DNA of 64,000 bases, taken from assembly GCA_027485645.1 (NCBI GenBank), contig JAIXQR010000007.1:496001-560000 (forward strand), given 5' to 3'. Shown here one piece after another: positions 1 to 64,000 of the stretch; position 1 is the first letter of the stretch, and each line of letters opens with the position of its first letter. Below the pieces are notes generated by a model. The model worked only from the letters and a program-made list of their open reading frames with translations, searched no databases and was not told the DNA's origin. The stretch comes from a bacterium (GTDB lineage: Bacteria > Armatimonadota > Fimbriimonadia > Fimbriimonadales > Fimbriimonadaceae). The position numbers and the translations under genes are program-made.

Positions 1-907
1 CCATGACTGTGATTGGCTGTCGGATGCTTGTGAGATTGGGTGAAACTCTAAGACAAGCCGACGTGCTATCAAACCCAACAATGCTTAGATCACGAGGAAG
101 CTCGAGCCCCATGCTCGTTGCGAGACTCATACATTGAAACGCTACGTCGTCGGACCACACGAAAAGTGCGGTGGGAGGATTCGGGCGCTGCATTAGACGA
201 CAGAAAGCTTCTGGTTGGTCGAGAGGGCTGTACATCACGACGATGTCACGATCCTCGATTTGCGCACCAGCAGCCCTAGCGGTGGCAACAAAGCCATTCT
301 TCCGGTCTGCCGCATCAACGGAGTTCTCGGAACCAGCAATCATAGCAAGCCTTCGATGCCCGAGTCCAAGCAAGTGCTGGGCTGCGAGCCTTCCGCCAGA
401 GTAATTGTCCGTGTCTACAAATGGAACGTCTGCTTCGTCAGGCCGACTAAAAAAGCTAACAATCGGCAATCCGCGATCTTTGAGCGCTTTGATAAGCGGG
501 TCGCCAGCATCCCGAAGAATTAAGGCTCCATCTACTCGACCGCTTGCCAAGTAGCTCGCATCTGAATCGGGACCATCTGCTACGTTCGTGTGAAGCATCA
601 CGTCGACACGCTGCTCGACTCCCTCTTCGCAAACGCCTCGCAAGACCTCCGGGATGAAACTAGAAGTACTCGCAAAGTAGCTTGCCCCCTGAAACACAAC
701 CGCAATCGCGTTGGTACGTCGCTGAGCCAACATCTGCCCGACCGCATTTGCTGTGTAGTTAAGGGAACGAGCCGTGTTAATGATGCGTTGACTCGTAGCT
801 TCGCTTATTCCCCGCTCGCGGGCTCGACCGTTGAGCACATAGCTCACGGTGACTTTTCCCACTCCGGCTTCTCTCGCCACGTCACCAATAGTTGTTCTTC
901 GCATCAT
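1..907 (-). CDS. LacI/GalR-family transcriptional regulator (C-terminal end beyond the window)
   Basis: Reading the minus strand from a tandem ATG at 907/904 gives an open frame of about 302 codons that leaves the window at base 1. The N-terminus is a LacI helix-turn-helix (TIGDVAREAGVGKVTVS), followed by the hinge-helix region and a periplasmic-binding-protein-like ligand domain (VDTDNYSGGRLAAQHLLGLGHRR, then LFVWSDDVAFQCMSLA and LSIVGFDS). This is the usual order for a sugar- or nucleoside-responsive repressor; the ligand cannot be told. The start is supported by the HTH beginning 4 residues in. A near-perfect LacI-type operator lies 3 nt upstream of the start, so autoregulation is likely. 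The last 20-40 residues are missing off the left edge. Confidence 0.93.
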   Translation of the reverse strand, partial: MMRRTTIGDVAREAGVGKVTVSYVLNGRARERGISEATSQRIINTARSLNYTANAVGQMLAQRRTNAIAVVFQGASYFASTSSFIPEVLRGVCEEGVEQRVDVMLHTNVADGPDSDASYLASGRVDGALILRDAGDPLIKALKDRGLPIVSFFSRPDEADVPFVDTDNYSGGRLAAQHLLGLGHRRLAMIAGSENSVDAADRKNGFVATARAAGAQIEDRDIVVMYSPLDQPEAFCRLMQRPNPPTALFVWSDDVAFQCMSLATSMGLELPRDLSIVGFDSTSACLRVSPNLTSIRQPITVM

Positions 908-909
908 TG

Positions 910-923
910 CTGAACCGCTTCAG
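910..923 (-). promoter_or_regulatory. LacI-type operator in front of the regulator gene
   Basis: The site CTGAACCGCTTCAG is a 14-bp palindrome with a central CG and one mismatched pair, 3 nt upstream of the regulator start. It differs at one base from the perfect palindrome TGAACCGGTTCA at 1278-1289. A central CpG palindrome is typical of LacI-family operators. A weak promoter can be drawn upstream (TTTCCA, 17 nt, TAGGGT on the minus strand), which would put the operator near the transcription start. Confidence 0.65.
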
Positions 924-960
924 TACCCTACTCACATGCTAACAGACTGGAAAACTGAAT

Positions 961-1263
961 CTAACGGGGAGCGCCGGTTGCTCGACCAGCCGTAGGTGGA
1001 TTCTTGATCACATCCCAGTACTTTCTGGCACTTTCTTCTGACTTGCTTTCAAATGTATTGATGAACTTCTGCTTATCTTCCGGTGAAAGTGCATCAAAGT
1101 CACCTTTTGCTTTGTCAAAAAGTTCTTTGCGGGTCTTGCCGAGTTCTTCAGCCGTGGCCATGTAGCCCTTGTCAAGTTGTCCGGTTTCCGACTCGCTGCA
1201 GCCCGACACGCCTAGACCGGCAAGCAGCAACATTGCTAGAAAAAAGGCACCAGTGACTTTCAT
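961..1263 (-). CDS. small lipoprotein, putative LacI-regulon member
   Basis: This is a 100-residue protein with a signal peptide and lipobox (LLLAGLGVSGC, lipidated Cys at about residue 22), followed by a short charged helical domain. I recognise no family. The segment LSPEDKQKFINTFESKSEESARKYWDVIKN looks like a small helical bundle and the tail is Pro/Gly/Arg rich. It is exported and probably anchored in a membrane. A clear sigma70 promoter with an embedded LacI-type operator lies directly upstream. The minus-strand regulator follows 53 nt downstream, so the two may share transcripts. Function unknown. Confidence 0.8.
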   Translation of the reverse strand: MKVTGAFFLAMLLLAGLGVSGCSESETGQLDKGYMATAEELGKTRKELFDKAKGDFDALSPEDKQKFINTFESKSEESARKYWDVIKNPPTAGRATGAPR

Positions 1264-1269
1264 GTCACT

Positions 1270-1298
1270 AGTTTAGGTGAACCGGTTCAGTTTGTCAA
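1270..1298 (-). promoter_or_regulatory. sigma70-like promoter with embedded LacI-type operator
   Basis: On the minus strand TTGACA (1298-1293) is separated by exactly 17 nt from TAAACT (1275-1270). The spacer contains the perfect palindrome TGAACCGGTTCA (1278-1289). The start codon begins at 1263, only 6 nt past the -10 box, so the mRNA would be leaderless or nearly so. A repressor bound here would block RNA polymerase. The match to the site in front of the LacI-family gene at 907 makes that protein the likely ligand. Confidence 0.75.
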
Positions 1299-1376
1299 GA
1301 CCGAGAGCGGCTCTTTCTACCAAATGCTTGGAGGTGGCGCATCGACTTCGCATTAGTCAGTTGCTGGATACCGGTT

Positions 1377-2498
1377 TTACGCAGCAGAATCATCCCCGAC
1401 TATCAACAAAATCCTAAATAAACGATCAACGTCCGAGATCAGCACCCGTTCATCAATCCCGTGCATGGCGACCGGGACGAGGCCGAACTCCAAGGTCTCG
1501 ATTCCCTCGGCAACAAAGTGCCGGGCGTCGCTGGTGCCGCCGCCGGTGCTGAGGTTGGTTTCGATTCCCGTCACCGACCGGATAGCGTTTGCCACCTTCT
1601 CGGCCAAGGCACCCGGGGGCGATAGGAACGGAACGGCGCTGGCGTTCCAAACCGCCTCGAACCGCACGCCATGCTTCGCTAAGATCGCCTCGGTTCGCTG
1701 AATCAGAACCTCGGCCGGTGAACCGGGTCCGTTACGGAAGTTGAGCCCGACAAAGGCTTCGCCGGGAATCACGTTCGAGGCACCCGCTCCGGAGCGGAGT
1801 TCCCAGACTTGCATGCTCGTCGGCGGGAAGAATTCATCCCCCTCGTCCCACTGCTCCGACACCAACTCGCTGAGCGCGGGAGCGAGCATGTGCGCGGCGT
1901 TCTCGGCCAGGTGGGCATAGGCGACGTGGCCCTGAACGCCTTGGACGGTGATTCGCCCGGTGAGCGATCCACGCCGGCCCGGTTTGCAGGTGTCACCGAG
2001 CACCGAAACCGAGGTCGGTTCAGCGACCAGCGCGCTCTGGATCACTTCCCCACGTTCCAGCAGGAATCGCAGCGCGCGGACGGTACCGTCGTCGGCTTTC
2101 GCTTCTTCGTCGCTAGTCAGCAGCAGCGCCAACCCATCCGCTTCCCCGCTCGCGGCGAGGCGTTCGAGCGCGACGACCATTGCCGCCACGCCGGACTTCA
2201 TGTCGCTGGCGCCGCGACCGTGGAGGTAGCCGTCCTTCTCGGTTGGCGCAAAAGGATCGCTGCTCCACTCGGCAATCGGTCCTGGCGGAACCACGTCGGT
2301 ATGACCATTGAAGCAGAGCCGCACCGGTCCGGTGCCCATCCTCACCCAAAGGTTGTCGGTCTCGCCAAACCGAATTCGCTCGACCGCGAACCCGGCACGG
2401 GTCAGCCGTTCCGCGATGATGTCTTGGCATCCCGCATCATTCGGCGAGACCGACGGCCGGGCGATCAGTTCTTTGAGGAGGGCGAGGACTTCGGGCAT
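1377..2498 (-). CDS. dapE: succinyl-diaminopimelate desuccinylase
   Basis: Hydrolyses N-succinyl-LL-2,6-diaminopimelate to LL-diaminopimelate and succinate, feeding lysine and peptidoglycan synthesis in the cytoplasm. At 373 residues it has the normal length of the M20 metallopeptidase family. Visible motifs are the first zinc-ligand block FNGHTDVVPPG (about residues 64-74), the GRGASDMKSG block with the bridging Asp, the catalytic glutamates in LLTSDEEAKADDGT, and the C-terminal STGGGTSDARH segment. The start ATG shares one base with the dapD stop (TGATG), so translation is coupled. It is the last gene of a dapC-orf-orf-dapD-dapE cluster. Confidence 0.95.
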   Translation of the reverse strand: MPEVLALLKELIARPSVSPNDAGCQDIIAERLTRAGFAVERIRFGETDNLWVRMGTGPVRLCFNGHTDVVPPGPIAEWSSDPFAPTEKDGYLHGRGASDMKSGVAAMVVALERLAASGEADGLALLLTSDEEAKADDGTVRALRFLLERGEVIQSALVAEPTSVSVLGDTCKPGRRGSLTGRITVQGVQGHVAYAHLAENAAHMLAPALSELVSEQWDEGDEFFPPTSMQVWELRSGAGASNVIPGEAFVGLNFRNGPGSPAEVLIQRTEAILAKHGVRFEAVWNASAVPFLSPPGALAEKVANAIRSVTGIETNLSTGGGTSDARHFVAEGIETLEFGLVPVAMHGIDERVLISDVDRLFRILLIVGDDSAA

Positions 2499-3313
2499 CA
2501 GTCGTTCCGAAGAAGCTCGTTTAGGGCGGTCTTGGCCCGCGTTTGGGCGTCGACTCGCTTCACGATGACCGCGCAGGCCAGCGAGTGCGAACCGTCCTTG
2601 CTTGGCAAGGAACCAGGGACTACAACCGATCCCGAGGGGACGCGGCCGTAGGTGACTTCGCCGGTCGCGCGATCGTAAATCTTCGTGCTCTGACCAATGA
2701 AAACGCCCATGGAGATGACGGAGTTTTCCTCGACAATCACGCCTTCTACGATCTCGCTTCGGGCACCAATGAAGCAGTTGTCTTCGACAATCGTCGGGTT
2801 CGCCTGAATCGGCTCCAGCACGCCGCCGAGCCCGACGCCGCCGCTGAGGTGGACGTTCTTGCCGACCTGCGCGCAGGAGCCGACGGTCGCCCAGGTGTCA
2901 ACCATCGTGCCCTCGTCCACGTAGGCACCCACGTTCACGTAGCTCGGCATAAGGACGACGTTCTTGGCAAGATACGCGCCTTTTCGGGCGAAGGCAGGGG
3001 GAACGATTCGGTATCCGGCGGCGCGGAAATCGGCATCTTCCAGCCCTTCAAACTTCGAGGCGACCTTGTCGAAGTACGGGAATCCAGCGGACATGATTTG
3101 GTTGTCCTTCAGTCGGAACGAAAGCAGGACCGCTTTCTTGATCCATTGGTGGGTCACCCAATCGCCGTCGATCTTTTCGGCGACGCGGATGGTGCCGCTG
3201 TCGAGTTGGGCTAGGGTCGTTTCAACCGCTTCTCGGACGTCGGTCGGATGGCTGCTCGGCGAGAATTCGGTTCGACGCTCCCAGGCGTCGTTGATGAGGG
3301 TTTCCAGATTCAC
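2498..3313 (-). CDS. dapD: 2,3,4,5-tetrahydropyridine-2,6-dicarboxylate N-succinyltransferase
   Basis: Transfers succinyl from succinyl-CoA to tetrahydrodipicolinate, the committed step of the succinylase lysine branch. The 271-residue protein has the DapD N-terminal helical domain followed by a left-handed beta-helix of hexapeptide repeats (for example [19 protein letters not shown] and [19 protein letters not shown]) and the C-terminal part [20 protein letters not shown]. The start is GTG at 3313, whose bases overlap the TGA of the upstream gene (GTGA), and the stop overlaps the dapE start. This gives a tight chain of coupled genes and presumably equal expression of DapD and DapE. Confidence 0.96.
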
Positions 3314-3924
3314 TTAGCCGGGTGTACCCCAGCAGATGCGTGGATACGCGGCACGTAGCCCGCTTGCAGAATGCGGACTAAGCTCGGCGCGGTGATCTGA
3401 TGCGCCCGGTGCGGCAGATGAACCTCCGGTCCGTAGCCGGAATGTGACCACTTTCTCGCGTGGCGACCGAGTTTGACGAACGCATCGCCATCGGCTTCGA
3501 ACATCGCAAAATCGGGCAGTTCCAGCGGCACGATCTTCGGTCTTTCGCCGTGGATCATGGGCACTCGCTCGACGTGGAGCTGCCGATCGATATCAAACGC
3601 GGGCGGCTTTTCGTCGAATGCCTCCTGCCAAGCATCGCGGAACCGGTTGTAATCCTCCCGACGACATAGCGCACAAGGTCGGTGCCCCGCGGCGAGCGCG
3701 GTGACTTCATCGAGAAAGAACAGCTCGGTGTAGGTGCCGGGCGACATGAGGGGCCGCCGAACGCCCTTGTATTCCAGTTCGCAACTAATCCAAAGCCGCG
3801 CCTTCCAGCGTTCGGAAACGAGCTTCCCGTCCAGATGCAAAATTCCGCGGTTCCCCATGAGGTCTCCGCGAGCGGAGCTGGCTTCGATGCGGCTAAAGGG
3901 GGTGACGCGGTTTTGTCTTGGCAT
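3310..3924 (-). CDS. conserved protein of unknown function in the dap operon
   Basis: This 204-residue protein has no signal peptide. Its strongest segment is [39 protein letters not shown], with a Cys-x2-Cys pair after an HRP motif; it also has a central [13 protein letters not shown] stretch and a C-terminal [20 protein letters not shown] that is rich in His. The pattern suggests a metal-binding or nuclease-like domain, but I do not recognise a named family. Its stop overlaps the dapD GTG start, so it is co-translated with the lysine genes. Whether it works in lysine synthesis or is only co-transcribed is unknown. Confidence 0.8.
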
Positions 3925-4025
3925 GGCTCTTTGCCAGTTTTACCGAGTGTTCACTGACTCCAGATCAACACCCGCCGTCGTGGCGAGTGGGACATTGAGA
4001 TCGCATAGAACTCGCACCTAAGGAA

Positions 4026-4451
4026 CTATTCCGGTTCAGGTCCGAGGAAGTTTTTCCTGTATAGCTCGGTTACTTCCTTTCCGACACTATCAGGGTCGAC
4101 GTATATCCAGAACGGAAGCATCTTGTTCACACCCTGTTCCTTCCACACGAAATAGAACGTGCCAGCCCAAGGCTGCGGCTCTTCTATCTCGTACCCCCCA
4201 TCTTCGTTCTCCTTATGCCGTGTGGAACGAGTAAGCGCTACCAATATCTTTCGAATCACCTCTGGCCGGCGCTCCGATGTCGGGCTGGCCAGCGGAAGCT
4301 TAAGTTTCTGTCGACCACGTGCCCATATTCCACTTACTCGAATTTCGTGGACTCGCTTTTTGAGGAGGAATCTGGCTATGTGCTGTATTTGCTTGTTCGG
4401 AATTCGCTCCTCCGCCAAACCAATTGCCAGAACCGCCGCGGCGAGGATCAT
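4026..4451 (-). CDS. hypothetical protein coupled to dapC
   Basis: A 141-residue protein whose start overlaps the dapC stop as ATGA, so it is translated after dapC. The N-terminus (ILAAAVLAIGLAEER) is hydrophobic and could be a short signal or membrane segment. The rest is basic in the first half and acidic at the C-terminus (KNFLGPEPE). The segment GTFYFVWKEQGVNKMLPFWIYVDPDSVGKEVTELYRK looks like a compact alpha/beta unit. I recognise no family. A 101-nt gap with no visible promoter or terminator separates it from the next cluster gene. Confidence 0.65.
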   Translation of the reverse strand: MILAAAVLAIGLAEERIPNKQIQHIARFLLKKRVHEIRVSGIWARGRQKLKLPLASPTSERRPEVIRKILVALTRSTRHKENEDGGYEIEEPQPWAGTFYFVWKEQGVNKMLPFWIYVDPDSVGKEVTELYRKNFLGPEPE

Positions 4452-5653
4452 TGAATTGGCCCCGCGCTACTCACTGCACTGTTCTGGACCAAGTCAGACA
4501 TCGCCTCTGCGGCGCGGACGCAAGTCGCCAGATCAGCAACTAACGCAATCCGCACGTATCCAGCGCCGGAGTTTTGGCCGTTTGCATCTCGGGCGAGATA
4601 CGTCCCGGGTAGTACGGTCACGTTAGCGGTGGCATAGAGCTCCCGAGCGAACGCCTCGTCCGACCCTGCCCAGCGAGATGACTCCGGAACTTTCGCCCAA
4701 AGGAAGAAACCCCCGGCCGGGATTTCGCATGGCAACACCTGATTGACCATCGGCTGACAAACCTCAAACTTCTCCCGGTAGAGTCGCCGGTTCTCCCCTA
4801 CGTGGGCTTCGTCTGACCAGGCTACGGCGCTGGCCTGTTGCACGACCGAGCTAGGTGCAGCACCGTGATAGGTGCGGTGGAGGCGAATCTTATCCATCAC
4901 ATCGGGCGCACCAAAAATGAATCCCGAGCGAAGCCCTGGTGCGCTGGATCGCTTGCTGAGCGAGTTCAAAACGACGACGCGCGGATTCTGAGTTTGAACG
5001 CCCCCATAGGGCGGCTCGGATTGGTACAGCTCGGAATACGGCTCGTCGGAAACGATCAGGAAGTCGAACTCGTCGGCGAGCTGGGTCAGCGCCTGGTAGT
5101 GATCGGCGGAGATGACCGAACCGGTCGGGTTACCGGGCGAGCACAGATACACCAGTTGCACCCGTGGCCACACTTCGGCGGGAACAACCGAGAAGTCGGG
5201 CAGGAACTGCGTTCCGGCGACCGTCGGGACATAGAACGGTTCCGCCCCGGCCATGATCGCGGCACCTTCGTAAATTTGATAGAAAGGGTTCGGAACCAGC
5301 ACGACCGGCCGGGTTGATGGATCGATGATCGCCTGGGCGGCGGCAAACAGCCCCTCTCTTGACCCGCTCACGGGCAAGATTTGCCGGGAAGCATCGACTT
5401 CCACCCCGTAGCGTCGGTGAATCCAACCGGCGACGGCGGTGAGAAATTCTGGCGTTCCACCGGTCGGCGGATACTTTGCAAGCAAGCCGAGGTTGGCGTG
5501 AATGGCGTCGAGCAGAACCTTTGGCGTCGCGTGCTGCGGCTCGCCAATGCCCATGTTGATGTGCGGCAAATCTGCAGGTGGAACCACGCCAGCAAAGAGG
5601 GACCGCAGACGTTCAAATGGGTACGGATGCAGCAGGTCCAGCGCGGGGTTCAT
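4448..5653 (-). CDS. dapC: N-succinyldiaminopimelate aminotransferase (DapC-type PLP aminotransferase)
   Basis: A fold-type I PLP aminotransferase of 401 residues. The N-terminus LDLLHPYPFERLRSLFAG followed by INMGIGEPQHATP is typical of the DapC group rather than general aspartate aminotransferases. The PLP-binding blocks are VSGSREGLFAAAQ, YLCSPGNPTGSV, SDEPYSELY and the Schiff-base lysine in NSLSKRSSAPGLRSGF (about residue 233). The predicted reaction is transamination of N-succinyl-2-amino-6-ketopimelate with glutamate. Linkage to dapD and dapE supports this over ArgD or a broad-specificity enzyme. It starts the minus-strand lysine cluster and is divergent from groES, with the CIRCE region between them. 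Confidence 0.9.
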   Translation of the reverse strand: MNPALDLLHPYPFERLRSLFAGVVPPADLPHINMGIGEPQHATPKVLLDAIHANLGLLAKYPPTGGTPEFLTAVAGWIHRRYGVEVDASRQILPVSGSREGLFAAAQAIIDPSTRPVVLVPNPFYQIYEGAAIMAGAEPFYVPTVAGTQFLPDFSVVPAEVWPRVQLVYLCSPGNPTGSVISADHYQALTQLADEFDFLIVSDEPYSELYQSEPPYGGVQTQNPRVVVLNSLSKRSSAPGLRSGFIFGAPDVMDKIRLHRTYHGAAPSSVVQQASAVAWSDEAHVGENRRLYREKFEVCQPMVNQVLPCEIPAGGFFLWAKVPESSRWAGSDEAFARELYATANVTVLPGTYLARDANGQNSGAGYVRIALVADLATCVRAAEAMSDLVQNSAVSSAGPIQ

Positions 5654-5687
5654 ACGAGGGGTTTACCCAGATTTTTGGTCCCAGATA

Positions 5688-5749
5688 TTGCAGTCGTTAG
5701 CACTCAAAACGGTATAGTGCTAATAGCAGGCAACGCCGGAGAGTGCTAA
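5688..5749 (+). promoter_or_regulatory. groES promoter with CIRCE operator and an extra half-site
   Basis: TTAGCACTC (5697-5705), 9 nt, then TAGTGCTAA (5715-5723) is a CIRCE element with one mismatch from the TTAGCACTC-N9-GAGTGCTAA consensus. A further exact half-site GAGTGCTAA lies at 5741-5749. A plausible promoter is TTGCAG (5688-5693) and TATAGT (5713-5718) with a 19-nt spacer, so HrcA bound at CIRCE would cover the -10 box. CIRCE is the HrcA binding site; no hrcA gene is in this window. Confidence 0.88.
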
Positions 5750-5781
5750 TTCTTGGCTTGCCTTCCAACTCAGGAGAACCT

Positions 5782-6093
5782 ATGGCGATCAAACCGTTAC
5801 ACGATCGAATCATCATCAAGGCGGCCGCGAAGGAAGAAAAAACCGCTAGCGGCATCATCTTGCCAGACACCGCACAAGAGAAGCCACAGCGCGGCGAAGT
5901 GCTCGCGGTTGGCCCAGGCAAGCGACTTGACAGCGGCCAGCTTGCCGCCGTCGACGTAGTTGTCGGAGACATCGTTCTCTACGGCAAGTACAGCGGAACC
6001 GAAGTTAAGGTTGACGGCGAGGACCTCATCATCCTTCGCGCCGAAGACGTTTTGGCCGTTCTCTCGAACGTCGCCGTGCCTGCAAACGCATAA
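5782..6093 (+). CDS. groES: co-chaperonin GroES
   Basis: The 10-kDa lid of the chaperonin, 103 residues. It begins [13 protein letters not shown] and contains the mobile-loop region [31 protein letters not shown] and the end [20 protein letters not shown]. The start at 5782 is chosen because it has a good Shine-Dalgarno site (AGGAGA, 5772-5777) and gives the family N-terminus; the longer frame from 5743 lies inside the operator. It is followed by groEL after 9 nt and is under CIRCE control. Confidence 0.98.
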
Positions 6094-7707
<1,614 letters not shown>

Positions 7708-7725
7708 GATTTCTTAGTGAGCTTC

Positions 7726-7762
7726 GGCCCCCTTGCCACTTTGGCGAGGGGGCCGTTTTTTT
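7726..7762 (+). terminator. rho-independent terminator of groES-groEL
   Basis: Stem GGCCCCCTTGCC (7726-7737) pairs with GGCGAGGGGGCC (7743-7754) over a 5-nt loop with one G-U pair, then a run of seven T after one G. It lies 19 nt past the groEL stop and just before the 3' end of the convergent hydrolase gene. Confidence 0.93.
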
Positions 7763-7763
7763 G

Positions 7764-8882
7764 TTACTGCTGCTTCGAGTACTTCTTCTCGGCGAGGGCG
7801 AAGAGTTCGAGGGTGAATTCGGTTACCGGGAATCCTCGGTCGTTGCCGAACGGCTTCGGGTTGCCGATTCCTAGATTCGAGAGCATGATGACCGACAGGC
7901 CGGTGTCGAAGTTACGCGCAATGGCGGTGCCGGTGTGTCCGGTGTGGAAGCCGGTTCGTCCGCCGCCACTCTTCACGACTGTCCAACCTGCGGCGTAGGG
8001 CACTGCGGCGTTCGGGAGCTTGCCATTGTTGGTCAGGAACGGAGTCATCGCTCGTTCCCAGGTAGCGTTCGAGAGCAGTTTTCGCTGAGCAATTGCGGTT
8101 TCCCACTTGGCAAGGTCATCGATGGTTGAGTAGAGACCGCCGAAAGCGTTGAAATCGAACGAGCCCATGGCTTCGGCAATACTCCAGCGCGCGAACTTGT
8201 TATCGCGGATCGTGTATTGATCAGCCAGCATCGGGACGACGGCCGAGCGATTGATAAAGCCAGATGAGGTCATGCCGAGCGGGGTGAGGATGCGGCGCTC
8301 GACTTGCTCGGGGAACGGCGCTCCGCCCGCGGCTTCGATGACGTGGCCGAGGAGCTGGTAGCCGACGTTGCTGTACTGGAACTTGGTGCCCGCCGGGAAC
8401 GCGGGGGTCATTTTGAACGTGTCTTCCAGCTGCTGTGCCCGCGTGTACGGGAGGAAGGAGAGCGAGCTGTACCGCGGCGGAACCACAGCGAATTCGGGCA
8501 GTCCGGCCGAGTGATTCATCAGATGTTGAACCTGGACATTCGCCCAAGATGCCGGTGCGCTTGGGAAGAATTTGGACAGCGGATCTTCGAGCGAGAGCTT
8601 CTTATCGTCCACCAAAAGGAGCGCCAGAACGGCGGCGAACTGTTTGCTGACGCTGGCGAGCTCGAACTTGGTTTCTCGGCGAACCGGAACTTGCCATTGG
8701 ATGTTGGCGACGCCGGCATTCACCTGCTTAACGACTTTGCCGTTTTGCACCACGGCGATGGCAACGCCGGGGATTTGGTACTTCTTGACCGCGTTCTTCA
8801 CGGCATCGTCGATCGCGTCGGCCGCGCCGATGCTTGTGAGGGCGAGGGTTAAGCACAAAGCCGGAATTCGGAGTCGCTGCAT
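7764..8882 (-). CDS. beta-lactamase-family serine hydrolase (class C / esterase-like), secreted
   Basis: A 372-residue protein with a signal peptide (MQRLRIPALCLTLALTSIGAADA). It has the penicillin-binding/beta-lactamase fold motifs: SVSK as the S-x-x-K nucleophile box, YSN in FQYSNVGYQLLGHVIEAAGG, and HTG in GFHTGHTGTAIARNF in place of KTG. Such proteins act as DD-peptidases, esterases or amidases; the substrate cannot be told. The start at 8882 is preferred over the longer frame from 9068 because it opens directly with the signal peptide and the extra 62 residues look non-coding. It converges on the groEL terminator. Confidence 0.88.
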   Translation of the reverse strand: MQRLRIPALCLTLALTSIGAADAIDDAVKNAVKKYQIPGVAIAVVQNGKVVKQVNAGVANIQWQVPVRRETKFELASVSKQFAAVLALLLVDDKKLSLEDPLSKFFPSAPASWANVQVQHLMNHSAGLPEFAVVPPRYSSLSFLPYTRAQQLEDTFKMTPAFPAGTKFQYSNVGYQLLGHVIEAAGGAPFPEQVERRILTPLGMTSSGFINRSAVVPMLADQYTIRDNKFARWSIAEAMGSFDFNAFGGLYSTIDDLAKWETAIAQRKLLSNATWERAMTPFLTNNGKLPNAAVPYAAGWTVVKSGGGRTGFHTGHTGTAIARNFDTGLSVIMLSNLGIGNPKPFGNDRGFPVTEFTLELFALAEKKYSKQQ

Positions 8883-9037
8883 GTTCGTATCGTATCCGTA
8901 ATGGCAGGGTGGCGTAAACCGGTTGGCGAACGTTTCGCTAACGGTTCTTCGCCTAATCTGAGGAAAGCCGAAAGTTCTGACGCGTCCAATGCGAAAGGAA
9001 CAATCCTTTCGGATACCATGAACATCGGAGGCAGATG

Positions 9038-9382
9038 ATGAGCAACGCAGAAGTAGAAAAAGTAGCAAGCACCGGCAAGATTGTCGAATCGGAATTCATT
9101 CGAGTGGTGTATCAGCAGGGGCTTCCACAGACCGTTGGCGTCAACGGCTGCCGCGTGGAAGACGTGATCGCAGTGGCAATGGCCCGGTTGGATGACTATC
9201 AGAACGGATTACTCGCTTGCGAAGAGAACGAAGAAGCGATCACGTTCCTGCGAAAGGCGACCCGCGCTCTAGAGGACCGACGGCGACGACGAATGGAGCA
9301 GGGTGTGTTTAACACCATGTCTCGCCACGTCATCATTCGGACCGAAGACGAGCACGAAGACTTTTCCGCCACTGGGGCTTGA
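9038..9382 (+). CDS. small protein resembling the Acb2/Tad1 hairpin family
   Basis: A 114-residue protein. Its core reads VGVNGCRVEDVIAVAMARLD, DYQNGLLACEENEEAITFLR and then KATRALEDRRRRRMEQGV. By eye this matches a pattern I recall from phage and actinobacterial small proteins (VNGC, ED-V, RL, FQ-G, ACREN, AL, R-R-GV-T) that carry the Acb2/Tad1 hairpin domain. Acb2 and Tad1 proteins bind cyclic-oligonucleotide or cyclic-ADP-ribose signals in phage counter-defence; the cellular role of chromosomal relatives is not known to me. The start at 9038 is favoured over 9035 by spacing from GGAGG (9027-9031). There are no phage genes nearby. The family call is from memory and tentative; that the gene is real is more certain. 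Confidence 0.5.
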   Translation: MSNAEVEKVASTGKIVESEFIRVVYQQGLPQTVGVNGCRVEDVIAVAMARLDDYQNGLLACEENEEAITFLRKATRALEDRRRRRMEQGVFNTMSRHVIIRTEDEHEDFSATGA

Positions 9383-9401
9383 CCTAATTTCGGGTGCCTA
9401 A

Positions 9402-9421
9402 AGGCCCAATCTAACGGGCCT
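9402..9421 (+). terminator. possible weak hairpin after the small protein gene
   Basis: AGGCCC (9402-9407) and GGGCCT (9416-9421) form a perfect 6-bp stem with an 8-nt loop, 19 nt past the stop codon. No T-run follows, so this may be a processing hairpin or a weak terminator. Confidence 0.3.
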
Positions 9422-9520
9422 AACCCCCGCTCAGAAAAATTTTCGCATAAAACATTACACACCCGGCACAAAGCCGAATGTGAGATGCGTATAGCACGCA
9501 TCTTTGGTTCAAGGGAACAA

Positions 9521-10522
9521 ATGATGTTGAAGCGAACACTGTATGCGCGATTCCTCTCGGCAAGTCTCGGACTGTCGGTTCTGCCCGCTTTTGCTGGGCA
9601 AGACCCCAGCCTCAACCTCCAGTACGCCATTCCGGCTTCCGAGGAAATTTCGATTCTAGAATCGGTTCCGTCCTCGACTTTGGAAGATCAGGCGAATCAG
9701 ACAGTTAGCGTTCGGTTTACGAACGCAAAGGCGAAAGAAGTCTTCGGCTGGCTGCAAAAGAAGAACGTCAACTTCGTGGTTGATGATTCGCAGCTGCCGG
9801 CAAACAAGACGATCACGCTAAACCTGCAGAACCAGCCGCTGGAAGATGTTCTGGAAGCAATCGGAACGGCACTTGGCGGACGATTCGAAAAGCGAAAGGA
9901 AATTTACGTCTACCAGTCCGGCGAGGGCCTGCGCGTCTCGCCGATGCGGGCGCTGGATTCCAGCCGATCGATTCTGCCTCGAATGCGAATTGAGACACGT
10001 CCGTCGCGGCCAATGACCCCGGAAGAAAAGAAGCGGTTCGAAGAGTCGATGCAGAAGTTCGAGTCGGAGATGAAGCGCTTCGGAGAAACGATGGAGAAGA
10101 AATTCGGACCTGAGTTTGAGAAGCAATTCAACTCGAAAGAGATGGAGCTGAAGCTGAACAAGGCTTTCGGACCTGACTTTGAAAAGCGAATGGAAGAGTT
10201 CGGCAAGTCATTCGAAGGGATGGGCAAGCAGTTTGAGCTGAACTTCAAGGACTTCGATAAGGACCTGAAGGCATTGGACATCGAGATGCAAGAGCTCTCG
10301 AAGCTCGGTGAAACGATCGACATCGCGGTTAAGGAAAAGGATGTCGATGGCCTGCTGAAGTCGCTCACGCCAGAGCAGAAAAAGCTTCAGGCCGACCGCG
10401 GGTACCTGCTTCTGAAGGATCTGACGGAGAGCCAGCGAAAGCACTTCCCGAAGGACATGAAGGGCAAGTTCGAGATCAGCATCGTTAAGGACGGCCAAAA
10501 GCTCACCATTAAGGGCGAGTAA
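9521..10522 (+). CDS. secreted STN/secretin-N-like domain protein with long charged helical region
   Basis: A 333-residue protein with a signal peptide (start MMLKRTLYARFLSASLGLSVLPAFAGQ). Residues about 55-125 (QTVSVRFTNAKAKEVFGWLQ, then KTITLNLQNQPLEDVLEAI) fit the secretin/TonB short N-terminal (STN) fold, a small periplasmic interaction domain. Residues about 160-260 are highly charged and probably coiled coil, with a repeated F-G-P-[ED]-F-E-K unit. The C-terminus (LTESQRKHFPKDMKGKFEIS) is another small domain. The start is chosen for the upstream AAGGGA and the signal peptide. It stands alone with its own terminator, so it may act in trans with the secretin at 43842 or another envelope machine. 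No specific function is known. Confidence 0.75.
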   Translation: MMLKRTLYARFLSASLGLSVLPAFAGQDPSLNLQYAIPASEEISILESVPSSTLEDQANQTVSVRFTNAKAKEVFGWLQKKNVNFVVDDSQLPANKTITLNLQNQPLEDVLEAIGTALGGRFEKRKEIYVYQSGEGLRVSPMRALDSSRSILPRMRIETRPSRPMTPEEKKRFEESMQKFESEMKRFGETMEKKFGPEFEKQFNSKEMELKLNKAFGPDFEKRMEEFGKSFEGMGKQFELNFKDFDKDLKALDIEMQELSKLGETIDIAVKEKDVDGLLKSLTPEQKKLQADRGYLLLKDLTESQRKHFPKDMKGKFEISIVKDGQKLTIKGE

Positions 10523-10536
10523 TCCCGATCCATTCC

Positions 10537-10569
10537 GGGGCGAGCGAGTAATCGCTCGCCCCGTTTTTT
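10537..10569 (+). terminator. strong rho-independent terminator
   Basis: A perfect 11-bp stem GGGGCGAGCGA/TCGCTCGCCCC (10537-10547 and 10552-10562) with a GTAA tetraloop, then G and six T. It ends the STN-domain gene. Confidence 0.96.
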
Positions 10570-10586
10570 GTTAGGTACCTTGAGGT

Positions 10587-10964
10587 GTGGGTATTCGCAC
10601 CATTCGCATTCTGGCGGCCACCCTTGCCTTCTTCGGGGTTGGCCTTGGTGCCTTCGGTGCCCATGCACTAGCCGCTCGTCTGGCCGAATACGGAAAAGAC
10701 CAGTGGCAAACTGCGACGCAATACTTGATGTTCCACGTTCTCGCGGCGCTGGTTACCACGTTTTGGAACCACAAGTTTTCACGTCTGGCGGGCACTTTGT
10801 TTGTGTGCGGAATCTTTGTTTTTAGCGGCAGTTTGTATGCGTTAGCGCTTTCGCGGGTGAAGATTCTTGGCGCGATCACGCCAATTGGTGGAGTGCTGTT
10901 TCTATCGGGTTGGATCTGCCTGATCCTGTTCGCGGCGAAATCGACAGAAAACGAAGCAAACTAG
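10587..10964 (+). CDS. DUF423 family small membrane protein
   Basis: A 125-residue integral membrane protein with four hydrophobic segments (about residues 6-28, 45-62, 66-84, 96-117). The N-terminal pattern LAATLAFFGVGLGAFGAHAL followed by W-x-TA-x-QYLMFH is diagnostic for DUF423 (YgdD-like). Molecular function is not established for the family. The start is GTG at 10587. The next gene begins 4 nt past the stop, suggesting co-transcription. Confidence 0.88.
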   Translation: MGIRTIRILAATLAFFGVGLGAFGAHALAARLAEYGKDQWQTATQYLMFHVLAALVTTFWNHKFSRLAGTLFVCGIFVFSGSLYALALSRVKILGAITPIGGVLFLSGWICLILFAAKSTENEAN

Positions 10965-10968
10965 CTTT

Positions 10969-12696
10969 GTGCAAGCGACTGCCGACTGGACCCTTATCTT
11001 CGACCAAACCAACGGCCTGCGTACCGGGCGACTCAGCGAGTCCTATGCGTACATTCGAAAACTAGCGGCTTACTCGCCGAAGGCTAAGGTCATCCGATAT
11101 GGCACTTCGCCCCAGGGCCGCGAAATGTTGGCGCTGCTGATTTCCGACGAAAAGAACTTCTCTCCTGAGCAATGGGCAAAGTCGGATAAGCCAACGATCT
11201 TCATCCAAAACGGAATTCACAGCGGCGAGATCGAAGGCAAAGATGCAAGCCTGATCTTGGCCCGCGAACTGTTGGTCGAAAAGAAGCACGCGGAGTTCCT
11301 CAGGAACGTGAACATCGTGCTGGTGCCGGTGTTCTCGGTAGACGCACACGAGCGGTTTGGTCCCTACAATCGAGTCAATCAGAACGGACCCGTGGAGATG
11401 GGGTGGCGGGCTACCGCGCAGAATCTGAACCTGAACCGGGACTGGATGAAGGCCGACTCGCCAGAAATGCGCGGACAAATTGGGCTGGTGCAGCGTTACC
11501 GACCGGATTACTTCTTTGATAACCACACGACGGACGGTTCGGATTACCAGTACGTCCTCACGCTTGGGATTCCTTGGGCACAGACCATTGCCCCGAAGGC
11601 GGCGCAGTTCGGGCGCGACCTGTATGCCCAAATCAAAACCGACTGCGAGAAGGCAGGCTTCCCTACTGCTCCCTACTTCGGCATGGCAGACCGAACAGAT
11701 CCAAGCAAGGGAATCTCGGTGACGGACTACTCACCGCGCTTCTCGCATGGCTACCTGGCGACCATGGACCGACCAGGAATGTTGGTCGAGACCCATGTTC
11801 TCAAACCATACAAGCAGCGAGTGGAAGCCACCCACCGCGTGATGATCGAGACGATTCAGTACTGCATTGCCAACAAGGCCGCCTTGAAGCAGATGAACCG
11901 GGACTCCGACGCTGCCGCCAGCGCGGCAAAGGAAGGCAGTAAGTTTGTGCTTTCCAGCCGGCTCACCGCCGAACGCACGCCGTTCACCTTCCTTGGCTAC
12001 GAATATGCTCCGAAGCCGAGCGCGATCACAGGCGATCAAATTGCGGCTTGGCGACGAGACAAGCCGACGACCGTGAATACTTTTGTCCGTTGGAACTTCG
12101 AACCCGAAACCATCGCCACAGCGCCAGCGGCGTACGCGGTTCCGCCCGAGTGGAAGGCGGTCAACCAAACGCTTGCCTTGCACGGTCTTATGAGCTACAC
12201 GATCGGTCGGGAGGCCAAGACCTTTGGGCAGGTCACGCGCTTTTCAAACGTAAAGTTCCCAAGTCAGCCGTTCGAGAGCCGCTTCCAACCGAACTACCAA
12301 TCGGCAACCGCGGTAGAGCCTGTCACGTTGCCGGCCGGAACGCGGATTTATTCGATCAACCAGAAAAACGCCAAGCTGCTGGTCCACTTGCTCGCGCCAA
12401 ACGGGCCAGATTCCTTGCTGAAGTGGGGATCGTTCAACCCGATCTTTGAGCAGAAAGAGTACGCAGAGGACTACGCCATGGAACCGTACGCGAAGAAGAT
12501 GCTCGAAGCGGATGCAAGCTTGAAGGACGAGTTCGAGAAGCGGCTACAAGAACCCGCGTTCAAGAACTCGGCTTCGGCTCGGCTGAACTTCTTCTTCGAG
12601 CGATCACCGTTCTTCGATAAAGCGCTGAACCGGTATCCGGTCGTGATGTTCTCCGCAGAACAGCTCGCGACGATTCAGAAGAACTCTAGGCAGTAA
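10969..12696 (+). CDS. M14 family zinc carboxypeptidase
   Basis: A 575-residue metallopeptidase. The zinc site is visible as NGIHSGEIEGKDAS (H-x-x-E, about residues 82-87) and a second His in FFDNHTTDGSDYQY; substrate-binding Arg and Asn lie in NLNLNRDWMKADSPE. The start is GTG at 10969 and no clear signal peptide is seen, which is unusual for family members that act on exported substrates. It may therefore be cytoplasmic, or the true start may lie elsewhere. It follows the DUF423 gene by 4 nt and overlaps the convergent acetyltransferase gene by 22 nt at its 3' end. Confidence 0.9.
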   Translation: MQATADWTLIFDQTNGLRTGRLSESYAYIRKLAAYSPKAKVIRYGTSPQGREMLALLISDEKNFSPEQWAKSDKPTIFIQNGIHSGEIEGKDASLILARELLVEKKHAEFLRNVNIVLVPVFSVDAHERFGPYNRVNQNGPVEMGWRATAQNLNLNRDWMKADSPEMRGQIGLVQRYRPDYFFDNHTTDGSDYQYVLTLGIPWAQTIAPKAAQFGRDLYAQIKTDCEKAGFPTAPYFGMADRTDPSKGISVTDYSPRFSHGYLATMDRPGMLVETHVLKPYKQRVEATHRVMIETIQYCIANKAALKQMNRDSDAAASAAKEGSKFVLSSRLTAERTPFTFLGYEYAPKPSAITGDQIAAWRRDKPTTVNTFVRWNFEPETIATAPAAYAVPPEWKAVNQTLALHGLMSYTIGREAKTFGQVTRFSNVKFPSQPFESRFQPNYQSATAVEPVTLPAGTRIYSINQKNAKLLVHLLAPNGPDSLLKWGSFNPIFEQKEYAEDYAMEPYAKKMLEADASLKDEFEKRLQEPAFKNSASARLNFFFERSPFFDKALNRYPVVMFSAEQLATIQKNSRQ

Positions 12697-13775
12697 GCGG
12701 GCAGTGGCGGGAAGGCGGCTAGCGCCTTCTCGTTCACCATCGCCACTGGGCGATTGCGGGCCAAGTCTTGGAGGCTTGGCTCGCCGAGCACGATTTGCGC
12801 CAATTGGCGATGCGTCACGCTGAGATCCACCTCACCTTCCGAACCAAAAACTCCGCTGTTTGACGCGATCGAGTCATCCGTCACCGCAACCCGCAGCGAT
12901 GGCGCGAGTTTGGCCAGGACTTCCGGCACGTTCAGAACGCGGTACATGATGCCGCGTTCGATCTTCGTCTCCACTCCCTGATCCAAGTACTGCGCCATGA
13001 AAGGGCTGTCGGATGGCTCGTACCAGCTGAGTCCGTTCTTGTTGACGGCGAGGCCACGCAGGAAGCTCAGGATCGAGTCGTAACCAGCAGCGGTGGACCA
13101 AACCACCTCCGAAACGTGATCCACCGTCCAGAAAGATGTGCTGTGACTAATCACGGCATATGCCTCAACCGGGTCGCCGGCGGCATAGATGCAGAGTTCT
13201 CGATTCTCGGCTAGCACCCTCATCCACTGAATGCCGTTCCGGATGTTCAATCCAGATCGAGATTCGGCAAATGCGCGGTGGCAGCCAACGAGCTGCTCGT
13301 AATCTGCCGGACCTAGCAGGCGGATCGGAAGGGTTTGTTGAATCTTCGGAAGGCGCTCACGCGGACACGTGATCTTGATTCGCTTGCCGCACGACTCGTA
13401 ACCAGACTTTCGGTAGAACGTTTCGCTGAAAGGATAAAGGCTCGACATCAGGTAGCCCTCTTCCTTCAGCAGGTTCACCATGCCGTTGAGCATCTTTGTT
13501 CCGATGCCTCCTCCGCGTCGATGCGGAAGAATCGCGACGGCGGCGATGCCGGCGGTTCGCATCTCGACGCCTCGGAAAAGGCCGGTGAAATCGACCACTT
13601 TGAACGCCCCTTCGATGACGCCGTCAACTTCTGCGACATAACCCTTGGAAAATTCGAAGGATCGGTTCCCTTCTGGAATGTTGTCGCCGTTGTTGTAGGT
13701 TAGCGACAATACGCGCCAGAAACTTTCCTCATCGCGGGTTGGGTCGTAAGGGCGAACGGTGACCGAAGACATCAT
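12675..13775 (-). CDS. Eis-like GNAT N-acetyltransferase
   Basis: A 366-residue protein with the three-part layout of Eis-type enzymes: an N-terminal GNAT domain with the acetyl-CoA motif VAILPHRRGGGIGTKML (about residues 80-96), a second degenerate GNAT domain in the middle, and a C-terminal sterol-carrier-like domain ending in a free carboxyl at LEFF, a feature that supplies the catalytic base in known Eis proteins. Eis family members acetylate amines, including aminoglycosides; the natural substrate here is unknown. It is monocistronic and convergent with the M14 peptidase gene. Confidence 0.87.
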   Translation of the reverse strand: MMSSVTVRPYDPTRDEESFWRVLSLTYNNGDNIPEGNRSFEFSKGYVAEVDGVIEGAFKVVDFTGLFRGVEMRTAGIAAVAILPHRRGGGIGTKMLNGMVNLLKEEGYLMSSLYPFSETFYRKSGYESCGKRIKITCPRERLPKIQQTLPIRLLGPADYEQLVGCHRAFAESRSGLNIRNGIQWMRVLAENRELCIYAAGDPVEAYAVISHSTSFWTVDHVSEVVWSTAAGYDSILSFLRGLAVNKNGLSWYEPSDSPFMAQYLDQGVETKIERGIMYRVLNVPEVLAKLAPSLRVAVTDDSIASNSGVFGSEGEVDLSVTHRQLAQIVLGEPSLQDLARNRPVAMVNEKALAAFPPLPAYCLEFF

Positions 13776-13849
13776 CTTTAGCTTACGCAGATTGTCGTTC
13801 TAGCCGCCTGAGTAAATTCCGTGCCGATTGCGTAAAGTAGACGGCAAAC

Positions 13850-14896
13850 ATGAATATTGAACTTCTGCGCGAACTTACCGAAGCGCACGGCACCTGCGGT
13901 TTCGAAGATGCGGTTCGCGAAATCGTCGCCCGCGAACTCGGCCCGATTTGTGAACTTTCCACCGACGCGATGGGCAACCTAATCGCTCGAAAGCCGGGCA
14001 ACGGAACCAAGGTCATGCTGGCAGCTCACATCGATGAAATTGGCTTCATGGTGAAGTTCATCGATAGCAACGGATTCCTCCGGGTCAATCCTCTGGGCGG
14101 CTGGGATCCGCGCCAGATGAACAGCCAGCGGGTGCTTGTCCACACCCGCACCGGATCGCTGCCTGGCACGTTGATGCACGGCACAAAGCCAACTCACTTG
14201 CTAACCGATGCCGAGCGAAATTCGGGGCAAAAGCTTGATGACTTCTTCATTGACCTTGGCCTGACCGCCGAAGTAGTGAAAGAGAAAGTCCGGCTGGGCG
14301 ACACCGCCACCATGCTTGGACGATTTGAAAAGATTGGTAACCACTTCACCTGTAAGGCGATGGACGACCGAGTTTGCGTCTTCATCATGATCGAAGCGAT
14401 GAAACAGGCTCTGAACTCAGGTGCCGACATTTACGCTGTCGCGACGACTCAAGAAGAGATCGGGCTCCGAGGGGCTACGGCGGCCGGTTTTAGCATTAAG
14501 CCAGACGTGGCGATTGCTCTCGACATCACGTTGGCCAACGACATTCCGGGCGTGCCCGAACCCGACCAGATCACGAAGCTAGGCGCTGGTACTGCGATCA
14601 AGATCATGGACTCTTCCCTGATCTGCCACCCGAAAGTTGTGGCGCGGTTCCGGGAGCTTGCCGAGAAGGAAGGCATTCCGCACCAGATGGAGATCCTTCG
14701 CGCGGGCGGCACCGATGCGGGCGGCATTCAGCGGCTCCACGGCGGCATTCCGGCGTTTACGCTCAGCGTTCCGACTCGATACGTTCACACCGTTAACGAG
14801 ACGGTTCACGAGCGAGATGTCGAAGCGAGCATCGAACTGCTCACCGCTTTCCTCAACCAGGCAACCGCCGAGAATCCTAACGCGCCTCTGTTCTGA
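13850..14896 (+). CDS. M42 family aminopeptidase (FrvX/PepA-like)
   Basis: A cytoplasmic zinc aminopeptidase of 348 residues, a family that forms dodecameric TET particles. Visible features are LTEAHGTCGFEDAVRE at the N-terminus, the first metal block VMLAAHIDEIGFMV, the AMDDRVCVFI segment with the bridging Asp, the TTQEEIGLRGA block with catalytic Glu, the LDITLAND block, and the C-terminal FTLSVPTRYVHTVNE with the last His ligand. Spacing and length are normal for the family. It is divergent from the Eis-like gene and converges on dapA with a 4-nt gap. Confidence 0.94.
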   Translation: MNIELLRELTEAHGTCGFEDAVREIVARELGPICELSTDAMGNLIARKPGNGTKVMLAAHIDEIGFMVKFIDSNGFLRVNPLGGWDPRQMNSQRVLVHTRTGSLPGTLMHGTKPTHLLTDAERNSGQKLDDFFIDLGLTAEVVKEKVRLGDTATMLGRFEKIGNHFTCKAMDDRVCVFIMIEAMKQALNSGADIYAVATTQEEIGLRGATAAGFSIKPDVAIALDITLANDIPGVPEPDQITKLGAGTAIKIMDSSLICHPKVVARFRELAEKEGIPHQMEILRAGGTDAGGIQRLHGGIPAFTLSVPTRYVHTVNETVHERDVEASIELLTAFLNQATAENPNAPLF

Positions 14897-14900
14897 TCGC

Positions 14901-15785
14901 TCAGACCAGGCGGCCTTCGATAAGCGACTTCTGCTCGGGCGAAAGCTCAACGAGCGGGAGTCGCACTCGTTCCGTGTCGAAGCCTCGCTTTGCCAGCGCG
15001 AACTTGACCGGCACCGGGTTCGGATACGCGAACAGTGCTTGATACACCGGCAGTAGGCTGAGGTGAATCTTCTTCGCCTCTTCTGGATCACTTGGATAAG
15101 CATTCAGAAGCGCCTTGATTTGGCTGCCAACGATGTGACCCGCAACGCTAACGATGCCGTGTCCGCCAACGGACAGGATCGGCAAGGTCAACGCGTCGTC
15201 TCCGCTGTAGACCCGGAATCCGCAAGGGGCCTGGGCGCAGACGTCCTGAATCTGCGGCACGTTTCCGCTGGCTTCCTTGACGGCAACGATGTTCTCAATC
15301 TCGGCTAACCGCATAAGCGTCGCGGTTTCAAGATTGATCGCGCTGCGGGGCTGGATGTTGTAAATCATGACCGGCAGCGTGGTCTTCGCCGCGACAGTTG
15401 AAAAGTGTGCATACATACCGTCTTGGCCGGGGCGGTTGTAATACGGGTTGACCAGCATGATGCCGTGGGCACTGGCTTTGGTGCCGACTTCCGTCAGTTC
15501 AATGCTTTCTTTGGTGTTATAGGTACCAGCGCCAAATACGACCGCTGCACGATCGCCAACTTCTTCAAGTACGGCCTCGAGTACCGCGACCTTTTCGTCG
15601 TGCTCAAGCGTGGGTGACTCACCGGTCGTGCCGTTGACGACAATACCGTCGTTCATTTGGTCGTCGACCAGGTATCGCGCGATTCGGCGCACTTCGGGAA
15701 GATTGACCGCTCCCGTTTCATCAAACGGCGTAACCATGGCGGTGAGGAGCCGACCCCAATCTTTCGGCGCGAAGAACGATCCCAT
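14901..15785 (-). CDS. dapA: 4-hydroxy-tetrahydrodipicolinate synthase
   Basis: Condenses pyruvate with aspartate semialdehyde, the first step dedicated to lysine and DAP. The 294-residue TIM barrel shows NGTTGESPTLEHDEK near residues 53-67, GAGTYNTKESIELT, the YNIQPRSAINLE loop with the conserved Tyr, and the Schiff-base Lys in IVAVKEASGNV (about residue 168). dapC, dapD and dapE lie 10 kb away on the same strand; dapB and dapF are not in the window. It lies downstream of cmk with a 32-nt gap and may be read from the tyrA-aroA-cmk transcript. Confidence 0.95.
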   Translation of the reverse strand: MGSFFAPKDWGRLLTAMVTPFDETGAVNLPEVRRIARYLVDDQMNDGIVVNGTTGESPTLEHDEKVAVLEAVLEEVGDRAAVVFGAGTYNTKESIELTEVGTKASAHGIMLVNPYYNRPGQDGMYAHFSTVAAKTTLPVMIYNIQPRSAINLETATLMRLAEIENIVAVKEASGNVPQIQDVCAQAPCGFRVYSGDDALTLPILSVGGHGIVSVAGHIVGSQIKALLNAYPSDPEEAKKIHLSLLPVYQALFAYPNPVPVKFALAKRGFDTERVRLPLVELSPEQKSLIEGRLV

Positions 15786-15817
15786 CTCCTCAGTTTGTAC
15801 CCGTGAGTTCGAATTCG

Positions 15818-16474
15818 TTATTCGGCAAGTCTGACGATTTCATCCACGACTTCATCAACTGATTTCCCGCCGGTCTCAATGATGACGGCGGCGTCGGCAA
15901 CCTGCAGCGGGCTGTCCTCGCGCGTGATGTCTCGGTGATCTCGCTGGAGGATTTCTGCGCGCACCGCACCGAAGTCACCCGCGGTACCACGATCTTGATA
16001 CTCCACCGTTCGTCGCTTGGCGCGCTCTTCAAGGCTTGCGGTCATGTAAATCTTGATGTCCGCGTTCGGCGCAATCACCGTGGTGGCGTCTCGGCCTTCG
16101 AGAATCACGCCGCCTTCGGCGATCATCGCTTGTTGTCGCCGAACCATTTCTTTTCGGATTGGGGTGTGCGCGCTGAGTTGACTGGCGAGTTCGCTGATTT
16201 CGGGAGTTCGAATCTCGCTGGAGATGTCCGAACCATCTAACACGAGGCGTTGAGGGTTTTGCCCGGTGAACTCCAAACTGCGGGCCTCAAAGGAATCAGC
16301 AAGGGCTTGGGGATCATTCACGAGTCCCTCTCGCACCGCCACGAGGGCTACCGCCCGGTACATCGCGCCGGTGTCGAGGTATCGGATGTTTAGCTTCGCC
16401 GCGACGGCCTTCGCCGTGGTGCTCTTCCCGGCTCCGGCGGGTCCGTCGATGGCGATGACAATGTTTGCTTTCAT
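15818..16474 (-). CDS. cmk: cytidylate kinase
   Basis: Phosphorylates CMP and dCMP with ATP. The 218-residue protein begins IVIAIDGPAGAGKSTTAKAV, a P-loop typical of Cmk, followed by YLDTGAMYRAVAL and the later RDATTVIAPNADIKIYMTAS and REDSPLQVADAAV segments. Its start overlaps the aroA stop by 4 nt (ATGA). The aroA-cmk pairing is common in bacteria. Confidence 0.95.
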   Translation of the reverse strand: MKANIVIAIDGPAGAGKSTTAKAVAAKLNIRYLDTGAMYRAVALVAVREGLVNDPQALADSFEARSLEFTGQNPQRLVLDGSDISSEIRTPEISELASQLSAHTPIRKEMVRRQQAMIAEGGVILEGRDATTVIAPNADIKIYMTASLEERAKRRTVEYQDRGTAGDFGAVRAEILQRDHRDITREDSPLQVADAAVIIETGGKSVDEVVDEIVRLAE

Positions 16475-17739
16475 GACTTTACGATGCTTCGAAGGTGCGA
16501 TTCGAAGTTTGGATAACTGGTTTGGATGCTGTCGGCGTTTTCGATCACCGTGTGGCCATCGGCAACGAGACCGGCAATGGCGAACGCCATACCGATGCGG
16601 TGATCGCCGCTAGCATCGATGGTCGCGCCCTTTAAAGGCGTTGGACCTTGGATGACAAATCCGTCTTCGGTCGCCTCGACGTTCGCTCCCATGGCGCGTA
16701 AGCCTGCGGAGACAACGCCAATACGATCGGTTTCCTTCACTCGGAGTTCTCGCGCGTCTCGGATGATCGTTTCCCCATTCAGTTGAGTTGCCAACACGGC
16801 GAGTACAGGTATTTCATCGATCAAGCGCGGGACCAAGCTGCCTTCGATGACGAACGGCTTCGTGGCATCTCGGGTGATTTCGAGATCGGCAACCGGTTCC
16901 CCGTTCTCTTCTCGCGGGTTCCGGTGGACAACGGTCGCGCCAACTTGATTGAGCACATCCAAGATGCCAGTGCGCGTCGGGTTCACGTTCACGCCGATCA
17001 GCGTGAGAGGCTGCTCGGCTAGGAGTGCGCCCGCAACTAGCCAGAAGGCCGCGCTGCTGATGTCGCCCGGCACTCGCATTTCAAAAGGCTTGAGGTCGAA
17101 GCTGGGCTCGATGGCTACGGCGTTTCCATCGACCGTGATCGACGCTCCCATCGCGGTCAGCATCCGCTCGGTGTGGTCTCGACTCTTTGTGGGTTCATGT
17201 AAGACGGTCTTTCCCTCGGCTCGAAGTCCGGCGAGAAGGACGCAGCTTTTGACCTGGGCCGAAGCAACTTCGGAGTGGTAGGTGATGCCGTGCAACTGAC
17301 CGCCTTGGATGGTCAGGGGCGGGGTTTCACCGGTAACGACCGCTCCCATTTCGTTTAGCGGTTTTGCGATGCGCTTCATCGGGCGGCGAGAGAGTGAGGC
17401 ATCTCCCTTCATGGTCACGGTCCGCGGTCGGCTAGCGAGAAGCCCGCTGAGAAGGCGCATGGTGGTTCCGCTGTTACCGCAATCGAGCGGCTCAGTTGGT
17501 TGAGACCATTCTGTGGCGGGGATCACCGTGACGAAGGTGCCGTCGTCCTCAAAGCGCGTTCCAAGTTGCTCCAAGCAGTGACGCGTTGACTCACAATCTT
17601 CACCGCGTAACGGATTCTCAATCCGGCTTGGCCCGTTTGCGATGGCACCGAGGAGATAGGAACGGTGGGTCAGCGACTTATCGCTTGGGATCACGATCTC
17701 CCCAGAAACGGCTTGGGCCCGAGTTACAACTAGCTTCAT
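16471..17739 (-). CDS. aroA: 3-phosphoshikimate 1-carboxyvinyltransferase (EPSP synthase)
   Basis: Joins phosphoenolpyruvate to shikimate-3-phosphate in the shikimate pathway. The 422-residue protein shows the substrate site IPSDKSLTHRSYLLGAIA (about residues 16-33), the LDCGNSGTTMRLLSGLL block and the RELRVKETDRI block near the C-terminus. Its start overlaps tyrA by 4 nt and its stop overlaps cmk by 4 nt, so all three are translationally coupled. The Gly in NSGTTMRLL is followed by T, as in many EPSP synthases; nothing here lets me judge glyphosate class with confidence. Confidence 0.96.
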   Translation of the reverse strand: MKLVVTRAQAVSGEIVIPSDKSLTHRSYLLGAIANGPSRIENPLRGEDCESTRHCLEQLGTRFEDDGTFVTVIPATEWSQPTEPLDCGNSGTTMRLLSGLLASRPRTVTMKGDASLSRRPMKRIAKPLNEMGAVVTGETPPLTIQGGQLHGITYHSEVASAQVKSCVLLAGLRAEGKTVLHEPTKSRDHTERMLTAMGASITVDGNAVAIEPSFDLKPFEMRVPGDISSAAFWLVAGALLAEQPLTLIGVNVNPTRTGILDVLNQVGATVVHRNPREENGEPVADLEITRDATKPFVIEGSLVPRLIDEIPVLAVLATQLNGETIIRDARELRVKETDRIGVVSAGLRAMGANVEATEDGFVIQGPTPLKGATIDASGDHRIGMAFAIAGLVADGHTVIENADSIQTSYPNFESHLRSIVKS

Positions 17740-18620
17740 CTTTTCTTTGCTCCAGTCACATCATCGCCCGCATTCTTGGGCAGTTTTGCCTTGGCCGCGG
17801 CGGCGGAGACGAAGAACTTCTTCACCGCCGCTGCGTCGCCCTCGTCGAGCTGCGTTGCTAAGGTCTCGAGTTCCTTTGCGAACTCGCGCAAGCTGGTCGA
17901 GACGGCGGTTCGGTTGCCGAGCAGAATCTGGGACCACAGTTCAGGATCGACTCCCGCCACCCGGGTCCAGTCTTTCCAGCTCCCGCCCGCGGCATCCACG
18001 TGGGAGAGTTCCGAGGCGTTGAGCACCAATTGTCCGGCCAGGACGTGCGGCAGATGGCTGAGGATCGCAACGTGGCGGTCGTGGTCTTCCGCCGATATCC
18101 GCACCGGCTTCGCCCCCATTTCGGTAATCAGAGTTTCCAGCACTTTCAGATTGCTGGTTGATTTACCGACTGGGGTCAGAATCCAGCGGGCGTTGCGAAA
18201 GAGCCAAGCGCTGGCAAACTGTGGGCCGCCCTTCTCGTGCCCGGCCATGGGGTGACCCGGCACGAACCAAGTTGCCTTCTGGCTGGTCGCCCAGCTGACG
18301 ATCTCCGACTTGACGCTTGTGCAGTCGGTCACCACCGTGCTTGCGCCGACATGCGGCTCTATTTCCGCTAAAACTTGGGTAACGATAGCTGGCGGGATGG
18401 CGACGAAGACGACGTCCGCCTTGGCGACCTCGCTGAGCTCGGCAGCCACATCAACGCAGCCACGCTCGAGGGCAACGCGGACGTGCTCCGGGTTCGGATC
18501 GCAACCGATCAGCTTGTGTCTGGACGCTCGGAGCGCCAGCCCAATGCTGCCGCCAATCAACCCGAGTCCGACAATCCCAATGGTCACAGGGATTAGTTTG
18601 GCATGGCAACCCGCTGGCAA
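17736..18620 (-). CDS. tyrA: prephenate dehydrogenase
   Basis: Oxidative decarboxylation of prephenate to 4-hydroxyphenylpyruvate with NAD(P), leading to tyrosine. The 294-residue protein opens with a Rossmann motif GIVGLGLIGGSIGLALR and has VTDCTSVKSEIV and PGHPMAGHEKGGP, which are typical of TyrA. A GTG at 18587 would start directly before the Rossmann motif and is an alternative to the ATG at 18620. No ACT domain is present, so feedback control through such a domain is not expected. It is the first gene of tyrA-aroA-cmk. Its product also feeds the hppD enzyme encoded at 51598. Confidence 0.93.
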   Translation of the reverse strand: MPAGCHAKLIPVTIGIVGLGLIGGSIGLALRASRHKLIGCDPNPEHVRVALERGCVDVAAELSEVAKADVVFVAIPPAIVTQVLAEIEPHVGASTVVTDCTSVKSEIVSWATSQKATWFVPGHPMAGHEKGGPQFASAWLFRNARWILTPVGKSTSNLKVLETLITEMGAKPVRISAEDHDRHVAILSHLPHVLAGQLVLNASELSHVDAAGGSWKDWTRVAGVDPELWSQILLGNRTAVSTSLREFAKELETLATQLDEGDAAAVKKFFVSAAAAKAKLPKNAGDDVTGAKKR

Positions 18621-18804
18621 GATGGCGATTGCTTTGGCCCTTCGCCGGTCCGAGCTGCGGTCCGCTGGTGGGTCATCTTCCCTAACTGCATTAATCCGGC
18701 ACCATTAGTGGCAAGTTTCTGTTAACTCTCTGTACAACCATCTGAATCGTTATCATCGCGAAACTGGAATCTGCCACCACACTATTTTTGGGACAAAGAA
18801 TGCT

Positions 18805-19416
18805 ATGCGGCTCCTCCGAAACTCTATCCAGACCACATCCTTAATCGGGTTAGCGCTATCTGGCTGTGCTCAAGTTCGCACTGAGCAGCCGAACGAACTC
18901 ATAAGTTCAAACACGCAGGCTTCTGATACCGGCTGCACCTTCTCAAAAACAGCACCTGCTGGTTGGCTCGCGAGAGAAGATGTAAGATGCGCAGCAGGAA
19001 CGATCCTCCCCATCATCCACATCTACATCGATGGAACAGAGAATTTCCGGGTAATCGACGAGTTACCAAAACGTATGGAGCCTTCCTTGGTCAAAGCACT
19101 AGCTCGCGCTAGATACAAGCCCGAGCGCAAACCTCAAGGTGGCTTCTTTCGGCAATATCCAGACAAGAACGACCTTCAAATTAACGTCTACAGCGATCGT
19201 TACCGCTTCTTTGGCGTCAACTTCGACACAATCGAAGACGATCTAGGGCCCGAGGTTGCCAAGTGGTTCAAGGACAACATGCCGGAGTTAAAGCGGTTGG
19301 GAGCTGCCGCGTGGGCTGGGCAGCCGACCGAAGCCCAGCCAAAACATGCGTCAAGGCAATCAATCCAACGGAATCTGCCAAGGTCCTCCCACGGAGGCGA
19401 TGTTGTCCTTCCGTAA
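18805..19416 (+). CDS. array lipoprotein A (C-x17-C family)
   Basis: A 203-residue lipoprotein: signal peptide with lipobox LALSGC. The mature part has the array signature C-TFSKTAPAG-x7-R-C-A (two Cys exactly 17 residues apart) and a later block LGPEVAKWFKDNMPEL. I recognise no known family. The gene is closely related to the next one at DNA level (19217-19343 resembles 19805-19925). After this point the tail departs: the paralogue's continuation can be followed only in another frame, so this copy looks truncated or frameshifted near 19345. The last 17 nt overlap gene B. Base composition looks less GC-rich than the flanking housekeeping genes. Confidence 0.75.
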   Translation: MRLLRNSIQTTSLIGLALSGCAQVRTEQPNELISSNTQASDTGCTFSKTAPAGWLAREDVRCAAGTILPIIHIYIDGTENFRVIDELPKRMEPSLVKALARARYKPERKPQGGFFRQYPDKNDLQINVYSDRYRFFGVNFDTIEDDLGPEVAKWFKDNMPELKRLGAAAWAGQPTEAQPKHASRQSIQRNLPRSSHGGDVVLP

Positions 19417-20287
19417 TCACAACTATATCTTCACCTTACTGGCCATCTGCTTAGCCAGCTGCTCTCCAGAGCGGCCTATTCGTTCAAACGCTCTGGCAGG
19501 TGCCGGATTACGGTCACCGGAGCGCGAATGTACGTTTTCGAAGGAAGCGCCAAAGGGTTGGCTGTCACGGGATGACGTCAGATGTGCGGCCAATCCGAAC
19601 GGTCAAATTCAAAGAATCATGACGAATAGTTCCAGAGGCTATCCGTTAGTCTCGAAATTTCCACCGGACTTACAACAGTCGTTTGTTTCAGTACTTTCCC
19701 AAGCGAGATATCGCGTGCCGAAGAAGCGTGAGTTCAAACGGGTTGGGTTGGGAGCCAATGATATGCAAGTCCATGTCGTTAGCGATCGAATCCGGAACTT
19801 TCCTGTGAACTTCGACTCCATCGAGGATGAGTTAGGACCCGAGGTGGCCAAGTGGTTTCGGGACAACATGCTGGAGCTGAGGCGGTTGGCAGCGGCAGGG
19901 CAACCGTCCGAGGCGGAACTCAAACAGAGGCGACCGAACACGTTCGGCCAGAACTTTGCCAAGAAGCTACTGACCAAGAACGTGACCGAGATCACCCTTA
20001 CGAATCACCCTCATCCGAACATTGTCTCAATTAAGAAGACAGCGGTAGTAGGGCGGCTCAAAGACCCGCAAGCCATAAAGGCGATGCTGGTAGCGATGTC
20101 TAAGTCGACCCATACCTTGGCAGGAGAGGAACCCAAGAACGCCCCGGACCGGCCACAGGAACTATCCTTCATGTACAAGGAAGGTACGGAGACGAAGATC
20201 GAGTCCTTCCGATGGTGGGGCTGGGAAGCCGATACGTGGGGCGAGGAGTTTTCCAGGCTCTTTAGCAAGCACTTCGAAGGACCTTGA
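19400..20287 (+). CDS. array lipoprotein B with extra C-terminal domain
   Basis: A 295-residue lipoprotein beginning MLSFRNHNYIFTLLAICLASC (lipobox LASC). The start at 19400 is chosen because GGAGG lies at 19393-19397 and the signal peptide follows directly. It has the family signature C-TFSKEAPKG-x7-R-C-A and LGPEVAKWFRDNMLEL. Unlike the other members it continues for about 120 residues (from TNHPHPNIVSIKKTAVV to WEADTWGEEFSRLFSKHF), a second alpha/beta domain that may be the ancestral full length. It is immediately followed by a fossil of the acuC 3' end. Function unknown. Confidence 0.78.
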   Translation: MLSFRNHNYIFTLLAICLASCSPERPIRSNALAGAGLRSPERECTFSKEAPKGWLSRDDVRCAANPNGQIQRIMTNSSRGYPLVSKFPPDLQQSFVSVLSQARYRVPKKREFKRVGLGANDMQVHVVSDRIRNFPVNFDSIEDELGPEVAKWFRDNMLELRRLAAAGQPSEAELKQRRPNTFGQNFAKKLLTKNVTEITLTNHPHPNIVSIKKTAVVGRLKDPQAIKAMLVAMSKSTHTLAGEEPKNAPDRPQELSFMYKEGTETKIESFRWWGWEADTWGEEFSRLFSKHFEGP

Positions 20288-20290
20288 GCA

Positions 20291-20323
20291 CTACGCCGCC
20301 GGGACACCTGGAAGAACGTCTAC
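20291..20323 (-). pseudogene. 33-nt fossil of the acuC 3' end
   Basis: These 33 nt match 21651-21683, the last codons of the AcuC-like gene, at 29 of 33 positions without gaps. Read on the minus strand they still give [10 protein letters not shown]-stop against [10 protein letters not shown]-stop in the intact gene. The rest of the gene is absent here. This marks an old tandem duplication in which a lipoprotein unit plus the neighbouring acuC end was copied. Confidence 0.75.
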
Positions 20324-20362
20324 GACGATAGACGTTAGCTTCATGTTTAGGTAGTCGGACCC

Positions 20363-20384
20363 TGGTAACGTCACAATGCCATGA
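20363..20384 (+). repeat. 22-bp leader repeat, copy 1 (in front of lipoprotein C)
   Basis: This 22-bp stretch, ending in the start codon of gene C, recurs at 20939-20960 in front of gene D with one mismatch (C versus G at position 12). It begins TGGTAACGTCA and ends AATGCCATGA. No Shine-Dalgarno site is visible in it. It may be a retained promoter or leader element. Confidence 0.75.
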
Positions 20385-20869
20385 AACTCAGCAAAAGCCT
20401 TCTTCCTGTGATTCTAGTTGCTAGTGTGGCAATTGGCTGTGATGCTCGCAAAGCAGACTACTTCAACGGGTGCACGGTCGACAAAACTGCACCCAGCGGT
20501 AGAGTAGCGGATGTGAGGACGCGTTGCGCAGCACACCCAGATCGCGGCCTCAGATCTGTGACAATCCTTGGCGTCTCACCAACGGGAAAGAATCGTTTAG
20601 GAACACGTCAACACGTTTCTCTCACTAAGTCCGAAATCTATAAGTTCAGCGAGGTCTTCAAGGTTGCCTCATCTGTTCCAGAGTGGGCAGGACGAAGCGC
20701 TCCAAATCCGGATTTGATGGTGAGGACCGCTCCTCTAGAGAGCGGTCCAGCGCGCGCTTTCTACATAAGTATTGAGCATTGCGATCAAATGTATGGATCA
20801 GAAGCGAGGGAGTGGTTGCTCAGGGACTTGTCAGGACTGACAAACCGTGGAAAGGTTTCGCTTCCGTAA
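20381..20869 (+). CDS. array lipoprotein C (C-x17-C family)
   Basis: A 162-residue lipoprotein with lipobox VAIGC. The signature is present as C-TVDKTAPSG-x7-R-C-A with the same 17-residue Cys spacing. The later block is more diverged (YGSEAREWLLRDLSGL) but keeps G-x-E-x3-W-L. It is only distantly similar to genes A and B, so the array was not made by one recent event. The start is fixed by the lipoprotein signal and by the shared 22-bp leader. Function unknown. Confidence 0.75.
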   Translation: MKLSKSLLPVILVASVAIGCDARKADYFNGCTVDKTAPSGRVADVRTRCAAHPDRGLRSVTILGVSPTGKNRLGTRQHVSLTKSEIYKFSEVFKVASSVPEWAGRSAPNPDLMVRTAPLESGPARAFYISIEHCDQMYGSEAREWLLRDLSGLTNRGKVSLP

Positions 20870-20938
20870 TGTGATTACCCGTATCCCTCTAACTGTCGGT
20901 TCGTCTAGAGGGCGTCAAGGACCCAAAGTGCGAACTCA

Positions 20939-20960
20939 TGGTAACGTCAGAATGCCATGA
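20939..20960 (+). repeat. 22-bp leader repeat, copy 2 (in front of lipoprotein D)
   Basis: Second copy of the leader element described at 20363-20384, again running into the start codon, here of gene D. Twenty-one of 22 bases agree. The flanking intergenic sequence of the two copies is not otherwise similar, so this short stretch seems to be selectively kept. Confidence 0.75.
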
Positions 20961-21553
20961 CTAGGATTAACCGCTGGCTACCTTGGGCAGTTGCCTCGTG
21001 GAGCACTATATTCGGCTGTAACCAATCACAAGGCATGGACTTTTCAAAGTGCGAGTTCTCAAAGGATGCCCCACCTGGGCGAGAGGCAAATCTTGAGGAC
21101 AGATGTGCAGTGAGCAGGAAGGAAGGACGAATATCGGGATTACTTGTAAGCATAAATTCGAACACTCGAATTGGGCGGTTTCGTGGAGGTGGTGCAGTCG
21201 TTACGGGTGGTGAACGTTTACGTCTCATTAAGATTCTTCAGAAAAGCAGCCACACAGTTAGTTGGCAGTATCCGCGTGGAGCGGATGTCACAATTCACAT
21301 AAAGCTCTCGGATGCGAGTACGCACCGGATAGCTTTGGAAATGGATACCGTTGCACAATCACACGGCGACGAATTGGCAAACTGGCTAAAAGTTGATCTT
21401 CCGAGGTATCTGGAAGAACGAGAAGCTCAAGCGCGTTCGGTCAAAGAGTCACCGAAACAGGAAGAAGCTATGGTCAACCAAGCGATCTCGAAATCGAAAT
21501 ATATAACGGGTCCTGACGGCAAGCTGATCATTAATCCAAACCGAAAACCTTGA
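20957..21553 (+). CDS. array lipoprotein D (C-x17-C family)
   Basis: A 198-residue protein with a weaker lipoprotein signal (WAVASWSTIFGC). The signature reads C-EFSKDAPPG-x7-R-C-A and the C-terminal block HGDELANWLKVDLPRY. A charged tail follows, ending in YITGPDGKLIINPNRKP. It is the last member of the array; its stop lies 97 nt from the 3' end of the convergent acuC-like gene. Function unknown. Confidence 0.73.
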   Translation: MTRINRWLPWAVASWSTIFGCNQSQGMDFSKCEFSKDAPPGREANLEDRCAVSRKEGRISGLLVSINSNTRIGRFRGGGAVVTGGERLRLIKILQKSSHTVSWQYPRGADVTIHIKLSDASTHRIALEMDTVAQSHGDELANWLKVDLPRYLEEREAQARSVKESPKQEEAMVNQAISKSKYITGPDGKLIINPNRKP

Positions 21554-21650
21554 GTCTTAGCACGGATGTTCGAGTGGGCCATTGAGTGATCTCTTCAAGA
21601 GTTCGGACAAGCGGGCGATTCGAAATCCGTTACGTTTGGTCGAGTGCGAG

Positions 21651-22757
21651 CTACGCCGCCGGGACACCCGGAAGGACATCTTCCAAGTACTGCCGGATGA
21701 TCGGCTCGTTGGCTTCGATTCCGAGTCCATGCGGGATGGTTTCTGGGGCGTCGGAGAAGGTTTGGACTCCCCATTCCGCCGCCAGATCGGCAGGAAAGGC
21801 ATCGTCGAATTCAATGCGAGAAAGCGTCAAAATTGCCGAAACCCACATTCGCGGCACGGTGTGGAGACTGTAGCCGCCACCGCCGACGGCGACAGTCGGA
21901 ATTCCGAGGTCTCGGCAATGGCGGACGGCGCTGAGCCAGGAAGCCTGATCGCAATTGACGTGAGCGAGGGGGTCGAGGAAGTGGGGATCGGTGCCCATTT
22001 GGAGGACCAACGCTTGCGGCTGGAAGCGCTCCATTGTCGGCAGCGCGGTTCGTTCGAAGGCATCGAGCCAGGCCGGACCGGAGGTTCGAGCGAGGACCGG
22101 CATGTTGGTGCTTGTGCCCGCCATCCCGGTCTCCTCGACGTAGCCCGTTCCCGGCCAGAGGGACTTCCCGCTTTCGTGGATGGAGTAGGTCAGCACGTTC
22201 GGATCGTTCAAGAAAATGCCTTGCACGCCATCGCCATGGTGTACGTCGATGTCGATGTAGACCACGCGGTCGAATCGCTCGCGCAGCACCGACACGGCGA
22301 GGGCAGGATCGTCGAAGACGCAGAATCCGCTGGCGCTGTTTCGGTGCGCATGGTGCAGTCCGCCACCGATGGCAAAGGCCAGCGGAGCGCCGTCGCGGAC
22401 GGCGTAGGCAGCTTCCAGGCTCGCACCGCAGTATGCCGCGGACGTTTCCCAGATGCCACGAAACGCGGGGGTATCGCCGTAGAGCGAATGCTTCCCGATG
22501 AGGTCTCCAATCCGCGGCGAGTTCTCTTCCCCGCGCTCAAAGGCCGCTGAAATCTCCTTCACCGCCTCCACGTACTCCGCCGAGTGGACGCGTTGCAGGT
22601 CGCTTTCGCTGGCCGGTGCGGGTTCGATGACCTCGGTCGGATGTATGGCCTGCAGCAGGCGCATGGCCCGTCGAAGCCGCTCGGGACGAAGCGGATGGGA
22701 TGGCCCGAAATCGTAATTCGTCGTCAACTGGCTGAGGTAGAAGTTCGGGATTCCCAC
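21651..22757 (-). CDS. histone-deacetylase-family protein (AcuC-like)
   Basis: A 368-residue zinc amidohydrolase of the arginase/deacetylase fold. The start [28 protein letters not shown] is followed by the active-site block [22 protein letters not shown] (tandem His), the zinc-ligand block [13 protein letters not shown], and the substrate loop [15 protein letters not shown]. Bacterial members include AcuC, which deacetylates acetyl-CoA synthetase, and acetylpolyamine amidohydrolases; length and sequence fit the AcuC side. It is monocistronic and divergent from aroC with a 40-nt gap. A fossil of its last codons lies at 20291. Confidence 0.9.
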
Positions 22758-22797
22758 GGTTCGGTCTTACCTGAACTCAACCGGTAGACTCCACCCA

Positions 22798-23880
22798 ATG
22801 GGCAGTTCCTTCGGTCGCGCTTTCACCATCAGTACCTTCGGTGAATCGCACGGAATTGGCGTCGGCGTGGTTGTGGACGGATGCCCGCCGGGCACGGTCA
22901 TTTCTCTGGAGGCTATCCAACGCGACCTGGACCGCCGCAGGCCCGGACAAAGCTCGATTGTCACCCAGCGGAAGGAAGCGGATCAGGTTGAAATTCTGAG
23001 CGGAGTTCAGGACGGTCTTGCCCTTGGAACGCCGATTGCGCTGCTGGTCCGAAACGCGGATCAACGTAGTCACGACTACTCCGAAATGCGCGAGAAGTAC
23101 CGCCCCAGTCACGCCGATTTTGCCTATGACCAAAAGTACGGCATCCGTGCGGTCGCCGGGGGCGGCCGGGCCTCGGCTCGGGAGACCATCGGCCGAGTCG
23201 CGGCGGCGGCAATCGCACGCGAAGTGCTGAGAAACCTCGGGGTGGAAGTTCTGGCCTACGTCGAGAAGGTCCACCAGATTTCCGCCGAGATTGACCCCAG
23301 AACGGTGCAATTTGATGACGTCGAGGCCAACATTGTTCGTTGCCCCGACCCAGTGATTGCCGAGCAAATGATCGCCCACATCGAGGAGATTCGGAAGCAG
23401 GGCAACTCGGTCGGTGGCGTTGTGGGGTGCGTGGCACGGGGAGTCCCGGCGGGTTGGGGCGAGCCCGTGTTCGACAAGATCGAAGCTGATCTCGCGAAAG
23501 GGATGCTTTCCCTGCCCGCGTGTAAAGGGTTTGAGCTCGGCGGCGGATTTGGCATGACCGATTTCACCGGGCTTGAGGTGAACGACGAGTTTGAATCGAT
23601 CGACGGCAAGGTCCAGACCACGACCAACAACAGCGGCGGAATCCAGGGCGGGATAACAAACGGAATGCCGATCACCTTCCGAGTCGCCTTCAAGCCCACC
23701 GCAACCGTAATGCGCGAACAGAAGACGGTGACTGCGACGGGCGAGAACACCACCCTCCAAGGCAAAGGACGCCACGATCCGTGCGTCCTGCCACGAGCGG
23801 TGCCGCTAGTGGAGGCGATGACGCTGCTAGTCCTTGTGGACCATGCGCTTCGTCAACGCGGCCTAACCGGGCATTTTTAA
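22798..23880 (+). CDS. aroC: chorismate synthase
   Basis: Converts 5-enolpyruvylshikimate-3-phosphate to chorismate with reduced FMN. The 360-residue protein shows [19 protein letters not shown] near the start, [22 protein letters not shown], the [18 protein letters not shown] region and [13 protein letters not shown] near the end. It lies 4 kb from aroA and tyrA on the other strand. pstB follows after 26 nt. Confidence 0.97.
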
Positions 23881-23906
23881 GCCCGAAAGTGACAACATAA
23901 CGTTCG

Positions 23907-24686
23907 ATGAGCGCGTCACCGCCCGTAATCGTAAACGCGAAGATTGCCGCAGAACACGTTAACTTTTATTACGGCGACAAGCAAGCGCTGAGGGAGATCA
24001 ACCTCCGGTTCTTGCCGAACACCACAACCGCCCTCATCGGACCATCCGGCTGCGGAAAATCCACCTTCCTTCGCTGCCTCAACCGCATGAATGACCTCAT
24101 CGATGGCACTCGACTTGAGGGTCAAGTGATGCTGGATGGCAAAGATATCTACCACGAGGACGTTGACCCGGTTGAGCTTCGAAAGGAAGTCGGAATGGTG
24201 TTTCAAAAGGCCAACCCGTTCCCGATGTCGATTTTTGACAACGTCGCCTACGGACCAAAGATTCACGGCATTCGCGACGCCGGAGTGCTCGGAGACATCG
24301 TTGAGCAAAGCCTAACCAAGGCGGCGCTTTGGAGCGAAGTCAAAGACAAGCTACGAGAAAGCGCGCTTTCCCTTTCTGGCGGTCAGCAGCAGCGACTATG
24401 TATTGCCCGGACTATCGCGGTCAAACCGAAAATCATCCTGATGGACGAGCCTTGCTCGGCGCTTGACCCGAATGCAACGCTCCGCATCGAAAAGCTGATG
24501 GAAGAGCTGAAGCAGGACTTCACCATCATCATCGTGACGCACAACATGGAGCAGGCGAAGCGAGCCAGCGAGTTCACCGCTTTCTTCCTGCTCGGAGAAA
24601 TGGTCGAATACAACACGACTCAGAACATTTTCCTTTCCCCTCAGGATGAGCGAACCGAGGCATACATCACCGGTCGCTTCGGCTGA
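23907..24686 (+). CDS. pstB: phosphate ABC transporter ATP-binding protein PstB
   Basis: ATPase of the high-affinity phosphate importer, 259 residues. Walker [10 protein letters not shown], the Q-loop region [25 protein letters not shown], which is typical of PstB, signature [12 protein letters not shown], Walker [14 protein letters not shown] and the H-loop [11 protein letters not shown] are all present. The partner genes pstS, pstC and pstA are not in the window, so this copy is separated from the membrane components or works with distant ones. It lies between aroC and a GAF kinase gene 17 nt downstream. Confidence 0.95.
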
Positions 24687-24703
24687 GGTGTAGACTTGAT
24701 GCA

Positions 24704-25984
24704 ATGGATAACAACGAGCGGCTGATTCGTGCCGTTCAACGCGCAACGCGAAAACTGGCAAGCACCGGTAAATTTGACGCGTTGTTGCAAGAAGTTCTCG
24801 CGATTTGCGTGGAAGCGGTAGGGGCAACAAACGGCACCATCTACCTTCACGATCCCGCAAATAAGCGGCTCGTTTTTCAACACGTCATCCCTGGCGAAAT
24901 CGCGGATCTCCTCCCTTCCCGCGATATTCCCGATGACTTCGGCGTCGCGGGTCAGGCATTTCAATCCAACCGATCGGTGATGAAGGAGTTCGCCTCCCGA
25001 CCGGAGGATCAGTGGAACGATTTTGAGAAGTCGACCGGAGTGCAGGTGCTCAGCATTCTCGCCACGCCGCTCTCAATGGAAGACGAGGAGCCAATTGGCA
25101 TCGTCCAGCTCATTAACAAGGATGACGGGCACTTTGCCGATACGGATGTTGCGGTCATGGACATTGTTTCCGCCGTTGCGACAATGGCGTACTTGAATGC
25201 CCAGCTCGTGGAGCAGAACGCCCGCGCGGCGACCCTGCTTGGTATGGGCCGGGTGAGTCATGACATCGGCAATCTGGCGGCTTCCCTTTACGCAACGCTC
25301 GGATTCGGCGACATGGCGATGTCGGGATTTCGGACCCACGTCGAAAAGATCAAGCCAGATCGAACGACGCGGATGTACATCGATTCGCTCGAACCGATCT
25401 TTCGCGAGCTGAAGGAATCGGTTGATCGCATCGTCGGCTACTCCACGCTGATTTCGGACATCTCCGCCGGGCGCGCCTTGCGGCCGAACTTGCAGCCAAC
25501 GTCGATCGGCGAAGCTGTTTATCACGCGGCTTCTTATTTCGAAATGCAAGGCAAAGCGCAGCACGTGGCGCTGGATTACAAGATTCAGGAAGATGCCCCG
25601 CAGGCAAATTGCGATGAGCTGTACATCGTGCGCATCGTTCAGAACCTGGTCGGAAACGCCATCAAAGCCGTTCGCGAGACCCTGCCGGTGGACCTGCCGG
25701 ACGTGATTGATGACGAATACCATCCGCCGCTAGGCTCGGTGATCGTTGGCTATGAGTTCACCGACAGCCACAAGATCTGGGTTCAGGACACCGGTCCCGG
25801 TATGACGGAGGAAACGCGGCTGCGCATTCTAAGCGGTACAGCGCGGAGTCAATGGGAACGCGCCGGAGGCTCTGGCTGGGGACTGAGGATCGTGATGGAA
25901 CTCACGGCCGCCTTGGGCGGAACCGTCAGCATCGAATCGGAACTCGGGCAAGGTTCCAAGTTCTGCGTTCACTTTCCCAACTAG
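24704..25984 (+). CDS. GAF-domain sensor histidine kinase
   Basis: A soluble 426-residue kinase with no membrane segment. Residues about 5-165 form a GAF sensor domain (ICVEAVGATNGTIYLHDPAN to VQLINKDDGHFADTDVAVM). The phospho-acceptor region is LLGMGRVSHDIGNLAASLYA with the candidate His at about residue 187. The HATPase_c domain has N box NLVGNAIKAV, G1 VQDTGPGMTEE and G2 GGSGWGLRIV. No response regulator is adjacent, so the partner is unknown. Proximity to pstB suggests but does not prove a role in phosphate sensing. It is followed by the dnaK terminator on the other strand. Confidence 0.88.
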   Translation: MDNNERLIRAVQRATRKLASTGKFDALLQEVLAICVEAVGATNGTIYLHDPANKRLVFQHVIPGEIADLLPSRDIPDDFGVAGQAFQSNRSVMKEFASRPEDQWNDFEKSTGVQVLSILATPLSMEDEEPIGIVQLINKDDGHFADTDVAVMDIVSAVATMAYLNAQLVEQNARAATLLGMGRVSHDIGNLAASLYATLGFGDMAMSGFRTHVEKIKPDRTTRMYIDSLEPIFRELKESVDRIVGYSTLISDISAGRALRPNLQPTSIGEAVYHAASYFEMQGKAQHVALDYKIQEDAPQANCDELYIVRIVQNLVGNAIKAVRETLPVDLPDVIDDEYHPPLGSVIVGYEFTDSHKIWVQDTGPGMTEETRLRILSGTARSQWERAGGSGWGLRIVMELTAALGGTVSIESELGQGSKFCVHFPN

Positions 25985-25992
25985 GTAGACAT

Positions 25993-26025
25993 AAAAAAGC
26001 GGGCGAGCCAAATGGCTCGCCCGCT
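25993..26025 (-). terminator. rho-independent terminator of dnaK
   Basis: A 12-bp perfect stem AGCGGGCGAGCC/GGCTCGCCCGCT (25998-26009 and 26014-26025) with a 4-nt loop. On the minus strand it is followed by a run of T (A-run at 25993-25998 on the plus strand). It lies 12 nt after the dnaK stop; it could also slow transcription from the plus-strand kinase gene. Confidence 0.94.
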
Positions 26026-26037
26026 AGATTATTTGCC

Positions 26038-27983
<1,946 letters not shown>

Positions 27984-28030
27984 CAATCCCTGGATTTAGC
28001 GTTTCAATCCAGGGACTTTCGGTCTTCAGA

Positions 28031-28276
28031 TCAGGCTTGGCGAAGGGAGACGCGGCGTGCGTTTCCGAATGGCGTCACCATGGATGGTACGTTTTCTGGC
28101 AGCGTAACGACGTCACCGCGTCGGGCCAAGAACGAGTACTCGCCGATGGTCACCAGCGCTTCTCCGGCCATAACTCGGAGCATCGCTACTCCGCGCTTGA
28201 AGAACTTCTTCGGAACACTCCAACGCGTGGTTCCGGTCACTTCGATCACTTTCTGCTCACTCCTCTGTTCGCTCAT
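28031..28276 (-). CDS. small cupin-like protein
   Basis: An 81-residue protein. The part from FKRGVAMLRVMAGEALVTIG through EYSFLARRGDVVTLPENVPSMVTPFG has the strand pattern of a single small cupin barrel, with the G-D-x-V-x-x-P turn of cupin motif 1/2, but the usual metal-binding histidines are missing. The role could be ligand binding or structural; no function can be given. It lies between dnaK and the RAYT-like gene, all on the minus strand; promoter not evident. Confidence 0.6.
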   Translation of the reverse strand: MSEQRSEQKVIEVTGTTRWSVPKKFFKRGVAMLRVMAGEALVTIGEYSFLARRGDVVTLPENVPSMVTPFGNARRVSLRQA

Positions 28277-28343
28277 GTATTGTTCAACACCGTGAGCGTT
28301 CCATCCGACAGCGGCTTGGGACTATCGGCTGAATTTTGCCGAA

Positions 28344-28814
28344 CTACTCGGCATCTCGAACGTACAGGCCGGGGTATTCATCCGGCTCCTCACAGAGTTC
28401 TGCCTTGATGGAACTCTCAAGAATATTCGTCCAGAACTCTTCATACTCCGCTTCGTCACGCAGTATCCGGTCATAGCTCTCTCGGTAGAAAACTGGCCGC
28501 TCTTGTCCAGATCGTTTTGTGATCTGCTTGTTTGCCCGGTTCTTCGCTTTCTCTAGAACATCAGAAAGTTCGTACGGTTCATCGTTGGGACCGAATTTCA
28601 CCCGGAAAATCAGTTCCGATTGCTCGGGGAGCACGCAAATGATATCGATCTCCAGCTTCTTGTCGTCTGGTTTTCGAAGCTCGCTCAGCAGCGTTTCGGC
28701 TTCATGTCCCGAGAGCGGGCGGCGGTGCTTGAAGGTGGCATAGTAGGTGACGTTTTCGGCCCGCCAGTGGGGCAACCGGCCGCGCCAGATCGTGAAATTT
28801 TCCCACTTTGCCAT
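28344..28814 (-). CDS. REP-associated tyrosine transposase (RAYT)-like protein without HUH histidines
   Basis: A 156-residue protein resembling the Y1 transposase/RAYT family: RGRLPHWRAENVTYYATFKHRR at the N-terminus and PVFYRESYDRILRDEAEYEEFW at the C-terminus match the family scaffold closely. The segment where RAYTs read MPNHVHLL reads here LPEQSELIF, so both His of the metal-binding HUH motif are replaced by Gln and Glu. It is therefore probably not an active nuclease and may be a domesticated DNA- or RNA-binding protein. No REP hairpins are seen around it. It lies 12 nt downstream of glnB, on the same strand. Confidence 0.75.
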   Translation of the reverse strand: MAKWENFTIWRGRLPHWRAENVTYYATFKHRRPLSGHEAETLLSELRKPDDKKLEIDIICVLPEQSELIFRVKFGPNDEPYELSDVLEKAKNRANKQITKRSGQERPVFYRESYDRILRDEAEYEEFWTNILESSIKAELCEEPDEYPGLYVRDAE

Positions 28815-28826
28815 GTGTTCGGTCGC

Positions 28827-29168
28827 TTAGGTGAGGGCGATGTCGCCGCGCTCACCGGTTCGAATACGGATCGCGTCCAGCACTTCGGTCACAAAAATCT
28901 TGCCGTCTCCAATTTCCCCGGTGTGGGTGGCTTTGACGATGGCGTCAATCGCGTCATCCAGCTGATCGTCCAGCACCACGACCTCAACTCTCATTTTCGG
29001 CAGCAGATTGAGGGCGTAGGTACTTCCTCGATACTTGTCGGTTCGACCCTGTTGTCGACCGTAGCCACGAACTTGTTCACAACTCATTCCGCGAATTCCG
29101 ACCTCTTCGAGTGAAGCTTTCACTTCCTCAAGTCGGTTCATTCGCACAAACGCTTCGATGCGCTTCAC
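28827..29168 (-). CDS. glnB: nitrogen regulatory protein PII
   Basis: A trimeric sensor of ATP/ADP and 2-oxoglutarate, 113 residues. The T-loop is GRQQGRTDKYRGSTYALNLLPKMRVEVV, with the YRGxxY motif that carries the uridylylation Tyr in many bacteria. The C-terminal ATP-site block THTGEIGDGKIFVTEVLDAIRIRTGE is complete. No amtB or glnA is adjacent, so it is either GlnB or an isolated GlnK. The gene is followed closely by the RAYT-like gene. Confidence 0.95.
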   Translation of the reverse strand: MKRIEAFVRMNRLEEVKASLEEVGIRGMSCEQVRGYGRQQGRTDKYRGSTYALNLLPKMRVEVVVLDDQLDDAIDAIVKATHTGEIGDGKIFVTEVLDAIRIRTGERGDIALT

Positions 29169-29246
29169 GGCCTAGGAGTACCAGATTCCGAAGTTTCTTG
29201 CCGCACATCACGATCACGTGTTGTTTTTATCGATTCGTACCGCACA

Positions 29247-30515
29247 ATGATGCGGGAGAGATTCGACTTAATGCGCCGCCTTTGGACCAGCCCTTTTTTA
29301 GTTGCCATGACGGCGGCTGGGCTCATGATCCTGGCAGGAATTCTCTTCGTTTTTGGACCTGGCAACCTCAGTGGAAGATGGATCGCCGTCGCCGCAGTTT
29401 CGATGGCCTTGGTTGCTGCTCTCCGCATCCGCGCTCTAGAACGATCTGCCGTTACAGATCAGGGGCGACTGACTTCACAACTTGCCACTCTCGTTGAGCA
29501 AAACGACCGCTACCGATCTACGGTGGATGCCCTTGCCGATGGGCTTGATGTCGCGTTGTTCGTTTGCGACTCTAAGGCGAATATCGAATATGCCAATCGA
29601 AGGGCGATTGCCTTCTTCCAAGCAGAAAGTTGGCGCGGCAAGAGCTTGCTTGCGGTGAGCTTGAACCCCGAGCTGGAGCAGTTGGTGAAGTCTGCCGTTA
29701 TCAACGAACTGCCCCAGGCTGCGGAACTCTCTTTCCGACACCCGGTTGAGCGCATTGGCCAAGCGAAAGCCTGGCGCGCTCCGGGGGATCAGGTGTTCGT
29801 GAGCGTTTACGAAATCACCGAGCTGCGACGTCTGGAGCGCATCCGGCAAGACTTCGTGGCGAACGTTTCCCACGAAATGCGCACTCCGATGACTGTGATT
29901 CGCAACATGGCGGAGACGATGCTCGACGGCGACGATGCGGTGCTTCGCGAGAAGTACCTGCCGAAGATCATCAGCGAAGTTGATCGACTGTCGACCATCT
30001 CCCAGGACCTTCTCATTCTCAGTGCCGCCGAATCGAACCCGGTGCGAAAGCAAGACTGCGATATTGCGGATGTTCTAACCAACGTCATCTGGCAGCTCAC
30101 GCCGAAGGCAAACGATAAGGGCCTGAAGATTGGCTACCGTGGACCGGAAGCGTTTATGATTGAAGCGAATCCGGCCCAAATGATCCAGGTGGCGCTGAAC
30201 TTGATCGATAACGCGATCAACTACACCGCGGAGGGCCACATCCTGGTGAACGTGAAAGAGCAGTCAGACACGATTGAGATATCGGTTCAAGACACCGGTA
30301 TGGGGATTCCAAGTGAGCACTTGCCGAGAATCTTTGAGCGGTTCTATCGGGTGGACAAAGCCCGGAGCCGCGCCAGCGGCGGCACCGGTCTGGGACTCAG
30401 CATTGTCAAGCACATCGTGGAGGCACACGGCGGACGGCTAACCGTCCAAAGCGCGCAGAACGAAGGCTCAACCTTCCAGGTCAGCCTGCCCATCGGCTGC
30501 CCGAGCGTCTCTTAA
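29247..30515 (+). CDS. PhoR-like membrane sensor histidine kinase
   Basis: A 422-residue kinase with two N-terminal membrane helices (about residues 16-37 and 44-60), a short coiled-coil, a PAS domain (about 75-185), then HisKA with the phospho-acceptor block FVANVSHEMRTPMTVIRNM. HATPase_c follows: N box ALNLIDNAINYT, G1 VQDTGMGIPSEHLPRIFERFYRVDKARSR, and G2 GGTGLGLSIVKHIVEAHGG. The layout matches PhoR-type kinases but no phoB-like regulator is adjacent. Its last 4 nt overlap the convergent GHL10 gene. Confidence 0.9.
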   Translation: MMRERFDLMRRLWTSPFLVAMTAAGLMILAGILFVFGPGNLSGRWIAVAAVSMALVAALRIRALERSAVTDQGRLTSQLATLVEQNDRYRSTVDALADGLDVALFVCDSKANIEYANRRAIAFFQAESWRGKSLLAVSLNPELEQLVKSAVINELPQAAELSFRHPVERIGQAKAWRAPGDQVFVSVYEITELRRLERIRQDFVANVSHEMRTPMTVIRNMAETMLDGDDAVLREKYLPKIISEVDRLSTISQDLLILSAAESNPVRKQDCDIADVLTNVIWQLTPKANDKGLKIGYRGPEAFMIEANPAQMIQVALNLIDNAINYTAEGHILVNVKEQSDTIEISVQDTGMGIPSEHLPRIFERFYRVDKARSRASGGTGLGLSIVKHIVEAHGGRLTVQSAQNEGSTFQVSLPIGCPSVS

Positions 30516-31969
30516 TGGCTCACGGCCCGATAAGCCGGCTCGGACATATTCCCGCTTCGATCGACCGCCGCCACGGCAACCGCATCGACTTTCACTTCCT
30601 TCCCGGGAGCGAAATCAAAGCGAAACTCGCCATCTACCCCTTGGAACGGAACTACGGTCCTTGTCCAGTTGCCGTTGACACGCTGCCAAAGCGCCCAGAC
30701 AATTGGGTTCTCGCCCTTACCGGCGGTCCACTTCACGTGGCCGTTTTCGGAGGCAACCTCGATGGTTGGCTTAGGTGGCGCCTTGGCATCTAGCCAAGGG
30801 GTGGCCGGAGGCAGCGCGTACTCTCGGTACACCGAACCTCGCAGTGAGCTCGTGATGTTGTTCCAGTTTCGGGAGAACGCCTTCATGCTGAAGTGCACGT
30901 TTCCGGTCGCGCCTGCCCCGCGAGTAATGGCGATTTGCTGCTGAACTTCCGCGGGTTTCCAGTTCCCTTCCGCCGGATTTGTTCGAGAGGTGAAGTTGCC
31001 CGGCCAGATGTGTCGGCCCTTGACGTTCTGCTCTAGCCAGTAATTCAAAAGAACGGGATAGCTCTGCGGCGTTTGGGCGACCGGCCAATAGAGCTGCGGC
31101 GTGAAGTAGTCGCACCAGCCCTCCCGGAGCCACTTTTCGGCGTCGGCATAGAGCTGGGCGTACTGGTCTACCCCTGCCTTGATGCCCGCAGGGATTCCAG
31201 GGCGATAGATGCCGAAAGGGCTGATGCCGAACTTGACGAGCGGCTTCTCACGCTTGATCAGCTTGTAGAGATTTTCAACAAAGTCATCGACGTTCTTTCG
31301 TCGCCAATCCCCACGTTCGAGCTTCCCGCCTCGGGCTTGGTACTTTGCGAAGCTCGGGCCGTCCGGGAAGTCGACGCCCTTCTCTGGGTACGGATAGAAG
31401 TAGTCATCGATGTGAATTCCGTCCACGTCGTACCGCTTCAAGATGTCGGCCACGACGGCGAGAGAGCGCTTTTGCACATCTGGCTCACCCGGATCCATCC
31501 ACTGGTACTTTCCGTAAGACTTCACCAGCTCGGGCCGAGTCTGCGAAAGGTGACTGGAATGTGCCGGTCCTTTCTGAGCGGGATGAAAAGCCCGGTAAGG
31601 ATTCAGCCAAACGTGTAACTCCAGTCCGCGCTTTCGGGCTTCTTGGATGGCGAATTCCAGCGGGTCGTATGCTGGACTTGGGGCCTTGCCCTGCCTCCCA
31701 GTGAGGTACTCCGACCACGGCTCAAGCTTGGAAACATAAAGTGCGTCCGCGGAAGGTCGAACCTGAAAGATCACCGCGTTCAAGCGAAGTTCGTGGGACC
31801 GATCCATGATCGCCACCAATTCCCTTTTCTGCTGCTCAGTCGTGAGGTCCCGCTTCGATGGCCAATCAATGTTGTCTACGGTCGCAACCCAAACGCCCCG
31901 GAACTCCCTTTGGAATGGCGGAAGATCTGGCTGCTGAGTCGCAATCACGAGGAGCGGAAGAAGGGCCAT
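30512..31969 (-). CDS. glycoside-hydrolase-like 10 (GHL10/DUF187) family protein
   Basis: A 485-residue exported protein. After a short hydrophobic N-terminus it shows FRGVWVATVDNIDWPS, the classic start of GHL10 (YngK-like) proteins, then LNAVIFQVRPSADALY, HVWLNPYRAFHP, YDVDGIHIDDYFYPYPEKGVDFPDG with catalytic-type acids, and FGISPFGIYRPG. The C-terminal 100 residues form a separate beta-sandwich (fibronectin III-like) domain. The family is thought to act on cell-wall or matrix polysaccharides. The signal peptide looks short, so a slightly upstream start cannot be excluded. Confidence 0.9.
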   Translation of the reverse strand: MALLPLLVIATQQPDLPPFQREFRGVWVATVDNIDWPSKRDLTTEQQKRELVAIMDRSHELRLNAVIFQVRPSADALYVSKLEPWSEYLTGRQGKAPSPAYDPLEFAIQEARKRGLELHVWLNPYRAFHPAQKGPAHSSHLSQTRPELVKSYGKYQWMDPGEPDVQKRSLAVVADILKRYDVDGIHIDDYFYPYPEKGVDFPDGPSFAKYQARGGKLERGDWRRKNVDDFVENLYKLIKREKPLVKFGISPFGIYRPGIPAGIKAGVDQYAQLYADAEKWLREGWCDYFTPQLYWPVAQTPQSYPVLLNYWLEQNVKGRHIWPGNFTSRTNPAEGNWKPAEVQQQIAITRGAGATGNVHFSMKAFSRNWNNITSSLRGSVYREYALPPATPWLDAKAPPKPTIEVASENGHVKWTAGKGENPIVWALWQRVNGNWTRTVVPFQGVDGEFRFDFAPGKEVKVDAVAVAAVDRSGNMSEPAYRAVSH

Positions 31970-32050
31970 GGTTGAGTCTATCCCGATGATTCTTTCAACG
32001 TTTGGCCCGGGTAATGCATCGAAGCCGGCCGAAACGCGGTATCTCTTGCC

Positions 32051-32602
32051 ATGCCCGAAGATTTGGCGACGAGCCCCAAAACCGAACTGACCGCGAGCAG
32101 CGTGTCTGCCACTCTAACGCAGGTCGTTCTGCCGATGGGCTTGGTCATCGATGAGGTCACCTTTTCTGGACAGACGATCACCGTTCAGATGGATCCGTTG
32201 GACATTCGCGCACCTCACCCAGCAACCGTTACGGCAACGGTGAAACTGACCTCCCTTGACCGGTACCTGGAAAGCGACGCGCCGGGCGGTTTGAAGAACT
32301 TTCGATGCGAAGGCGAAGACGGCTGGCTCTACGTGAATGCCGTCAAGAAGGTTATTTTTGACGTCGCCGTAAAGGCAAAGTGCCGAGTGAGCATCCGGGA
32401 TCAGAAGGAGCTTTGGGTCGATCTCGCAAGCGTGGAGGTGATGGGTGGTGCATCCGTAACGAACCTAGTGCAAAGCCAACTCGCGAACCTCAACCCCCTA
32501 TTTTCGGTCGCCGAACTGCCCATCGTCGCGCGGCTGACCAGTGCCGAAGTCGGCACGGATCAGATCGTGATCCGGCTTGAAGTTGGACCGCCAAACGCCT
32601 GA
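32051..32602 (+). CDS. hypothetical protein, DUF2993 (LmeA-like) fold possible
   Basis: A 183-residue protein without a signal peptide. Its beta-rich sequence and the C-terminal pattern LVQSQLANLNPLFSVAELPI followed by VARLTSAEVGTDQIVIRLEV resemble DUF2993 proteins, a group of lipid- or mannan-associated small proteins. The match is by eye and weak. It is divergent from the GHL10 gene and followed directly by tRNA-Leu. Function unknown. Confidence 0.65.
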   Translation: MPEDLATSPKTELTASSVSATLTQVVLPMGLVIDEVTFSGQTITVQMDPLDIRAPHPATVTATVKLTSLDRYLESDAPGGLKNFRCEGEDGWLYVNAVKKVIFDVAVKAKCRVSIRDQKELWVDLASVEVMGGASVTNLVQSQLANLNPLFSVAELPIVARLTSAEVGTDQIVIRLEVGPPNA

Positions 32603-32625
32603 GCGGGTACCTTATGAGTCCGCTC

Positions 32626-32711
32626 GGGCGAGTGGCGAAATTGGTAGACGCACTGGATTTAGGTTCCAGCGCCTAAACAGCGTGAGAGTTCGAGTCTCTC
32701 CTCGCCCACCA
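32626..32711 (+). tRNA. tRNA-Leu (anticodon UAG)
   Basis: A type II tRNA of 86 nt with encoded CCA. The acceptor stem is GGGCGAG (32626-32632) pairing with CTCGCCC (32701-32707); anticodon stem CTGGA/TCCAG surrounds loop TTTAGGT with TAG at 32660-32662; a long variable arm and the T-loop TTCGAGT follow. It reads CUN leucine codons. Confidence 0.97.
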
Positions 32712-32712
32712 C

Positions 32713-33054
32713 TTACTTCTTCTTAAACTGCCACTTGTCGCTGCGGCTGCCGTTCTCGAGCGGAACAAGATTTCCTTCGAAGAGTTCGTAGTTCGCGCCG
32801 ACTAGTCCTTGGCTCTTGCCGAAGGTGACTTTCGATCCCTCCATTTTCCAGTCGGTCGATAGTAGGTTCATCGGACCCGCATCGAGGGAAACTTTGCCGT
32901 CCTCTTTGAGTTCAAGCACGACCTGATCGGCACCAGGGAGCAGAGCCCGGGCTTTCGGGTCCTTGATATCGACACTGTACTTACCGACCGGGCTTGGGCC
33001 GCCACATCCGAAGGCGATGAGGAGAGCGAGTGGCGCGAGGCGAACGAATTTCAC
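32713..33054 (-). CDS. small lipoprotein of unknown function
   Basis: A 113-residue lipoprotein (signal MKFVRLAPLALLIAFGC with lipobox IAFGC). The mature part starts GGPSPVGKYSVDI and has alternating strands (VVLELKEDGKVSLDAG, TDWKMEGSKVTFGKSQG), like small lipocalin-type domains of the kind LxGkY...dG. No named family recognised. Its stop is 1 nt from the 3' end of tRNA-Leu, on the other strand. Confidence 0.78.
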   Translation of the reverse strand: MKFVRLAPLALLIAFGCGGPSPVGKYSVDIKDPKARALLPGADQVVLELKEDGKVSLDAGPMNLLSTDWKMEGSKVTFGKSQGLVGANYELFEGNLVPLENGSRSDKWQFKKK

Positions 33055-33063
33055 CCCCCGATT

Positions 33064-33930
33064 CTAGAGCATTTTGTTTCGGTAAGCCAGATTCTGGGAC
33101 TTTGTATTTTCAAGTTTTCTCTGGGCTGCTTCCATGATCAGCGCCTGCATGCTTTCCTGAATGGCCGATGAAGAGGCATGCTCGACCTTACGAAATCCGA
33201 GGCAGACATCGACCTTTCGATAGTAAGGCAAGAGAATCTGGAGCGTGGCCGCCGCCCAATCTCGATCGGACGGTTCGCGCAGGTACCGCAAGATCACGGC
33301 TCGACTCGCGCGCTCTGAGATGACGCCTTGAACAAAGCCGGTGGCCAGCGTTACATCTGGAAGGCGAGCGGCCAGCTTAGCTGCGCTCGGCGACCAGTCC
33401 AGAAGATTTGGCCCGCCGAAAGGGCGAAGACTGATATCAGGCTCGATTTTTCCGGCCGGGAACGTGAGCAAACTACCGCCAGCTTGCAGGTGGCAGATCG
33501 CGCTGCGAATTGCTTCGGTAGAGTTCGGCTGCACCAAGATCAGGTGACGCTGGATGTTCGGCAGATGCCGGAGTAGATCTCGCTCCGCGGCGATAATTTT
33601 GAGATCCTCCCGACCGATCGCCGACCAGACCGCCATCGCGTCGGTCATGCCCGGGTGGTTGCAAGCCACGATCAGCGCCCCGGTTCTTGGAAGGGTCTCG
33701 TGACCAGAAACCGTTACCGACCGCGTAAAGCGATCCAGAATGAACTTCCCCGCCGCGACTAATCCCTTTTCCAAAACGCAGGCATCAAACTCTCTTAGAA
33801 GCCGGGCGAACCGACGGGCAGGCGTCGCCGCGATGCGTCGCCAGGGTCCAGCAGTCTTCGAGAGCTTGAACGCGAGCAAAAGGTCTTCAACGCACAGCTC
33901 GACCAGGGCATCGGCGTTGCGGTCAGACAT
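33064..33930 (-). CDS. PlsC-type lysophospholipid acyltransferase-like protein
   Basis: A 288-residue protein with the acyltransferase motif I as HX4D in VACNHPGMTDAMAVW (about residues 93-107), motif II-like region IIAAERDLLRHLPNIQ, and motif III-like LLTFPAGKIEPD replacing FPEGT. It would acylate a lysophospholipid or a related glycerol substrate at the membrane. The altered motif III leaves the exact reaction open. It is followed by the small lipoprotein gene with 9 nt between them. Confidence 0.8.
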   Translation of the reverse strand: MSDRNADALVELCVEDLLLAFKLSKTAGPWRRIAATPARRFARLLREFDACVLEKGLVAAGKFILDRFTRSVTVSGHETLPRTGALIVACNHPGMTDAMAVWSAIGREDLKIIAAERDLLRHLPNIQRHLILVQPNSTEAIRSAICHLQAGGSLLTFPAGKIEPDISLRPFGGPNLLDWSPSAAKLAARLPDVTLATGFVQGVISERASRAVILRYLREPSDRDWAAATLQILLPYYRKVDVCLGFRKVEHASSSAIQESMQALIMEAAQRKLENTKSQNLAYRNKML

Positions 33931-33996
33931 AACCGTTCCTACCGATCATTGTCGTGTGGCGTTGCTTCCAATCGCCAACCCAGGGATACTGCGACC

Positions 33997-34926
33997 ATGA
34001 CTCAGCGCTTGCCGGTAACGCCTAATCCCACAAATGAGGCGACTCAGCTCCTGAACCACCTGTATGAGCTTCACGGGAAGGCAACGGTATCGGGTCAGCA
34101 CAACCAGCTTTACAACATGTCAAATGAATCGGCCGCGATTCAAAAACTCACGGGTCGCTATCCAAAGGTTTGGGGTGGCGAGTGGGGGTTTTCGGACGAT
34201 CGGCACGATATTGACAACATCGCTTACCGGCCGAAGTTGATGGATGAGATTCGGCGGCACCACGAGATGGGGTGCATCATCGTGATCACTTATCACCAAG
34301 CCGATCCGCGCGTTGGCGAACCGTGCGACTTTGATCCGGGCGTCATTGGCAACTTGACGGAACCGCAGTGGGATGAGTTGTTCGACCCAGACTCGGACCT
34401 ACATAAGGTTTGGCAAGAGCACGTCGATCGGCTGGCCGAAGCGTTCAAGGTTCTGGAGGCCGAGAACATTCCCGTCATCTTCCGCCCGTATCACGAAATG
34501 AACGGTGGCTGGTTCTGGTGGGGCGGAGATGCTCCGCGATTCTTGCAGTTATGGAATCTCATTTTCGATCGCTACGTATGCGTTCACGGGCTTCGAAACT
34601 TGCTTTGGGCATGGAACCCAGATAAGCCGTGGCCGGGGGTGGAAGCGTTCTATCCGGGTCACGATACGGTCGACTTGATTGGCACTGACATCTATCCCGG
34701 CGAGGACCGAGATGAAACTTATCCGCAAGAGTGGTACGAGCGGATGAAAGCTCTAGCCGATGGTCGCCCGCTCGCGCTTTCTGAAAATTCTCAGCTGCCG
34801 ACCTCCGAGGAACTTGCGCGGCAACCTTGGAGCTACTTTATGGGGTGGGACAACCTGACCCTGAAGGCAAATTCTGAGGATGCTCTTCGTTCGACGTACC
34901 TGTCGCCCAGCGTGATTTCAATCTGA
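33997..34926 (+). CDS. GH26 family beta-mannanase-like glycoside hydrolase
   Basis: A 309-residue TIM-barrel hydrolase. The acid/base region is VIFRPYHEMNGGWFWWG, characteristic of GH26, and the nucleophile is likely the Glu in RPLALSENSQLP. Early segments HGKATVSGQHNQ and GGEWGFSDDRHDID also fit. GH26 enzymes cleave beta-1,4-mannan. No signal peptide is seen from the start at 33997; a longer frame to 33949 does not add one, so it may act on imported oligosaccharides. It lies alone, upstream of the type II secretion operon. Confidence 0.88.
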   Translation: MTQRLPVTPNPTNEATQLLNHLYELHGKATVSGQHNQLYNMSNESAAIQKLTGRYPKVWGGEWGFSDDRHDIDNIAYRPKLMDEIRRHHEMGCIIVITYHQADPRVGEPCDFDPGVIGNLTEPQWDELFDPDSDLHKVWQEHVDRLAEAFKVLEAENIPVIFRPYHEMNGGWFWWGGDAPRFLQLWNLIFDRYVCVHGLRNLLWAWNPDKPWPGVEAFYPGHDTVDLIGTDIYPGEDRDETYPQEWYERMKALADGRPLALSENSQLPTSEELARQPWSYFMGWDNLTLKANSEDALRSTYLSPSVISI

Positions 34927-34977
34927 ATCTGCTCTTCGCGACTGGTTTCGTTAAGGCCAGGTTATCTGGAACCTCAA

Positions 34978-35008
34978 TTGTTCCTGAAGGCCGAGCTTTT
35001 CGGAACAA
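34978..35008. other. inverted repeat in the region upstream of gspE
   Basis: TTGTTCC (34978-34984) and GGAACAA (35002-35008) are perfect 7-bp arms separated by 17 nt, in the 219-nt gap before the type II secretion operon. The rest of the gap holds nothing I can name; the operon promoter must lie here or nearby. The repeat could be an operator. Confidence 0.35.
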
Positions 35009-35145
35009 CTGCTGCGTCTAGTTCGTACTACCGGCTAGATATTTTGCGTCTCCTCAGTAATCGGTGAACAAATCTGCCGATTCTTCGTCAAAGCCAGCTT
35101 CGATCTGTCACGATCTAATCCCTCCGATATCGCATCCCCCGACTC

Positions 35146-36720
35146 ATGAGCCTGAACCTTCCCTTACGTTCCCAACCCGAATCGCCTGAGATTGCGAGCA
35201 ACGGACTCGAGTTTGTTGACTTAAACCTGGTCAAACCCGAGCACGACGCAATGGCTCTGGCCCCTGGGGACTTCGCGCTCAAAAACCAGCTTCTGCCGCT
35301 CGCCCTTGATGGCGAGACCCTCGTGGTGGCGATGCCAAGCCTGCTCTCGCTACCTGCCGTAGACGACCTCAGCATATTGGTCCAACGACCGATTCAGGCC
35401 GTTCTGGCTGATCCGAACCTAATCAAGCTCAAAATCGAGGAGTTCTTCCTTGAGCGGATCCTCAGCCAATTGCCCGGTGAAGACTCCGGAATTGCCGAAC
35501 TTGACGACAGCACCGACCTCGCGGACCTCACCAAGATGGCGGGCGAAACGGCGGTCGTCCAGATGGCCAATCTGATTTTTGCTCAGGCAGTTCGGGATGG
35601 TGCATCAGACATCCACATCGAACCGTACGAGCGAGAAGTTAAGGTCCGGTACCGCGTTGACGGCATGCTCATGGACATGATGCGGCCGCCAAAGCGGATG
35701 CATGCCGCCCTGATCTCCCGACTCAAGATTCTCGGCGAAATGAACATCGCCGAGCGACGACTTCCACAAGACGGCCGAATCAAAGTCACCATCGCGGGCC
35801 GACAGATCGACGTCCGCGTGAGCATTGTCCCGACCGTATACGGCGAACGCGCGGTCATGCGAATCCTTGATAAGGGCACAGCCATGCTGGGCTTGGAAGA
35901 GCTTGGAATGCAAACCGACGTACTGACCAAGTACCGCAAGTTGATCGATATTCCGTACGGAATCATCCTTGCGACGGGCCCAACCGGTTCGGGTAAGTCA
36001 ACTTCCCTTTACGCTTCCCTTCAGGAAATCTGGAGCCCAACGACGAACATCCTTACGATTGAGGATCCAGTTGAGTACCAGGTGCCGAGCATCAGCCAGA
36101 TTCAAGTTCGGTCGGCGATTGGACTCACCTTTGCTTCGGGCCTTCGCTCGATCGTTCGGCAAGACCCGGACGTCATCATGGTTGGTGAAATCCGCGACCA
36201 GGAAACGGCCGATATCGCGATCAACGCCGCTTTGACCGGTCACTTGGTTTTCAGCACGCTTCACACGAACGACGCAGCCGGTGCCACCACTCGACTGCTC
36301 GATATGGGCGTTGAGCCTTATCTCGTCGCTTCATCGCTGATGGGCGTCATCGCCCAGCGACTTCTCCGCCGCGTTTGCTCGAACTGCGCCGAGGAATACA
36401 TGCCTCGCCCCGAATCGCTTGAAGCGGTCAACATCGATCCCGGCAACATTCCAGCCGGAGCAGTCTTCCGCCGAGGAGTCGGCTGCGACAAGTGCAACCA
36501 GACCGGCTATAAAGGTCGACAAGGACTTTACGAACTGCTGCTGATCGACGAAGAAATTCGAAGAATGACGGTTGCCCGCCAATCTTCAAACGCGATCAAG
36601 TCATACGCCATCAAGACTCAGAACATGAGAACCTTGCTGGGCGAAGGAAGCTTGGCGGTTCTCGCCGGAAAGACCACGCCGGAAGAAGTCATGCGCGTCT
36701 GCCACCGAGACGAGTTCTAA
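35146..36720 (+). CDS. gspE: type II secretion / type IV pilus assembly ATPase GspE
   Basis: The cytoplasmic secretion ATPase, 524 residues. After the N-terminal GspE/MshEN domain it has Walker A GPTGSGKST (about residues 278-286), the Asp box ILTIEDPVEYQ, Walker B DPDVIMVGEIRD, the His box TGHLVFSTLHTNDA, and the tetracysteine zinc motif C-x2-C (CSNC) and C-x2-C (CDKC). It powers assembly of the pseudopilus by rotating the GspL/F platform. It is the first gene of an operon extending to 46984; gspF follows after one base. Confidence 0.97.
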   Translation: MSLNLPLRSQPESPEIASNGLEFVDLNLVKPEHDAMALAPGDFALKNQLLPLALDGETLVVAMPSLLSLPAVDDLSILVQRPIQAVLADPNLIKLKIEEFFLERILSQLPGEDSGIAELDDSTDLADLTKMAGETAVVQMANLIFAQAVRDGASDIHIEPYEREVKVRYRVDGMLMDMMRPPKRMHAALISRLKILGEMNIAERRLPQDGRIKVTIAGRQIDVRVSIVPTVYGERAVMRILDKGTAMLGLEELGMQTDVLTKYRKLIDIPYGIILATGPTGSGKSTSLYASLQEIWSPTTNILTIEDPVEYQVPSISQIQVRSAIGLTFASGLRSIVRQDPDVIMVGEIRDQETADIAINAALTGHLVFSTLHTNDAAGATTRLLDMGVEPYLVASSLMGVIAQRLLRRVCSNCAEEYMPRPESLEAVNIDPGNIPAGAVFRRGVGCDKCNQTGYKGRQGLYELLLIDEEIRRMTVARQSSNAIKSYAIKTQNMRTLLGEGSLAVLAGKTTPEEVMRVCHRDEF

Positions 36721-36721
36721 C

Positions 36722-37927
36722 ATGTCAACTTTTGCCTACACCGCCCTAGAGCCAACCGGCAAACGCAAGTCGGGCTTTGTCGATGCGGCAAATATCGAAG
36801 CAGCAAAAGCCCAAATTGCTGCCGAAGGACGCTTCGTCGTCGACATCCAAGAAAAGCGCGTCGCCGCCCCGGTCAACTCGGGCCAAAAGAAAAAGGTCAG
36901 CAAGTCGGATCTCGCATTGTTCACCCGCCGAATGGCTGATCTTGCCTCCGCCGGCTTGCCGCTTGACCGCGTTTTGCAGGTTGTTTCGGAACAGTCGGAA
37001 AGCTCGACCCTCTCGGAAGTGGCGCAGCAAGCGCTTGACGACGTCCGTGGCGGTTTGCCCGTTTCCGATGCCCTCGCTAAGCACCCGAAGCTATTCCCAG
37101 TGATCTACACCCAGACGCTGAAATCGGGAGAAGCTAGCGGCCAGTTCCCCGAAGTCGCAACGCGACTCGCCGAGTTTCAGGAGACCGAAGTTGCCCGACG
37201 CAGCCAAGTAACCAGCGCCCTCGTTTATCCGAGCATCTTGGCGTTCGTAGCGCTTGGCGTAATCATCTTCATGCTCACCTTCGTTGTGCCGCGACTTGCG
37301 GGCATCTTTAAGGACTTGGGCGACAACTTGCCGGCGACCACCAAGATTCTTCTTGCGACAACGGGATTCCTCACCAACAACTACATCGGCATCTTCATCG
37401 GAATCGGAGTGGCGTTCTTCGGATACAAGGCTTGGGTTCAAACCGAACAAGGCGCGCTCACCCGAGACAAGTTCTTCCTGAACGCTCCGGTCATTGGCCC
37501 GGTCGTGAAGAAAGCAACCGTTTCCCGATTTGCCCGAGTGCTTGGAACTCTGGTTTACGGCGGTGTTCCCATTTTGCAAGCGCTTGACCTTGCTGGTCTT
37601 GCCGCCGGTAACCGCGTCTTTTTGAAATCAGCTCAGGCGGTTCAGGACGATGTGCGCGATGGCCGACCGATCGCAGAAGCCATGCGAGACACCGGCGCCT
37701 TTCCGCCCGTCCTCACCAACATGGTGGCGGTTGGAGAAGAAACGGGCGACCTACCGAAAATGCTCGGACGAGTGTCGGACTCCCTCGACTTTGAGGTTGA
37801 TAACGGCATGCGTCGACTCACCGCGCTGGTGGAGCCCGCCATCGTTCTCATCATGGGCGTGTTTGTAGGATTCGTAGTGCTCTCCGTTCTCCTACCCATT
37901 TTCGCCGCACAAGACCTGGCCAAGTAA
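36722..37927 (+). CDS. gspF: type II secretion inner-membrane platform protein GspF
   Basis: A 401-residue membrane protein with two T2SSF repeats. Each repeat has the LxxALxxxxxxxPLxxALxxxxxxxxx pattern (LFTRRMADLASAGLPLDRVL and ARVLGTLVYGGVPILQALDL). Three membrane segments are evident (about 172-195, 218-238, 370-395). It binds GspE and supports pseudopilin extraction. It sits 1 nt after gspE and 51 nt before the main gspG start. Confidence 0.96.
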   Translation: MSTFAYTALEPTGKRKSGFVDAANIEAAKAQIAAEGRFVVDIQEKRVAAPVNSGQKKKVSKSDLALFTRRMADLASAGLPLDRVLQVVSEQSESSTLSEVAQQALDDVRGGLPVSDALAKHPKLFPVIYTQTLKSGEASGQFPEVATRLAEFQETEVARRSQVTSALVYPSILAFVALGVIIFMLTFVVPRLAGIFKDLGDNLPATTKILLATTGFLTNNYIGIFIGIGVAFFGYKAWVQTEQGALTRDKFFLNAPVIGPVVKKATVSRFARVLGTLVYGGVPILQALDLAGLAAGNRVFLKSAQAVQDDVRDGRPIAEAMRDTGAFPPVLTNMVAVGEETGDLPKMLGRVSDSLDFEVDNGMRRLTALVEPAIVLIMGVFVGFVVLSVLLPIFAAQDLAK

Positions 37928-37978
37928 CCCCACAGAACAATGAAACTTTTTCGACGACTAACCACAACACAGAACGAC

Positions 37979-38413
37979 ATGAAGATCAACCGAACTCACA
38001 AACTCCGCGGTTTTACGCTCATCGAATTGATGGTCGTCATCTTGATCATCGCGATTTTGGCGGCCTTGGTTGTGCCAAAAATCGTCGGTCGAGGCGGCGA
38101 CGCAAAGATTTCGGCGGCAAAGGCGAACATCTCCACCCTCAGTAGCTCGATTAACGCATTCCGACTGGATACGGGTCGCTACCCAACCACGGAAGAAGGG
38201 CTGTCGGTTCTGCGAATTCCACCCAACGACGTTCAGAACTGGAAGGGACCGTACACGAGCAAAGACATTTCGAACGACCCGTGGGGAAATCCTTACATCT
38301 ATGAGTACCCAGGCCCATTTGGTGCCGAGTCGTTCAACATCATCACCTACGGAGCCGACGGCCAGCCGGGTGGTGAGGGCGAAGCAGCCGATGTGAGCGA
38401 GGAAGAACTATAA
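37979..38413 (+). CDS. gspG: major pseudopilin GspG
   Basis: The prepilin-like main subunit of the T2SS pseudopilus. It begins MKINRTHKLRG with peptidase cleavage before FTLIELMVVILIIAILAALV. The calcium-site and C-terminal features of GspG are present (RYPTTEEGLSVL, then WGNPYIYEYPG and FNIITYGADGQPGGEG). The start at 37979 gives an 11-residue leader; an alternative ATG at 37940 would give 24 residues, which is long for a prepilin leader. The stop TAA overlaps the likely AUA start of gspH. Confidence 0.95.
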   Translation: MKINRTHKLRGFTLIELMVVILIIAILAALVVPKIVGRGGDAKISAAKANISTLSSSINAFRLDTGRYPTTEEGLSVLRIPPNDVQNWKGPYTSKDISNDPWGNPYIYEYPGPFGAESFNIITYGADGQPGGEGEAADVSEEEL

Positions 38414-38907
38414 GCCGAAGAGCTTTCACTCTCCTCGAGCTATCTACCGTTGTCCTCATTCTCCTCGTTTTAGTCACCGTCGTCACGCCACAAGTGACGG
38501 CTTGGGAACGAGGTCGAATCGAACGCAAGTTCATTGGGGACCTCGTACGGCTACCCCGAGAGACTAAAACGGCCGCCGTTAACGCCAGCGAAGAACGGTC
38601 GATCCGCTACGACGCCGCAACTCGAAAGTTCGAGGTGCAGGGCGAGCAGTTCGTTGCCGAGATCCCCAACGACACCGTGACCATCACCGTGTTGAAGGAC
38701 GGCAACGAAGACGTATCGGAAAGCGACTGGGAACTCAAGTGCTTTGCTGACGGAACCTGCAAGCCAGGAGGTTTGCAACTCTCGATCGACGGTCGCACTT
38801 TCTTCATTTCAGTCAGCAAGAACGGAGACGTGACGACCGGTGACACGGAACTTCCCCCGTTTGAAGATGAGTCATGGTCCGCCGGAGAAATTGAAACTCG
38901 TGGTTAA
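38410..38907 (+). CDS. gspH: minor pseudopilin GspH-like, probable AUA start codon
   Basis: The frame upstream of the first ATG/GTG/TTG encodes a clear prepilin N-terminus, ISRRAFTLLELSTVVLILL, that must belong to this gene. No ATG, GTG or TTG lies between the in-frame stop at 38374 and this sequence. The codon ATA at 38410 overlaps the gspG stop (ATAA) and has GAGGA (38399-38403) at 6-nt spacing, so it is the best start. It gives a 165-residue protein with a 5-residue leader, and Ala instead of Gly before the cleavage site. The gene lies between gspG and gspI as expected for gspH. A sequence error (ATG read as ATA) is the alternative. Confidence 0.85.
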   Translation: MSRRAFTLLELSTVVLILLVLVTVVTPQVTAWERGRIERKFIGDLVRLPRETKTAAVNASEERSIRYDAATRKFEVQGEQFVAEIPNDTVTITVLKDGNEDVSESDWELKCFADGTCKPGGLQLSIDGRTFFISVSKNGDVTTGDTELPPFEDESWSAGEIETRG

Positions 38908-39280
38908 AAAGCGCGGATTCACCCTGATCGAGGTCCTGGTTGCCATTATTCTGCTTGGCACCGGGGTCGCTTCGGTGAGCCTGGCCCTCGGCAACGTCGC
39001 GAGAAATGCGGCCCGCATCGAGGAAAGCGCAACCCTGAACCGCTTAGCCGCGCGAAAACTTGACGAACTCGTCGCGACCGGCGAGGCCATCAATGGCAAT
39101 GCGTCTGGAACCTTCCAGGACGAAGGCTTCCCCGACGTCAACTGGTCCGTCACCTCCGAGCCGACCGGAGTTGAGAACCTCAACACCATCACGATCACCG
39201 TTTCGAAGGAAGCAAATTCCGAAACCGGCAAGCAAATTTCGACCCTTGTCTTCGTTCCACCGGCGCAGGAGGAAGCATGA
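38867..39280 (+). CDS. gspI: minor pseudopilin GspI
   Basis: A prepilin-like protein with the cleavage region KKRG/FTLIEVLVAIILLGTG. It is part of the pseudopilus tip complex. The ATG at 38867 gives 137 residues with a 16-residue leader; a GTG at 38900 with GGAGA at 38884-38888 would give the usual short leader MVKKRG and may be the true start. Both overlap the end of gspH. The stop overlaps gspJ by 4 nt. Confidence 0.9.
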   Translation: MSHGPPEKLKLVVKKRGFTLIEVLVAIILLGTGVASVSLALGNVARNAARIEESATLNRLAARKLDELVATGEAINGNASGTFQDEGFPDVNWSVTSEPTGVENLNTITITVSKEANSETGKQISTLVFVPPAQEEA

Positions 39281-39999
39281 GCAACCGCCGTCAACGTGGT
39301 TTAACGCTGATTGAAGTTCTGGTGGTCGTTGCCATCACCGGACTGCTGACGATTTACGCCGCTCAGTCTCTGATTGCCGGGGCAGATTACGAGCGACGCA
39401 TTCGCGAAGCCAGCTCCCGCCAACGATCGGACGTGGAGCTTGAGAACGACCTTCGAACGTTCATCGAATCCGCTTTCCTTTCCCTCGAGAACACGCAAAC
39501 AACCTTCTTTGTCGGTTCCGAAGGTCTGCTGAATCAGGACGAAGGCGGGAGCAACGCGGATACGCTCACTTTCACCCGAGTCGGTGCGCGATTATCTTCC
39601 GACGCGCTGGACTACGACGATTTCGAACTTGCGAACGAGGAGATTGGCACGGTTGGGGGCACAGAAGAGGTGACCATTTCTCTCTCGGCAACCGGCTCTG
39701 CCAGCGGGAAAACTGGACTATTTATTCGCCAGCAAAATCCGGCCGATGGCGACCCGTCACAAGGCGGCATCGAGCGCGTCCTTAACGCCAACGTCACCAG
39801 CATCAGCTACGAATTTTGGGATGGCGCAGCGTGGCAGACCGTTTGGGATACGCGAACTCAGGGCACGGCTCGACTCCCTGCCGCCGTTCGGATTACGTAC
39901 CGTTTGTCCAACAGTGAAACGGACCGCATCGTGACGTTGCGGCTGCGAAACAGTGACGTCACCCAAGACAATCCAGTCGAACAGGAGCAAATAGGATGA
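39277..39999 (+). CDS. gspJ: minor pseudopilin GspJ
   Basis: A 240-residue prepilin with leader MSNRRQRG and the hydrophobic helix LTLIEVLVVVAITGLLTIYA. The body is beta-rich with a low-Cys pseudopilin fold (SISYEFWDGAAWQTVWDTRTQG, VRITYRLSNSETDR). Length and order after gspI fit GspJ. Overlaps gspI and gspK by 4 nt each. Confidence 0.92.
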   Translation: MSNRRQRGLTLIEVLVVVAITGLLTIYAAQSLIAGADYERRIREASSRQRSDVELENDLRTFIESAFLSLENTQTTFFVGSEGLLNQDEGGSNADTLTFTRVGARLSSDALDYDDFELANEEIGTVGGTEEVTISLSATGSASGKTGLFIRQQNPADGDPSQGGIERVLNANVTSISYEFWDGAAWQTVWDTRTQGTARLPAAVRITYRLSNSETDRIVTLRLRNSDVTQDNPVEQEQIG

Positions 40000-41282
40000 G
40001 AAGAGACCGCGGTTCCATCTTCATCTTCGCCCTTGGCGTGCTGGTTGTTCTCGTTGGCGTTCTCGCGAGCACCGTTGCGACGCAACGCGCTTTTGCGCAG
40101 CAGGTCACCCAAGAGAGCGAGCAGATTGAGGCTCGAATTGCCGCTTATGCTGGCATCGAGAGGGCGCGTCAGACCCTTCAGGAAGTTGCCGATCTCACGT
40201 CGGATACCGGTACCGGCACAACCGGTCAGACAAGCACCGCCATCACGCTGAATGACACGTGGGCGACGCTTGGAAATAACGGAGACGAAAACTTCGTGCT
40301 CGGCGGATCAACCTTCCGAATCCAGGTGCTCGATGCTTGCGGCCTGATCGACATCAACGCCGCCACCGAAGCTCAGCTCCAAAAACTGCCCCTCGCGCAA
40401 GACCAAATCGAATCTCTGTTGGACTTCCGAGAAGGCAACTTGGACCCGAGAGCCCTTGGCGCAAAGGACACGTACTACAACAACCTGGACACTCCATACA
40501 ACACGAAACTGGCCCGGTTTGATACGTTCGATGAGCTTCTACACGTAAAGGGATTCACCGCGAAGCTGCTCTACGAACCCAGCGAGAACACTTCTGGTTC
40601 GGACTTGGTGCCAGGTCGCAACGGTGAGCTTCCGGTCCTTTACGATCTCCTCACCGCAAATGCCTACTCGCCTAACACTCGGCCGGACGGCACCGCACGC
40701 GTGAACATCAACGCACAAGGCACGACCGCCCAGACACTTCAGCAACCGCCAATCAGCATCCCGGCCAACATCGCGATTCAGATTGCGGCGAGAAAGAACT
40801 GGGGTGGAATTGGCGAAGTGCTCGCGCTGCCTGGAGCGCAGAACGCTGATGTGCAACGTTCGGTGCTGGACTATCTGACCACCAACGGGGCAACTCGATT
40901 GAGCGGAAAGATTAACCTGAACACGGCATCGGAGAGCGTTTTGAGTTCGGTGCCCGACCTCACGCCGGATATGGTGCAGGCGATCTTGCAGCGCCAATCG
41001 CAAACGTTCACCACGCTGAGCGAGCTCACGTCTATCCCCGGAATAACGGGCCAAGCGCTCCAGTCTGCGGCCAACGTTTTCACCGTTCAATCTCAAACCT
41101 TTTTGGTTCGCGTCATCGGTCGACACGGATCTCAACGCTACGGAGTCGAAGCCATCATCGAAATAAGAAACAACATCCCCACCGTCGTTGCCATTCAAAG
41201 TCCACCGTTCACCGATATGCGATCGAGATGGTACTGGCAAGACGAAACCACGACCGAAGTCGTGCTGAAAGAGGCTCAATGA
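39996..41282 (+). CDS. gspK: minor pseudopilin GspK
   Basis: The tip-cap pseudopilin, 428 residues, much larger than the others as expected. It starts MRRDRGSIFIFALGVLVVLVGVLA, where GS replaces the usual GF and the +5 Glu is absent (typical of GspK). Two GspK SAM-like helix-hairpin modules appear as INAATEAQLQKLP and INLNTASESVLSSVPDLT. The start overlaps gspJ by 4 nt and the stop overlaps gspL by 4 nt. Confidence 0.94.
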   Translation: MRRDRGSIFIFALGVLVVLVGVLASTVATQRAFAQQVTQESEQIEARIAAYAGIERARQTLQEVADLTSDTGTGTTGQTSTAITLNDTWATLGNNGDENFVLGGSTFRIQVLDACGLIDINAATEAQLQKLPLAQDQIESLLDFREGNLDPRALGAKDTYYNNLDTPYNTKLARFDTFDELLHVKGFTAKLLYEPSENTSGSDLVPGRNGELPVLYDLLTANAYSPNTRPDGTARVNINAQGTTAQTLQQPPISIPANIAIQIAARKNWGGIGEVLALPGAQNADVQRSVLDYLTTNGATRLSGKINLNTASESVLSSVPDLTPDMVQAILQRQSQTFTTLSELTSIPGITGQALQSAANVFTVQSQTFLVRVIGRHGSQRYGVEAIIEIRNNIPTVVAIQSPPFTDMRSRWYWQDETTTEVVLKEAQ

Positions 41283-42535
41283 GTAAACAACACACCACGC
41301 CATCACTGGTCATTGAATGGTCCTCGCGCGGCTTGCGGACCTACGATGCCCTAAACGGGACCTCTGGGCAAACCTTGGACGGGCTCAGCGGCCGAGAAGC
41401 TGTGCTGGCCCTGGGTCGACGTACGGCCTTCCTAAAAACGGCGTTCCTGCCTTCCACGTCAGAGAGCGATTTGCGCCTTATCGTACAGATGCGGGCGGCG
41501 GAGTTCCTTCCCTTGCCTGGTGACCAAATCGCGTTTTCGGTCAATCCAACCACCCTGATGGGAGACGGTGGACGCCTGAGCCAGATCGGTGCGGTTGCGC
41601 TTAATGAACTCCGTGCAGCCATGAGCCAGCTTGCGACGGCCGGTATTAAAGTCAAGCTGATCACGATTGCCGCGGTTGGCTCAGAAAAGCTTGCGGCAAC
41701 AAACGGCTTTTCGAACGTCGCCGTCATCCAGCCAACTTCAGACGGAATTGCGGTGGACATTATCGCCGAGGGCACGCTGCGGTACTCCCGCGTCGTCAGC
41801 CCCGGTTCGGACCTGGAAGGTGAGATTTGCCGGACCTTCACCGTCGCCGGACAACCTTGCGGATCGGTCATCGCGGCGGGCGGATTGCCGTACCCCGAGG
41901 CAGACCGAGCGATTTCTAACCATTCACTTGAGTCTCTGGCAAACGCCGCTTGGCCGTCACTGGTCATCGAACTTCCGGAAGCCCGGGAAAAGCGAGAGAA
42001 GGAAGCAAAACAGTCCGTCACTCGACAGGCCATGCTTCTGGGAGCTGCGACGCTCGCGCTTGGCGTTTATGCCTATGCCGATTGGGATGAGAAGCAACTA
42101 GCTGAGAACAAGGAAAAGACTCGCTACGCCAGCAGAACCAAGAAACTCGAAGCGGCAAAGAAGGTTGTCGAAGCCGATTTGACGAAGGCCACAACGCTGG
42201 AAGCCGCGCTGCAGCGAGCCTTTCAACCTGCCCAAAAGTTTAGCGACGTGATCAAGGTGATTACTTCGGAAGTGCCTGGAGGCGTTTGGCTCTCTGGCGT
42301 TACCGTGGAGCGTGGCAAGCAGTTGCAGCTTCGAGGAACGGCGCTGGATGGTGCAGCGGTTGCCGACTACGTGCGACGACTCACCGGTCAAAAGAGATTG
42401 CGCGACGTTAAGTTGGTCTTCGCAAACAACGCCGAAATCGATAAGAAGCCGGTTGTGCAATTCAGCATCTCCGCCTTCCCGGTCGGAAACTTGCCCGTTG
42501 TGGATGCGCCTAAGGGCCGAGGAGTGAAAAAGTAA
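41279..42535 (+). CDS. gspL: GspL / PilM-PilN-like platform protein
   Basis: A 418-residue protein. The N-terminal half is an actin-like cytoplasmic domain of the PilM/GspL kind (LVIEWSSRGLRTYDAL and AFLPSTSESDLRLIVQMRAAEFLPLPGDQIAFSV). A membrane helix lies near 260 (MLLGAATLALGVYAY), then a coiled coil and a PilN-like periplasmic domain (PGGVWLSGVTVERGKQLQLRG). The start at 41279 gives ATGA overlap with gspK; the longer frame from 41228 lacks a reason. It links GspE to GspM. Confidence 0.88.
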   Translation: MSKQHTTPSLVIEWSSRGLRTYDALNGTSGQTLDGLSGREAVLALGRRTAFLKTAFLPSTSESDLRLIVQMRAAEFLPLPGDQIAFSVNPTTLMGDGGRLSQIGAVALNELRAAMSQLATAGIKVKLITIAAVGSEKLAATNGFSNVAVIQPTSDGIAVDIIAEGTLRYSRVVSPGSDLEGEICRTFTVAGQPCGSVIAAGGLPYPEADRAISNHSLESLANAAWPSLVIELPEAREKREKEAKQSVTRQAMLLGAATLALGVYAYADWDEKQLAENKEKTRYASRTKKLEAAKKVVEADLTKATTLEAALQRAFQPAQKFSDVIKVITSEVPGGVWLSGVTVERGKQLQLRGTALDGAAVADYVRRLTGQKRLRDVKLVFANNAEIDKKPVVQFSISAFPVGNLPVVDAPKGRGVKK

Positions 42536-43119
42536 TGAACTTTAGAAACCAGCAACACTTGGTCCCAAAGATCATCTCGGCCGTGTGCCTAGTGCTTCTT
42601 ATTGGGCTCCTTGGATTTGTGCTCTTCACTCCGAAGCCTAACAAGCGGGGAGTTGCCAGCCGTCAGCGACAAAAGGAAGTCGGAATTCTTGCCGAGACCA
42701 ACGAAGCTCGAGATCGAATCAAGGCTGCATCTGCTTTTGCTGAGAACAAGCTTTGGAAGGGCGATGAGCAAAACCTCGCGCCTGCTGCGCTCGCGGTTGC
42801 TAATCGACTCGTTTCTGAATCAAAGCTGAAGATGATCCGGTTCCAGCCACAAAAAACCGCTTTGGTAGGTGAACTGAACCAAGTTCCGTTCGTCCTTACC
42901 GTAGAAGGGTCGTACCTAGACGCGCTTAAATTGACCGAATCGCTTGAGAAACCTGAGAACAAGTTTGTGGTGAACCTCGTTCAGATTGCATCTGCCGATC
43001 CGAACAGTGATGCAGTCACCGGTACTATCGGGTTATCGGCATTCATCAAGCCGCCACTACCTGACTCGCCGCCGGCACTGACCACACCAAAGAAGGAGAC
43101 AACGAATGGCAAAAGCTGA
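42535..43119 (+). CDS. gspM: GspM / PilO-like protein
   Basis: A 194-residue inner-membrane protein with one N-terminal helix (about 15-31, ISAVCLVLLIGLLGFVLF), a coiled coil, and a ferredoxin-like periplasmic domain (LVSESKLKMIRFQPQKTALV, VPFVLTVEGSYLDALKLTESLEK) as in PilO/GspM. It shares one base with the gspL stop (TAATG), so it is coupled. The call rests on topology and position more than sequence. Confidence 0.8.
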   Translation: MNFRNQQHLVPKIISAVCLVLLIGLLGFVLFTPKPNKRGVASRQRQKEVGILAETNEARDRIKAASAFAENKLWKGDEQNLAPAALAVANRLVSESKLKMIRFQPQKTALVGELNQVPFVLTVEGSYLDALKLTESLEKPENKFVVNLVQIASADPNSDAVTGTIGLSAFIKPPLPDSPPALTTPKKETTNGKS

Positions 43120-43852
43120 ACCTAAGAAACCAAGCGTAGTGCTTTGGGTCGGCATCATTGCTGCCGTCATTGTCATCTACGTCTACGCCTCGGAGGAAGC
43201 TCCGCCGGTAGCAAAGAAGTCTGCCCGTCCGGTTAGTCGCTCTTCTGCCACCTCGAAGTCTGGCTTTTTGCCGGTGGACTACACCGCGAAGTTCGCCTCG
43301 GTCACAACCCCGGCCAAGAACGCTTTCAAGCCGCTGGTCATGAAGACGGATCTTCGCGCGACCGTACCGACTAAAGATAACGGTATCCCCGTCGCGTTTA
43401 CCGGCGGAGAACCCAACTGGATCTTTACCGGTTCGGCCACCGTGGACGGGACACCGAGAGGTCTGTTAGAAAATACTTCGACTGGAGAAGGCGTTTTTCT
43501 CGTTTCGGGAGAGCGCTGGAAGACTTCGCGCGTACTAACCATTACAAAGGACGAGATTGTGATGCAAGGCCCCGAGGGTGATGCACGAACGATTAAGATG
43601 GAAACTGAAGATGCCGCCGCGGAACCTAAGATGGCTTCGGTGACTCCATTGCCTCTGCCTTTACCCGGCCAACTCGGTGCCCAACCGGTCGCGCAAGGCG
43701 GAAACGCTGGAGGACAATTCACCTTCGGACAGCCAGGAGCGTTCCCTGGCGCCCCCGGCAATGCGCTTGCCGCGCCGGCGGCTGTTCCGCAAACCCTTGC
43801 GGACCCCAATTTGAACAACAACAACCAACGGAGAAGAAGACGTGGAAACTAG
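43106..43852 (+). CDS. GspC/PilP-like periplasmic adaptor (tentative)
   Basis: A 248-residue protein with one N-terminal membrane helix (about 11-27). The periplasmic region holds a beta-rich domain (TGSATVDGTPRGLLENTSTGEGVFLVSGERW, then ILTITKDEIVMQGPEGDARTI) like the homology region of GspC/PilP, which contacts the secretin. The tail is Pro/Gly/Asn/Gln rich and ends RRRRRGN. Its start overlaps gspM by 14 nt and it is followed with overlap by gspD. The position between M and D and the HR-like domain are the evidence. Confidence 0.75.
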   Translation: MAKAEPKKPSVVLWVGIIAAVIVIYVYASEEAPPVAKKSARPVSRSSATSKSGFLPVDYTAKFASVTTPAKNAFKPLVMKTDLRATVPTKDNGIPVAFTGGEPNWIFTGSATVDGTPRGLLENTSTGEGVFLVSGERWKTSRVLTITKDEIVMQGPEGDARTIKMETEDAAAEPKMASVTPLPLPLPGQLGAQPVAQGGNAGGQFTFGQPGAFPGAPGNALAAPAAVPQTLADPNLNNNNQRRRRRGN

Positions 43853-46274
43853 GAAGTTACTTATTGCTGCCCTCGCTATGCTGCCCATGGCAGCATTCGC
43901 CCAGTTCGATTTTGGTGGCGGCGCTTCGGCTCCTCCACAAAACAACAAGCCTTGGGCGAGCTTCAAACTGCCTAAGAAGAGCATCAAGCTTGACTTCCGC
44001 AATGCGAACGTCGACATGGTCCTTTCCTTGTTCCAGACCACGTCGGGCGTAACCATCGTTAAGGACCCTTCCCTCGTGGATCGAATGACGATCACGAGCG
44101 CGAAAGCGGTGCCAATCGCCGACGCATTCCAGATTCTGTCGACCACGTTGTCGCTCAAGGGCTACGACATGTCGAAGGAAGGCAATCTGCTGGTGATCAA
44201 GAAGCGAGATCCGAAGCAGCAGCAGCCACAAATGCCTCAGATCGATCCTTCGATGTTCATGAATACAACTCCGCAAAGCGAACTCAGGGTTTATCCCGTT
44301 CAATTCGCTTCGGCATCTGCCCTCGCTCGCGTGCTGAATGACATCTATCAGTCCGGTGGCGGCGGCCTCGGAGGGTTCTCCTTCCCAGGCGCGATTACCT
44401 TCGGCGGCGCAGCAGGCGGTCGTGGAGGTCAGGCCAACCGATTTGGTGGCTTTGGCGGTGCATCTCCGTTTGGTAGAGGCAACAGTGCCCCGTCTGTCCG
44501 AGCAAGCGCGGATGACTTTAGCAACTCTCTCGTCGTCAACGCCCCTCGCGACCAGCATCGCGAAGTTGCTGACCTGATCAAGCAGCTTGACAAGCAGACG
44601 GACGCGCCCCAGCGACCTGTGGTCTACAAGCTTGAATTTGCTTCGGCCTCTGAAGTTGCAACCTCAGTTCAGACCGTCTTGACTGCAAACGCTCCAAAGG
44701 GCCGTGGTCAGACGACGCAGCAGCAGCCAACGGGCTTCGCTGCCCTGTTTGGTGGTGGAAACCGCCAGAACCAGAATGTCACCGCCGATACTCGTAGTAA
44801 CACGATCATCGTTACCGCGACGGATGAAAACCATGCCCTGGTGAAGAACATCGTGGCGGAGTTGGACAAAGAGATTCCAATTCAGGCATCCACGGTCGTG
44901 ATTCCGCTTGAGAATGCACGAGCGGACGATGTCGCCGGATTGCTCAACCAAGCCTTCGGCCAGCGACAGGGCACGGGTCAGAACCGTGGCGGGACACAGA
45001 ACCGAAATACCGGGACCCAGAACCGAAACAACCAGAACCGGAACCAAGGTGGTGGCGGACTTGGCGGAAACAATGCAAATCCGAACGACTTGATGCTGGA
45101 ATTCCAGGATCCAAACGCGGACGAAGGTGAATTGCTCACGACCGTCGGCGTCGCTGGACAGTTCGGCTTCTTCGGTGGCGGACAACAGCAGAACCAGAAC
45201 AACCAGAACCGAAACAACCAGACCGCGCGAGACTCAAGCGGCCGAATTGTAAACGTTCAGGATCTCACCGGTCAGGTCACCACGATCGCCGACCCGAACA
45301 CCAACTCAATCATCGTGGTCACCACGCCCCAGGGCGCCGACCTCATCAAGAACATCATCGGACAGCTGGACCGAATTCCAGAACAGGTGATGATCGAAAC
45401 GATGATCGTTGAAGCAAGCCTCGACGAATCGACAAAGCTTGGATTCGACTGGACGTTCTCGCAGGTGAAGGCATTCGGCCAGAACGGAGTCACCGGAAAC
45501 GCGTCCACGCGGTTCCCAGAAACCGGAACGAACGCGACTCAGCAGAATGGCTTCCGATACACGGTCGTTGGCGGAAATCTGGACTTGGTGCTAAACGCGC
45601 TGAAGACGGATGACCGATTCCAAGTGCTTTCCACACCTCGAATTTTCACCTCCAACAACGTTGAAGCGCAGATCAACATCAGCCAGAGCGTTCCGTACGT
45701 TACGAACAGCCGGCAGGACGCCAACGGCAACTTCACCTTCAACTATGCGTTTGAAGATGTTGGAATCGTTCTAACCGTTACGCCACGAATCACGAGCAAC
45801 GGCTATGTGACCATGGTTGTGAGCCAGACGGCGAACGACCTGCAGGGCTACACCGACTTCAACGCACCGATTATCAACCAGCGACAAGCCGATACAACGG
45901 TTTCGGTTAAGGACAGCGAAACGATCGTTTTGGGTGGAATCATCCGAAGCACCGTCACCTCGAACGTCCGAAAGGTTCCGCTCCTCGGAGACATCCCGCT
46001 GCTTGGCGAACTGTTCCGCTCGACCACAAAGGGCAAGCAGAAAACCGAGCTGATCGTCTTCCTAACCCCACGCGTGGTTAAGGATGCGGATGATGCTCGA
46101 CTTCTCCGCGACCGAGTGAAGGGTCAACTCTCGCCCGGCCAGCAAAAGCAGATTGACCGAGAACTCGGCAAGATCACACCAAACAGCGCCAAGCCCGTCG
46201 AAAAGACAAAGGGTGAGGCAAAGCCTGGTGGCACGACTTCTGATCCAAACAAGACCGGCAAAGGCGGTCAGTAA
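43842..46274 (+). CDS. gspD: type II secretion secretin GspD
   Basis: The outer-membrane channel, 810 residues, with GTG start and signal peptide (LLIAALAMLPMAAFAQ). N0-N3 domains appear as VDMVLSLFQTTSGVTIVKDP, ELRVYPVQFASASALARVLN, YKLEFASASEVATSVQTVL and VVIPLENARADDVAGLLN. The secretin core follows with VMIETMIVEASLDESTKLGFDW, VLSTPRIFTSNNVEAQINIS, and the end VPLLGDIPLLGELFRSTTKGKQKTELIVFLTPRVV. Two N/Q/R/G-rich inserts lie between the N3 and secretin parts, encoded by repeats at 44979-45050 and 45181-45225. The charged C-terminus may be the pilotin (S) domain. Confidence 0.97.
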   Translation: METRKLLIAALAMLPMAAFAQFDFGGGASAPPQNNKPWASFKLPKKSIKLDFRNANVDMVLSLFQTTSGVTIVKDPSLVDRMTITSAKAVPIADAFQILSTTLSLKGYDMSKEGNLLVIKKRDPKQQQPQMPQIDPSMFMNTTPQSELRVYPVQFASASALARVLNDIYQSGGGGLGGFSFPGAITFGGAAGGRGGQANRFGGFGGASPFGRGNSAPSVRASADDFSNSLVVNAPRDQHREVADLIKQLDKQTDAPQRPVVYKLEFASASEVATSVQTVLTANAPKGRGQTTQQQPTGFAALFGGGNRQNQNVTADTRSNTIIVTATDENHALVKNIVAELDKEIPIQASTVVIPLENARADDVAGLLNQAFGQRQGTGQNRGGTQNRNTGTQNRNNQNRNQGGGGLGGNNANPNDLMLEFQDPNADEGELLTTVGVAGQFGFFGGGQQQNQNNQNRNNQTARDSSGRIVNVQDLTGQVTTIADPNTNSIIVVTTPQGADLIKNIIGQLDRIPEQVMIETMIVEASLDESTKLGFDWTFSQVKAFGQNGVTGNASTRFPETGTNATQQNGFRYTVVGGNLDLVLNALKTDDRFQVLSTPRIFTSNNVEAQINISQSVPYVTNSRQDANGNFTFNYAFEDVGIVLTVTPRITSNGYVTMVVSQTANDLQGYTDFNAPIINQRQADTTVSVKDSETIVLGGIIRSTVTSNVRKVPLLGDIPLLGELFRSTTKGKQKTELIVFLTPRVVKDADDARLLRDRVKGQLSPGQQKQIDRELGKITPNSAKPVEKTKGEAKPGGTTSDPNKTGKGGQ
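44979..45050 (+). repeat. CAGAACCG-type repeat inside gspD
   Basis: The octamer CAGAACCG recurs four to five times in 72 nt, encoding a Q-N-R-rich insert in the secretin between the N-domains and the core. A second, shorter block of CAGAAC units occurs at 45181-45225. Both are in frame, so the length of the linker can change without frame loss. Slippage or recombination could vary it. Confidence 0.7.
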
Positions 46275-46288
46275 CTCACAGGAAAACC

Positions 46289-46984
46289 ATGAAAAATCTA
46301 CTGAAAATTATGGTGGTCGCGGTAGCGATCGCCAGTCTCGCCATTGCTAGCGCTCAGCCAGGAGGCGGCGGTCGCGGTCAGGGCCGCGGCGGAATGATGG
46401 GCATGATGCGCGGCGGTCAGGGCGGCGGCGTTGCACTTCTCGCTCGAGAAGACGTCAAGGACGACCTCGGTCTCACCAGCGAACAGAACAGCCAGATCAA
46501 AGCGATCCAAGACGGAGTCCGCGACAAGATGATGGCAAAGATGCAGGAAGCTGGCATCAGCTTTGGTGGCGGGCAGCGACCAGACATGGCCGAAATCCAG
46601 AAGATCATGACGCCGGTCATGAAGGAAATCGAAGCCGAAATCGAGAAGGTTCTGAAGCCAGAGCAGAAGAAGCGACTCGATGAAATCGACGTTCAGCTTT
46701 CCGGTAACCGAATCGCTCAGCGAGAAAAGTTCCAGAAGGAACTCGCCATGACCCCAGACCAGATCGCAAAGGTTAAGAAGCTGTCCGAAACCGCTCAGCA
46801 GGCAAACCAGGCCGTGATGGAAAAGGCCCGAAACCAGGAGATCGAGTGGACGGAAGTTCGAACGATCAACGAAAAGAACAACAAGGCCCTTGACGCCGAA
46901 ATCGGCAAGGTTCTCACCCAGGCCCAGAAGGACAAGATCAAAGAAATGTCCGGCAAGCCATTCGTCGCTAAAGACGACAACTAA
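46289..46984 (+). CDS. Spy/CpxP-like periplasmic protein (LTxxQ-type)
   Basis: A 231-residue exported protein: signal peptide ending in IASAQPGGGG, then a Gly/Met/Arg-rich part (RGQGRGGMMGMMRGGQ), then long alpha-helices with the LT-x-x-Q-type motif (DLGLTSEQNSQIKAIQ and LAMTPDQIAKVKKLSE). The helical part appears twice, as in Spy/CpxP periplasmic chaperones. It follows gspD by 14 nt and is the last gene before the terminator. A link to secretion folding or to metal stress is possible; neither is shown. Confidence 0.82.
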   Translation: MKNLLKIMVVAVAIASLAIASAQPGGGGRGQGRGGMMGMMRGGQGGGVALLAREDVKDDLGLTSEQNSQIKAIQDGVRDKMMAKMQEAGISFGGGQRPDMAEIQKIMTPVMKEIEAEIEKVLKPEQKKRLDEIDVQLSGNRIAQREKFQKELAMTPDQIAKVKKLSETAQQANQAVMEKARNQEIEWTEVRTINEKNNKALDAEIGKVLTQAQKDKIKEMSGKPFVAKDDN

Positions 46985-46995
46985 GTACGCTCAAA

Positions 46996-47029
46996 GTCGC
47001 CCGGCCCTTTGGGTCGGGCGACTTTTTTT
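46996..47029 (+). terminator. rho-independent terminator of the T2SS operon
   Basis: Stem GTCGCCCGGCCC (46996-47007) and GGGTCGGGCGAC (47011-47022), one G-U pair, 3-nt loop, then seven T. It ends the 12-kb operon starting at gspE. Confidence 0.96.
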
Positions 47030-47047
47030 GTCACACTATCCTCGGCC

Positions 47048-47389
47048 ATGCGAGAAACCATCGAGAGACCAGCACCCCTCCTTTTAGATGAAGCCATGAT
47101 GGGCGGCTTCGGAGGCTTCCCAGACCGGGTCTTCCTCATCAGCGTCGGTGACAACAAGTTCGCCTCGAACAACGTGACTCTTCCTGACCAGCAAAACGTG
47201 AACGGACTTGCGTGCTTTCCCTCGCCCGATGACGCCACCACCTACATGGGTCTCCTGGCCGGGCTCAGTGGCGAAATCGTTCAGAAGACGTTTGAGGAAG
47301 CGCGAGAAATCGCGGTCTCAAAACCGATCCTCTCTTGCCTGCTCCTTTTCAATGGCAGCCACATTGTGGACGTGCACTGGATTCGCTAA
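47048..47389 (+). CDS. hypothetical protein
   Basis: A 113-residue soluble protein. The start at 47048 is chosen because the longer frame from 47009 lies inside the terminator. Segments GFPDRVFLISVGDNKFASNN and CFPSPDDATTYMGLLAGLSG suggest a small alpha/beta domain; I recognise no named family, though the DDATTYM stretch recalls DUF3110-type proteins. There is no clear Shine-Dalgarno site, and TATCCT lies 4 nt before the ATG, so a leaderless transcript is possible. The sugar isomerase gene follows after 22 nt. Confidence 0.7.
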   Translation: MRETIERPAPLLLDEAMMGGFGGFPDRVFLISVGDNKFASNNVTLPDQQNVNGLACFPSPDDATTYMGLLAGLSGEIVQKTFEEAREIAVSKPILSCLLLFNGSHIVDVHWIR

Positions 47390-47411
47390 TAGATGCGGTA
47401 TCGTCCGGGCG

Positions 47412-48254
47412 ATGTATCTTGCACTTTCTCCCGGCGCCGTGGGAATTCATCCCGAAACTCTTGAACATGCCATTGCCGCTGCCCAAGCTGGTGGCTTTGA
47501 AGGGCTAGAAATCAGTCCGCAAACGATCAAGGATCGTGGGTTGGATACGGTCAAGTCGCTTTTAGAACAAGCGAACCTTGCCCCGGCCGGTTTCGGCCTC
47601 TCGGTCGACTTTCGCCAGGAGGTCGCGCCAACGGATGCGCAGATGCAAGAGTTCGCAGAGGGTGTCGAACTTGCCGCTGCACTCGGGATGAAGCGATGCA
47701 TGACCTGGATCATGCCGTGCTCCAACGTGCTCCCTTTCGATGCCAACTTTGAGTTCCATGTCGAACGACTTCAGCCGATCGCGAAGATTCTTCAAGACAA
47801 CGGCGTTGGCTTCGGCCTAGAGTTTGTTGGACCTAAAACGCTCCGCGATAGTCAGACCTATCCGTTCGTTTATGACATCGCTGGCATGACCAAGCTGGCA
47901 GAAGCCGTCGGTCCCGAGGTCGGATTCTTGGTCGACAGCTTCCACTGGTACTGCACCGGGTCGAGCGTCGATGATCTCGCGGCCATTCCGGTCTCGAAAG
48001 TCGTTTACGTTCACATTAACGACGCTCAGCCCGGAAAAACCCCGGAAGAGCAAGTGGATAATCAGCGAGCGCTTCCTGCCGGCACCGGCGTTATCGACGC
48101 TAAGGCGTTCCTCGGAACCCTGAAGCAGATCGGTTACGATGGCCCGCTCGTCGCCGAGCCCTTCCTCGATCTTTCGCTCTTGGCAAACGATGCCGAGCGC
48201 GCGCAACTGATTGGCGAAGCTGGCCGCAAGATGCTCGCGGCCGCTTTCAACTAG
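47412..48254 (+). CDS. sugar phosphate isomerase/epimerase (xylose isomerase-like TIM barrel)
   Basis: A 280-residue AP-endonuclease-2/xylose-isomerase-like TIM barrel. It starts MYLALSPGAVGIHPETLEHAI; metal-binding type acids and His occur in GLEFVGPKT, FLVDSFHWYCTG, VYVHINDAQPGK and PLVAEPFLDLS. Members include myo-inosose dehydratases and tagatose/xylose epimerases; the substrate is unclear. The start at 47412 removes about 68 residues of unlikely N-terminus. Its stop overlaps the convergent glycosyltransferase stop by 4 nt. Confidence 0.88.
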   Translation: MYLALSPGAVGIHPETLEHAIAAAQAGGFEGLEISPQTIKDRGLDTVKSLLEQANLAPAGFGLSVDFRQEVAPTDAQMQEFAEGVELAAALGMKRCMTWIMPCSNVLPFDANFEFHVERLQPIAKILQDNGVGFGLEFVGPKTLRDSQTYPFVYDIAGMTKLAEAVGPEVGFLVDSFHWYCTGSSVDDLAAIPVSKVVYVHINDAQPGKTPEEQVDNQRALPAGTGVIDAKAFLGTLKQIGYDGPLVAEPFLDLSLLANDAERAQLIGEAGRKMLAAAFN

Positions 48255-49354
48255 TCAATCGTACGGCCAAGAACTTCGGAATAGACTTTTTTGGTCTCCG
48301 CGATCATGTGATCAAAGGTGAACTCGGCTTCGTACCGTTGCCGACTTACCTGCCCCATGCGGGTGCGGAGCTCTGGATCGGACAGCATGATTCGGAGCTT
48401 CGCCTCGACCGCGGCATCGTCCTTAACCGGAACCGAGAAGCCGCTCTTCCCTTCCTCAATCGCCTCTTTGCATCCGTTCACGTCGGTAACCAGAATCGGT
48501 AGGCCCGTGCGCATGGCTTCAAGGGTGGACCTCGGGAAGCCTTCGTAGTTGGTAACCAGCGCAAACAAAGCGGCACCCTGCAAGAACGGCTTTACGTTTT
48601 TTTGCGAGCCGTGGAAATGAACTTGCGGTGCAATCCCCAGTTCAACCACGAGCTGCTCGTACTCCGCTCGCTTTGGGCCGTCTCCGACGAGGTCGAGGTC
48701 CCAGGGAATGTCCTTGATCCTTGAAAGCGCTTTGAACAGAGTTTCGTGGTCCTTCTGCAGGTCCATCCGCGCAACCACCACGATCCGGTTCTGGGAGGCG
48801 CCGGGCTCAGCCCGCTCGGGCGCGTCTGGCATTCCATTGTGGACGACGGTGAAATGGCTGGCCGGGCCTATTTTCTCCGCCAAGGCGACTTGCTTATCGG
48901 CCTCACAGACGCAAATGATTCGTGGCCCCATCGGTCGGCAGAATCGTTCAATGGCGCGGACAATGATGCGCTGAACTTTGGAAATGCCATCGACGAAAGT
49001 CCAGCCGTGGGCGGTGTAGAGCGTCGGAACCTTGATGCGCTTTCCGACGATGCGTCCAACCATCCCCGCCTTGGTGGAGTGGCAGGAGATTAGCTCTGGT
49101 TTGTAGGCCTCTAGCGCCGCCTGAAGCTCCTTCATCGCCTTCATATCGGCGCTTGGGCTAATCGGGCGATCCAGATGACTTAGTGAGTGGAACGGCACCT
49201 GTCGCTCAATCAGCTGCTCGGTAAATGCGCCGGTACCCCCGACAAAAACTTTGACTTCGTGACCTTGCTTGATCAGGTACGTGCTGACATCACGAACATG
49301 AACATAAGAGCCGCCGATGATGCTGGCGTGTGTGCAAACAAAAGCGATTCGCAT
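48251..49354 (-). CDS. GT4 family glycosyltransferase
   Basis: A 367-residue GT-B glycosyltransferase: N-terminal Gly-rich loop region THASIIGGSYVHVRDVSTYL, then ISCHSTKAGMVGRIVG, YTAHGWTF, and C-terminal donor site NYEGFPRSTLEAMRTGLPILVTDVNGCKEAI with the EX7E motif. No membrane segment. It transfers a nucleotide-sugar residue to a lipid-linked or surface glycan; the pathway is unknown. It stands alone, downstream of the porin gene on the same strand, and a GC-rich hairpin (49362-49387) lies directly upstream of its start. Confidence 0.92.
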   Translation of the reverse strand: MRIAFVCTHASIIGGSYVHVRDVSTYLIKQGHEVKVFVGGTGAFTEQLIERQVPFHSLSHLDRPISPSADMKAMKELQAALEAYKPELISCHSTKAGMVGRIVGKRIKVPTLYTAHGWTFVDGISKVQRIIVRAIERFCRPMGPRIICVCEADKQVALAEKIGPASHFTVVHNGMPDAPERAEPGASQNRIVVVARMDLQKDHETLFKALSRIKDIPWDLDLVGDGPKRAEYEQLVVELGIAPQVHFHGSQKNVKPFLQGAALFALVTNYEGFPRSTLEAMRTGLPILVTDVNGCKEAIEEGKSGFSVPVKDDAAVEAKLRIMLSDPELRTRMGQVSRQRYEAEFTFDHMIAETKKVYSEVLGRTID

Positions 49355-49361
49355 GGTTCAA

Positions 49362-49387
49362 TCGCCCGGCGTCCACGAGCCGGGCGA
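49362..49387 (-). other. hairpin just upstream of the glycosyltransferase start
   Basis: TCGCCCGGC (49362-49370) and GCCGGGCGA (49379-49387) form a 9-bp GC-rich stem with an 8-nt loop. It sits 7 nt before the start codon and has no T-run. It could block or shape translation, or be the end of the porin transcript. Confidence 0.45.
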
Positions 49388-49419
49388 AGATGAGTTTGAC
49401 ATGAATCGCGGCGTATTCA

Positions 49420-49447
49420 CGCTGCCTCAACCTAGATTGAGGCAGCG
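49420..49447 (-). terminator. hairpin after the porin gene, no T-run
   Basis: A perfect 11-bp stem CGCTGCCTCAA/TTGAGGCAGCG (49420-49430 and 49437-49447) with a 6-nt loop, 8 nt after the porin stop. There is no U-tract on the minus strand, so it may protect the 3' end or be a Rho-assisted terminator. Confidence 0.5.
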
Positions 49448-49455
49448 CATTGAGA

Positions 49456-50559
49456 CTAGAACCGCAGGATGTGAGCGATGGTAAGGGTCGTTCGGTTGTT
49501 CGACAGTCCGCCGTTGGAGCTGTTGAACACGTTCATGTTCGACTTGTCGTAGCGAAGCTCGGCCCGGAGGGTCGAATTCGAGCTGAGACCCATGTCGTAT
49601 CCAGCCGTGATTGACTGGTAGCGAGCAGCGAATCCAGTTCGGAAGCCGTTCGGGTCGTTGACCGTTTCAACGCGCAGACCGATCGACGAGTTTGCCGAAG
49701 CGGTGTACTTGAGGTAACCGGCCGCGCCGTAGAACTTTCCGCCTGGGTCGCCGGCATCCAATCCGGTTGCGCTGGCGTAGTCTCCGTTCACGGTGAACTT
49801 GAGCTTGTCGCTGATTGGGTACTGGAAGATGACATCGCCCTGGTGAACGCTGGTGTTGCCGCCAGCGCCAAAGCCGTTGACGCGGGACGAACCTTCATTG
49901 CCGCCGATGTAGTTCAGCGTGAGGGTGCCCTTTCCGACCGGAACGCTACCGCTGGCGCCGTAGGTCTTGCCTGCATTGCTATCTTCGGTTTCGTTCCAGC
50001 CGTTTACCAAGTACAGCGACACTGCGACTGGTCCGACGGTTGAGCTTGCGCGGCCACCGAGGTGGTAGATCGGCTGGGCGAGCGTGTAAAGGAACGGGCG
50101 TGAATAGTGATCACAGTCGGCGGCGACGATGCCCTCGTAACCAACCCAGGCGGGGAACTTACCAAAGTCCAGCGTGTAGTTCTTGCCCTGATAGGTGACG
50201 TATCCCTGCTGCACGTACTTGAGGGCAGAGTTCGGACCGGCTGGCTCTGTGGCGGCCAGAATGTCGGCGTTCTTACCAAACGAGAACTGAAGGGTGAATC
50301 CCCAAGGGTTCTCGGCCGTAGGCTTCATGACCGCCGTGCCCTGCACGGAAGCGATGGTGAAGCTATTGTTCGTGACATCGAACTGGCGGAAGTTCACCGA
50401 GCTGCCGGTAGCCGACTTCTTGAAGTTCGACTGATAAAACATATCGATCAAACCGGAGAAGCTAATCTTCGGTTCCTCGGCGTGGGCGGCGATGCTAAGA
50501 GTGGAGAGAACGGCGAGCATCGTTGATCGCGCAAAGGTGGACCGGTATGAAATTTTCAT
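49456..50559 (-). CDS. outer-membrane porin, BBP2 (beta-barrel porin 2)-like
   Basis: A 367-residue exported barrel: signal peptide MKISYRSTFARSTMLAVLSTLSIAAHAEE, then ISFSGLIDMFYQSNF and many alternating short strands with Gly and aromatic residues, ending in HILRF, with the C-terminal Phe used for Bam-mediated insertion. The conserved LGGRASSTVGPVAVSLYLVNGWN and GFAARYQSITAGYDMGLS fit the BBP2 family. It shows that this is a diderm. Upstream, 50560-50780 is AT-rich and probably holds the promoter. The molecules it passes cannot be told. Confidence 0.85.
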   Translation of the reverse strand: MKISYRSTFARSTMLAVLSTLSIAAHAEEPKISFSGLIDMFYQSNFKKSATGSSVNFRQFDVTNNSFTIASVQGTAVMKPTAENPWGFTLQFSFGKNADILAATEPAGPNSALKYVQQGYVTYQGKNYTLDFGKFPAWVGYEGIVAADCDHYSRPFLYTLAQPIYHLGGRASSTVGPVAVSLYLVNGWNETEDSNAGKTYGASGSVPVGKGTLTLNYIGGNEGSSRVNGFGAGGNTSVHQGDVIFQYPISDKLKFTVNGDYASATGLDAGDPGGKFYGAAGYLKYTASANSSIGLRVETVNDPNGFRTGFAARYQSITAGYDMGLSSNSTLRAELRYDKSNMNVFNSSNGGLSNNRTTLTIAHILRF

Positions 50560-50726
50560 TGACGTATCACCAGAGCCATATCTGGTTGGGCAACATCATA
50601 CGGCGAAACTTCCGGAATTCAAAAGAAAAAGTGGATTTTTTACAGATTCTTAACTCGATACTTAGGTAATGCCGTGCATTATCCCAGCAAATATTCCTGG
50701 TTCAAAGATGATTGATAAATCAAAGT

Positions 50727-50748
50727 AACCTAACGGTTTGATTAGGTT
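50727..50748 (+). promoter_or_regulatory. hairpin upstream of two tiny ORFs
   Basis: AACCTAA (50727-50733) and TTAGGTT (50742-50748) form a 7-bp stem with an 8-nt loop. A second palindrome TTGATAAATCAA (50712-50723) lies just upstream. Both lie in the 377-nt gap between the divergent porin gene and the TIGR03067-like gene, before two short ORFs. They may control the short ORFs or the porin promoter. Confidence 0.4.
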
Positions 50749-50788
50749 GGTCTCCAACGGATCGGCCAAAGAAATTGGAGGCAATTTG

Positions 50789-50869
50789 ATGAGCGACTCT
50801 GCAGTAACAAAGGTTACGAGTTGTTCCGGTCACGCAGGCATCACCAGCTTTCTTTCAAATGGAGGTTAG
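50789..50869 (+). CDS. 26-residue micro-ORF with strong Shine-Dalgarno
   Basis: ATG at 50789 follows GGAGG (50777-50781) with 7-nt spacing and gives MSDSAVTKVTSCSGHAG plus nine residues ending in SNGG. It contains Ser, Thr and one Cys and ends in Gly-Gly. No enzyme for peptide modification is adjacent. The strong ribosome site argues for translation; without homologues it could be a leader peptide or chance. The next micro-ORF has its own GGAGG inside the last codons of this one. Confidence 0.4.
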   Translation: MSDSAVTKVTSCSGHAGITSFLSNGG

Positions 50870-50871
50870 AT

Positions 50872-50931
50872 TTGATTCCTTTTGCGGAATTGCAACGAAG
50901 CTATGGCAGTGAAGGAGTCGAGCTCCATTGA
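50872..50931 (+). CDS. 19-residue micro-ORF with strong Shine-Dalgarno
   Basis: TTG at 50872 follows GGAGG (50861-50865) with 6-nt spacing, gives MIPFAELQRSYGSEGVELH and stops at 50931, 5 nt before the 3' end of the convergent gene. Its Shine-Dalgarno overlaps the end of the first micro-ORF, so the two would be coupled. It has no similarity to a family I know. Confidence 0.3.
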   Translation: MIPFAELQRSYGSEGVELH

Positions 50932-50936
50932 CCGCT

Positions 50937-51359
50937 TCAAGACCCTTTTCGGGCGCAGACGATCAGTTCTTGGTCGTGTTTATCGGAGATATCTCGTGGC
51001 CTCTTTCCCTCTGGCGCAACGATCAGGGTCAAAGAATTGCCGTTGAGCCGATAACCCACCGCCACGGGCTTCGATTTCTTGTCACCTCCAATTGGCCAAA
51101 TCAGGCAAAGCTTGGGCTCGCGCTTCGGGTCTAACTTGAATGTGTACTTTTCCTCTCGACCGGTTTCATCGGTGAAGGTCAACTTGTCGCCCTTGAAAAC
51201 GTACCGAAAGTTGACTTGCTTGGACTTTCCGTTGAGACTCTCTTTTAGCGCCAGCCAGACTCCTTGGATATTGGCCTGGTCATCAAGTGCTTTCGCGTGG
51301 GCCGGCACACCAATGCAAAGGGCACTCGCGACCATCGCAAGGGCGGGAGAAAGCTTCAT
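50937..51359 (-). CDS. TIGR03067-like secreted domain protein
   Basis: A 140-residue exported protein (signal MKLSPALAMVASALCIGVPAHA). The sequence (NIQGVWLALKESLNGKSKQVNF, then KGDKLTFTDETGREEKYTFKLDP) and the end RPRDISDKHDQELIVCARK follow the pattern of the TIGR03067 domain, a lipocalin-like domain frequent in Planctomycetes and Acidobacteria with the ending RP-x-F. Function unknown. It follows tRNA-Thr on the minus strand and ends next to the micro-ORFs. Confidence 0.72.
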   Translation of the reverse strand: MKLSPALAMVASALCIGVPAHAKALDDQANIQGVWLALKESLNGKSKQVNFRYVFKGDKLTFTDETGREEKYTFKLDPKREPKLCLIWPIGGDKKSKPVAVGYRLNGNSLTLIVAPEGKRPRDISDKHDQELIVCARKGS

Positions 51360-51458
51360 CGAACTTTCCTAACGTGCAAGCCGAGGGCAGGTTTCAAACC
51401 AACTTCAGGTTGACGTGCGGCCAAGATCATCCTTCGGTGGATTCGGAAATGAAATGGC

Positions 51459-51533
51459 TGGAGCCGATGACGGGATTCGAACCTGCGACCTGCTGTTTAC
51501 GAAACAGCTGCTCTACCCCTGAGCTACATCGGC
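51459..51533 (-). tRNA. tRNA-Thr (anticodon CGU)
   Basis: A 75-nt tRNA with encoded CCA. On the minus strand: acceptor GCCGATG/CATCGGC with U73, D-arm GCTC/GAGC, anticodon stem GCTGT/ACAGC with loop TTCGTAA (anticodon CGT), T-loop TTCGAAT. The T-stem pairs GCAGG with CCCGT, so it has a G-U pair and an A-C mismatch at its third position. It reads ACG codons. Confidence 0.93.
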
Positions 51534-51597
51534 TGACGAGAAAAAGATACCCGAACGCTCTCGCAGAAGGCACAATAGAGGAATCTAGGCCCTTCCA

Positions 51598-52686
51598 ATG
51601 ACGCAAGACACCTTTCCCATCCGCCGAGTCGATCACATCCGCCACTACGTAGGCAACGCCCGCCAGGCCGCTTTCTATTATCGAAACGTCTTTGGCTTCA
51701 ATATCACCGCCTTCCACGGTCTTGAGACCGGTCTGCGGCACGAAGTTGACATCCTTTTGGAGCAGAACAACGTCAAGCTCCTCTTCAGTGCCCCGCTCCG
51801 CCCGGGACACCCAATGGCCGAGAAGATTGCACAACATGGCGACTTTGTTCAGGACATCGCTTTCGAAGTCGACGATGTGGACTGGGCATACAACGAGGCC
51901 GTTAGCCGCGGTGCAACCTCCGCCCGCGAACCGTTCACCCTTTCTGACGAGAACGGCGACGTTCGCATCGCCAGCATCAAAACGTACGGCGACACGCTTC
52001 ACACCTTCATCAACCGCGACAACTTCCGCGGCCACTTCTTGCCCAACTATCGAGAGCATTTTGAAGCTGGAGAAGGCATCGGCATTCAAGAAATCGACCA
52101 CTGCGTCGGCAACGTGGAGCTCGGCCAAATGAACCATTGGGTGCACTGGTACGAAGAAGTGCTCGGATTCAAGCAGCTCATCTCGTTCGATGACAACGAC
52201 ATTTCGACCGAATACACCGCCCTGATGTCAAAGGTGATGGCAGGCGGAGGCGGAAGGGTCAAGTTCCCTATCAACGAACCAGCCGAAGGAAAGAAGAAGT
52301 CACAGATCGACGAGTACCTCGAGTTCTTTGGCGGAGCAGGAGTGCAGCACGTCGCGCTGCGGACGGACGATATCATTCACACCGTCACCTCCCTTCGCAA
52401 CAAAGGGATGCAGTTCCTGACGGTTCCAAAGGCTTACTACGCTGCCCTACCGGACCGGGTTGGAACGATTGACGAAGACATCGCAACCCTCGCCGACCTC
52501 GGAATCCTTGTTGACCGAGATGACGAAGGCTATCTGTTGCAGATCTTCACGAAGCCGGTCACTGACCGACCGACATTGTTCTATGAGATCATCCACCGAA
52601 AAGGCGCGACCAGTTTCGGCAAGGGCAACTTCAAAGCGCTGTTCGAAGCCATCGAACGAGAGCAAGAATTACGCGGGACTCTTTAA
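51598..52686 (+). CDS. hppD: 4-hydroxyphenylpyruvate dioxygenase
   Basis: Converts 4-hydroxyphenylpyruvate to homogentisate with a non-heme iron. The 362-residue protein has the two vicinal-oxygen-chelate halves. Iron ligands are visible as EIDHCVGNVE (first His), GVQHVALRTDDI (second His) and TLFYEIIHRKG (Glu), with the C-terminal GNFKALFEAIEREQ motif. It is the first step of tyrosine degradation and the route to tocopherol-like quinones. No hmgA is adjacent; the FAH-like gene at 59249 lacks its metal motif and is not a safe partner. Confidence 0.97.
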   Translation: MTQDTFPIRRVDHIRHYVGNARQAAFYYRNVFGFNITAFHGLETGLRHEVDILLEQNNVKLLFSAPLRPGHPMAEKIAQHGDFVQDIAFEVDDVDWAYNEAVSRGATSAREPFTLSDENGDVRIASIKTYGDTLHTFINRDNFRGHFLPNYREHFEAGEGIGIQEIDHCVGNVELGQMNHWVHWYEEVLGFKQLISFDDNDISTEYTALMSKVMAGGGGRVKFPINEPAEGKKKSQIDEYLEFFGGAGVQHVALRTDDIIHTVTSLRNKGMQFLTVPKAYYAALPDRVGTIDEDIATLADLGILVDRDDEGYLLQIFTKPVTDRPTLFYEIIHRKGATSFGKGNFKALFEAIEREQELRGTL

Positions 52687-52694
52687 CAATTCTT

Positions 52695-52726
52695 AACAGT
52701 GTTGCGAATTTTTTCGCAACACTGTT
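52695..52726 (+). terminator. strong hairpin after hppD
   Basis: Perfect 14-bp arms AACAGTGTTGCGAA and TTCGCAACACTGTT (52695-52708 and 52713-52726) with a TTTT loop, 8 nt past the hppD stop. There is only a short T stretch after it. A decayed copy occurs at about 53411-53432 in front of the second CHRD gene. Confidence 0.75.
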
Positions 52727-52778
52727 TGGCGAATCGTTGTAGATTATGTTTGGGTCTTTTGACTCAAGGATTCAATTC

Positions 52779-53279
52779 ATGCTTAAGAAAGTTGCATCGA
52801 CGCTTCTCATCGCCATGATCGCCGTTGTCGCGCAGGCCGATCTGTTTGTCTTCCGCGCCAATCTCACCACTGGTCAAGAAATTCAGACCCCACCGGTCAC
52901 CACTCCAGCATTCGGCCTTGGCCGCCTGAAGGTGTACACCGATACAAACGGCCTCGTCTATTACGAAGGCTTCTTGGAAGCTCGAAAGCTTTCCGGCGCC
53001 CCAACGGGTTTCCACATTCACCGTGCGGCGGCTGGCACAAACGGCCCGGTAGTCGTCGACTTTTTGAGCCAGTTTGTGCAGACGGTTGATCTAGGCGGCG
53101 GCAATCGGAACATTTATTTCCGAGGCAGAATAACCGACCGAACGATCAGCGGAACCCTCGTGACTCGATTCCAGATCCTGGACGCCATCCGAGCAGGTAA
53201 CGCCTATTTCAACGTCCACAACTCCTCGTTCCCGGCCGGAGAGATCCGTGGCCAGCTTGCTGAAGTCATCGCTCCCTAG
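52779..53279 (+). CDS. CHRD-domain exported protein, copy 1
   Basis: A 166-residue exported protein: signal peptide MLKKVASTLLIAMIAVVAQA then a CHRD domain (FRANLTTGQEIQTPPVTTPAFGLG, then GFHIHRAAAGTNGPVVVDF with the family H-x-H, and the end YFNVHNSSFPAGEIRGQL with N-x-H and G-E-I-R-G). CHRD domains occur in chordin and in many bacterial secreted proteins; the His residues may bind metal or act in immobilised enzymes. The start at 52779 puts the signal peptide at the N-terminus. It has its own terminator and a close paralogue next to it. Confidence 0.9.
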   Translation: MLKKVASTLLIAMIAVVAQADLFVFRANLTTGQEIQTPPVTTPAFGLGRLKVYTDTNGLVYYEGFLEARKLSGAPTGFHIHRAAAGTNGPVVVDFLSQFVQTVDLGGGNRNIYFRGRITDRTISGTLVTRFQILDAIRAGNAYFNVHNSSFPAGEIRGQLAEVIAP

Positions 53280-53297
53280 TTTCTAGCGTTACTTTGC

Positions 53298-53330
53298 CCC
53301 GAGGAGCCAACGGCTGCTCGGGTTTTTTTT
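53298..53330 (+). terminator. rho-independent terminator of CHRD copy 1
   Basis: Stem CCCGAGGAGCC (53298-53308) with GGCTGCTCGGG (53312-53322), one mismatched pair, 3-nt loop, then eight T. The corresponding sequence after copy 2 (about 54009-54040) is similar but has decayed and has only a short T stretch. Confidence 0.85.
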
Positions 53331-53337
53331 GTGTTTC

Positions 53338-53409
53338 AGGACCCAGAATGACTTTGGGAACAATAATACGTTTAGGTGCTTTGAATCTCGCAGTGAATAG
53401 AATCCTCAA
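53338..53409 (+). pseudogene. 72-nt fossil of the dsbD upstream region and first codons
   Basis: These 72 nt align without gaps to 54051-54122, the upstream region and first codons of dsbD; about 58 positions agree by eye. The dsbD start ATGAACAGAATCCTCAA reads GTGAATAGAATCCTCAA here (from 53393), after which the sequence switches to a copy of the region in front of the first CHRD gene. It is the join of a tandem duplication. Confidence 0.75.
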
Positions 53410-53491
53410 TCATGTTGCGGAAGTTTGCTCAACACGGTTCGGCGAATCGGTGTAGGTTGTGTTAGGGTGGTTTGGCCAAAGGAATCTATTC

Positions 53492-53992
53492 ATGCTTAGG
53501 AAAGTTGCATCGACGCTTCTCATCGCAATGGTCGCGGTTGTCGCGCAGGCAGATCTGTTCGTCTTCCGCGCAAATCTCACTACGGGGCAAGAAATTCAGA
53601 CTCCGCGGGTGACCACGCGAGCTTTCGGCCTTGGCCGACTGAAGGTGTACACCGATAGAAACGGACGCATGTACTACGAAGCCTTCCTTGAGGCCCGAAA
53701 GCTCTCCGGGCCGCCAACAGGGTTCCACATCCACCGAGCTGCTGCTGGCGCGAACGGTCCGGTCGTCGTTGACTTTCTTGACCAGTTCGTTCAGACCGTA
53801 GACCTTGGAAACGGAAACCGAAACATTTACGTCAAGGGCCAACTCTTGGACCGTATCGTTGGTGGAGAAATTGTTACGCGCTTCCAAATTCTTGCCGCGC
53901 TTCGCGCCGGAAACGGATACTTCAACGTTCACAACGCATCCTTCCCCGCTGGGGAAATCCGCGGACAGCTGGTTGAAATCACTGCTTCCTAG
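53492..53992 (+). CDS. CHRD-domain exported protein, copy 2
   Basis: A 166-residue paralogue of the gene at 52779, with the same signal peptide (MLRKVASTLLIAMVAVVAQA) and CHRD landmarks (GFHIHRAAAGANGPVVVDF, YFNVHNASFPAGEIRGQL). Most changes are conservative, and both stay open from start to stop, so both copies are under selection. Its upstream region is a diverged duplicate of that before copy 1. The terminator hairpin after it has decayed, and a transcript may run into dsbD. Confidence 0.9.
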   Translation: MLRKVASTLLIAMVAVVAQADLFVFRANLTTGQEIQTPRVTTRAFGLGRLKVYTDRNGRMYYEAFLEARKLSGPPTGFHIHRAAAGANGPVVVDFLDQFVQTVDLGNGNRNIYVKGQLLDRIVGGEIVTRFQILAALRAGNGYFNVHNASFPAGEIRGQLVEITAS

Positions 53993-54105
53993 TTTTTAGC
54001 GAAACCTTGCCCTGAGCAGCCAACGGCAGTTCGGGGCATTTTAACGTCTTAGGATCCATAATCACGGTGGGAACCGTAGTACGATTTGGTGCCTTCAATC
54101 TCGCA

Positions 54106-55947
54106 ATGAACAGAATCCTCAAGCTTCTTTCGATCCTGGTCGCGCTCTTCACCCTGAACGTGTCCCAAGCTCAGTTGGCAGGTGGTGGGCCAGAGCGAAT
54201 GACATGGGAGGCGACGGCGGAAGGTGGCGAGCTGATTCTCAAGGGCGAGATCGAGAAAGGCTGGCACCTCTACTCCACTATCCCGGTGAAGGACGGTCCA
54301 TTCCCGACCACGATCGAAGCAAAGGGAATCACGCTCGGCAAGAAGATTGTCGAACTTACGCCGAAGAAGAAGTTCGATCCAAATTTTGAACTGGACGTTC
54401 AAACCTTCGACGAAAAGGCCGAACTCCGAATTCCGATCACGGCCAAAAGCGGCGACTCCGCCACCGTCGATGTCACCTACCAACTCTGCAGCGACACCAC
54501 GTGTCTGAACCCCAGAACGAAAACCCTGACCGTCGACGTTTCGAAGGTCACTCCCGGAGCGGCTCCAGCAACGGTAGGAGCTACGACGCCTGATGATTCT
54601 GCCTCCGGAAAAATCACCCCGGTCAAGAAAGACTACGGCGGGCTGATTGCCTTCCTGGGCACGGCGATAGCCGCCGGTTTCTTCGCGCTCGTAACGCCGT
54701 GTGTTTTTCCGATGATTCCGATCACGGTCTCAATCTTTTCGAAGCAGGGCGAAGGTAGCGCGATCAAGCCGGCAATCGCATTCTGCCTCGGGATCATCAG
54801 CACCTTTACGATTCTTGGCGTCGGCGTCAGTCTTCTGTTCGGTGCGACGGGGCTGCAGAACCTAGCCAATGACCCCTGGTTGAACTTGGGAATGGGCATC
54901 TTATTCGTGGTTCTCGCCTTCAGCTTGTTTGGCGCATTTGAGATTGGCGTGCCAGCAAGTTGGGCCAACAAGCTCAACTCCAAGAAGCGATCAGGCCTGG
55001 CAGGTCCGATCGTCATGGGCTTGGTTTTCTCCCTCACGTCCTTCACGTGCACGATGCCCTTCGTCGGTACCTTGCTCGTTACCGCGGCCCAGGGCGACGT
55101 GCTCTATCCAATCGTCGGAATGCTTGGGTTCAGCTCGGCTTTCTCGCTTCCCTTTTTTGGCCTCGCCCTGTTCCCACGGGCGGTATCGAAACTGCCGAAG
55201 TCTGGAGGCTGGCTCTCCACGGTCAAAGCGTTCATGGGCTTCGTCGAGCTGATTGCCGCGATCAAGTTCTTTAGTACTGTCGATTTGGCGTGGCAGCTTG
55301 GCTGGCTCACCAAGGAGGTCTACCTGACCCTTTGGTTCGGCATCATGCTTCTTGCTGGCCTGTTCCTCCTTGGCTGGATTCGAATCCCAACCGTTCACGA
55401 TGAATCGAAGCCGGGCATTCCTCGAATTGGGGCCGCGCTCGCCTCCATTGCGGCCAGCGTTTGGTTCCTCACCGCTCTAAACGGCAACAGCTTGCAAGAC
55501 CTGGAGGCGTTTGTTCCTCCGGATCCTTACCCATACAAAGCGGGTGCCGGAGCGACGGCAAAGGCGAATGAGGAAGGCTGGCTTGGCTCTTACGACCTCG
55601 CGGTCGCCGAAGCAAAGAAAACCGGAAAGCCGATCTTCATCGACTTCACAGGAATCTACTGCTCGAACTGCCGCTGGATGGAGAAGAACGTCTTGAGCAA
55701 GCCGGATGTTAAAGACGAGCTCAAGAACTTTGTGCTTGCGAAACTTTATACGGACCGCCGAGACAATGCCGAAGATCAGCGCTACCAAAAGCTCAAAATC
55801 GATCTCACGGGTAGCGCGGCAAACCCGGTTTATGCCGTCGTGAATGCTGAGGGCAAGCTATTGGCTTCTTCGGAGTACGACCGCGACGTTCAGCGGTTTG
55901 CGAGCTTTATGAAGTCGGGCCGCGACAAGCTAGTCAGTCTCCGCTAG
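54106..55947 (+). CDS. dsbD: thiol:disulfide interchange protein DsbD
   Basis: Carries electrons from cytoplasmic thioredoxin to periplasmic thiols. The 613-residue protein has a signal peptide (start MNRILKLLSILVALFTLNVSQAQ), the N-terminal DsbD-alpha domain with its Cys pair in QLCSDTTCLNPRT, an eight-helix membrane domain with cysteines in TPCVFPMIP and SFTCTMPFVG, and a C-terminal thioredoxin-like domain with the CxxC site in FTGIYCSNCRWMEKNV. The start at 54106 is preferred to 54067 because it opens the signal peptide. It converges on rsmE with an 18-nt overlap. Confidence 0.95.
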   Translation: MNRILKLLSILVALFTLNVSQAQLAGGGPERMTWEATAEGGELILKGEIEKGWHLYSTIPVKDGPFPTTIEAKGITLGKKIVELTPKKKFDPNFELDVQTFDEKAELRIPITAKSGDSATVDVTYQLCSDTTCLNPRTKTLTVDVSKVTPGAAPATVGATTPDDSASGKITPVKKDYGGLIAFLGTAIAAGFFALVTPCVFPMIPITVSIFSKQGEGSAIKPAIAFCLGIISTFTILGVGVSLLFGATGLQNLANDPWLNLGMGILFVVLAFSLFGAFEIGVPASWANKLNSKKRSGLAGPIVMGLVFSLTSFTCTMPFVGTLLVTAAQGDVLYPIVGMLGFSSAFSLPFFGLALFPRAVSKLPKSGGWLSTVKAFMGFVELIAAIKFFSTVDLAWQLGWLTKEVYLTLWFGIMLLAGLFLLGWIRIPTVHDESKPGIPRIGAALASIAASVWFLTALNGNSLQDLEAFVPPDPYPYKAGAGATAKANEEGWLGSYDLAVAEAKKTGKPIFIDFTGIYCSNCRWMEKNVLSKPDVKDELKNFVLAKLYTDRRDNAEDQRYQKLKIDLTGSAANPVYAVVNAEGKLLASSEYDRDVQRFASFMKSGRDKLVSLR

Positions 55948-56631
55948 GAGTAGGCCAGCCGCGACCATGGCCGCGTGTTCCACTCTAAGAACTCGCGGAC
56001 CGATGGTCACCGCCAGATCTCCGATCATCTCGACTTCTCGAGGAGCCCATCCACCTTCGGGGCCGATTGCAATCACGCGCTTTCCAATCCGGGTCCGTGT
56101 AAGCCGACGGCCAACTCCCTCGACTTCTGACAACACATCGGCCTCGGGGTACTTCGCCAAGAACTCCTTCAGGTCGTTGACCAAGGTGAATTCGGGCAGG
56201 CGGGTTCGGTAGCAGACTTCGGCGGCTTCCCGGGCGATCGACTCGAGTCGCCGAATTCGGTCCATCTTCTTGCCGGCGTCCCATTTGACGACTGTCCGAT
56301 CGGTGGAAAAGAGTACGAAGTGCGAGACGCCGATCTCGGTTCCGGCGCGCACGATTTCGTCCAACTTTTCCCCCTTGGGAAGAGACTGACCTAGCGTTAC
56401 GTGTACGAGGGGTTCCGTTTTCGGATACTCGACGGCGACCGCTTCGGCGTCGTGGCCATCGAAGATGGCGCGAACGAGAGATCCGTCATTCGGAAGGATC
56501 GCAATCTCTGCTCCCGCACTTAGTCGGAGGACCTTGCGCAGCTTGTCGATTTCTGGCTTTGGCAGCTCAATCGTGCCTTCAGTTGGAGCGCCTGGGATGA
56601 AGATCCTAGGGAGAGACCTGGAAGGCCTCAT
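55930..56631 (-). CDS. rsmE: 16S rRNA (uracil1498-N3)-methyltransferase RsmE
   Basis: A SPOUT methyltransferase that methylates U1498 of 16S rRNA. The 233-residue protein has the N-terminal PUA-like part (IELPKPEIDKLRKVLRLSAG) and the knot region VIAIGPEGGWAPREVEMI with the AdoMet motif GPEGG, then GPRVLRVEHAAMVA. Its start overlaps the prmA stop by 4 nt. It is the last gene of rpoZ-dnaJ-prmA-rsmE and overlaps the dsbD 3' end. Confidence 0.93.
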   Translation of the reverse strand: MRPSRSLPRIFIPGAPTEGTIELPKPEIDKLRKVLRLSAGAEIAILPNDGSLVRAIFDGHDAEAVAVEYPKTEPLVHVTLGQSLPKGEKLDEIVRAGTEIGVSHFVLFSTDRTVVKWDAGKKMDRIRRLESIAREAAEVCYRTRLPEFTLVNDLKEFLAKYPEADVLSEVEGVGRRLTRTRIGKRVIAIGPEGGWAPREVEMIGDLAVTIGPRVLRVEHAAMVAAGLLLAETD

Positions 56632-57566
56632 TTACGGAAGGAAGCTCCCACCCAATCGTCTTCCTGCCGCATTTCTACCAGCGTGAAGCCAACCGCTTCG
56701 GCCGCGAGTTGGACATCGGGCCAGTTCTGCTCAATGATGCCGCTCACGATCCAGTAACCGCCAGGCTTAACCGCCGCGTATGCCTCAGGGGAAAGTCGGA
56801 TCAGGATCATCGAGATGATGTTGCTGAGAACGACCTCGAACTGTCGGGCCGCCGCCGGAAGCTCGTTTGGCGTGACTCCGCGGTCGGCGTCGGTGAGAAC
56901 AAGTTCATCCTCGCCCCAATCGCCCGGAGCACCATCTTCGCCGTGGACCACCGGATCAAACCCGCCGCCAACAAAGTACTCGATGCTGACGTTGTTGCGA
57001 TCTGCGTTCTCGCGCGCGACGGAGACGGCCGTGGCGTCGATGTCGCTAGCATAAACCTTTGCGGCGCCGAGAAGCTTCGCGCCGACCGCCAGAATGCCGC
57101 TACCGCAGCCTACGTCGGCTACGTCTAGACCAGCAACCGGAACTTCCGAGAGCAGTTCAAGGCAGAGCCGGGTGGTTGGGTGATCGCCGGTGCCAAACGC
57201 CTGCCCCGGATCCAACGTGATCACGAGGTCTTCTGGAAGGGGCTCATATGGTTCCCAACTTGGCGTGACGACAAATCTCTGGCCAATGCGACGTGGCTTA
57301 AAGTACTGCTTCCAGACCTCGTCCCAGTTCTGCTCTTCGAACTCAACCACTTGCGTTTCAACCGCACCGGCAGCCTCGAGTCCGGATGCAAGTTCGGCGG
57401 CCGTATCGGAAGCACCGGGAACAAGCGGCAAGCAGCCAGATAGCCAAGGCTTGGTCTCGATGGTGTTCTCGATTCCAGATTGGAGGAAGAGCTCAATGAT
57501 CGGCGAGGTGTCTTCTGGCCAAGGTTCAAGCTTGGCTTTCACTTCGATCCAGGTCATTTTTTCCAT
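56628..57566 (-). CDS. prmA: ribosomal protein L11 methyltransferase
   Basis: Class I AdoMet methyltransferase that trimethylates L11. The 312-residue protein has [22 protein letters not shown], the AdoMet motif [20 protein letters not shown], and the catalytic-region sequence [15 protein letters not shown] near the end (NPPF/NLP-type motif altered to SNII as in PrmA). The N-terminal domain is typical for substrate binding. The start overlaps dnaJ by 13 nt; dnaJ-prmA-rsmE order is common in bacteria. Confidence 0.93.
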
Positions 57567-58681
57567 CCAAACAGGTTGTGGAAGAAACCGCCGGGTTCGG
57601 CGCCGTGCGGCATGTTTTCGCCGCGAAGCTCGGCAAGCTCTCGAATCAGTTTCGCTTCGGGTTCGGTCAGTTTGGTTGGAATCAAAACGTTCACTTGCAC
57701 GGTTAAATCTCCGCGTCGTCCACCGTGCAGAGGCGGGAGTCCTGCTCCGCGCGCGGTCAAAGGCGTGCCTGGCTGCGTACCGGCCTTAATTTCGAGCTCG
57801 ATGTCCGAGTCGATGCCTTGAATCTTGACCTTATCGCCCAGTGCGGCTTGGGCAAAGGTGAGATCAAGAATGGTGAAGAGATGAGTGCCCCGTCGCTCAA
57901 ATCGAGAATCGCCCTCTACTTCGAGTGAGATGTACAGATCGCCTGGTCGGCCGGTTCCAACGCCTTCACTTCCTGCACCCGGAATTTGCATCGTTGCGCC
58001 GTTGTCAACACCAGCCGGAACGTCTACCGACATGGTTTTCCGTTGGCGTTCAAGCTTTTGTCCTCGGCACTTTTTGCAAGGGTTTGAGGTGGTGGTTCCT
58101 TCGCCGCGGCAAGTTGGACAAACGGTCTGAGTTCGAACTTGCCCGATGAAGGTGCTACGGACGGTGGTTACCGCTCCCGCGCCCTTGCAGCCAGAGCAAG
58201 TTTCGGGAGCTCCGCCGCCTTCGACGCCCGTTCCGCGGCAGCTAGAACATTTCGCGTAAGTGTCGAAGTTGACTTCCTTCTTGACTCCGGTCAGGACTTC
58301 TTGAAGGGTGATGGTCGCGGTCGTTTGAACATCATCTCCATCGCGCCCGGTTCGGCGACGCCCGGTTTGGCCGCCGGCCGCACCGCCGAAGAACATGTCG
58401 AAGATGTCGCCGATGCCGCCACCGCCGTTGAAGAAATCTCCGGGGCCAGCCGTTGGGCCATCTTCGGTCGTACCAAACTGGTCAAAGCGCGCACGCTTCT
58501 CAGGATCGCTCAGGACGGAGTAGGCAGAGCCAATTTCCTTGAACTTCTCCTCCGCCGTCGGGTCGTTTGGGTTGACGTCGGGGTGATGTTGACGCGCGAG
58601 ACGGCGGTAGGCGGACTTAATTTCGTCCGCCGACGCGCTCCTTGAAACTCCGAGAACCTCGTAGGGATCCCTAACCGCCAT
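57554..58681 (-). CDS. dnaJ: molecular chaperone DnaJ
   Basis: A 375-residue type I J-protein. J domain [20 protein letters not shown] with HPD in [14 protein letters not shown], a G/F-rich linker, four zinc repeats ([32 protein letters not shown]), then the client-binding domain. The fourth repeat lacks its last Gly (CRGQK rather than CxGxG). It is the DnaK co-chaperone, and a shorter second J-protein gene begins at 63959. It lies 10 nt downstream of rpoZ and overlaps prmA. Confidence 0.96.
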
Positions 58682-58691
58682 CTGCTTTGTA

Positions 58692-59180
58692 TTACTCGCT
58701 TACGGTTTCGTCATCGTCAGAGCTTTCTTGCTCTGCGAGATCGTTCAACGAGAGGGTGCCTTCGCCATCGTCGCCGATTTCCGTTTCTTCCTCTTCTCCA
58801 ACAAGGTCGGAGAGGGACATGATCTCTTCCGGGTCAACGAGTTCTTCAACATCGTCGTCCGAAAGAATGGTGTCATCGCTGATGAGAACAACTTCAGCTT
58901 CATCAAGCGCCGGCAGCAGCATTCCGCGCTCGGAAACGCTTTCATCAACCAGCAAGTCGACTTCCATCGCAATGTCGATGGCTTCGAGCTTGTCGGGCAA
59001 GATCGGCTTAATTTTGCCAGCCGCAATTTCGGCAAGGGCAATCGTTAAAGGGTGTTTGGAGTCAACGTGGACGAGTGCCGGGGCACCTTCTCCAAGTTGC
59101 TTGGCGCGCTTTGCGGCGAGATTCGAGAGTACGAACTTTCCGTATGGATAGTCGTTGAGGATATCGGGTTTTGGAAGCAT
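58692..59180 (-). CDS. rpoZ: RNA polymerase omega subunit with long acidic tail
   Basis: The first 60-65 residues ([20 protein letters not shown], then [25 protein letters not shown]) carry the omega family core, which supports assembly of beta-prime. The remaining 100 residues (for example [28 protein letters not shown]) form a strongly acidic tail ending [12 protein letters not shown]; omega subunits are normally about 65-100 residues long. The tail could bind basic regions of polymerase partners. It is the first gene of the cluster with dnaJ, prmA and rsmE. Confidence 0.85.
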
Positions 59181-59248
59181 AGCCCAGTGATGCGAACTTT
59201 CAATTTACCCTTTCGAAGCAGGTAATTGCCATCCGGTAACCTCATTTC

Positions 59249-60043
59249 ATGAAGTTGATCCGGTTTGAGCTCAAAGCCGATCCGAGCAAAATCCGTTCCG
59301 GAATTGTGCAGGCGGGCAAGGTTTACGAAACGGAAGGCGGCCAAGGGGTCGGAGTGCACGAAGCTGCCCTCGTTCGGCCTTTGATCCCCGTGGCGAAAAC
59401 AACTTCGGTCCGGATCTTCCACCGCGACTTCCAGCCTGACGCGATTCAGCAGATGGAGATGGAGGACTTCCACTACTTCGTTGGTAATCCAGGAAGCCTG
59501 ATCGGCCCGAGCCAAATTGTGCCGTACCCTTACTGGACGGATCACTTAACGGTAGTTCCCTACTTGGCTGCCGTCGTACTTGGCGATGCTTGGAAGGTTG
59601 ATATTCAATATGCCGACGAACTCATTCTCGGCGTCACCATCATGGCCGTTCTCGTTGCGCACGATATGTTCCAACAAGATCGAAAGCTGGGACGCGGCAT
59701 GGGCCGATCCTATGACGTCGCCGCCGCCTTTGGCCCTGTTTTGACCACCCCGGAAGAACTGGATGGTTCGGTTACGAATGACGAGATGGGCCGACGGTAC
59801 GAACTTGAGTCGGTCGTTCGAATCAACGGCGTAGAAAAAACCCGGGGCAACAGCGTCGAACTTCCATTGACGCTCGCGCAAGCAATCCAGTCCGCCAGCC
59901 AGGGAGCACCGCTCCGCGAAGGCGATATTGTTGCCATCGGCCCCTTGGTAGATGAGCCCGAACTGGTGCGAATTGACCCCGAAGATGAGATTCAAGTAGC
60001 GGTGGAGAGCCTCGGCGCGATCTCCATCAAAATGGACGCGTAA
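59249..60043 (+). CDS. fumarylacetoacetase-fold family protein lacking the E-x-E metal motif
   Basis: A 264-residue protein with the layout of the FAH/MhpD family. YLAAVVLGDAWKVDIQ aligns with the usual EaELavViG segment but has Pro-Tyr where the metal-binding Glu residues sit. The later segments (GRSYDVAAAFGPVLTTPEEL, VRINGVEKTRGNSVELPLTL, LREGDIVAIGP) are recognisable. It may be an inactive or altered enzyme, binding a carbonyl ligand without catalysis. It sits 9 nt before the M16 peptidase gene, with which it probably forms an operon. Confidence 0.72.
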   Translation: MKLIRFELKADPSKIRSGIVQAGKVYETEGGQGVGVHEAALVRPLIPVAKTTSVRIFHRDFQPDAIQQMEMEDFHYFVGNPGSLIGPSQIVPYPYWTDHLTVVPYLAAVVLGDAWKVDIQYADELILGVTIMAVLVAHDMFQQDRKLGRGMGRSYDVAAAFGPVLTTPEELDGSVTNDEMGRRYELESVVRINGVEKTRGNSVELPLTLAQAIQSASQGAPLREGDIVAIGPLVDEPELVRIDPEDEIQVAVESLGAISIKMDA

Positions 60044-60051
60044 ACGAACCT

Positions 60052-61296
60052 ATGTCAAACATCGTGAAGCACACTCTGCCCAACGGCATGCGAGTTCTTG
60101 TGGAGCCAGTTGGCCATGTCCGCTCTGCTGCAGTCGGCCTGTGGTGCAAAACCGGTAGCCGGCATGAAAACGAGAACGAAGCCGGAATTACGCACCTGAT
60201 CGAGCACATGCTCTTTAAGGGCACGAAGAACCGGACGGCAAAGCAGATCGCTGAGTCGATCGAAGGTCGAGGCGGTTCCCTAAACGCCTTCACCGACCGC
60301 GAAAGCACCTGCTACTACTGCCGAATCTTGTCGGATGACCTGGAAAACGGCATCGATGTTCTCTCTGACATGATGCTGAACTCGCTCATTGATCCGGAAG
60401 AGCTGAAGCGAGAAGAACAGGTCGTGCTTGAGGAAATTCGCCGCAGCGAAGACGAACCTGGAGACCACGTTCACGAACTCCACCTTGAAGGTCGCTGGGG
60501 GAGCCACCCTCTCGGAAAGCCGATCATTGGCACGCGCGAATCCGTGTCGTCGTTCGAGCCATCGCACATCCGCGCCTACATGGATCGGCAATACCGCGCC
60601 GAAAACGTGGTGCTTTCGATTGCTGGGAATGTTGATCCAGCCGTCGTGATTCACAAGGCAGAAGAATGGTTCGGGGCCCTACCGACTGGTGTGAGCGATT
60701 CTCAGCCCACGAGGCCATCTGGAAGCGGTGGAGTGAACTACATTGAAAAGGACGTCGAGCAGGTTCACTTCTGCATCGGCACGGAGGGTTGTTCGCTCTA
60801 CGATGACGAACTATTCACCCTTGCCGTGTTGGACGGAGCTATGGGTGGCAGCATGTCCTCTCGGCTCTTCCAAGAAATCCGCGAAAAGCGAGGGCTCGCA
60901 TACTCCGTCGGAAGCTACACCCTGACCTACGGTGCCGGTGGAGCCTTCACGGTTTACGGAGGAACCAGCGAACAGAACTGGGAACAGGTTCAAGATCTCG
61001 TTCGGCTAGAGTTCGACAACTTGATGAAATCTGGCTTGGAAGAAGAAGAGCTTGCGCGAACCAAGCGCCACCTGGCCGGCTCGATCGTTCTGGGGCTTGA
61101 AGGCATGAGCAGCCGCATGATGCGGATGAGCAAAAACGAACTGCACCACGGTCGCATCATTCCGATCGAAGAGACATTGGCCAAGCTTGAAGCAGTCACG
61201 AACGACGGAATTGTTGAGATTGCAAACCGAATCCTCAAGCCAGAGCTCGTAAGCACGACGGCCATTGGACCGGTTGCCGAAGCTGAAACTGCATGA
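60052..61296 (+). CDS. M16 family zinc peptidase (processing-peptidase-like)
   Basis: A 414-residue single-unit M16B peptidase. It has the inverse zinc motif HLIEHMLFKGT (H-x-x-E-H, about residues 46-50) with the downstream Glu in the RREEQVVLEEIRRSEDEPGD region. The C-terminal half holds the inactive homologue domain (VYGGTSEQNWEQVQDLV). M16B enzymes such as YmxG/mitochondrial-type peptidases cleave peptides in the cytoplasm or envelope; the substrate is unknown. It overlaps the following kinase by 4 nt. Confidence 0.94.
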   Translation: MSNIVKHTLPNGMRVLVEPVGHVRSAAVGLWCKTGSRHENENEAGITHLIEHMLFKGTKNRTAKQIAESIEGRGGSLNAFTDRESTCYYCRILSDDLENGIDVLSDMMLNSLIDPEELKREEQVVLEEIRRSEDEPGDHVHELHLEGRWGSHPLGKPIIGTRESVSSFEPSHIRAYMDRQYRAENVVLSIAGNVDPAVVIHKAEEWFGALPTGVSDSQPTRPSGSGGVNYIEKDVEQVHFCIGTEGCSLYDDELFTLAVLDGAMGGSMSSRLFQEIREKRGLAYSVGSYTLTYGAGGAFTVYGGTSEQNWEQVQDLVRLEFDNLMKSGLEEEELARTKRHLAGSIVLGLEGMSSRMMRMSKNELHHGRIIPIEETLAKLEAVTNDGIVEIANRILKPELVSTTAIGPVAEAETA

Positions 61297-62885
61297 CAAA
61301 CCGACTTTTGGCGCTGCTAGAGCGTGCGACGAAGGCGGACAGCGTCAGTGCGCTTACGGCCGAGTTGGTGCAGGTCTTGGTCCAGCTGTCCGGTGCCGAG
61401 TCGTGTGATATCTTGCTGCGAGAAGGATCGGACATGCTCGTGCTGCGAGCCAGCACGATGTATCCCGAACTGCTGGGACGGTTGCGTCTGGGCAAGCAAG
61501 TTGGGCTTTGCGGCATTGCGCTGGCATCGAACACGCCGGTTTACATCGAGGCCAACGTCCAGAAGGACCCTCGCTATGCTCGGTACCCGGACACCCATGA
61601 GCATGCCTTCGAGGCAGAAGCGGTATTGCCACTAACGAGTGCGGATATTCCGAACGGAGTTGTACTGTTTCGATTCACTGAGCCGACGCAGTTCCCGACA
61701 GAACGAAAGGCAGAACTTGAACAGGCCGCGGTGATGACACAGTTGATCATCGATGTTTGGCGCAATGCCTACGGTCAAGGGACTCGCCACACTCGCCTTG
61801 GCGCGCTGAGCGAAGTTTCCAAGACGATCTCCCAGTCGCCGTATTTGGAGGAGATTCTGCAGCTCTTGGTGAACTACACGGCCCAGCAGTTCAATTACCG
61901 GGTCTGCACCGTTCGTTTGCTTGATGAAGCGCGAGGCGAGCTCGTGCTACGCGCCACCCAGGCTCCCGCAAAGGCCTACCAAAAGAAGCGCGCGATTAAG
62001 CTTGGAGAAAGCTTCGCGGGTAAGGCAATTGCCGAAAATCAGCCGGTCATCGTTCGGGACGTTCAGATCGCCGACGAATACATCGGACACGACTTGGCGG
62101 TCGAACAAGGACTACGGTCAATGATCTGTATCCCGTTGACGATGCAAGGACGCCCCATCGGAGTCCTCAGCTGCTACACGGCCGAGGTCCGAGATTTCGG
62201 GGCAGATGAGATCAAGGCGCTTGAGACGCTGGCTAAGCAGGCGGCAGTCAGCATTGAGCACGCGAAAATGCAAGTTCGAAACACCCTGATGCAAGAGATG
62301 CATCACCGGGTGAAGAACAACCTGCAACAGGTCGCGTCCCTGCTTCGCCTCCAGATGCGGCACAGCAGCTACAAAACTCTTGAGGACGCCCTCGGAGACT
62401 GCCTGAATCGAATCCTCGCAATCAGCAGCGTGCATGATCTTCTAAGCCGAGACGACCTGGACCATGTGGGACTGCGTAGCATCGCCGAAACCTTGGTGCA
62501 TCACCAGCAGAGCTCATTCTTGCTTCCTGACCGCAAAGTCCGGTTTGAAGTTCGCGGATCAGATGTTCGCTTGAACATGACTCAGGCAACCCAAGTTGCG
62601 CTCGTGCTGAACGAACTGATCCAGAACGCAGTGGAGCACGGTTTTGAAGATTCACTCGAAGGTGAGATCCACGTTAATGTCGAAGACTCGGATGAGGAAG
62701 TCAGCGTTTGGGTCAGCAACAGCGGCGACCCGTTGCCCGATGACTTTAACCCGACCGTCAGTAGCCACCTGGGCCTCAAGATTGTCGATAACCTCGCGAG
62801 AGGCTTGAACGGCAAGTTCAAAATGTCAAATGTCCTTGGTTGGACGGTGGCAGAAGTCACCTTCCATCGGTCCACAAGCGAGTAA
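61293..62885 (+). CDS. GAF-GAF-HisKA_2 sensor histidine kinase
   Basis: A 530-residue soluble kinase. Two GAF domains (about 5-155 and 170-315; second ends PIGVLSCYTAEVRDFGADEI) precede a HisKA_2 dimerisation segment with the acceptor His in MQEMHHRVKNNLQQVASLLRLQ (about residue 335). HATPase_c follows: N box VLNELIQNAVEHGF, G motif VWVSNSGDPLPDDF, and HLGLKIVDNLARGLNG. Kinases of this type often act on EAL/response regulators or Phyr-like partners; none is adjacent. It starts within the M16 stop (ATGA). Confidence 0.9.
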   Translation: MTNRLLALLERATKADSVSALTAELVQVLVQLSGAESCDILLREGSDMLVLRASTMYPELLGRLRLGKQVGLCGIALASNTPVYIEANVQKDPRYARYPDTHEHAFEAEAVLPLTSADIPNGVVLFRFTEPTQFPTERKAELEQAAVMTQLIIDVWRNAYGQGTRHTRLGALSEVSKTISQSPYLEEILQLLVNYTAQQFNYRVCTVRLLDEARGELVLRATQAPAKAYQKKRAIKLGESFAGKAIAENQPVIVRDVQIADEYIGHDLAVEQGLRSMICIPLTMQGRPIGVLSCYTAEVRDFGADEIKALETLAKQAAVSIEHAKMQVRNTLMQEMHHRVKNNLQQVASLLRLQMRHSSYKTLEDALGDCLNRILAISSVHDLLSRDDLDHVGLRSIAETLVHHQQSSFLLPDRKVRFEVRGSDVRLNMTQATQVALVLNELIQNAVEHGFEDSLEGEIHVNVEDSDEEVSVWVSNSGDPLPDDFNPTVSSHLGLKIVDNLARGLNGKFKMSNVLGWTVAEVTFHRSTSE

Positions 62886-62908
62886 TCGCTTGTGGGTAAA
62901 ACGCCGAA

Positions 62909-63868
62909 ATGCCTTTGGTGGACCTGCCTCTTGACGAACTGAGAACTTACGCCGGACGAAACCCGAAACCCGCTGACCACGCAGCTTTTTGGGACGCCGG
63001 GCTTGAAGAACTGTCCTCGTTTGACCACCAAGTGGAAATCGTTGACAGCTGGTTTCAGCCCGCCAACGTTCGGTGTGCTGACCTTTGGTTTACGGGCACG
63101 GGCAACTCACGCATTCATGCCAAGTTGCTGATTCCGCGACACCTCAGCGGTCCGGCGCCCGCGCTCTGCCATTTCCACGGCTACAGCATGCGGGCCGATG
63201 ATTGGATGGGATACATGGCCTATGCCGGGGCTGGTTTCGTGGTTGCGGCGCTTGACTGTCGCGGGCAGGCGGGACAGTCACAAGACGGTGTTTCGGTAAA
63301 GGGTCCAACACTCGACGGTCACATCATCCGAGGATTGGATGACGAACCGAGCAAGATGTACTACCGAAACGTCTTCCTCGACACCGCTCTCTTAGCTCGC
63401 CTGGTGATGAACTTGCCGGAAGTCGATCCAGCTCGCGTGGGGGCGTACGGAGGATCGCAAGGCGGCGCGCTTGCCTTGGCCTGCGCATCGTTGGAGCCCC
63501 GAATTGCACGAGTTGCGCCGGTTCACCCGTTCCTCTCCGACTATCAGCGAGTTTGGGAAATGGATCAGGACGTGGCGGCATACGCCGAGCTACGCCGCTT
63601 CTTCCGGCAGTTCGATCCGCAACACAAGCGAGAAGCGGAGATCTTCGAGCGACTAGGCTACATCGACGTGCAGCATCTCACGGACCGAATCCAAGGGGAG
63701 GTTCTCATGGGCATCGGATTGATGGACACGATCACTCCGCCATCAACTTGCTACGCTGCATACAACAAGATTCAGTCGCCAAAGCGAGAGGTTGTCTATC
63801 CCGATTTTGGACACGAAGGGCTGCCAGAGTTTGGCGACTACGCGTTCGAGTTCTTCAGCCAAATGTAA
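62909..63868 (+). CDS. acetyl xylan esterase (AXE1/cephalosporin-C deacetylase) family hydrolase
   Basis: A 319-residue alpha/beta hydrolase of the AXE1 type. The N-terminus MPLVDLPLDELRTYAGRN with PADHAAFWDAGLEEL is characteristic, followed by ALCHFHGYSMRADDW, the nucleophile elbow GAYGGSQGGALALAC (Ser in G-x-S-x-G), and the catalytic acid and His in GIGLMDTITPPSTCYA and PDFGHEGLPEFGD. It deacetylates acylated sugars or xylan. No signal peptide, so it probably acts on oligosaccharides in the cytoplasm. It stands apart downstream of the kinase. Confidence 0.93.
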   Translation: MPLVDLPLDELRTYAGRNPKPADHAAFWDAGLEELSSFDHQVEIVDSWFQPANVRCADLWFTGTGNSRIHAKLLIPRHLSGPAPALCHFHGYSMRADDWMGYMAYAGAGFVVAALDCRGQAGQSQDGVSVKGPTLDGHIIRGLDDEPSKMYYRNVFLDTALLARLVMNLPEVDPARVGAYGGSQGGALALACASLEPRIARVAPVHPFLSDYQRVWEMDQDVAAYAELRRFFRQFDPQHKREAEIFERLGYIDVQHLTDRIQGEVLMGIGLMDTITPPSTCYAAYNKIQSPKREVVYPDFGHEGLPEFGDYAFEFFSQM

Positions 63869-63924
63869 TTTCAATTCGATAGGCCGAGAGACCCAAGGTC
63901 GGGAATCTTCGCGGTAAATTGAGT

Positions 63925-63954
63925 GTTAGAGACTCATACGGTTGAGTCTCTAAC
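63925..63954 (+). promoter_or_regulatory. perfect 12-bp inverted repeat in front of a dnaJ-like gene
   Basis: GTTAGAGACTCA (63925-63936) and TGAGTCTCTAAC (63943-63954) are perfect 12-bp arms with a 6-nt spacer, ending 4 nt before the ATG at 63959. It covers the place where a Shine-Dalgarno site should be, and none is visible there. It could be a repressor operator or an RNA hairpin that hides the start codon. It is not a CIRCE or HspR site. Confidence 0.7.
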
Positions 63955-63958
63955 TGCT

Positions 63959-64000
63959 ATGGCGAAGAACTACTACGACGTGCTCGGCATTGACAAACGG
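63959..64000 (+). CDS. DnaJ-like J-domain protein, N-terminal 14 codons only
   Basis: ATG at 63959 opens MAKNYYDVLGIDKR, the start of a J domain (helix I and the Y-Y-D-V-L-G-I motif). It runs off the right edge, so it is not known whether this is a CbpA-like, DnaJ2 or other J-protein. It is a second J-protein besides dnaJ at 57554 and lies behind the perfect inverted repeat. Confidence 0.9.
   Translation, partial: MAKNYYDVLGIDKR

What the first reader, a model, noticed from the sequence alone, without database searches (positions are those of the whole stretch)
18805..21553. Array of four paralogous lipoproteins with an invariant C-x17-C signature that I cannot assign to any family
All four products are lipoproteins that share, after the lipidated Cys, the pattern C-x3-K-x-A-P-x-G-x7-R-C-A, with the two cysteines exactly 17 residues apart in every copy, and a later G-x-E-x3-W-[FL] block. 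The first two are close at DNA level and the other two are far diverged, so the array has been kept and expanded over time. Paired cysteines in an exported protein suggest a disulfide. The region looks less GC-rich than its neighbours. This is my best candidate for an undescribed family, perhaps a variable surface or toxin-immunity-like set.
Basis: partly seen in the sequence, partly recalled or inferred. Interest (0 to 1): 0.7.

Follow-up and report, generated by a model that had tools for sequence, protein, structure and literature searches.

The report
Orphan lipoprotein array beside acuC
Four related, fast-changing, membrane-anchored proteins in an Armatimonadota bacterium belong to a family missing from the databases searched, and look like leftover partners of a secreted protease-like protein whose gene sits in the same place in a sister species.

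Summary
Four tandem lipoprotein genes (18805-21553) share C-x3-K-x-A-P-x-G-x7-R-C-A and G-x-E-x3-W-[FL]. Leave-one-out profiles recover each member, and only these four frames in the window match. No family matches in Pfam, NCBIfam, PHROGs or PADLOC. In 291 Armatimonadota genomes the domain occurs only here and in one sister species (G014).

New findings:
(1) The genes are an islet inserted between acuC and tyrA, which abut in G011.
(2) ORF2 is mosaic. Its second domain is 97-98% identical to G014 with ordinary synonymous divergence (dS 0.41, acuC 0.47), but its Cys domain is synonymously saturated, so that half was probably exchanged.
(3) In G014 the gene just upstream and overlapping is a secreted Fn3/FlgD-Ig protein with a clan-CD-like His-Gly/Asp-x-Cys signature. 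All four assessable homologues in the genus are followed directly by a small lipoprotein or membrane-anchored protein.
(4) ORF1 ends GGDVVLP, identical to that protein's C-terminus with only synonymous differences. ORF3 ends RGKVSLP.

Best reading: orphan tethered partners (inhibitor or immunity-like) left after loss of the protease-like gene. The pairing rests on few genomes and inhibition is untested. The Cys pair is not invariant in remote relatives.

The parts
18805..19416 (+). ORF1, lipoprotein: lipobox LALSGC, C-x17-C domain (18934-19305), linker, C-terminal tail GGDVVLP
18934..18993 (+). C-x17-C motif of ORF1
19393..19413 (+). ORF1 tail GGDVVLP, identical to the C-terminus of the clan-CD-like protein of G014; 5 of 5 base differences in these 7 codons are synonymous
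19400..20287 (+). ORF2, two-domain lipoprotein (lipobox LASC), start overlaps the end of ORF1
19529..19894 (+). ORF2 first domain (C-x17-C), synonymously saturated against G014
19910..20284 (+). ORF2 second domain (beta-beta-alpha-beta-beta-alpha in the model), 98% identical in G014
20291..20321 (+). left 31-bp copy of the acuC 3' end, bracketing ORF3-ORF4
20363..20384 (+). 22-bp repeat running into the ORF3 start codon (2 copies in the genome)
20381..20869 (+). ORF3, lipoprotein with C-x17-C domain, tail RGKVSLP
20939..20960 (+). 22-bp repeat running into the ORF4 start codon
20957..21553 (+). ORF4, lipoprotein with C-x17-C domain
21651..21681 (-). right 31-bp copy = true 3' end of acuC
21651..22757 (-). 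acuC-type histone-deacetylase-family gene, right border of the islet
17736..18620 (-). tyrA (prephenate dehydrogenase), left border of the islet; abuts acuC in G011
4026..4451 (-). stand-alone exported homologue of the ORF2 second domain, about 15 kb away

Best explanation
The array is a set of membrane-tethered lipoproteins that act, or once acted, as partners (most likely inhibitors or self-protection factors) of a secreted, multidomain, clan-CD-like cysteine-peptidase-type protein. In this genome the peptidase-like gene is no longer at the locus. Each lipoprotein carries a small alpha/beta domain whose N-terminal loop would be stapled by the Cys pair and whose middle is hypervariable. Modules are exchanged: the peptidase-like gene in G014 sits where ORF1 sits here, and the first domain of ORF2 has been swapped. 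The C-terminal tails of ORF1, and perhaps ORF3, look like the last codons of lost peptidase-like genes. Shown here: family, islet, empty site, mosaicism, recurrent gene pairing, shared tail. Inferred: tethering outside the cytoplasm, disulfide, binding and inhibition of the partner, and loss of the gene rather than gain.
For: G014: an 827-aa Fn3/FlgD-Ig protein overlaps the start of the ORF2 homologue. Homologues of its C-terminal part occur in G002, G003 and G012. W-x-D-x-C-x-[ST]-A-G is kept in all four aligned and His-Gly in the three that reach it. The next gene is a small lipoprotein or membrane-anchored protein in all four. The G012 one carries CHEAPNGFVANSQFQL, and its two frame pieces score colinearly with the C-x17-C profile above 60 controls and above 200 shuffles each. 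ORF1 tail GGDVVLP equals the G014 protein's C-terminus with only synonymous differences; of 1605 distinct ORF ends examined, 6 end in [VF]x[LF]P: three of these protease-like proteins, ORF1, ORF3 and one other. ORF2 mosaicism: dS 0.41 in domain 2 (acuC 0.47) against pS 0.75 in domain 1; codon identity at unchanged residues 18/48 against 96/121, Fisher p 4e-7. tyrA and acuC abut in G011.
Against: No peptidase-like gene lies in the window locus, and no homologue was found in G000 at E<=0.001. The partner proteins of G002 and G003 show no significant profile match to this family; their likeness is architectural and read by eye. The G012 match is weak (HH probability 8%, E 0.004) and split over two frames. 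The G014 locus is broken by contig ends. No fold match above Z 5.6. Catalysis of the clan-CD-like domain is inferred from two motifs only, and Pfam does not name it. A shared 7-residue tail is short.
Confidence: 0.42

Rival explanations
1. Variable surface lipoproteins: an envelope lipoprotein islet diversifying by domain exchange under pressure from phages, predators or neighbours, unrelated to any peptidase. The Cys-stapled domain is a recognition or decoy surface, and the neighbouring Fn3 protein in G014 is just another exported variable gene.
For: Domain exchange, hypervariable middle between conserved ends, lineage restriction to 2 of 291 genomes, low GC, insertion into an otherwise conserved gene neighbourhood, indel bracketed by a 31-bp repeat.
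Against: Does not predict the recurrent gene pairing in four genomes or the peptidase-like tail on ORF1.
Confidence: 0.3
2. Lineage-specific orphan lipoproteins with no special role: duplicated, drifting genes in a permissive spot between acuC and tyrA, with gene conversion among copies.
For: Narrow distribution, saturated divergence between ORF3 and ORF4, no known family.
Against: All four frames stay open with signal sequence, lipobox and motif. Between ORF1 and ORF2 and between ORF2 and G014 the dN/dS is about 0.2-0.3 over the whole gene, which suggests constraint, although dS is high.
Confidence: 0.2
3. Tethered protease inhibitors of the Streptomyces subtilisin inhibitor type (I16-like), acting on subtilisin-like serine proteases.
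For: Second-domain topology beta-beta-alpha-beta-beta-alpha; weak Foldseek/VIA matches to SSI and sermetstatin (E 0.26; Z 3.4 for domain 2, 2.3 for domain 1).
Against: Scores lie inside the background. The mature ORF1 domain has two cysteines only, not two disulfides, and the pair precedes the first long strand.
Confidence: 0.05

Closest known systems
PDB 4R7R, putative lipoprotein of Clostridium perfringens
   Same: Best fold match of the C-x17-C domain model: VIA Z 5.4, rmsd 3.8 A, 100 of 122 residues aligned, next entry Z 2.8. Also named a putative lipoprotein.
   Different: 8% identity, no profile match, and Z below 8 may be only a common arrangement.
Lipoprotein immunity or inhibitor genes encoded beside secreted effectors (general knowledge; orphan immunity arrays)
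   Same: Small tethered protein directly downstream of a large secreted multidomain protein in relatives; orphan paralogues without the effector; module exchange.
   Different: Effector absent in this window, neutralisation untested, no match to any family in the libraries searched.
Clan CD cysteine peptidases (caspase, gingipain and clostripain type; recalled from general knowledge)
   Same: The G014 protein and its homologues keep His-Gly and Asp-x-Cys motifs in the right order.
   Different: No Pfam, NCBIfam or PDB sequence match in that domain.
Streptomyces subtilisin inhibitor family (I16)
   Same: Similar strand and helix order in ORF2 domain 2.
   Different: Background-level fold scores; disulfide pattern differs.

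Membership tests
Bacterial lipoprotein | N-terminal signal with lipobox ending in Cys | tested here: met
   PROSITE-type pattern found in ORF1, ORF3 and ORF4; ORF2 has L-A-S-C with a Cys at -4
Named Pfam or NCBIfam family | score above curated cut-off | tested here: not met
   No hit for ORF1-ORF3; ORF4 only sub-threshold noise
Toxin-immunity pair | cognate effector gene adjacent | tested here: not met
   No effector-like gene in the window islet. In G014, G002, G003 and G012 a protease-like gene is adjacent
Toxin-immunity pair | small protein neutralises the effector | not testable with these tools
   needs biochemistry or genetics
Variable surface lipoprotein | sequence or domain exchange between alleles | tested here: met
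   ORF2 against G014: synonymous divergence jumps between domains
Variable surface lipoprotein | exposed on the cell surface | not testable with these tools
   localisation experiment needed
Subtilisin inhibitor I16 (SSI) | two conserved disulfides | tested here: not met
   Mature ORF1 has, besides the lipidated Cys, only the C-x17-C pair
Subtilisin inhibitor I16 (SSI) | SSI fold | tested here: inconclusive
   Foldseek E 0.26, VIA Z 2.3-3.4

The most novel reading that the evidence does not exclude
An undescribed secreted module in this Armatimonadota genus: a large Fn3/FlgD-Ig clan-CD-like peptidase plus a tethered, hypervariable lipoprotein that restrains it. Modules recombine, and deletion of the peptidase gene leaves orphan lipoprotein arrays that carry its last codons as a scar.
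Probability: 0.3. Interest if true: 0.65.

Novelty: new variant of a known kind. Interest (0 to 1): 0.5.

Why it matters
If right, it would show a protease-and-tethered-partner system in a phylum with almost no genetics. It would also show how 'orphan' lipoprotein arrays can arise: by exchange and loss of the secreted partner, leaving a readable C-terminal scar. It gives a concrete, testable partner for a family that has no annotation. If wrong, it is still a new lineage-specific lipoprotein family with good sequence evidence of domain exchange.

Tried and rejected
Pfam, NCBIfam, PHROGs and PADLOC scans: nothing. PDB sequence search: nothing. Fold searches of both models gave no match above background except 4R7R (Z 5.4) and 4Q0Y (Z 5.6), both under the level at which a fold can be claimed. 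Apparent phage and viral matches lie antisense to annotated or longer genes and were rejected as chance. Plasmids: no match. Several of the weak single-sequence genome hits with ORF4 were read and rejected as unrelated or antisense frames. The idea that the two ORF2 domains are duplicates of each other: direct profile comparison is not significant, although one G024 protein matches both at the same place; left open. Cassette-recombination site hypothesis for the 22-bp repeat: only two copies in the genome, so more likely a duplicated start region. Rfam: nothing. Literature: nothing relevant. Promoter and terminator scans were at chance level.

Full report
Setting. The window lies in a 3.19 Mb genome of 7 contigs. 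Its closest relative held, G014, is the record titled 'Chthonomonas calidirosea isolate ME-09jul19-71', so the phylum is taken as Armatimonadota; the name comes from the record title only. Neighbouring genes are housekeeping: dapA, cmk, aroA and tyrA to the left, acuC and aroC to the right (cmk by reading the sequence only).

Observation. Four ORFs on the + strand match the description. The strict motif occurs in exactly those four frames of 527, and leave-one-out profiles show that they are one family. Invariant columns of the four plus G014 are C, K, A, P, G, R, C, A, D, G, E and W. The similarity of ORF1 and ORF2 at DNA level is limited to about 120-140 bp of the 3' part of the domain. ORF2 has a second domain (19910-20284), which also exists as a stand-alone, apparently exported protein at 4026-4451 on the minus strand and in G011.

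Distribution. In all 291 phylum genomes held, the C-x17-C domain passes E 0.001 only in G000 and G014; one further hit at E 0.03 was read and rejected. Two remote relatives were found: a two-domain lipoprotein of G024 that matches the C-x17-C profile over 102 columns (E 5e-4) and the second-domain profile (E 2e-4), and the G012 protein described below. The G024 protein keeps A-P-K-G-W and D-G-P-E-L but not the two cysteines. The Cys pair therefore marks the close family, not the wider one.

Islet. In G011, acuC and tyrA abut, same strand and same order. Here 3.0 kb of opposite-strand lipoprotein genes lie between them. In G014 the ORF2 homologue ends right at acuC, while here ORF3 and ORF4 lie in between, bracketed by a 31-bp direct repeat of the acuC 3' end. 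The two-gene segment has therefore been gained here or lost in G014 at that repeat. A 22-bp sequence runs into the start codons of ORF3 and ORF4 and was found nowhere else in the genome with up to 3 mismatches.

Mosaic ORF2. Against G014, domain 2 is 97-98% identical with dS 0.41, like acuC (0.47). Residues 20-130 have 42% identity and pS 0.75, which is saturation. At residues unchanged between the two, the codon is also unchanged at 18 of 48 sites in the first part and 96 of 121 in the second (Fisher p 4e-7). Synonymous rates should not jump inside a vertically inherited gene, so the first domain was most likely replaced by recombination.

Partner. In G014 the gene upstream of and overlapping the lipoprotein is an 827-aa protein with Fn3 and FlgD-Ig domains. 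Its C-terminal part has homologues in G002, G003 and G012 that keep W-x-D-x-C-x-[ST]-A-G, and His-Gly where the region is covered. This resembles the clan CD dyad by motif only; no library names the domain. The two G012 pieces hit the first and second half of the C-x17-C profile in order, above 60 controls and above 200 shuffles each, though with low HH probability. The G002 and G003 proteins do not match by profile. A second, fragmented clan-CD-like copy in G012 was not assessed.

Scar. ORF1 ends RNLPRSSHGGDVVLP and the G014 protease-like protein ends NLIPKLLRGGDVVLP. In the seven shared codons all five base differences are synonymous, and the tail stands at the same place relative to the following lipoprotein gene. 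Among 1605 distinct ORF ends seen here, only six end in [VF]x[LF]P: three protease-like proteins (G014, G002, G003), ORF1, ORF3 and one other. This end pattern was chosen after seeing the tails, so the count is descriptive. The simplest reading is that ORF1, and perhaps ORF3, runs into the last codons of a lost protease-like gene. A shared functional tail is the alternative.

Structure. The ORF1 domain model is good (pLDDT 85.7, pTM 0.81): helix, strand, helix, strand, strand, helix. ORF2 domain 2 is modelled as beta-beta-alpha-beta-beta-alpha with moderate confidence. The best fold match of the first domain is 4R7R, a clostridial putative lipoprotein (Z 5.4). Cys-Cys distance could not be measured because no coordinates were available.

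Conclusion. This is a real, undescribed, lineage-restricted lipoprotein family in a recombining islet. The best-supported function is a tethered partner, probably inhibitor or immunity-like, of a secreted clan-CD-like protein, orphaned in this genome. The gene pairing rests on four genomes and the inhibitory step is inference. A plain variable surface lipoprotein set is the main rival.

Noticed in passing
window 4026-4451 (-): Stand-alone, apparently exported homologue of the ORF2 second domain, between an aminotransferase-like gene and an unassigned gene; 31% identical to domain 2.
   Followed up: partly
L058 (G011 C11) 371-2891: A second-domain homologue lies between two paralogous exported proteins that look like beta-propellers; the unit seems tandemly duplicated. 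No Pfam match for the propeller-like proteins.
   Followed up: partly
L059 (G024 C4) 1159-2022 (-): Two-domain lipoprotein bridging both domain families, followed by an exported repeat-type protein.
   Followed up: partly
L090 (G012 C23) 1900-7300 (-): Two clan-CD-like genes, one fragmented and one followed by a frame-split lipoprotein-like gene, interspersed with propeller-like exported proteins.
   Followed up: no
L072 (G014 C27 end) and L003 (G014 C22 start): Contig breaks on both sides of the islet in G014, so further paralogues there may be missing from the assembly.
   Followed up: no
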